DNA of 32,813 nt from Bacillota bacterium (GTDB lineage: Bacteria; Bacillota; Clostridia; Peptostreptococcales; Acidaminobacteraceae): positions 1 through 32,813 of the forward strand of contig JAUMWO010000006.1 of the NCBI GenBank assembly GCA_030529605.1, written 5' to 3'. This document shows positions 1 to 32,813 of the stretch, one piece after another. A program made the translations under genes and the position numbers. Below the pieces are notes generated by a model. That model did not search any database and was not told the DNA's origin. It saw nothing but the letters and a program-made list of their open reading frames with translations. Position 1 is the stretch's first letter, and each line of letters begins with the position of its first letter.

Positions 1-1032
1 TTTCACAGATGCCTCTTCCCCTCTTTGAGCTCCGATCGTTATTGTAATATTATAGCGGTCCTTTACCTGATCCCACGCGTCCACTCCCGCTCGGTGATCG
101 AGCAGTGTCATGTAGGCGATCGTCACCGAATGAAACGAAGCACTCATGACAACGAAAGACAGCAACTGGGCGGAAAGTAAAATTCCTAGGACAGCATGGT
201 TGTGGCGCTTCCCTTTGATGAGCGCCAGCAAACCCTGCTTGCGAACCCCGACCATGTAAATCAAACACAAAATAAAAGAAATTGCGAAAAGCGTGACCCC
301 ATATAGGACGATACCGGAGAGCAGGGTCAAAACCAAGTGATGTTGACCCCCATCGCCAATCAGCATTCCGACGATACCGACCAAACCAGCAAAAACACAG
401 GCGAGCAAAATTTCACATCCATCCCGCAACCACGATTTCACCGCGATCGCCGGGAGTCTTCCCCCTGAAATCAGTCGTATTCCGACGCTCCGAAGTTCAT
501 CCATGCGCGATATACTCACGATCGAAGCATAGGTCAGGGAGAGAATGAGGAATAGGATGATGCGATGCGAACCGATTAGAACGCTCAATGCCAAGGACCA
601 ATACGATTGCGCCTTATACGCTTTTACAGAGTATCCCAATGATTTTAGAGTTTTCTTTAGAATCCGGACATCCAAATCCCCCGAAACGATGAGAAAACTA
701 CCTCCTACCTTCTCACTTCCGTAGGCATCTTCCTCCGAAACTTCTTCCAGTAATTCCGGCTTTGCGCCATCGCCGAAAAATCGATACTTAAAATTGATTC
801 TACCGTCCGAAGACGGTAGAATCATTCTCTTAGCAATGAGGCTGTCGTGTTCCATCGCAATGCGAAGCATATCCTGTTCCAGATTGCCCCCCGAGCCTCG
901 ATTCAAATCAACGTCGACCGAAGGATAAAGTAGAAAAGCAAAGGTGACAGACTCCTTTGTTACGGACCACAAAAGGAGTATTGTCATGAGCAGTGCTGAG
1001 AACAAAACAAACAGACGTTTTCGCATTAACAT
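1..1032 (-). CDS. Bacteriocin-associated-type integral membrane protein, partial (C-terminus beyond window)
   Basis: The first 344 codons of a gene that runs off the left edge. An N-terminal hydrophobic segment (residues 7-24) is followed by an extracytoplasmic region of about 120 residues. Further hydrophobic segments lie near 147-173, 204-226, 233-262 and 279-297. The short loops between them contain RMDELRSVGIRLISGG and LIKGKRHNHAV. This layout (one helix, an outer domain, then a helix bundle with a positively charged R..E...G loop and an I.KGK loop) matches my recollection of the bacteriocin-associated integral membrane (putative immunity) family, related to ABC-exporter permeases. The assignment rests on pattern only. 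Start: ATG at 1032 (a second in-frame ATG is at 1026), behind a GGGGGA stretch about 13 nt upstream, which is a weak site. A partner ATPase or bacteriocin gene would be expected just outside the window. It could also be an unrelated ABC permease. Confidence 0.55.
   Translation of the reverse strand, partial: MLMRKRLFVLFSALLMTILLLWSVTKESVTFAFLLYPSVDVDLNRGSGGNLEQDMLRIAMEHDSLIAKRMILPSSDGRINFKYRFFGDGAKPELLEEVSEEDAYGSEKVGGSFLIVSGDLDVRILKKTLKSLGYSVKAYKAQSYWSLALSVLIGSHRIILFLILSLTYASIVSISRMDELRSVGIRLISGGRLPAIAVKSWLRDGCEILLACVFAGLVGIVGMLIGDGGQHHLVLTLLSGIVLYGVTLFAISFILCLIYMVGVRKQGLLALIKGKRHNHAVLGILLSAQLLSFVVMSASFHSVTIAYMTLLDHRAGVDAWDQVKDRYNITITIGAQRGEEASVK
795..824 (-). other. Perfect 13-bp hairpin with UUCG tetraloop inside a coding region
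   Basis: Arms 795-807 and 812-824 are exact reverse complements around a CGAA loop on the + strand. In the minus-strand transcript the loop is therefore UUCG closed by C-G, the hyperstable tetraloop class. It is followed in the transcript by AUUUUAAG. It lies in codons encoding the extracytoplasmic part of the membrane protein (around residues 70-80). Confidence 0.7.
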
Positions 1033-1056
1033 AAGTCAACTACAATCCCCCGCAAC

Positions 1057-1092
1057 CATATTGAACCAAAATAAACACAATTTTTCAATATG
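1057..1092. promoter_or_regulatory. Inverted repeat upstream of the membrane protein gene
   Basis: CATATTGAA at 1057-1065 and TTCAATATG at 1084-1092 are exact inverted copies separated by 18 AT-rich bases, 25 bases upstream of the ATG at 1032. The arrangement suits a dimeric regulator site or a leader hairpin. A possible minus-strand promoter (TTGACG, then TAAAAT after about 15 bases) lies further upstream but is poorly spaced. No terminator was recognised for the gene ending at 1167. Confidence 0.4.
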
Positions 1093-1166
1093 ATACAAGA
1101 GAGTCATTTTATCCCGCTACAGATTCCGTCAAAGCACTTCGGAACGAACGGTAAATACTACGTCAC

Positions 1167-3221
1167 TCAGCGATTCCACTGTGTTTCGATCCGGCGGAAG
1201 TAATCGCGATCCAGCATCGCTTCGCTGACATAAAACATCGCATCGACTTCGGCTTTTCGGCGCTCCAGCAATTCCGGAGCAATCGACACCCCTTCGGACG
1301 ACGGGCGGAATTGGTTCTTCACCGAATCGAAGTAGCCTTCGTCGCTGATCCAGCTCCGGTCAACGAAGGGGATCAGCATCGGCGCATCGGAAAAAATATC
1401 GCGCCCCATAAAAAATCGCGAGTCAAAGTCCAGTCCGAAGAGATTGGACAGTGTCGGGAGCAAATCAAAACTCGAGCCGATTTTACCCGTGTCGATCGGC
1501 TCCATCCCGTCGACATAAAGAATGCAGGCATTCTCGTACAATTCGAAGCGTCGGTCGACCTCATGCCCCGTCAGTTCATCAATGACTTCGTAAGGGAGTC
1601 CATAAGGATAGTGATCCGCAATGATTGCAATCACAGTTCGTTCCGCGATCCCGCGCTTACGCAGCTCGCGCAGCAGATATTCGACCGCTCGATCCAGTTC
1701 GATCTGGCAGGCGAAATAAGCCTTCGCCGTCTCAGAAACATCCAGATGCTCCACCAACGAACGGTTCTTGCGGCTGATGAAATTCCCACCGAAATTGTAT
1801 TGGAGATGTCCGCTCACCGTCATATAGTAGGTGTGAAACTTCGGCTCGTCCATATACTCGAGTGCGGACAGCTCCATCATCTCGAGATCGGATTCCGGCC
1901 ATACTTCGGTCACAGCAAGCCCGAGGCCCAGTCCTTTGTAGTCGTAGCCGAGGTTCGGGTGGGATATGTCGCGGCCATAATATTCATAGTAGTGGTTGTG
2001 ATATGCTTTGGTGGTATAACCGAGCCGGCGAAACTGGTTGCCGAGAGCGAACGGAAGGGAAGTGGTCCCGGATGTCGCCATTGACCAGACCCCCGGCTTC
2101 GGGATACGGCTGAGAAGCGCCACATATTCTCCATCCGAAGTGCTGACTCCCCAAAGCGGCGTATAGAATGTTTGAAAACGCACTCCGCCATGCATCATTC
2201 GATGCAGCGTCGGCGTAAGCTCCGGATGGACGGCGAGGTGAGAAAATCCTTCCGCTGTGATCTGAATCAGGTTGTAGTCCTTGAATTTCCCCGTGTAAGC
2301 ATTGGTTTCGCTCGGCGTTTTCTGCCGAAAATATCGGTGCAGATTTCCCAGCACCGGGTCCGTCTCCTGTGCGATTAAGGCATCAAAATCGATCGAAAGG
2401 ACTTGAGGCTTAACAGGAACCTGTTCCGCAGACACCGCGGTGCCTGCCGAACCACTACTCAACACGGGGTTGGACAAGGTTTCGGCGTGCACAAAATCGA
2501 CCGCAGAATCCGATGGCGATTCCGATGCGGACGGAATCCCCCCGACCAGTTGACCGATGCCGGCAGCTTGCGGCACCTCGCGCACATGCGAGAGCAGATC
2601 CACCCAAGCATAGCTGAGTGCGCCGATGCTGTCGACCGCATCCGTCGGTATCACGCGTCCGAAGTACTGCGCTTTGGCGCGGTTCGGGGAATCCCCGGTC
2701 AAACCGAGCGTCGCGATTCCGAAGGTGAACACGGCAGCGGTAAGCAAAATCGCATTTTGCCAAGAGCGGGGGGCAATCGGGTGGCACAGCGCCCGGCGCA
2801 GGAGCAACGACGCGATCGCAGGGACCGTCAGCAGGGCAAGCGGAATCGCATTGCCTGCAAGCGTGCTTAAAATCACATCCATAAAAGCAAACCCTTGTCC
2901 CGCTCTCAGGAAGGAGTAGCTCGAGTAAAAGGTTCGAAAGATCTGGTAGTAGATCAACTGGGACGCAAAATAGATGTATACGACCGCGTGGAGCGAAATC
3001 ACACCGATTCGACATACTGCGGCAACCGGATGTCTCGACACATAAGTGAACAATGCGGCCGGAGGCGCGGCAAACCATAATGCGAACCACAGCGCGCCAC
3101 TCGCCCAATTCCCCGTGCTGAATACACGAAGAACCGTCTCCATATAGAACAAAGAAAGAAGGAAGAACAGCCCGGTTCCCATGGGAGACCAAGGCTGTTT
3201 CACACGAACTTGTAATCTCAT
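1167..3221 (-). CDS. LTA synthase family protein (membrane phosphoglycerol transferase/sulfatase fold)
   Basis: A 684-residue protein. About five membrane helices occupy the first 175 residues. A Ser-rich linker (about 225-270) follows, then an extracellular alkaline-phosphatase-fold domain. LtaS active-site elements can be placed: metal-binding Glu324 in ITAEGF, the nucleophile Thr361 in GVSTSDGEY, His472 in SGHLQYN, and Asp536-His537 in IIADHYPYGL. The length matches LtaS-family enzymes, which transfer glycerol-phosphate from phosphatidylglycerol onto lipoteichoic acid or related cell-envelope glycopolymers. I cannot tell an LTA polymerase from a primase or a glycan-modifying relative. The ATG directly abuts the TAA of the upstream desulfidase gene (TAAATG), so translation is probably coupled. 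Its own ribosome binding site is weak (TTGGAT). Confidence 0.85.
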   Translation of the reverse strand: MRLQVRVKQPWSPMGTGLFFLLSLFYMETVLRVFSTGNWASGALWFALWFAAPPAALFTYVSRHPVAAVCRIGVISLHAVVYIYFASQLIYYQIFRTFYSSYSFLRAGQGFAFMDVILSTLAGNAIPLALLTVPAIASLLLRRALCHPIAPRSWQNAILLTAAVFTFGIATLGLTGDSPNRAKAQYFGRVIPTDAVDSIGALSYAWVDLLSHVREVPQAAGIGQLVGGIPSASESPSDSAVDFVHAETLSNPVLSSGSAGTAVSAEQVPVKPQVLSIDFDALIAQETDPVLGNLHRYFRQKTPSETNAYTGKFKDYNLIQITAEGFSHLAVHPELTPTLHRMMHGGVRFQTFYTPLWGVSTSDGEYVALLSRIPKPGVWSMATSGTTSLPFALGNQFRRLGYTTKAYHNHYYEYYGRDISHPNLGYDYKGLGLGLAVTEVWPESDLEMMELSALEYMDEPKFHTYYMTVSGHLQYNFGGNFISRKNRSLVEHLDVSETAKAYFACQIELDRAVEYLLRELRKRGIAERTVIAIIADHYPYGLPYEVIDELTGHEVDRRFELYENACILYVDGMEPIDTGKIGSSFDLLPTLSNLFGLDFDSRFFMGRDIFSDAPMLIPFVDRSWISDEGYFDSVKNQFRPSSEGVSIAPELLERRKAEVDAMFYVSEAMLDRDYFRRIETQWNR

Positions 3222-4490
3222 TTAGTCGCAATCCAACATGATCTTTAAAATCTGGTCGTCCGTCGCTTTCATTCCGTCTCGCGCCATCTTGCCGACTGAG
3301 CGAATCGTATCTTCAACATCCGCTTTGACGATGCCGTCCCCTGCCTGGTAGACTTTGTTCTCCATCGCGAGCAAGTGAGCCATCATCGCGGCGTCCAATC
3401 CGGCCGCGATCTTGATCGCGCAAGAAGCCTTCGCCCCGTCACAGACGATGCCGATGATGTTGGCCAGCGTGTCCGTGATGGTCATCTTGATTTGATCCAG
3501 AGTTCCTCCTGCGAGATAAGTGATCGCCGCACCGCTGGATGTGCAGGCAGAAACGACGCCGCAGAAGGCAGACAGTCTGCCGATCAGCGTTTTTTGATGA
3601 ATGGTCAGCAGGTTGGATAAGAGCAGAGCACGAATCACCGTATCTTCCGGCAGATACTTTTCGCGTGCATAAACGATGACCGGAACCGAAGAAGAGATAC
3701 CTTGATTTCCACTGCCGGAATTGGTTACAACCGGAAGCGTACAACCGCTCATTCTCGCCTCGGATGCAGCGGCAGTATAGGCTTTAATCACCTGGAACAC
3801 GTGATCCTCACCGAACTTGAGAAGCGTGCTCCCGATTCGGAGCCCGTAGGTCCCGCTCAGTCCTTCGCGCGCGATCGCCATATTCATTTTCATCTGACGA
3901 CGGATGAGTGGGCGCACCAAGTCGAGGTCGACCGTTGTCGCAAACTCGTAGATTCCGTTGACCGTTAAAAAACTTCGGTCCTTTAAAGCGCCGAGATACG
4001 CCTCTTTGTTCTCTTCTTTTTTTACCAAGATCTCATCGTTGCGTTCAACTCGGACGACATTGGTATGGTAGTCCGTGATTTCAACGAGTGCACGATCCGA
4101 TCCGTGATATGCCGTAATCTTGATATGAAGCGGCTTCGTCGTCGTCAAGGCCTCGACCTGCGCGACTTCTTCGGCAACCAAATCCTGAATGCGACGGACG
4201 TCCTCGTCGGTCAATTTGGATAACACTTCCATGCCGTAACGCGCCCCATTGCTCACCACTCCTGCAACGGCGCTGACCGCGATCCCGCGCTGCCCCTGCG
4301 TGTTGGGCACAACGACGGATTTGACATTCTTGATGATGTTGTTGCTGCATTCGACCAAAAGTCGCTCCGGGAACGCTTTGAGTGTTTCTCTGGCAAGAGC
4401 GGCAGCGTAAGCAATGGCGATCGGTTCGGTACAACCGAGCGCAGGCACAAGCTCTTCTTCCAACACATCGATGTACTGCTGGTGGTTCAT
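3222..4490 (-). CDS. L-cysteine desulfidase family protein (CyuA/YhaM, UPF0597)
   Basis: A 422-residue protein of the UPF0597 family, related to the beta/alpha fold of Fe-S L-serine dehydratases. Members such as CyuA break down L-cysteine to pyruvate, ammonia and sulfide in anaerobes. The signature ALGCTEPIA near the N-terminus provides Cys20. Cys310, Cys316, Cys350 and Cys357 (CGVVSAC and CDGAKASC) form the C-terminal cysteine set expected to bind a 4Fe-4S cluster. TNSGSGNQG is also present. The start at 4490 is preferred over an upstream in-frame ATG at 4580 because GGGGAG lies 8 nt upstream and the family begins at this Met. The gene is first in a two-gene unit with the LTA-synthase-like gene and divergent from fau. 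Use of serine or another amino acid instead of cysteine is possible. Confidence 0.85.
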   Translation of the reverse strand: MNHQQYIDVLEEELVPALGCTEPIAIAYAAALARETLKAFPERLLVECSNNIIKNVKSVVVPNTQGQRGIAVSAVAGVVSNGARYGMEVLSKLTDEDVRRIQDLVAEEVAQVEALTTTKPLHIKITAYHGSDRALVEITDYHTNVVRVERNDEILVKKEENKEAYLGALKDRSFLTVNGIYEFATTVDLDLVRPLIRRQMKMNMAIAREGLSGTYGLRIGSTLLKFGEDHVFQVIKAYTAAASEARMSGCTLPVVTNSGSGNQGISSSVPVIVYAREKYLPEDTVIRALLLSNLLTIHQKTLIGRLSAFCGVVSACTSSGAAITYLAGGTLDQIKMTITDTLANIIGIVCDGAKASCAIKIAAGLDAAMMAHLLAMENKVYQAGDGIVKADVEDTIRSVGKMARDGMKATDDQILKIMLDCD

Positions 4491-4539
4491 TGTCTGTACT
4501 CCCCTAGATTTTCCCTCGATTCGATTTTGAATCGCCCAT

Positions 4540-4548
4540 ATCATACCA
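4540..4548 (-). promoter_or_regulatory. Extended -10 promoter for the desulfidase gene
   Basis: The minus strand reads TGGTATGAT, an extended -10 (TGN-TATGAT) about 50 bases before the start codon at 4490, with no clear -35. The surrounding TTTTATGGTATGATAT nearly matches the promoter of the intact adhesin at 13802-13810. Between this promoter and the start lies CGATTC-N6-GAATCG (4517-4534), a possible operator. Confidence 0.55.
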
Positions 4549-4582
4549 TAAAACACAGGAGCGCTCCGCTTGAATCTCAATT

Positions 4583-4591
4583 TGTTATAAT
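4583..4591 (+). promoter_or_regulatory. Extended -10 promoter for fau
   Basis: TGTTATAAT on the + strand is a perfect extended -10, 25 bases before the fau start codon. No -35 is seen at the proper distance. It is back-to-back with the desulfidase promoter. Confidence 0.6.
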
Positions 4592-4616
4592 CGAAACAAA
4601 AGAATCGAGGAGTCCT

Positions 4617-5177
4617 ATGAAAAAAGAACTACGGAAACGGATCATCGCCGAGCGCAAAGCGATCCCGGCTGAGCGGCAAATCGCAATCGGGAAGCAAGTT
4701 TCTAAAAAGTTGTTGGAGGAACACTTGCCGTCCGTCATTTGCAGTTATGTCGCCTTCCGCGGTGAAGTCGATCTCGAAGCCTTTCACCGCGAGGTCCTTG
4801 CCAGCGGGCGGATCTTACTCCTCCCGTACACGACCCCGACCGAAATGATTTTCTGTGAAGTGGATTCGCTCGAGGACCTGATCCTGAGCCCGATGGGGAT
4901 CCCGGAGCCGAACCCTTCGCGATCCAGGCGATGGACCTACGATGAAATCTGGGCTGCCGCCCCCTTTGTCGCTACGCCCGGAGTCGCATTTACCCCCGAC
5001 GGATATCGAATGGGTTACGGTGGAGGCTATTACGACCGCTTCTTTGCCAAGCGTACCGCTCAGGGCGTCAAACGCGGAACGGTCGTGGGCATCTGTCACA
5101 AATTGCAAGTATTGGATGCTCTTCCGATCGAAGAACACGATATCCCGGTCGATCGCTTGTGCTTTATTTCCGAATGA
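4617..5177 (+). CDS. fau: 5-formyltetrahydrofolate cyclo-ligase
   Basis: A 186-residue enzyme converting 5-formyl-THF to 5,10-methenyl-THF with ATP, in cytoplasmic one-carbon metabolism. The N-terminus (MKKELRKRIIAERKAI) is the usual basic helix. The C-terminal half carries the family signature GYRMGYGGGYYDRFF, with PGVAFTPDG just before it. Full length for the family. The start at 4617 has GAGGAG just upstream; an in-frame ATG at 4482 would overlap the divergent promoters and add non-family sequence. The cyclic-di-GMP gene begins 33 bases after the stop, with no terminator between, so the two are probably co-transcribed. Confidence 0.93.
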   Translation: MKKELRKRIIAERKAIPAERQIAIGKQVSKKLLEEHLPSVICSYVAFRGEVDLEAFHREVLASGRILLLPYTTPTEMIFCEVDSLEDLILSPMGIPEPNPSRSRRWTYDEIWAAAPFVATPGVAFTPDGYRMGYGGGYYDRFFAKRTAQGVKRGTVVGICHKLQVLDALPIEEHDIPVDRLCFISE

Positions 5178-5210
5178 TTGGGTATGAGTGCACTGTATGC
5201 GAGGTGAAAG

Positions 5211-7949
5211 ATGAATTCGGAAGAAAGTATCTTGGAATGCAGTCTGATGCGGGACTACTTGGATTCGGTGTTGACTGCACCGCTGGTCAACCCGATCGAT
5301 GCAACATTTCAATTTATTCGTCGCATGTTTCCGAGCGAACGCGTTTACATTTTTGAATTGACCGACAAGGGAACCGCATTCAGCAACACCTACGAATGGT
5401 GTGCCGAAGGAATCATTCCGCAGAAGGACATGTTGCAAAACGAGCCGATCGAGTCGATCGACTGGTGGATGGAGCTCTTTGAAGGGGGAAATCCCGTCGT
5501 GATTTCGGACTTGGAAGAGATTCGTTATCAACACGCTCGCGCCTATGCTGCGTTGAAACCTCAAGACATCACCTCCCTGATCACATTCCCCCTCCGCCAT
5601 GAGCGCGAATTTCTAGGGTTTATCGGGGTTGACAATTTTCAGCTTGATCAGACGGACGATATCTCACGCTTCTTGGCAAAAGCAGAACCTTACATCGTTT
5701 CGTTCCTATTGCAGAGCAACCGCCTCCATGAGTTGGAATACCGTTGCTACCACGATCCTTTGACCGGCGCGAAAAACCAGCTCGCTCTTGCGGAAGCGGA
5801 TTCCGTACGACGCGAGACGTCCAGTTTGGGCGTCGTATTCTGCGACATTTCAGGGCTTCGAATGATCAACGATTACATCGGTCAAAAAGCGGGGGATCAA
5901 GCGATTGTTCAGTGTTACCAACTCCTACGCTCCGTCTTCCCTACCGACTCGATCTTCCGCCTCGGCGGGGATGAATTTGCAAGCCTATGTTTCGATATCG
6001 ACCAAGCGCAATTCGAACAGAAGGTACAAACGCTGCGGCAGATGGTGCTGAAGCACGAGCAACACATCACGGTCGGCAGCGTATGGACCGAGAAGCAACC
6101 GATTCACGTGCGAACCCAGCTTTCCCTTGCCGAAGCCTCGATGCACAACGAAAAATACAGTTCATACCGTGCTCCAAATGCTCGCATCGTATGTTCCGCT
6201 TCACCGCTCCTCGCAAACCCCGATATCAAGCTTCAACGTGAGGACTTGGCACCGGATTCCGGTGAAAGTGAGTTTACACGGTTCATGCAGAGCAATTACT
6301 TTAACCCCGAGATCCTCATCCAGTCGGTCACAGCTGCAGACGGACTCAATTATCTTTACTTCGGGGATCTTCAGAGCAATATATTCTATATCTCCGATAA
6401 CATGCGCGATCTCTTCGGATTCCAAAGCAATACGGTCGCAAACTTGATTGCAGTTTGGGAAAATCGAATCAGCAACCCAGAAGACCTCCATATGTACCGC
6501 CGCGACATCGCTGAGCTTCTGAAACAAAAAAAAGACATCCACGATCTCCGATACCGCGTCTTCGACGTCTCGGGGCACGAGATCTGGATTCACTGTCACG
6601 GCCATGTCCACTGGAACGAGGATCGCACGGAGCCTCTTTTTTTCGCGGGCTGCATCATCCGCCATGAGCAGGACTCGATGGTCGATCCGATCACCAGCTT
6701 CGCCAAAGAACCTGCAGCGATCACAAAGTTGGCGATGTATCAAGCCGACGAGACTCCGATCTCAATCATCGGCTTTGCGATCAATAGCTTCACGGAGATC
6801 AACGAACTGCGCGGACGCCATGTCGCCAACAAATTACTCAATGACATCGCGCGCCGCGTGATCGAGCACTTTGAAGGCAGACTTCAGTTCTATCGTCTCG
6901 ACGGATTACGTTTTCTTGCGATTCGAACCCCGGCCTGCCGCGAGCGCGCCGAAACCTTGGCCATCCGACTCCGCGACCTGATCGGAGCGCAGTTCCGCGC
7001 GCACAATGTCATGGTACGCAAGCCTTGCGCAATCAGTGTGATGAATTCGAATGCCGGAATTACGACCCCCGAGGAAATTATTTCAACAACAATCTCTCTG
7101 CTCGCTTATGCAAAGAATTCCCCGGATCAGGACTATGTGATTCACTCGCCGGAGGCATTGGAAGAACAACACAACCACACAGAAATGGTGTTCGAAATCG
7201 CAAAAGACGTCCAAAATGGCATGGAGAATTTCCGCCTGGTCGTGCAACCAACCGTTCGTGCAACCGATAAAAAAATCATCGGCGGTGAGGCGTTGCTTCG
7301 TTGGAAATTACACGACAAACCGGTTCCACCGGATGTCTTCATTCCGATCTTAGAAAAAAACCGGCTGATCTCCTCAGCCGGTCGCTGGGTTTTTGAACAG
7401 GCAGTGCGAATCACAAAGCGCACAATCGCTCTCAACCCGGATTTTCATATGGCATTCAACGTAAGTTATCTACAGGTTCTCGACCCGGATTTCTTTCCGT
7501 ATATGAAGCAGGTTTTGAATACGTATGAACTGGAAGCGTCCCGGCTGACTTTGGAGTTGACCGAGACCAACTTCGACGATTCTCCTCAAAAACTCCAAGA
7601 ATTTTTCGACTCCTGTCAAAAACTCGGGATTCGAGTCGCACTGGATGACTTCGGCAACGGGTACTCGTCTCTGGGGCTGCTGCTCAAGTACCCGACGCAA
7701 ATCGTGAAGCTGGATCGCTCCATGTTAAACGGAATGAACTCCTCTGACGAAAATCGGAAGTTCATCTCCAGCATCGTGGGCGCCTGCCATGCATTCGGAA
7801 AAGAGGTTTGTGCCGAAGGTGTGGAAACCGCAGATGATTATGAAATGGTTCATCAGGCAGGTTGCGACATGATTCAAGGATATTACTTCTCTAAACCGCT
7901 CGAAATGAACGATTTTTATCAACTGGTCGCTGAGCGCGACCGCTTCTAA
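5211..7949 (+). CDS. GAF-GGDEF-PAS-GGDEF(degenerate)-EAL cyclic-di-GMP turnover protein
   Basis: A 912-residue protein without membrane helices. A GAF-like sensor occupies about residues 15-170. A first GGDEF domain (about 175-330) has an intact RLGGDEF at 250-256 and Asp212. A PAS/PAC sensor spans about 365-490. A second GGDEF-like domain (about 492-645) has a decayed motif, RLDGLRF (562-568). A C-terminal EAL domain (about 658-912) keeps the catalytic set: EALLRW (Glu693), Asn750, ELTE (782-785), DDFG (Asp812-Asp813), Lys833, EGVE and Gln889. It is therefore likely a phosphodiesterase that hydrolyses cyclic-di-GMP, and may also synthesise it through the first GGDEF. The ATG at 5211 follows GAGGTG by 4 bases. 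It probably shares fau's promoter. The second GGDEF is presumably regulatory or structural. No terminator is seen before the convergent HAD gene. Confidence 0.92.
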   Translation: MNSEESILECSLMRDYLDSVLTAPLVNPIDATFQFIRRMFPSERVYIFELTDKGTAFSNTYEWCAEGIIPQKDMLQNEPIESIDWWMELFEGGNPVVISDLEEIRYQHARAYAALKPQDITSLITFPLRHEREFLGFIGVDNFQLDQTDDISRFLAKAEPYIVSFLLQSNRLHELEYRCYHDPLTGAKNQLALAEADSVRRETSSLGVVFCDISGLRMINDYIGQKAGDQAIVQCYQLLRSVFPTDSIFRLGGDEFASLCFDIDQAQFEQKVQTLRQMVLKHEQHITVGSVWTEKQPIHVRTQLSLAEASMHNEKYSSYRAPNARIVCSASPLLANPDIKLQREDLAPDSGESEFTRFMQSNYFNPEILIQSVTAADGLNYLYFGDLQSNIFYISDNMRDLFGFQSNTVANLIAVWENRISNPEDLHMYRRDIAELLKQKKDIHDLRYRVFDVSGHEIWIHCHGHVHWNEDRTEPLFFAGCIIRHEQDSMVDPITSFAKEPAAITKLAMYQADETPISIIGFAINSFTEINELRGRHVANKLLNDIARRVIEHFEGRLQFYRLDGLRFLAIRTPACRERAETLAIRLRDLIGAQFRAHNVMVRKPCAISVMNSNAGITTPEEIISTTISLLAYAKNSPDQDYVIHSPEALEEQHNHTEMVFEIAKDVQNGMENFRLVVQPTVRATDKKIIGGEALLRWKLHDKPVPPDVFIPILEKNRLISSAGRWVFEQAVRITKRTIALNPDFHMAFNVSYLQVLDPDFFPYMKQVLNTYELEASRLTLELTETNFDDSPQKLQEFFDSCQKLGIRVALDDFGNGYSSLGLLLKYPTQIVKLDRSMLNGMNSSDENRKFISSIVGACHAFGKEVCAEGVETADDYEMVHQAGCDMIQGYYFSKPLEMNDFYQLVAERDRF

Positions 7950-7971
7950 ATTCGAGGTTGGTTTCCCCCGA

Positions 7972-8793
7972 CTATTTCGCATGCTCCGCAAGCCAGCGTG
8001 CGACGGAATCCTCGTGATTGGCTCCAATCACTTCCGTCGCGACGGCTTTCAACTCCGGCACCGCATTCGCCACAGCATAGCACTCGTCCGCTACACGGAA
8101 CATGGAGATGTCGTTGAGACCATCTCCGAAAACAACGAGTCGATCGCAGCCCCAAAGCTGTTTGAGGTGCAAAATCGCATTGGCTTTCGTTGCTTGCCGC
8201 GGCATAATTTCGCACCAGTAATCCTTGCTGTACAGCTCCTCATGGAAAATGCAGTTGAAACGAGGATCTTCCTTTAACGCTTCGTAGAGCGGCTCGACCT
8301 CCGTCTTCGTTCCGATGCACGTGAAGTAAAAAACCTCCCCTTCATAGAGATCCGCACCGCGATGCAACGGACGAAAACGCTTGTCGCCCGCACGCGACCG
8401 GTAATACGCCTGAATCCCGGGGTTTTCATTTTCGATGATCCAAGATACTTTCTCAACCCCACTCACACTCGCATAAACCAGCGGATGGATATCCAGGCGC
8501 TCCAAATGGGATCGAATATCCTCCACTTCCTGCGAATCAAAGGAGTGCGAAAGCAGCGTCTCATGGGTTTTCGGGTCGATAATCAATCCGCCGTTGTACA
8601 CGACGACCGGGCCGCTCGTGTTCACATTGGGAGCGACGGTCGAGGCCGAGGAAAGCGAACGTGCCGTCGCATAGGTAAACAAAATCCCGCGCTCCAACAA
8701 CGCATCGATGATACGCGCACTGTTTTCCGTCACGCGCATTTCCGGATTGAGCAAAGTGCCGTCCAAGTCACTCACATAAAGGGTTTTAGACAA
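7972..8793 (-). CDS. Cof-type HAD-IIB family phosphatase
   Basis: A cytoplasmic HAD hydrolase of about 273 residues. Motif I is VSDLDGTLLNP near the N-terminus, with the nucleophile as the first Asp. Motif II (TYATARS) follows, then a C2-type cap (about residues 80-190). Motif IV is VVFGDGLNDISMF near the C-terminus, followed by the usual YAVANA. Members dephosphorylate sugar phosphates, pyridoxal phosphate or flavin precursors; the substrate cannot be predicted. The TTG at 8793 is my preferred start because AAGGAG sits 6 bases upstream. An ATG at 8799 lies directly on that site, and a TTG at 8811 would be further upstream. The gene follows the terminator of the adhesin gene and has no obvious promoter, so it may depend on readthrough. 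Confidence 0.88.
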   Translation of the reverse strand: MSKTLYVSDLDGTLLNPEMRVTENSARIIDALLERGILFTYATARSLSSASTVAPNVNTSGPVVVYNGGLIIDPKTHETLLSHSFDSQEVEDIRSHLERLDIHPLVYASVSGVEKVSWIIENENPGIQAYYRSRAGDKRFRPLHRGADLYEGEVFYFTCIGTKTEVEPLYEALKEDPRFNCIFHEELYSKDYWCEIMPRQATKANAILHLKQLWGCDRLVVFGDGLNDISMFRVADECYAVANAVPELKAVATEVIGANHEDSVARWLAEHAK

Positions 8794-8813
8794 ATTCATC
8801 TCCTTCTTCAACG

Positions 8814-8840
8814 AAAAACGCCGCCCCGTTTGGAGCGGCG
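8814..8840 (-). terminator. Rho-independent terminator of the intact adhesin gene
   Basis: On the minus strand a 9-bp stem (CGCCGCTCC / GGGGCGGCG, one G-U pair) with loop AAAC is followed by TTTTT. It begins 16 bases after the adhesin stop codon and ends just before the HAD gene. Confidence 0.85.
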
Positions 8841-8856
8841 CACTCTTTCGTTCCGT

Positions 8857-11800
8857 TTATTTTTTATTTGCAAAGATTCGAATTACGACACCCAGCAGAA
8901 CAATCAAGGCTCCTCCCGCAAAGAACACCCATTCCGGCAATTGTCCGGTAATCGGCAGACCGCCTTGAGGAACATCCTCCGGTTCGACGTCGACGATCAC
9001 GATCTCCTTGGAGCCGTCCGGTTTCACAATGGTGATTTCAAAGTTGTCCTTGGTCGGGACACCGGTCGGGATGTACTCCCACCGGCCGTCTTGGATGAAC
9101 ACGGTACCATGCTCCGGTTTCTTGGACACTTCGACGATGTCGTTGGCACCGAACACGATCTCGCCGGTCGTCTTCTCCACGATCTTCTCGGTCGTGTTAG
9201 CATTGGTATTGGTCGGCACACCGCCTTGCGGGACTTCCTCATCCGTCAAATTCGAAGTCGGCGCGGTCGGCGACTCAGTCGTCGGTGCCGTCGTCGGCTG
9301 AGTCGGTTGCGGCTGCTCCGGCTCAGTCGGAGTCGTTGTGTCGCCACCCGAGTAAACCGGACGATTCTGCACTCTGTGTTCGTACACGAAGTGATCGACC
9401 CCACCCTTCTGAAGCTGAACATCGATCGAGAACGGCGTCGCATCCATCACATAACCTTCGGTCGCTTTGGTTTCAACGAAACGGTATTCCCCGAACAGAT
9501 CCGACGATTTGATTACAAATTCGATCTTGCCATTCGAATCCGTCGTCACGCGGTGTGTGACCCGACCCTGCGGATCGGTCACGGTGAACTCGGTGCCCTT
9601 CAGCGGGTTGCCGGCGGTATCGGTCTTGAAAATACGCAAGATACGATATGGTTCATTTTGGATCGTGACCGGATAAAGCACCTTCTTCACGACGCGGTTG
9701 CCGACCTGCTCGGTGTCCGTGTCGAGGATGACAACTTTGACGGCCTCCGCAGGATAGAATCCATCCTTCGGTGTCTCGGCCAGCCAATAGGTTCCGGCTC
9801 CGATCGAATCGAAGAGGAGCACACCGTCCGCATCGGTTTTTCCCGTGCGGAGGACGGTATTGCGATCCTCACTCAAGAGCTTGAACTCTACATCCCCGAT
9901 CGGTTGGTTATTCAGTTTGTTCAATTTTGTGACACGAATCTGTCGCGCATTGTCGTTGACAAAGGTCAGCTCCGCGGCCTTGCCGCCGCCCTTCACATTG
10001 TTAGCATCTGTGATTTCAATGTCTTGGTGCTTCGGAACAACGATGAAACCATCGGCTGCACGCCACTCCGTAACGCGATAGGATGACTTGCGAAGATTAC
10101 TGATCACAACGGTACCGCTCGCATCGGTCGTAAACATTCCGACTTGCTTGAGACCGTCGTTCGCGATGCGCTCCACACGGAAAACGGTGTTTGCGATCGG
10201 CTGACCTTCTTTGTCTTTCTTGACGATGCGAAGCTGACGGTTGATTCCGCTCTCGTTGACCGAGATATTGTAGTACTTTTGTACAATCACGATTTCTTTA
10301 TCACGCTCTGCTTGCGTGCCGAGCTGTCCGTCGAGCGAGACACGGTTGTACAGATTGTTCGAAGTCAAGAACTCCTCGACCAAAGTCATCTTGTAGTCAA
10401 TGTACATGATGTTCGAGATCTTGTGACCCGCTTGCAGATCCTTGCGGAACACGAGCCGGAACGCACGCGCTTCCGTTGGAGAACCGGTCGCCGGAATGTA
10501 CTCAAACCATTTCTCGAAGAATTCGTCCCCCTCTGCCACCAGATTACGATCTTGGTCATACAGCTTGAAGCTGTCTGCAATCGGCTCGAGCCCCGGGCTG
10601 AAGGTATCCGTAATCGTAAGTTCGTAGATGTCCGAACGTGCTTCGTTGAGTTTGAGCGTCCAGTCCGTAATATTCGATGTGCTCGTACTGGAACCCGACT
10701 TCGAGATGTAGTTTTTGAAATTGGTGTATTTCACGACACTCGCCGTGAGGTTCATCGGATGTTCCTGTTTGTTGCCGTCAAGGAATTTTCCCTTGGAAAC
10801 GGCGCCGTAATTGGCGCGGGTCACACCGACCATCTTGGTTTCATACGTGACCCGATACGGTTTGGCGAGCAGTTTGGTCTCCCCTTCGGTGTAGAAGAAG
10901 ACTTTAAATGAGCGCTGATCGTCGGCGACAACCACGCGGAAGCCTTCCGAAGCCGGGTCGACCGCCTTCACTTGAGCATTGCCCTGGTACAGCAGTGTGC
11001 CATTGGCATCGACTGTGTCCGTGTAGAAACGAATCGAAGCGACATCGAGTTCTTGACCTTCTTCGATGAACTGCTCCATCTCGAGATTGTGAATGTTGTG
11101 CCCACGGTAGTTGAGATCAAGCTGCCAGCGAATCCGCTTGTCTTTGAACTGTGCATCGGGATCGGTCGAACTCTGCGGAGAAGTCCCCATACCCGAAAGC
11201 GAGCCGTTGTGCTGATAATTCGAGTTGACATAAAACTCTGCGTCGCGGATCTGAACGGTATCCTGTCCCTGCCAAGTGTAGAACGAGCGGTTGACATATT
11301 TATCCGTAAACAGGATGGTATCCGGGTTCATGTGCGCCTTGAACTCGACATAGTGATCACCGTTGTTAAGCGGCGCATTGAAGTCGAGTACGAATGCGAC
11401 ATATTTCGCATCGTCCGCGAGCGAAACAAGCGGTACATAATTCGCCTCTTCGTCTGCCATACCGAGCGGCAACGCTTTCAAAGCAAAATCTTTGAACACG
11501 ATCGAATTCTTCACCACGCCGCTCTCCGCGAGCACTTTCGCGTCCTTGCCGTACAGGATGACCCCATTCGGAAGAACATCCTTGATGCGGAACTGCGGGA
11601 GAGCACTTTTAACCGGGTTGGCTCGCAGTCGGTAAATGACGGAGTGGTTGTCATCGTAGTTGACGCCGCTCTTGACTTCTTTCCCGAAGATGCCCGCGAT
11701 CGTATAGTTGCGACCAAAGGTGCGATTTAGATCCCCGATGATCGCGGTATTGCGATAATCGCTTGCGTTCTGATAGTTCGCATCCTCGTACACCGATTTG

Positions 11801-13755
11801 AGAATTCGTGTACGGAAGGAAATCCGAACCGGTTTCGTGATTTTGTTGGTAAATTTGACCTTGAAAGTATCGATTTGCTCCGGATCGGCATTCGGTACCA
11901 CTTCCACCGTGTAGTCGGTCACAGGTTGCAGTCGTCTCGCCGACCAAGCATTGCCGTTGTGCGTCCACTCTTCGACAAAGAGTTGCTCACCCGGAATCTG
12001 ATCGCCCACCAGGATCAAACGCTGCGTCGTGAGGTCGATTCGGTCGACCAGCTCCTCGACGCCGGTGTCGATGCCTGCCATATTGAAGTAGTAATCCCAG
12101 CGGACATATTTCTCATCGTCATAGCTAGTGTCAAAGTCCGCTTGTTTGTGGACATAGACGCCGTACTTGACATGTACGATGCGATCGCTTTCGATGTTCA
12201 CATCGGCAGGCTGACCCGCGACACGAAGCGAAGCGGCGTTGCGGAAGGTTAAGGTTGTGAGCAACGGATCCGACTCGATGTTTTCGATCAATTTGAGCGC
12301 ACGATCCGCGATTCTGGACTTGGCTCGCACCACTACCGTCCGGTTCGAAATGTCTTCATCGGCAAATGCGAGAGCAAAGCCTGCCGCATCGCCCGTCAGA
12401 TCGATGGAGGTCGTGCCCGCCGAGAGCGGCGTCACCGGAACAATCGTCCGAGTCACACCGTCCATTCCGGTCGACTCGATCACAACATCGGATAACGCAA
12501 ACGTCATCGGTCGAATCTCGTCTTCGGCTACCGGAGACGTGAGCAAATCATGGAGCACCACGTCCTTAAGAGGGAGCTTCCCCTCATTGATCGTGACGGT
12601 CCACTCGATCTCTCGCGAGTTGACAAGCGGGTTGTTGGATCGCTTCGTCAACAGAGGACCCGGACTATAGGAAACTTCCGCGGTAGCGGTTGCAGCGTCC
12701 TCCGGTTCCGTCGCAGCTTCATCCGGATAGCTACCGACTCCGGCGACATAAGTGAAGGTCGAAAGCCAAGGTTGGAGCAATTCCGCCATTTCCGATGTCC
12801 GCACGCGTACACGGAACGCTTTGCGGTATCCGCCGGCCTCCGGGTTCGGAATTTTAACCAACAGCTGATCACCGAGCACTTCGTAGAAAAACTGTTCACC
12901 GGAAGGTACGCCGGACACTGCGGCATATGCCGCTCCCTCCTCCACGGAAAGCTGAGAACTTGCATCGTAGCGAAGGGTCAAACGGTTTGTTGTTACACTT
13001 TCTACTTTCAAGCCCGACGGAATGTCGTAGCGAAGGATCATCATATCTTGGTCTGCCGACAGATTGACATTGGCATCGATCGTCCATAGAATTTCCGGCG
13101 CATTGCGAACACCCGAAAGCAGAACCGATTGACCTCCTCCGCCGGAAATCTGCGGCCGCAAATGGAAGACCGCATCGGTCCCGCCCTTAATCGGAACCGT
13201 CAGAATAAACGGCTCCGTCACCACTTGGTTTTGCATATAGACGCGAATGTCCGCCACGATGCCGAACATCGTCTCTTCTTGCGGAGCATATTCTTTGGAG
13301 AAAGTCAAAATGAGCTGCGTCGGATGGCTGCGGTCATCAAAAGTCGCGACGAAGGAGCCGTTTGCCCCCGCCGTCAGCGCCTCTTCCAAGGACAGAAGTT
13401 CCGACGGGTCAAGGCGCTGGTACACCGAAGAAATCGGTAAGGAATACCAATCTCCGACTCGAATCCCCTTCTCCGGTCCGGCGTTTTCATCGCCGGCATT
13501 TTTCGTGAGGACATACGCAAATCGGAAGTAATGCTCCGGGGAAACTTCCATCCCGTCTATGAGCGGATCGAAGTGGCTTCCGTCCGTTGATATCATCACT
13601 TCCGCTTCCATGCTGAGTTGGTCTGTCAACTCGACTCCCGATTCACCATCCGCGAAGCTCCCGGCGATGATCCCCGGCAGCTGGCTCACCAACCCGATGG
13701 TCAATATCAGAGCAAGAAGGACAGCAACGACTTTTTGGATCATTCCTGTACGCAT
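8857..13755 (-). CDS. Giant LPITG-anchored adhesin with collagen-binding-like and SpaA/Cna-B domains (intact paralog)
   Basis: A 1632-residue secreted wall protein. The signal peptide spans about residues 1-38 (basic MRTGMIQK, hydrophobic core, then GSFADGE). A long region (about 40-1170) of beta-rich modules resembles the collagen-binding/isopeptide-forming adhesin folds of MSCRAMMs, with recurring WTI or WTL and 'D..P.G' phrases. Three SpaA/Cna-B domains follow (about 1173-1270, 1271-1368, 1369-1465). Each has a Lys in the first strand and a Glu in the last (TEW, AET, VET), as expected for internal isopeptide bonds. Then come a Pro/Thr linker (about 1472-1500), an Ig-like module (about 1530-1598), and LPITG at 1600-1604 with a hydrophobic helix and a basic tail. 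ATG 13755 follows GAGAGG by 5 bases; an in-frame GTG at 13761 overlaps that site. A sortase must act in trans. The ligand is unknown. Confidence 0.88.
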   Translation of the reverse strand: MRTGMIQKVVAVLLALILTIGLVSQLPGIIAGSFADGESGVELTDQLSMEAEVMISTDGSHFDPLIDGMEVSPEHYFRFAYVLTKNAGDENAGPEKGIRVGDWYSLPISSVYQRLDPSELLSLEEALTAGANGSFVATFDDRSHPTQLILTFSKEYAPQEETMFGIVADIRVYMQNQVVTEPFILTVPIKGGTDAVFHLRPQISGGGGQSVLLSGVRNAPEILWTIDANVNLSADQDMMILRYDIPSGLKVESVTTNRLTLRYDASSQLSVEEGAAYAAVSGVPSGEQFFYEVLGDQLLVKIPNPEAGGYRKAFRVRVRTSEMAELLQPWLSTFTYVAGVGSYPDEAATEPEDAATATAEVSYSPGPLLTKRSNNPLVNSREIEWTVTINEGKLPLKDVVLHDLLTSPVAEDEIRPMTFALSDVVIESTGMDGVTRTIVPVTPLSAGTTSIDLTGDAAGFALAFADEDISNRTVVVRAKSRIADRALKLIENIESDPLLTTLTFRNAASLRVAGQPADVNIESDRIVHVKYGVYVHKQADFDTSYDDEKYVRWDYYFNMAGIDTGVEELVDRIDLTTQRLILVGDQIPGEQLFVEEWTHNGNAWSARRLQPVTDYTVEVVPNADPEQIDTFKVKFTNKITKPVRISFRTRILKSVYEDANYQNASDYRNTAIIGDLNRTFGRNYTIAGIFGKEVKSGVNYDDNHSVIYRLRANPVKSALPQFRIKDVLPNGVILYGKDAKVLAESGVVKNSIVFKDFALKALPLGMADEEANYVPLVSLADDAKYVAFVLDFNAPLNNGDHYVEFKAHMNPDTILFTDKYVNRSFYTWQGQDTVQIRDAEFYVNSNYQHNGSLSGMGTSPQSSTDPDAQFKDKRIRWQLDLNYRGHNIHNLEMEQFIEEGQELDVASIRFYTDTVDANGTLLYQGNAQVKAVDPASEGFRVVVADDQRSFKVFFYTEGETKLLAKPYRVTYETKMVGVTRANYGAVSKGKFLDGNKQEHPMNLTASVVKYTNFKNYISKSGSSTSTSNITDWTLKLNEARSDIYELTITDTFSPGLEPIADSFKLYDQDRNLVAEGDEFFEKWFEYIPATGSPTEARAFRLVFRKDLQAGHKISNIMYIDYKMTLVEEFLTSNNLYNRVSLDGQLGTQAERDKEIVIVQKYYNISVNESGINRQLRIVKKDKEGQPIANTVFRVERIANDGLKQVGMFTTDASGTVVISNLRKSSYRVTEWRAADGFIVVPKHQDIEITDANNVKGGGKAAELTFVNDNARQIRVTKLNKLNNQPIGDVEFKLLSEDRNTVLRTGKTDADGVLLFDSIGAGTYWLAETPKDGFYPAEAVKVVILDTDTEQVGNRVVKKVLYPVTIQNEPYRILRIFKTDTAGNPLKGTEFTVTDPQGRVTHRVTTDSNGKIEFVIKSSDLFGEYRFVETKATEGYVMDATPFSIDVQLQKGGVDHFVYEHRVQNRPVYSGGDTTTPTEPEQPQPTQPTTAPTTESPTAPTSNLTDEEVPQGGVPTNTNANTTEKIVEKTTGEIVFGANDIVEVSKKPEHGTVFIQDGRWEYIPTGVPTKDNFEITIVKPDGSKEIVIVDVEPEDVPQGGLPITGQLPEWVFFAGGALIVLLGVVIRIFANKK

Positions 13756-13801
13756 AAGCACCTCTCTTTTATAAATTATGACATTATTTAAGTAGTATTA
13801 T

Positions 13802-13810
13802 ATTATACCA
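13802..13810 (-). promoter_or_regulatory. Extended -10 promoter of the intact adhesin gene
   Basis: The minus strand reads TGGTATAAT, a consensus -10 with an extended TGG, 47 bases before the ATG at 13755. It starts 1 base after the U-tract of the preceding terminator, so the -35 position falls in that hairpin; recognition probably relies on the extended -10. Confidence 0.65.
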
Positions 13811-13811
13811 T

Positions 13812-13840
13812 AAAAAGGCGGTGCCGAAGCACCGCCTTTT
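13812..13840 (-). terminator. Strong terminator between the two adhesin genes
   Basis: A perfect 12-bp stem (AAAAGGCGGTGC / GCACCGCCTTTT) with a UUCG loop on the minus strand is followed by a T run. It lies 42 bases beyond the stop of the interrupted adhesin and separates it from the promoter of the next one. The symmetric A/T flanks could also let it stop + strand transcripts. Confidence 0.92.
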
Positions 13841-13882
13841 GGTTCTTATGACATATTTTACAAATTGTTACGATCGAATTCT

Positions 13883-16744
13883 CTACGCACGGCGATTGAA
13901 GAAACGTACCGCGACCCCCATCAGAACCACGAGCGCTCCACTGACATAGAAGAGCCACTCAGGGAGTTGACCGGTGATCGGCAGACCGCCCTGCGGGATG
14001 TTCTCAGGAACGATGTCGATTTCGACGGTCTCCTTCGATCCGTCCGGTCGAACGATCGTGACGACAAAGCTGTCCTTCGTCGGAACGCCCAGCGGGATGT
14101 ACTCCCATCCGCCGTCCACGATGGTGACAGTGCCGTTCTCCGGCGGCGTGCTGACTTCGACAAGATCCTCCGGCTGAATCGGCAGGTCTCCACGTGTGCG
14201 ATCTCCGTTCGTCGTTGTCGTCGGCTCCGTGCCAATTCCTCCGGTCGCATCCGGCGCCGGTTGTGTCGGCTCCGTCGGAGTGGTTGGCTGAGTCGGAGTG
14301 GTCGGAGTGGTTGGCTGGGTCGGATCCGTCGGTTGCGACGGAGTCGGATCTGTCGGAGCGGTCGGTTGGTTCGGATCTGCCGGAACCGACGGTTGCGGTA
14401 CTGCCGACTTCGGTTGATTCACGACTTTGACTTCAAGCGGCTTGCCGCCTTTGTTGACATCGTTCGCTGCCGTGACCGTGAATTGCTTCGGAGCAGCGAG
14501 CTCGTAGCCTTCCGGTGCCTTCACTTCGACGAGGTCGTAGGTCAGATTCTGACGAAGCTTCTCGACCAGAGCCGTACCGTCCGATCCCGTTTTGAAGGTG
14601 CCCACCACAGTGACACCATCCGGACGCTTGAGCTCGACGCGGAACTCGACACCGGCCATAGGCTCACCTTTTTCGTTGACCTTGACGATCTTCATCTGAC
14701 GGTTGACACTCGATTCGTCGATGGAGATGTCGTAGTAACGTTGCAACACTTGTGCTTGCGACTCTTTCACCGCATCCTTGCGGAGCGCACCTTCCAAAGT
14801 GACTTGGTTGGTTACGGTGTTGGACTTGAGCTTGCCTTCCACCAGTTGCGTGTGATACTTGATCTGCATCTTCTTGGTGATCATCTTACCCGGACCCTCA
14901 CGGAAGATGAGGTGGAAGACGGTGCTGTCTTCGCCCGGATTCGGCTCGACCAACTCAAACCAATTGTCGAAGAAATCCTGACCTTCGGCAACCAAGACGC
15001 CTTTGTCGTCGTAGAGTTCGAATCCGTCTTTGAGCAGTCGCAGCCCCGGTGAATACGTGTCGATCACCTTGAGTTTGCTGATGTCCGAATACGCTTCGTT
15101 GAGCGTGATCGTCCACTCGATGAGATCGGTGTTCTCGACCGCTTTTCCGCCTTTGCTGACGAAGGTGTTGATGTTTTCTGTTTTCGAAACTTCAGCTTTG
15201 AGCGGAATATTGAGTTTCTTACCGCCCTTGTCTTGGAAGTGAACTGTCGATTGGCTATCGTATTTGGTGAGACGCTCGCCGACCATCTTGCCGTCGTAGA
15301 CAATGCGGTACGGCGCGTTGATCATTTTTTGGGTCACTCCGTCATGGAAGTGTACCTTGAAGCTCTTCTTGTCCGGCGAGACTTCGAATCGGATGCCGAG
15401 ATCGGCAGGATTCACCAGAGTCGAATCTGCATTGGTCTTGTCCGGCTTTCCGGTCGAATCGACGGTATCCGTGTAGATGCGGAAGGAGTTCTCATCGATC
15501 TCCTGACCATTTCCGACGGATCCTTCGACGGATGCATTGTAGATTTCTCCGGCGAGGTAGTTGAAATCGATTTGCCACTCGACCTTCTTTTCTTCCGGAC
15601 GAATCTCTCCCAGCATTCTCGCATTTTGTTTGATGAATGGCGAGACATATGGGACTTCTCTTGTTTTTACAACCGGCTTGGTACGGCCGTCATGTGTAAA
15701 GGTCGCCGTGTTGATCAACTTGTCGCCCAAGATCGTCGCGGACGGATTGATGCGTGCAAAGAAGCGAACGCGGTGATACATGCCTTCAACCGTACGAAGG
15801 AACTTGATCTCAAAGCCGTCGTATTTCTCTTGTGCACCGGCTGCCGGATCGTATGGGATCAGATCCGTTGTTCCGACCTTACGAACCTTGAGCTCAAAGT
15901 CCTTACCCAGTTCGAAGAACGGATGCTTGTTGTGCGGCGGATCCAGATGCCAGGAGGCTTTACCGATTCCCGTTGTGACCAGTTGTTGGAGATCTTCTCC
16001 GGTGACGATGACGCCCTGCGGCAGATCATCTTTGATCACGAGATTGGTAATCGGTCCCTCAACCGGATTGACCGCCAAGGTATACGGGATCTTCTGTGTC
16101 ACTTCATCGAATCCGGTGTAATACTTATCTTTATCGTTTTCTCTTGCCCAATAATCGTTGGCCTTCGAGTAGACATTTTCAACGGTGTATGGGAGCTTGA
16201 AATTGTATTTTTCGGTTCCTACGCCCGCAGTATTTCCAAATGCCGTCGTCACTGAATTTACCTTCGGATCCAAAGTCGTACGGATGCGGATGTAGACCGG
16301 GGAGTCGAGAGGCTTGGTAAACACGAACTTCACCTTCGTCGGCTCTGCCGGATTGAAGACGATGTTGAAATCTTTTCCGAGAACGCCTCGACTTGCAGTG
16401 AACCAGTCATGGCTTGTCGGGACATTCTTATTTCGTCCCAGTTCTCCATACAACACCTCGACCGTTTTCGGATCGATGGTCTTGCCGTCCGCCGTCAACT
16501 GGAACTGCTGGTAAGTACCGTCGATTTCGTCCGTCAACTCGGTAATGCCGGTCGGAATATTGGTCAGATTGAAGAAGAAACGCCACCAGAGGTAGTTGTT
16601 TGTGTAATCGGTGTCGAACGAGAATTGCTTCGAGACATAGTAGCCATGTCGAACGATGCGCTTCGCTTCCGAACTGTATTCCGTGCTTGCCGGTTTGCCG
16701 GCAAAGTCGAGGGATGCCGTGTTGACATATTCAGCGTCCACCAC
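13883..16744 (-). CDS. Interrupted LPITG adhesin, C-terminal part (frameshifted from 16564-18240)
   Basis: From the first usable ATG this frame gives 953 residues, but homologous sequence continues upstream to about 16793, so that ATG is unlikely to be a natural start; it has no signal peptide. Content: collagen-binding-like beta modules (about 30-680), one SpaA/Cna-B domain (about 683-780, Lys in MKIVKVN, Glu in YDLVEVKAPEG), a Pro/Thr linker (about 783-845), an Ig-like module (about 860-915), and LPITG at 921-925 with a hydrophobic helix and tail FFNRRA. Almost every module aligns with the intact paralog at 8857-13755, except that this protein has one SpaA domain instead of three. If the frame were restored, the whole gene would encode about 1451 residues. 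As it stands, the surface anchor is separated from the export signal. Confidence 0.8.
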   Translation of the reverse strand: MVDAEYVNTASLDFAGKPASTEYSSEAKRIVRHGYYVSKQFSFDTDYTNNYLWWRFFFNLTNIPTGITELTDEIDGTYQQFQLTADGKTIDPKTVEVLYGELGRNKNVPTSHDWFTASRGVLGKDFNIVFNPAEPTKVKFVFTKPLDSPVYIRIRTTLDPKVNSVTTAFGNTAGVGTEKYNFKLPYTVENVYSKANDYWARENDKDKYYTGFDEVTQKIPYTLAVNPVEGPITNLVIKDDLPQGVIVTGEDLQQLVTTGIGKASWHLDPPHNKHPFFELGKDFELKVRKVGTTDLIPYDPAAGAQEKYDGFEIKFLRTVEGMYHRVRFFARINPSATILGDKLINTATFTHDGRTKPVVKTREVPYVSPFIKQNARMLGEIRPEEKKVEWQIDFNYLAGEIYNASVEGSVGNGQEIDENSFRIYTDTVDSTGKPDKTNADSTLVNPADLGIRFEVSPDKKSFKVHFHDGVTQKMINAPYRIVYDGKMVGERLTKYDSQSTVHFQDKGGKKLNIPLKAEVSKTENINTFVSKGGKAVENTDLIEWTITLNEAYSDISKLKVIDTYSPGLRLLKDGFELYDDKGVLVAEGQDFFDNWFELVEPNPGEDSTVFHLIFREGPGKMITKKMQIKYHTQLVEGKLKSNTVTNQVTLEGALRKDAVKESQAQVLQRYYDISIDESSVNRQMKIVKVNEKGEPMAGVEFRVELKRPDGVTVVGTFKTGSDGTALVEKLRQNLTYDLVEVKAPEGYELAAPKQFTVTAANDVNKGGKPLEVKVVNQPKSAVPQPSVPADPNQPTAPTDPTPSQPTDPTQPTTPTTPTQPTTPTEPTQPAPDATGGIGTEPTTTTNGDRTRGDLPIQPEDLVEVSTPPENGTVTIVDGGWEYIPLGVPTKDSFVVTIVRPDGSKETVEIDIVPENIPQGGLPITGQLPEWLFYVSGALVVLMGVAVRFFNRRA
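14274..14324. repeat. Tandem 24-bp repeat in the Pro/Thr linker
   Basis: Copies at 14274-14297 and 14301-14324 differ at one base and have a 27-base period. Degenerate GTCGG units continue on both sides (about 14210-14390). They encode the PTxPTQPT linker, so copy-number change would lengthen or shorten the wall-spanning stalk in frame. Confidence 0.75.
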
Positions 16745-18240
16745 ATATGCCCACGGTGTATAACCGCTGGCATTCGCTTGCGGGATGAACTTGAGCGAGA
16801 GGTGACTTCCAGTTCTACGGTTTTGTTCGAAATGTCTTGGTCTGCAAAGTGGAGTTTAAACTGCGTTCCACCATTGAGCGTTTCCACCCAAGTCTTACCC
16901 GGGGTGTTGACGCCGAGAACTGTCACCGGAGTGCCCGGATCCGTAGCCGAAGTTTTGACGAGCATTTTGAAATCCGATGGATCGAAGGTCATTGGGTTCG
17001 TCGGGAAGGTCTTCGCGACGAGGTTGTCCGTCAATACGACATCTTTCATCGCAAGCTTGGACGGGTTGATCGTGATCTTCCAAGTCAGTTCGTTCTTGTT
17101 GATCTCATTGCCATAGTCCTGCGCTTCCGTAGGAAGAATGACTTTGGTGATCATCTTCGCAGGTGCAAAGGTCACGCCGGCCGTCGTCAGCGCAAGGTGA
17201 TCGGTCGCACTTTCGTCTGCAACCAGTTTCGCTTCACTTTGGTACGAGAAACTCTCTGCCGAAGGATCGATTTTAGCAGGATCTTGCAATGTGTCGACCG
17301 TAACACGGAATGCGTTGCGGTATGCATTGACCTTTGGATTGGCAATGCGAAGGATGAGCTCATCGCCTTTGACTTCGTAAGTGAAGTTTCCGGCAGCAGG
17401 AACCGCGCTACCCGCCGCACCCGTAAGCTCCGCACCGTATCCGTCCACTACGAGCTTACGGTCCGCGTCGATCGATTGCCGGATCGGTTGCACCTTCACG
17501 CCGCTGACGATCAGAGCAGGATCCAGTTTTTGACGAACGATCAACACCTCCTGATCGCTCAGGAGATTGCGGTTGACATCGATCGTCCACACGATCTCCG
17601 GTCCCGGGTCTCGTGCGCCCTGCATCGCGATCCCTGCGGCCATTGAATCCGGCAGGGTCAGACGCGCTTTGTAAGGTCGCGTTCCGCCCGACGGAAGTGG
17701 GAGCAGAATCTCATACGGCTCTTCGAACTTGTAGCTCGACATATACATTTGAAGGGTTGCGAGGATGTTGAACTCGGTCTCTTCTGCCGCGCCATATGCT
17801 TGCAACAGCTTAATGCGGAGGCGAGTCGGATTGACATAGGCGTCGAACGAAGCGACCAGATTGGTCTTGTCCTTATTCAAACGCGCTTCCATATCCTTCA
17901 GTTCCGCTTCCGTCAGCTTTTGGAAGACATTGGACAGTGGCAACTCGAAATAGTCGTTGGCTGCGATCTCGGTTCCCGATTTCTTGTGAACCGCATACTT
18001 GAAACGCAGATAATCGCCTTGTGCCAGCGCATTTTCCGCGGCATCGTTCAACGGCTGATATGTGATTCCGTTATCCGATGCATCGATCTCGACAGACCAA
18101 TCAAAATGGTCTGTAACCGGGTTCCCTAGAGTCCCGTCCGCATAGCTGCCGCCGCGAATCGGGAGCAAAGGAAACAGTCCAACTGCAAGCGCTAGCAACA
18201 ACAAAATGCTAATCACTTTATGCTTCTTGTTTGAACTCAT
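16564..18240 (-). CDS. Interrupted LPITG adhesin, N-terminal part with signal peptide
   Basis: ATG 18240 follows GAGAGG closely and opens a clear signal peptide (MSSNKKHKVIS, then a Leu-rich core, then GGSYADGT). The following region aligns by eye with the N-terminal region of the paralog at 8857-13755 (LTDQLS.. / VTDHFD.., EIVWTIDVN / EILWTIDAN, DISNKTVELEV / DISNRTVVVRA). Agreement ends at about 16803. Beyond it the frame runs into Ser/Arg-rich residues with no match, and stops at 16564. The paralogous sequence continues in the frame of 13883-16744. Removing two bases (one TC of CTCTC on the minus strand) or adding one would rejoin the frames. As written, the product would be a secreted fragment of about 480 native residues plus a foreign tail, with no wall anchor. 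Confidence 0.8.
   Translation of the reverse strand: MSSNKKHKVISILLLLALAVGLFPLLPIRGGSYADGTLGNPVTDHFDWSVEIDASDNGITYQPLNDAAENALAQGDYLRFKYAVHKKSGTEIAANDYFELPLSNVFQKLTEAELKDMEARLNKDKTNLVASFDAYVNPTRLRIKLLQAYGAAEETEFNILATLQMYMSSYKFEEPYEILLPLPSGGTRPYKARLTLPDSMAAGIAMQGARDPGPEIVWTIDVNRNLLSDQEVLIVRQKLDPALIVSGVKVQPIRQSIDADRKLVVDGYGAELTGAAGSAVPAAGNFTYEVKGDELILRIANPKVNAYRNAFRVTVDTLQDPAKIDPSAESFSYQSEAKLVADESATDHLALTTAGVTFAPAKMITKVILPTEAQDYGNEINKNELTWKITINPSKLAMKDVVLTDNLVAKTFPTNPMTFDPSDFKMLVKTSATDPGTPVTVLGVNTPGKTWVETLNGGTQFKLHFADQDISNKTVELEVTSRSSSSRKRMPAVIHRGHMWWTLNMSTRHPSTLPANRQARNTVRKRSASFDMATMSRSNSRSTPITQTTTSGGVSSSI
16791..16806 (-). other. Frameshift point in the second adhesin gene
   Basis: Minus-strand sequence GTCACCTCTCGCTCAAG: the upstream frame reads V-T-S-R-S-S, and the downstream frame needs L-K-F-I-P. 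Deleting one TC gives V-T-S-L-K-F-I-P, a smooth join. The distance from 18240 to 13883 is two bases more than a multiple of three. Confidence 0.8.
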
Positions 18241-18290
18241 AATCCCTCTCTTTCTGATCTTTCTTTCGCGTCCGTTTGGAACACGATATC

Positions 18291-18310
18291 GGGGGGGCGA
18301 GTCAGACTCG
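18291..18310. promoter_or_regulatory. G7 homopolymer and 13-base palindrome in the leader of the second adhesin
   Basis: A run of seven G (18291-18297, C7 in the transcript) is directly followed by CGAGTC-A-GACTCG (18298-18310). Both lie between the probable promoter and the ATG at 18240. The run could vary in length and the palindrome could form a hairpin or an operator; neither role is demonstrated. Confidence 0.4.
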
Positions 18311-18334
18311 CGCCTCAGTTCCTCATTCATACCC

Positions 18335-18343
18335 ATCATATCA
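18335..18343 (-). promoter_or_regulatory. Extended -10 promoter for the interrupted adhesin
   Basis: The minus strand reads TGATATGAT, an extended -10 about 95 bases before the ATG at 18240. A loose -35 (TGTGAA) lies 16 bases upstream. The long leader contains the G7 run and the palindrome. Confidence 0.5.
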
Positions 18344-18387
18344 AATTTCGAATCGCTTCACATCCCAAAAAAGCGTAACAAATTTTA

Positions 18388-18401
18388 GTAACATAGGTTA
18401 C
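18388..18401 (+). promoter_or_regulatory. CRP/FNR-type palindrome at the hcp promoter
   Basis: GTAAC-ATAG-GTTAC, a perfect 5-bp palindrome with a 4-base centre. The hcp -10 is taken as TACAAT (18424-18429), putting the start of transcription near 18436. The centre of the palindrome then falls at about -41.5, the class II activator position of FNR/CRP proteins. A lone GTAAC half-site is at 18375-18379. HcpR, the usual hcp regulator in anaerobes, is the natural candidate by inference. The divergent adhesin promoter is nearby (18335-18343). Confidence 0.6.
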
Positions 18402-18423
18402 CGAAACTGCTTGCGTCCATCAC

Positions 18424-18429
18424 TACAAT
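18424..18429 (+). promoter_or_regulatory. -10 element of hcp
   Basis: TACAAT lies 46 bases before the hcp ATG and has no good -35, consistent with an activator-dependent promoter. Confidence 0.45.
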
Positions 18430-18475
18430 AAAAGCACAACACAGCACAACGGCAAAACCAAAGGGGGAAACAACG

Positions 18476-20119
18476 ATGTTCTGTATGCAATGTCAAGAAA
18501 CGGCACAAAATAAGGGATGTACTCGAATCGGCGTCTGCGGAAAAAGCGCTCCGGTCTCCAATCTACAAGATCTGTTGATTTATACGGTCAAGGGTCTCGC
18601 CGAATACAACCGCCAGGCACGCGCTCACGGACTCAACCAACCGTCGTCCGATGCCGTCATTCTCGACTCACTCTTCGCGACCATCACCAACGCGAACTTC
18701 GATCAAGAAGCGATCACGCGAAAGATTTCGGTCGCGCTCGCAACACGCGACGAGGTGCGCCGCACACTCGAACAAGCCGGAAAACTCGAGTCCAAAGAAT
18801 ATCTCGATTCGGCAACTTGGATGACCGATCCGAGCCAATTTGAAGCCAAAGCGGAAGAAAAGCGCGTCGGCGTGCTCGCTTCGGAGAACGAAGATGTCAA
18901 CAGCCTGCGCTCCCTCGTCATCCTGGGACTCAAAGGGATGGCTGCTTATGGAGAGCATGCCGCGAATCTCGGTTATCACAGCGACGACATCCTCGCATTC
19001 ATTGAAAAGGCTCTGATTGCGACGGAGAACGATGCGCTCTCGGCTGAGGAACTCACCGCTCTCGTGCTCGAAACCGGTAAATTCGGAGTCGATGTCATGG
19101 CGCTCCTCGACAAGGCCAATACCGAGACATACGGCAATCCGGAGATCACCGAAGTCAACATCGGCGTTCGTAACAATCCGGCGATCCTCATCTCCGGTCA
19201 CGACCTGCGCGATATGGAAGATCTGCTTAAGCAGACCGAAGGTACCGGCGTCGATGTCTACACGCACTCCGAAATGCTGCCTGCCAACTACTATCCGGCA
19301 TTCAAAAAGTATGAACATTTTGTCGGAAACTACGGAAATGCTTGGTGGAAACAACGCGACGAGTTCGCGACCTTCAACGGCCCGATCCTCTTTACGACCA
19401 ACTGCATCGTGCCGCCGCACGACAGCTACAAAGATCGCGTCTACACCACAGGGTCGTCCGGATATCCGGGATTTAAGCACATACCTGCGCGTGAAAAAGG
19501 CGGCATGAAAGACTTCTCCGAAATCATCGAGCATGCGAAACGCCTGCCTGCTCCGACGGAAATCGAGAGCGGCACCATCGTCGGGGGCTTCGCACACAAC
19601 CAAGTCATCGCGCTTGCCGACAAAGTGGTCGAAGCCGTCAAATCCGGCGCGATCAAACGCTTCTTTGTGATGGGCGGCTGCGACGGTCGCATGAAGTCGC
19701 GCGACTACTATGCCGACTTCGCAAAAGCGCTTCCGAACGATACCGTCATCCTGACAGCCGGCTGCGCGAAGTACCGCTACAACAAGCTTCCGCTCGGCGA
19801 CATCGGCGGCATTCCACGCGTGCTTGACGCCGGACAGTGCAACGACTCCTACTCGCTCGCAGTCATCGCACTCAAGCTCAAAGAGGTCTTCGGTCTCGAT
19901 GACATCAACGATCTGCCGATCTCCTTCAACATCGCTTGGTACGAGCAAAAAGCGGTCATCGTACTGCTCGCTCTGCTCTTCCTCGGCGTCAAAAACATCA
20001 AACTCGGACCGACACTTCCTGCGTTCCTCAGCCCGAATGTCGCAAAAGTTCTTGTTGAAAACTTCGGTATCAATCCGATCCAGACGGTACAAGAGGACAT
20101 CGTCCAGTTCTTGGGATAA
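18476..20119 (+). CDS. hcp: Hydroxylamine reductase / hybrid-cluster protein
   Basis: A 547-residue, full-length Hcp. Known activities are hydroxylamine reduction in vitro and NO reduction/detoxification in vivo. The N-terminal cubane ligands are Cys3, Cys6, Cys15 and Cys21 (C-x2-C-x8-C-x5-C, the spacing of strict-anaerobe Hcps). Hybrid-cluster ligands are recognisable as GHDLRDME and [11 protein letters not shown] (His, Glu), [40 protein letters not shown], and the final Glu and Lys of [11 protein letters not shown]. The start follows GGGGG by 8 bases. It is a single-gene unit with its own regulated promoter and a downstream hairpin. Its reductase partner Hcr is not adjacent, as is common in anaerobes. 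Confidence 0.96.
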
Positions 20120-20187
20120 CACATGGCTCCTAGCCATTTCGAAGCAAGCAAAAATACCTGCTCGGCGGCTACAACAATCGAAACTAC

Positions 20188-20217
20188 AACGGCTCACATC
20201 CATCGATGTGAGCCGTT
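20188..20217 (+). terminator. Hairpin terminator between hcp and the convergent acetyltransferase gene
   Basis: A perfect 13-bp stem, AACGGCTCACATC / GATGTGAGCCGTT, with a CATC loop. It is followed on the + strand by TTGCTT, a weak U-tract. It can act in either direction between the two convergent genes. Confidence 0.7.
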
Positions 20218-20269
20218 TGCTTGCGATGTAGCCGGTGGTCAAGGCAGTAGACCAAAAAATATCAAGCAA

Positions 20270-20743
20270 TTAAAGATCGGTTGCGTCGATATATTTTATA
20301 AAAATTTGACATGGATTCCAAGGATCCCACATGTCCGGGAAACACTCGAGTTCACGAAATCCCATGGATCGATAAAAGCGGTTGGTGACATCGTAGGTCG
20401 CATAGATGCCGGATTGCACGGTCTTGACCTGCACATAGGTGAATCCGCTGCGGCGCGCAAGCGATTCAAACTGTTTGTAGAGGGCCCTTCCGATCCCTTT
20501 GCGATGATGCTCCTTACACACCCCCATCACATAAATCTCGGCGGCATAAGGCGAAGTCGCCTTCAGTGCGATGAAGCCGACCGGAACATCGTGCTCAAAT
20601 GTTGCGATGAAAGGCATCTCTTTGGAATCTTCCACATAGGTGCGCAGACTATCGGGTAAACCGAACCATTCCGGCAAAGCCGTTAAAATACATTCCGCGA
20701 TCCGCGCTTTTTGCTCCGGATCGGTTATCAATATTGTTCTCAT
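20270..20743 (-). CDS. GNAT family N-acetyltransferase
   Basis: A 157-residue protein with the GNAT fold. The acetyl-CoA pyrophosphate-binding motif A is IYVMGVCKEHHRKGIGRALY (R/Q-x-x-G-x-G/A as RKGIGRA). Motif B follows, with TYDVTNRFYRSMGFRE, where the Tyr of NRFYRSMGF is the usual general acid. The substrate is unknown; both small-molecule and protein targets occur in this family. ATG 20743 is chosen because GGAG is 6 bases upstream; in-frame Met codons at 20746, 20755 and 20794 are less well placed. It is convergent with hcp and has its own promoter (20839-20867). Confidence 0.85.
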   Translation of the reverse strand: MRTILITDPEQKARIAECILTALPEWFGLPDSLRTYVEDSKEMPFIATFEHDVPVGFIALKATSPYAAEIYVMGVCKEHHRKGIGRALYKQFESLARRSGFTYVQVKTVQSGIYATYDVTNRFYRSMGFRELECFPDMWDPWNPCQIFIKYIDATDL

Positions 20744-20838
20744 CATTCTCTCCATCAGAAAATTCGCGCCCGAAAGCGCGTCGGTATCACTCATTTCAGT
20801 CGTTTTCTAATTGAGAGAAGCAATCACGGATGTACTTT

Positions 20839-20867
20839 ATCATATCGTCACACCGTAATCAAGTCAC
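20839..20867 (-). promoter_or_regulatory. Promoter for the acetyltransferase gene
   Basis: On the minus strand, GTGACT (20867-20862), 17 bases, then TATGAT (20844-20839). It lies between the eno terminator and the acetyltransferase start. Confidence 0.5.
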
Positions 20868-20910
20868 GGTCTCCTGTCATCAATACCGATGAGAATGTTC
20901 TCCGGCCGAT

Positions 20911-20937
20911 AAAAAAGAGCCGCCGGTGCGACTCTTT
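20911..20937 (-). terminator. Terminator of the glycolytic operon
   Basis: The minus-strand stem AAAGAGTCGC / GCGGCTCTTT (one G-U pair) with a 4-base loop runs into six T. It starts 15 bases after the eno stop codon. Confidence 0.88.
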
Positions 20938-20952
20938 GGGTTGTTTGAGTTT

Positions 20953-22254
<1,302 letters not shown>

Positions 22255-22301
22255 TTATGCTTGCCGAATCCCTCGGCATATTGTGAACCGTTGATTTTCA
22301 A

Positions 22302-23867
22302 TTATTTCAAAATGCTGGTGCCGGTCATTTCTTTCGGCACCGGGAGTCCCATCATTTGGAGCAGAGTCGGAGCGAGATCCGCAAGGCGCGAATCGTCTCG
22401 CAGTTCGGCAGAGCCCACACCGCCGATCAAAAGCGGCACGCGATTGGATGTGTGCGCCGTCATCGGCGACCCGTCCGCCGCGATCATTTCTTCGGCATTG
22501 CCGTGATCCGCTGTGATGATGAACTTGGCTCCGATCGCTTCGAGCTTCGGAATGATGCGGCCGAGGCAGTGATCGACAGCCTCTACCGCTGCAACCGCAG
22601 CTTCCAAGACTCCGGTATGACCGACCATGTCCGGATTGGCAAAGTTACAGATGATCAGATCGTATTTGTCCTCATCGATCAAAGAAAGCAAACGATCGGT
22701 CAACTCATAGGCGGACATTTCCGGCTTCAGGTCGTAGGTCGCAACCTTCGGCGAATCGATGAGCACGCGGTCTTCGCCCGGGTTTGGCGCTTCCACACCG
22801 CCGTTGAAGAAGAAGGTCACATGCGCGTACTTCTCAGTCTCCGCGATGCGCAGCTGCGTCTTGCCGAGCGATGCGACATATTCACCGAGGGTGTTGTCGA
22901 TCGACTTCGGCGCGTACGCCGTCTCGATGCCTTCGATGGTGACGTCGTAGGTCGTCATGCCGGCGTAATGCACCGGGAAGTAGCGACGTTCGAAGCCCGC
23001 AAACTCCTTGTCCAAGAAGGCGCGTGTCAGTTCGCGGGCGCGGTCCGGACGGAAGTTGAAGAAGAGAATCGAATCGTTCTCGGACACCGTCGCGATCGGT
23101 TTGCCTTGATCGGCACCGCCGCAAGAACAGCTGCAACCGCAACCTGCACCTTTGACGATGACGGTCGGCACGACGAATTCGTCGGTGACGCCTTCCGCGT
23201 AGGAACGTTCCAATACCTCGGTTGCGGACTTCGCTATATTGCCTTTGCCGTAGACGAGGGCGTCGTACGCCTTCTCGACGCGCTCCCAACGCTTGTCGCG
23301 ATCCATCGCGTAGTAGCGACCGGAAACCGATGCGATCACGCCGAACCCGATCTCATGCATGTACGCTTCGAGCTCTCGCACATAGCCGAGCCCGCTCTGC
23401 GGCGGCGTATCGCGACCGTCCATAAATGCATGTACATAGATGTTGTCGAGACCGCGCTGCTTCGCCAATCGAATCACCGCTTTGAGATGATCGATGTGCG
23501 AGTGCACGCCGCCATCCGAGAGCAGCCCCCACGTGTGAAGTTTGGTGCCATGCTGCTTCGCGTGGTCCATCGCCTTCACGAGCACAGGATTTTCAAAGAA
23601 ATCGCCGTCCTCGATCGACTTGGTGATGCGCGTCAGATCCTGATAGATGATCCGTCCCGCGCCGATGTTGAGGTGACCGACTTCGGAGTTTCCCATCTGT
23701 CCGGCCGGGAGACCCACATCGAGCCCGGAAGCCGCCATCAATGTGTGCGGATATTTCGCGAACAGCGAGTCGATCACCGGCGTTTTTGCGAGATAGACCG
23801 CATTGCCTTCTTTCGCTTCCGACTGCCCATATCCGTCTAGAATAATCAGTGCCGTTGGTTGTTTCAT
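22302..23867 (-). CDS. gpmI: 2,3-bisphosphoglycerate-independent phosphoglycerate mutase
   Basis: A 521-residue Mn-dependent enzyme interconverting 3- and 2-phosphoglycerate. Phosphatase-domain elements are ILDGYGQ (metal-binding Asp), the phosphorylated Ser61 in MGNSEVGHLNIGAGR, NFANPDMVGHTG and TADHGNAE. The transferase domain includes HAFMDGRDTPP and SGRYYAMDRD. Odd feature: residues 240-252 carry GAGCGCSCSCGGA, four alternating cysteines (243, 245, 247, 249) where family members normally go straight from VPTVI to a short 'GKP' turn. This looks like an inserted metal-binding or redox loop; the rest of the enzyme is normal. ATG 23867 follows GAGG by 4 bases. It lies 48 bases after tpiA and upstream of eno. 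Confidence 0.96.
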   Translation of the reverse strand: MKQPTALIILDGYGQSEAKEGNAVYLAKTPVIDSLFAKYPHTLMAASGLDVGLPAGQMGNSEVGHLNIGAGRIIYQDLTRITKSIEDGDFFENPVLVKAMDHAKQHGTKLHTWGLLSDGGVHSHIDHLKAVIRLAKQRGLDNIYVHAFMDGRDTPPQSGLGYVRELEAYMHEIGFGVIASVSGRYYAMDRDKRWERVEKAYDALVYGKGNIAKSATEVLERSYAEGVTDEFVVPTVIVKGAGCGCSCSCGGADQGKPIATVSENDSILFFNFRPDRARELTRAFLDKEFAGFERRYFPVHYAGMTTYDVTIEGIETAYAPKSIDNTLGEYVASLGKTQLRIAETEKYAHVTFFFNGGVEAPNPGEDRVLIDSPKVATYDLKPEMSAYELTDRLLSLIDEDKYDLIICNFANPDMVGHTGVLEAAVAAVEAVDHCLGRIIPKLEAIGAKFIITADHGNAEEMIAADGSPMTAHTSNRVPLLIGGVGSAELRDDSRLADLAPTLLQMMGLPVPKEMTGTSILK

Positions 23868-23915
23868 AGTACCTCTTTCTGTATTTGCGAGCGCCATATC
23901 GGTGAGCCGAAGCGC

Positions 23916-24662
23916 CTAGAAATTGACGAGCTTGATGTAGTCGTCCGGCTTGAGGCTCGCACCGCCGACCAGCGCGCCGTCGATGTCGGTCTGGTTCATC
24001 AGTTCTTCGACATTGTCCGGCTTCACGCTGCCGCCGTATTGAATCCGAATTTCTTCGGAGACTTCATTGCCATATTGTTCTTCGAGCACGGTACGGATGT
24101 AGGAGATCACATCGTTGGCATCCGCTGCACTCGCCGTCTTGCCGGTGCCGATCGCCCAGATCGGTTCGTAGGCTATGACGACCTTCGGCGCAGCCGCCGA
24201 TTCCACTCCGCGGAGTCCCGCGAGGATCTGCGATTTGACGAGGTCCTTCGTCGATCCGGCCTCGCGCTGTTCCAGCGTCTCGCCGCAGCAGAGGATCGGT
24301 GTGAGTCCCTTTTCCAATGCTTTTTTGACCTTGCGATTGACCGTCTCATCGGTCTCCGCAAAGTATTGACGACGCTCGGAGTGCCCGATGATGACATAGC
24401 GCACGCCCCAATCGAGCAACATGTCCGCCGACACTTCGCCGGTGAACGCGCCTTGGTCTTCGAAATGCATATTTTGTGCACCGATCCCGATCGACGTGCC
24501 CTGAGTGCACTCGACGAGCAACGGGAGGTAGACGAAAGGAGCACAGATCACGGCTTCGACCTGCGAACCGGCAATCGCCGGAGCGACCGCCGCTACAAAG
24601 TCCTTCGCCTTCTCCTTGGTCATATGCATTTTCCAGTTGCCTGCAATAATCGGATATCTCAT
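23916..24662 (-). CDS. tpiA: Triosephosphate isomerase
   Basis: A 248-residue TIM barrel interconverting dihydroxyacetone phosphate and glyceraldehyde-3-phosphate. Active-site elements: GNWKMHM (Asn, Lys), IIGHSERR (His), [14 protein letters not shown] (Glu) with its mobile phosphate loop, and [11 protein letters not shown]. The start lies 6 bases after the pgk stop codon, with TAGGT overlapping that stop as ribosome binding site, so translation is probably coupled. Normal length. Confidence 0.98.
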
Positions 24663-24668
24663 GGCGAC

Positions 24669-25862
24669 CTACTTTCGATCGAGCGCCGCAATGCCCGGAA
24701 GTTCAATCCCTTCGAGGAATTCAAGCGATGCGCCGCCACCGGTGGATACATGCGTCATCTTGTCGCCGAATCCGAGCTGATTGACCGCCGCCGCGGAATC
24801 TCCGCCTCCGATGACCGTCACTGCATCTGCTTCCGCGAGTGCACGCGCCACTTCGCGCGTACCGCCTGCAAAACGGTCGAATTCGAACACACCCATCGGT
24901 CCGTTCCAGACGATGGTCTTGCACTTCTTAATTTCATCGGTAAAGAGCTTTGCCGTCTTCGGTCCGATGTCGAGTCCCATGTAGTGGCTCTCAATGTCCG
25001 CTACGACTGACGGAACCGCTTCCGCATTGGCGTCGAACTCCTTGGCGATCAGGTGATCGACCGGCAGGAGCAATTTGACCCCTTTGCTCTCCGCTTTTTG
25101 CATCATTTCACGCGCGTAGTCGAGCTTGTCCTCTTCAAATTTGGACAGACCGATGTCGTGGCCCTTCGCTTTGAGGAAGGTGTACGCCATCGCTCCGCCG
25201 ATGATCAGAACATCGACCTTGTCGAGCAGATGATCGATCACCTTGATCTTGTCGGAGACCTTCGCTCCCCCCAAGATCGCGCAGAACGGTCGCTCCGGTT
25301 GATTGACCGCATCCCCGAGGAATTTAAGTTCTTTCTGGATGAGGTATCCGCAGACCGCAGTATCGAGATAATCCGTCACGCCGACGGTCGAGGAGTGCGC
25401 GCGGTGCGCAGTTCCGAATGCGTCATTGACATAGATTTCCGCAAGCGATGCGAGATCCTTGGAGAGCGCTTCGCCGTTTTTCTCTTCTTCCGCACGGAAT
25501 CGCGTGTTTTCGAGGAGCATGACATCTCCCTCGGCAAGCTTCATCACCTGCTCACGTACCGCGTCGCTTACGACCGCTTCGTCCGCGGAAAAGACGACCG
25601 GCTTCCCGATCAATTCGCCGAGTCGTTTTGCGACCGGGGCGAGGGTGAATCCCTCAGTTTTGCCCGGTTTCGGCTTTCCGAGATGCGAACACAGAATCAG
25701 TTTTGCGCCTTGATCCATCAAATAACGGATCGTCGGAAGCGCTCCCGTAATTCGGCTTTCATCGGTGATCACACCGTCTTTGAGCGGAACATTAAAGTCG
25801 ACGCGCACGAGCACGCGTTTTCCTTTTACATCGATATCTTCGATTGTCTTGCAATTGTACAT
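24669..25862 (-). CDS. pgk: Phosphoglycerate kinase
   Basis: A 397-residue, full-length kinase transferring phosphate from 1,3-bisphosphoglycerate to ADP. Signatures: [23 protein letters not shown], the [13 protein letters not shown]-type segment (as [15 protein letters not shown]), NGPMGVFE, and the nucleotide loop [10 protein letters not shown]. The start follows AAAGGAG by about 8 bases. It lies after the intra-operon terminator at 25901-25929 and runs directly into tpiA. Confidence 0.98.
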
Positions 25863-25900
25863 CGGATCCTCTCCTTTGTTCTCATTATGTAGTTCTCGGT

Positions 25901-25929
25901 AAAAAGACCCGTGGCCGAATCGCCACGGG
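25901..25929 (-). terminator. Intra-operon terminator/attenuator between gap and pgk
   Basis: A perfect minus-strand stem CCCGTGGC / GCCACGGG with loop GATTCG is followed by TCTTTTT. It starts 8 bases after the gap stop codon. Distal genes must be reached by readthrough, processing or an unseen promoter; no clear promoter lies in the 38 bases before pgk. Confidence 0.75.
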
Positions 25930-25937
25930 CCTCACGA

Positions 25938-28038
<2,101 letters not shown>

Positions 28039-28073
28039 GGCTCCTCCTTTCGCGGGGATTTCGGACATTCGCC

Positions 28074-28153
28074 CAATCGATGGGTCAATCGGCCATCGGT
28101 ACGTCCATCGCCAATCGGTTGATCGGTTGATCGGCCAATGGGTCAATCGGGCG
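28074..28153. repeat. Repeat-rich leader of the cggR operon
   Basis: Direct 12-base copies TGGGTCAATCGG are at 28081-28092 and 28139-28150. Between them lie the tandem octamer TTGATCGG (28119-28134) and further ATCGG/CCAATC variants. On the minus strand these form overlapping CCGATCAA, CCGATTGG and GACCCAT units. All lie in the presumed untranslated leader between the promoter and the CggR start. Confidence 0.7.
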
Positions 28154-28216
28154 CCGATGAACGAGCTGGCGCAGAAGTCCGTGAGACGGTCGCTCTCTGG
28201 ACTTCAATCGTCCTAA

Positions 28217-28232
28217 GTCATAATTTATCCCG
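28217..28232 (-). promoter_or_regulatory. CggR operator-like sequence
   Basis: The minus strand reads CGGGAT-AAATTA-TGAC, close to the CGGGAC-N6-TGTC unit of the Bacillus CggR operator. It sits at about +1 to +16, the position of the Bacillus operator relative to its promoter. A second unit is poorly conserved. TCCCGGGA at 28289-28296, upstream of the -35, may be an additional half-site. Confidence 0.5.
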
Positions 28233-28239
28233 CGGGCAT

Positions 28240-28268
28240 AGTATAGCATATCCATCGGGATTTGAAAA
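28240..28268 (-). promoter_or_regulatory. Promoter of the cggR-gap-pgk-tpiA-gpmI-eno operon
   Basis: On the minus strand, TTTTCA (28268-28263), 17 bases, then TATACT (28245-28240) with the extended TGC. Transcription would begin near 28233, giving a leader of about 195 bases. Confidence 0.7.
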
Positions 28269-28408
28269 GTTAAGAATCAGAAAAAATGTCCCGGGATAAA
28301 ATCAAGCCCCGAAGCAGACAAAACACTCGCAGAGGGGAGAGGCTGCTTTGATTTTGCCGCAAACAAGCTGTAGAACGCGGCACAGCCCTACCCTCGCGGA
28401 CAGCATGG

Positions 28409-29341
28409 TCAAACGGAGCGTCGCAAATTCTCGCGCACGAATGCGATCACGGACGCGACATCGGAAAAGCGATGTTCCGTCTCAGATTGCTCCGTGGCAG
28501 GCGGATCGACGATCCATCCGCGCAGTGCATGTGGATTCTGCCCTTCGCCGAGGGCCACATCCCCGGGAGCACCGTGGGTGTCATCGCCTGCAGCACTGCC
28601 GACTCCTCGCGTTCGTGCAGACGACAGGGCGGAAGAGGAATCGGACGACGAAACGGGCGACAAGACGGTCGACGGAGCAGGGTCGGACGAAGAAGCGGCA
28701 CGCAGCGCGTGCAAATTGGAGGCGGTGGCAGAGCCTTCTCCACTCGCCTTGAACATGAAATCGGTGATGCCGAACTCCTTGAAAATCGCCAGATTCATCG
28801 AAAGCGATACCGGCGTCTTGATCGCGATCATATTGCCCAGCGGAATCGCGTGTTTTTCGCATTCGGCAATCGAATAACTCGAAGGCATGAGCCGGATATA
28901 GAGCTGCTCCTTCGGAATAAAATCCAGGCAGTCGGCGATATGCTTCACTCCCGTAACCAAAAGGCGACCGTCTCCGATCTCATTGGAACAGGCTTCGAGA
29001 GCCGAGCGAAAATCCGGGTAAGATCGGGCGCCGGACGGTAGGTCCAGCTCGGAATTGGGTCGTTCGAAACGAATCAGCGGGATCCCCAACTCTTGCGCGG
29101 CGGATCGGGCCGTGCGCGATGCTTCCGCCGCATGCGGATGCGTCGCGTTGATGATCATTCGAAAGTCATGCTCTCTCGCCGCTCGCACCAGACTCTCGAC
29201 GGTGTAGCGTTCGAGGCGGGAACCCGCATACTGCGTCTCCCCGAGCTGCGTCGCGACCGTGAGCAACGATTCGATGCCGAGATCTTGGAGTACATCAAAG
29301 ATCCGCTTCGCTTCGTGGATGCCGCCCATCACGAGGATCAT
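28409..29341 (-). CDS. cbiJ: Precorrin-6A / cobalt-precorrin-6A reductase
   Basis: A 310-residue protein. Reduces (cobalt-)precorrin-6A to the dihydro form with a nicotinamide cofactor in corrin ring synthesis. Family features: MILVMGGIHEAKRI, the INATHPHAAEAS segment, LLVTGVKHI and the C-terminal KASGEGSA followed later by WIVDPPA. Between these last two, residues about 216-268 are a Ser/Ala/Gly/Asp-rich low-complexity stretch with no counterpart in the family (usual length about 250). It is bracketed by NLHALR (209-214) and NPHALR (269-274). The ATG overlaps the cbiH stop (ATGA), so translation is coupled, and GAGGAT lies upstream. It is the last gene of the cobalamin block; I saw no convincing terminator after it. 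Confidence 0.9.
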   Translation of the reverse strand: MILVMGGIHEAKRIFDVLQDLGIESLLTVATQLGETQYAGSRLERYTVESLVRAAREHDFRMIINATHPHAAEASRTARSAAQELGIPLIRFERPNSELDLPSGARSYPDFRSALEACSNEIGDGRLLVTGVKHIADCLDFIPKEQLYIRLMPSSYSIAECEKHAIPLGNMIAIKTPVSLSMNLAIFKEFGITDFMFKASGEGSATASNLHALRAASSSDPAPSTVLSPVSSSDSSSALSSARTRGVGSAAGDDTHGAPGDVALGEGQNPHALRGWIVDPPATEQSETEHRFSDVASVIAFVRENLRRSV

Positions 29342-30051
29342 AGCTGATATCCTCGCGGTGTGACCATCCTGCCGTCGATCAATTTGGTCGCACGGTTTCC
29401 GATCAGAACGATCGACGTCATTCCGACTTTGGTCACGTCGAGGGTGGAAAGCGTCGCGATCTCGTAGCGCTCTTCCTCGCGTCCGGCATCATGCACCGCC
29501 GCACAGATCAAATCGCCTTGAATCCCGCGCACGGTCTCAAGCGTCTCCGCCAAATAATCCGGTCTGCCGTTGCTTCGCGGATTGTAGATCGCCATAGCAA
29601 AATCCGCTTCGGCGGCACAGCGCACCCGCTTTTGGATCAACTCGTACGGAGTCAGCAAGTCGGAGAGCGAGATGTGACAAAAGTCGTGCATCAGCGGTGC
29701 GCCGACGACGGATGCCGCGGCGCAGGATGCCGTGACACCGGGGATCACGACGATCTCATCCGCACCGTCGCTAAGTTCGTAGATCAGCCCGGCCATGCCA
29801 TATACGCCCGCATCGCCGCTGGAAATCACCGCGACGCGGTTGCCCTTTCTGGAACTCTCGATCGCCGCCTTGCAGCGATCCACTTCGCGGCGCATGCCGT
29901 TTTGAATGACTTCGCGGTCTCCGATCAGCGGCAAAATCAGGTCGATGTATGTCTTATAACCGACGATCACTTGAGAATCTTGAATCGCTGCTTCCGCTGC
30001 AGCCGTCATATTTGCTCGGTTTCCGGGACCGATACCCACTACATAAATCAT
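29338..30051 (-). CDS. cbiH: Precorrin-3B / cobalt-factor III C17-methyltransferase
   Basis: A 237-residue tetrapyrrole methylase. Adds the C17 methyl from S-adenosylmethionine and contracts the corrin ring. VVGIGPGNRANMT is the N-terminal methylase signature. VAVISSGDAGVYGMAGL is the second signature, and FAMAIYNPRSNGRPDY and GNRATKLIDGRMVTPRGY match CbiH/CobJ. Length is normal for a single-domain CbiH. The start follows GAGGAT closely. It overlaps cbiJ by 4 bases. A 192-base spacer separates it from cbiG. Confidence 0.95.
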   Translation of the reverse strand: MIYVVGIGPGNRANMTAAAEAAIQDSQVIVGYKTYIDLILPLIGDREVIQNGMRREVDRCKAAIESSRKGNRVAVISSGDAGVYGMAGLIYELSDGADEIVVIPGVTASCAAASVVGAPLMHDFCHISLSDLLTPYELIQKRVRCAAEADFAMAIYNPRSNGRPDYLAETLETVRGIQGDLICAAVHDAGREEERYEIATLSTLDVTKVGMTSIVLIGNRATKLIDGRMVTPRGYQL

Positions 30052-30243
30052 ATATCCTCACAATCTGTTTGTTCAAAGTGGAAGCCGTATCGACTCCACG
30101 CAACCCGGCATCCGAGTCAAAAGATGAGTCAAGCGGCGCGAAATCCATATGGGACGCCAAGCGACCTAGGCATAAGTCGAGCCCCGGGCGCTCGCCGTCT
30201 CGCCGCCCTGAGGAAGGCTGGAACCCTTCGGCAAAATCGAGTA
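30052..30243. other. Spacer between cbiG and cbiH
   Basis: Unusually long for this tight operon. It holds the cbiH ribosome binding site but no recognisable gene, clear terminator or promoter. A minus-strand frame stays open across it but has no ribosome binding site or family resemblance. Confidence 0.4.
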
Positions 30244-31254
30244 TCAGCGCGACGGGTCGTGCGGTCCCATGCGCATCGAGCGGTCGATCGCGGCACAAAA
30301 GGTGCAGCCGTTTCCCTTGCGGACCTCCGTCAGGAGCCGACCCCCTCCGGAACCGGCGGCTGCGCTCGCCCCGGCGACGGACGCCACCCCCGTCACCGAC
30401 TTGACAAAATCCGAAGCCGGCGCCACCGCCTCATACTCCTGCAGCTCCTCCGCAGCAAAAAACCTCACCGCGACCCCCAGCGCCTTCGCCGCTTCCAACA
30501 CCGCCGGCTCGTCTGCCTTGAGGTCGATGCTGTTCAGCGAGGCAATCGTCTCCGGCAGGATCCGATGATCCGCCAAAAACGCGTCCAACTCCCGGCGGTA
30601 CTTCTCCGGCGGCGTGTCCCGCTTGCATCCCGTGCCGATGTGCACGATCCGGATCTCCGGCACCGGCGCACCCGCCGGGCGGTTCGCGATCGCACTGTTG
30701 ATCTCCTTGATGCGCAAGCGGTTGGGCTCGAGCGGGATCCCGTAATGAGACAGGATCTGCTCGGCGTTGATGGCGCCTCGCACGTCCGTCGCCGTGGTGA
30801 TGACATCACGTGCGCGGTAGCCCCGCGCACGGAGCGCAGCCGCCAGACGAATCGCGCGGTCGTTGGCACCCCCGCCGTGACCCGACAACACCGAGATCAC
30901 ATGGTGGGCATGGTCGTCCAGCACCAGCACCGCCGGGTCGCTGTATTTGTCGCCGACAAAGGGCGCGATCAAGCGAACGGCGATACCGAGCGCACCGAGG
31001 AAGATGAGGGTGCGGTCTCCACCTGCTGCATCGAAGGAATCGCGCACGGCATCGCGGCGTTCGGCGCGGGATGCGGATCGCCGCACAATCCGGATCGATT
31101 CCGGATCGCGCGGGATCGCATCATCGGACGGAGTACAGGAGGAAGCCGCTTCGAGTCCCCCCTCGATTCCGCAGTCTTCGCCGATCACCGCTCGAATCTC
31201 TTGGGCGAGGGCATCCCCACGATCGGTAAAGCTTAAAATCGTCACCCGGCTCAT
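30244..31254 (-). CDS. cbiG: Cobalt-precorrin-5A hydrolase
   Basis: A 336-residue enzyme. Opens the delta-lactone of cobalt-precorrin-5A, releasing acetaldehyde, in the anaerobic pathway. The N-terminal domain has FLGALGIAVRLIAPFVGDKYSDPAVLVLDD and LSGHGGGANDRAIRLA; the C-terminal domain has IVHIGTGCKRDTP and SIDLKADEPAVLEAAKALG with LLTEVRKGNGCTFCAAID. ATG 31254 lies 7 bases after the cbiF stop; in-frame Met codons further upstream lie inside cbiF. The gene is visibly more GC-rich than its neighbours. An Ala/Gly-rich stretch (VAGASAAAGSGGG) sits near the C-terminus. Confidence 0.93.
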   Translation of the reverse strand: MSRVTILSFTDRGDALAQEIRAVIGEDCGIEGGLEAASSCTPSDDAIPRDPESIRIVRRSASRAERRDAVRDSFDAAGGDRTLIFLGALGIAVRLIAPFVGDKYSDPAVLVLDDHAHHVISVLSGHGGGANDRAIRLAAALRARGYRARDVITTATDVRGAINAEQILSHYGIPLEPNRLRIKEINSAIANRPAGAPVPEIRIVHIGTGCKRDTPPEKYRRELDAFLADHRILPETIASLNSIDLKADEPAVLEAAKALGVAVRFFAAEELQEYEAVAPASDFVKSVTGVASVAGASAAAGSGGGRLLTEVRKGNGCTFCAAIDRSMRMGPHDPSR

Positions 31255-31261
31255 CGCGATC

Positions 31262-32029
31262 CTACTCTTTCGCGACGGCGCGGCGATAACCATGCGTGAA
31301 ATGCTTGTCGTATAATTTCGAAAAATTATATTCATCGCCGAGCGAACGTCCCACGAGGATCAGCGCATGCTTGCGGATCTTTGCTTCCTTGGTTTTGTGC
31401 GCGATGTCCTCCAACGTGCCTCGGACAATTTTTTCGTCCTCCCAGGTCGCGCGATAGATCACGGCAGCCGGTGTATCGGCCGGATAGCCGCCTGCGCGGA
31501 GCTCCGCTACCACATCCTCGATCCGATCCGCCGATAAGAAGATGCACATCGAGGTCTGATGCGCCGCAAAGCTTCGTATCGACTCCTTTTCCGGCACCGG
31601 GGTGCGTCCGGCGATGCGGGTGATGATGACGGACTGCGAGATCTCCGGGACCGTATACTCGAGCGACAGACGCGATGCCGCGCCGAGGAAGGAACTGACT
31701 CCCGCAACCAGTTCATAAGGCACATCATGCCGACTCAGCTCCTCGATCTGCTCGCGGATCGATCCATAGATCGAGAAATCCCCGGTCTGCAGACGCACGA
31801 CCCTTTGACCGGTGAAATGCCCTTCGGTCATGATGTCGACCATGCGGTCGAGGTCGAGCTCCGCGGAGTCATAGATTTTGCACTGCGGGCTGCAATATTC
31901 GAGCAATTTGGGATTGACGAGAGAACCGGCGTAGATCACGATGTCCGCCTGCTCCAACGCTTTTGCTCCTTTCACGGTGATGAGCTCCGGATCTCCGGGC
32001 CCCGCACCGACAAACACAATCGGGTACAT
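31262..32029 (-). CDS. cbiF: Precorrin-4 / cobalt-precorrin-4 C11-methyltransferase
   Basis: A 255-residue S-adenosylmethionine-dependent tetrapyrrole methylase. [20 protein letters not shown] and [14 protein letters not shown] mark the N-terminus; [18 protein letters not shown] and [17 protein letters not shown] are the CbiF/CobM core; [20 protein letters not shown] and [10 protein letters not shown] close the domain. It methylates C11 after cbiH has contracted the ring. The start follows AGGAGG by 3 bases, and it lies 21 bases after cbiL. Confidence 0.96.
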
Positions 32030-32050
32030 AATCCTCCTATCGATCGGTGT

Positions 32051-32779
32051 CTACCGATCCACGCGCCGATGCTTCGGGCGCACCAAAATCGTTGTAAAAT
32101 ATGAGATTTCGTCCGCGCGATATGTGCGCAGCGGAGCGGTGATCTCATCCGCCTTTCCAAAATTGCTCGAAACCACGGCGCAATCGAGCATGCCGCATTC
32201 GTCGATCACAGCGCGAATCGCCTCGAAATTGCGATACGCCTTCATCAGTACCAGCGCCGAATCCTCCCGGAGCAATGCACGCACCCGCTCCTCCGCATTC
32301 TCTGCCGTACAAGGGAATACAACCAGCGGTTCATCCCCCTCGACCAGCGAATGCTCCACCGCACTCGCGATAGCCGTAAATGAAGTGATGCCGGGGATGG
32401 TGACGCTTTCGACCGTCGGCGACACGAGATGAATCCGGCGCAGCAGATAGACATAGGTGGAGTACACCATCGGGTCTCCCAGAGTCAGGAATCCGACGCG
32501 CTTTCCCTCCTCCATCATGGAGACGATCTCGCGCGCGATGACTGCGAGTTGCTCATCGCGGCGGGTAACATCCTTAGTCATCGGAAAATGACGCGACGCG
32601 ACCGTCGTGTGCGGTTGCACATAGGATTCCGCGATGAGGTAGGCTTCGCTCTTTCCTTCCGAATTCCCCGACGGCACCACCAAGACATCGAGCGATTCGA
32701 TCGCGCGGATCGCCTTGAGGGTCAGAAGCTCCGGATCCCCCGGCCCGACGCCGATTCCATAAAATACGCCACGGCTCAT
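32051..32779 (-). CDS. cbiL: Precorrin-2 / cobalt-factor II C20-methyltransferase
   Basis: A 242-residue S-adenosylmethionine-dependent methylase acting early in the corrin branch, on C20. YGIGVGPGDPELLTLKAIRA is the N-terminal signature; VGFLTLGDPMVYSTYVYL and VTIPGITSFTAIASA are the CbiL/CobI core. The start follows TAGGAGG by 6 bases. It is the first cbi gene visible. Only 34 bases of upstream sequence remain, so the operon promoter, any cobalamin riboswitch and other cbi genes would lie beyond the window. Confidence 0.96.
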   Translation of the reverse strand: MSRGVFYGIGVGPGDPELLTLKAIRAIESLDVLVVPSGNSEGKSEAYLIAESYVQPHTTVASRHFPMTKDVTRRDEQLAVIAREIVSMMEEGKRVGFLTLGDPMVYSTYVYLLRRIHLVSPTVESVTIPGITSFTAIASAVEHSLVEGDEPLVVFPCTAENAEERVRALLREDSALVLMKAYRNFEAIRAVIDECGMLDCAVVSSNFGKADEITAPLRTYRADEISYFTTILVRPKHRRVDR

Positions 32780-32813
32780 TGAGAACCTCCTAAGTATTGA
32801 AACCGGACAATCT

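Follow-up and report, generated by a model that had tools for sequence, protein, structure and literature searches.

Cna- and SpaA-type sortase-anchored adhesins (MSCRAMM-like; PF05737, PF17802, LPXTG) fall among the surface adhesins, a class in which phase variation is typical. Disrupted reading frames are met as single-indel pseudogenes or frame-broken genes of draft genomes. A known example of reversible switching is the surface-protein gene oipA of Helicobacter pylori, which switches through CT repeats placed at its 5' end (PMC10564699). For a tract to be called phase-variable, at least six dinucleotide units have been required (PMC6321876).

The window analysed here, a stretch of 32,813 nucleotides, comprises the entire contig C138 of a 71%-complete assembly of 1.65 Mb in 190 contigs. 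Gaps of exactly 10 N, typical of short-read scaffolders, are numerous in it. The phosphoglycerate mutase encoded on the contig is 67–69% identical to those of Fusibacter sp. 3D3 and uncultured Clostridiales, which places the organism as an uncultured clostridium resembling Fusibacter. Scans of genome contigs, viral contigs and plasmids confirmed no close relatives, and among the genomes searched the genus is represented by this one alone. Two large adhesin genes lie on the minus strand, with a c-di-GMP GGDEF/EAL gene and a HAD hydrolase gene on one side. On the other flank there is a hydroxylamine reductase gene (18476–20119), followed further out by glycolytic and cobalamin genes. The GGDEF/EAL signalling protein (5211–7949) adjoins the adhesin pair. 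A sortase (PF04203, 110.6 bits) is encoded on a contig other than that of the adhesins (G000:C85). One member of this tandem Cna/SpaA-type pair very probably carries a single small frame-disrupting indel near position 16800, a one-off event with no built-in switch. Its modules, together with those of its neighbourhood, are listed in Table 1.

Table 1. Features of the split adhesin gene and its surroundings (window coordinates)
Feature	Position	Strand	Details and basis
N-terminal fragment	16564..18240	-	ATG 18240; signal peptide-like start at residues ~1-35; 558 codons; stop 16566-16564
C-terminal frame	13883..16855	-	open from 16855 to stop 13885-13883; two Collagen_bind, SpaA, Pro/Thr-rich linker, LPITG
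Frame break	16795..16812	-	codon-usage switch point, homology limits, sequence
Collagen_bind (PF05737) domain	15242..15598	-	domain search
Collagen_bind (PF05737) domain	14789..15163	-	domain search
SpaA prealbumin-like domain (PF17802)	14459..14698	-	residues 715-794 of the C-half translation
LPITG sorting signal, hydrophobic segment and basic tail	13886..13984	-	translation
Terminator-like stem separating the two adhesin genes	13813..13840	.	12 bp, GC-rich
Intact paralog, 1632 residues, same architecture, LPITG	8857..13755	-	translation, homology

Both halves belong to one minus-strand gene of 4.36 kb (18240 to 13883), which, judged by its predicted domains, is a Cna/SpaA-type sortase-anchored LPITG adhesin with putative binding of collagen or another ligand. 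Scores of the C half exceed the curated cut-offs (83.5 bits for PF05737 and 52.3 bits for PF17802). The DNA holds both the signal peptide and the LPITG motif, but as assembled they are in different frames, while the paralog has both on one product. The initial annotation had described precisely this separation of the N-terminal part (signal peptide) from the C-terminal part (SpaA, LPITG), next to an intact paralog. Frames, stop codons, homology and codon usage all bear out the first statement, and the single-frame neighbour with its own LPITG the second.

To place the break, homology and codon usage were combined. In BLASTP comparisons with the paralog, homology of the N half stops at residue 482 (~16795), and the C half aligns again from ~16723. 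A codon-usage model trained on sequence of the same genome puts the switch point at 16802–16803, with positions 16795–16812 within 2 nats. The homology limit at ~16795 and the codon-usage interval agree with the earlier placement at 16791–16806. A frame switch is favoured over two separate genes by 29 nats, the second highest score in ~0.92 Mb, so the split exceeds by far what chance would give. The downstream frame is -1 (equivalently +2) relative to the upstream one, and every event with this net effect would fit. The proposed two-base TC change in CTCTC is one of several such events and is not established: immediately past the break, homologues differ in length by up to ~8 residues, so the data do not fix the exact size or identity of the indel.

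Three readings leave the locus without a fresh lesion. Programmed -1 ribosomal frameshifting joining the two halves would be in keeping with the -1 relation of the downstream frame and with the 292-nt overlap of the N and C frames. Nevertheless, no in-frame X_XXY_YYZ heptamer occurs within this overlap; TTTAAAC at 16860, the one heptamer of that form, does not lie in frame. Furthermore, the paralog and all homologues read in one frame, including those in five related genomes (G008, G018, G024, G048 and G055), which are open across the break position. We regard frameshifting as close to negligible in probability. Two separate genes, one for a short secreted N-terminal protein and the other for a wall-anchored C-terminal protein, are extremely improbable. 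A GTG at 16744, the first possible start of the C part, is available, but no Shine-Dalgarno-like sequence was found before it and the C part has no signal peptide. In addition, the coding signal of the N frame ends ~230 nt ahead of its stop codon, and homology with the paralog is continuous across the break. An older, decaying pseudogene is highly improbable: it would account for a broken frame, but a single lesion is present in ~1450 codons, with no further stop in either half. Codon-position GC, at 0.57/0.39/0.62 and 0.56/0.39/0.66 in the two halves, agrees with the intact paralog's (0.57/0.39/0.65). These values uphold the earlier statement that the remaining reading frame is undecayed. The split gene and the paralog are only 34–37% identical, which makes the duplication old and the break new. 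Identity to family relatives is ~26–32%.

The initial annotation had also offered phase variation by dinucleotide slippage, i.e. slipped-strand mispairing at CTCTC which would turn the adhesin on and off reversibly. Speaking for it are the typically phase-variable class of protein, a frame that is otherwise intact, and the CT-repeat switching of oipA. The tract, however, has only 2.5 repeat units, below the six-unit cut-off for hypermutable dinucleotide tracts, and it is a common one: the window contains 249 period-2 runs of at least 5 bases and the split gene 22, the longest in the gene reaching 6 bases. The break also lies ~480 codons into the gene, not at its 5' end as in oipA. The sequence lends this explanation no support, and we consider it very unlikely. 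Equally small is the chance of a genuine on/off contingency adhesin in another form, in which the mid-gene break flips despite its short tract, or a G/C7 run in the 5' leader tunes expression. Seven consecutive G (C on the coding strand) stand at 18291–18297, ~50 nt upstream of the ATG of the split adhesin, by a short palindrome. G/C runs of at least 7 are limited to 12 in ~924 kb. For the window, a first-order model predicts ~1.7; the run may be due to chance.

Other features of the locus were inspected as well. Of the promoter and terminator that had been described as retained, the latter is represented by the terminator-like 12-bp stem, while a consensus scan upstream of 18240 gave nothing above shuffled sequences. 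A riboswitch in the leader, e.g. for c-di-GMP, was rejected: no RNA family reached the gathering score anywhere in the window, none was credible in the leader, and the leader folds no better than shuffles (z 0.02). Inter-paralog recombination was likewise discarded as the cause of the break, the sole repeat common to both genes near it being a 34-nt, 79% match that merely represents the conserved FAD-DISN-TV motif. Over 263 nt, the C-terminal ends of the two genes (8873–9135 and 13899–14161) are 70% identical in DNA sequence, more than elsewhere in the pair. Family homologues also have a recurring pre-anchor module of the form PPENGTV..GKWTYTP.

The background of frame-broken genes was estimated by running a codon-usage frame-switch detector on ~924 kb of non-N sequence of the assembly, window included. 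Antisense shadows and gap-adjacent cases were removed from the candidates, and the lower-scoring remainder stays outside the count. Most intrinsic candidates proved to be antisense shadows of real genes. Candidates in an OppC-like permease and an amidohydrolase adjoin 10-N gaps, and for one at position 6018 of L189 relatives match solely as stop-ridden antisense. Two further conserved genes are frame-broken away from any scaffold gap. In uvrB (L171, G000:C42, 12154–14111, +), the break is near 13611 and the gene is ~37 nt short compared with relatives at 67–73% identity; the assembly yielded no second uvrB. A TrkA-domain K+ channel gene (L131, G000:C22, 4347–5428, +) is the second case, broken near 4770 at the nucleotide-binding motif and one nucleotide shorter than its homologue in genome G001. 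A 7-mer common to the adhesin and K+ channel breaks (GCGAGAG / CTCTCGC) was dismissed as a shared cause, with 8 occurrences in the window and a one-nucleotide shortage as the K+ channel lesion. Frame breaks at about one per 300 kb are thus background of the assembly, and the 4.4-kb adhesin gene is a large target for them. For uvrB, a fault of assembly is an easier explanation than biology; for the K+ channel and the adhesin, either may apply.

The preferred explanation, a single small indel in an adhesin gene, therefore has two forms. A real and recent mutation with loss of function, or a strain variant, has nearly an even chance, and so has a consensus or assembly error in a short-read draft genome; since one genome represents the genus, the choice between them stands at about even. 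Short-read assemblies seldom show small indels away from homopolymers, a point that speaks rather for a real mutation; the broken uvrB in the same assembly speaks rather for an artefact. The frame is disrupted with respect to intact homologues (the paralog and five relatives), as in a recent pseudogene. Both a pseudogene and a sequencing error had been put forward initially, and both are supported. The accompanying wording, "recent or reversible", keeps its first half, and an assembly artefact takes the place of "reversible".

As assembled, the allele would be null, a phenotype that we infer from the reading frames. Translation would yield a secreted fragment of ~558 residues which ends inside an adhesive domain and has no sorting signal, while the C-terminal part would be left with neither a signal peptide nor an evident ribosome-binding site. 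The finding, an adhesin gene of a draft genome whose frame is disrupted by one event, is ordinary and carries little weight beyond annotation. It does advise caution: a single break of this kind in a draft assembly is not to be taken for phase variation unless reads or strains back it, and the presence of other frame-broken conserved genes in the assembly is part of this caution. If the break were polymorphic in the population, it would document on/off variation of an adhesin in an uncultured Fusibacter-like lineage.

In comparison with described systems, the locus resembles H. pylori oipA in encoding a surface protein whose frame is broken at a short CT-type tract. It differs from oipA-type repeats in the number of units (2.5, not six or more) and in its mid-gene position. 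With Cna- and SpaA-type adhesins it shares the signal peptide, tandem Collagen_bind and SpaA domains, the Pro/Thr-rich linker, LPITG, and a sortase encoded in the genome. Among PDB entries, the paralog has collagen adhesion proteins as its neighbours (6fwv, 3rkp and 3kpt). The split copy departs from this family in the frame break and in its identity of ~26–32% to family relatives. Nothing notable sets the locus apart from single-indel pseudogenes and frame-broken genes of draft genomes, with which it has in common one break, undecayed flanks, and the company of a broken uvrB and a broken K+ channel gene in the same assembly.
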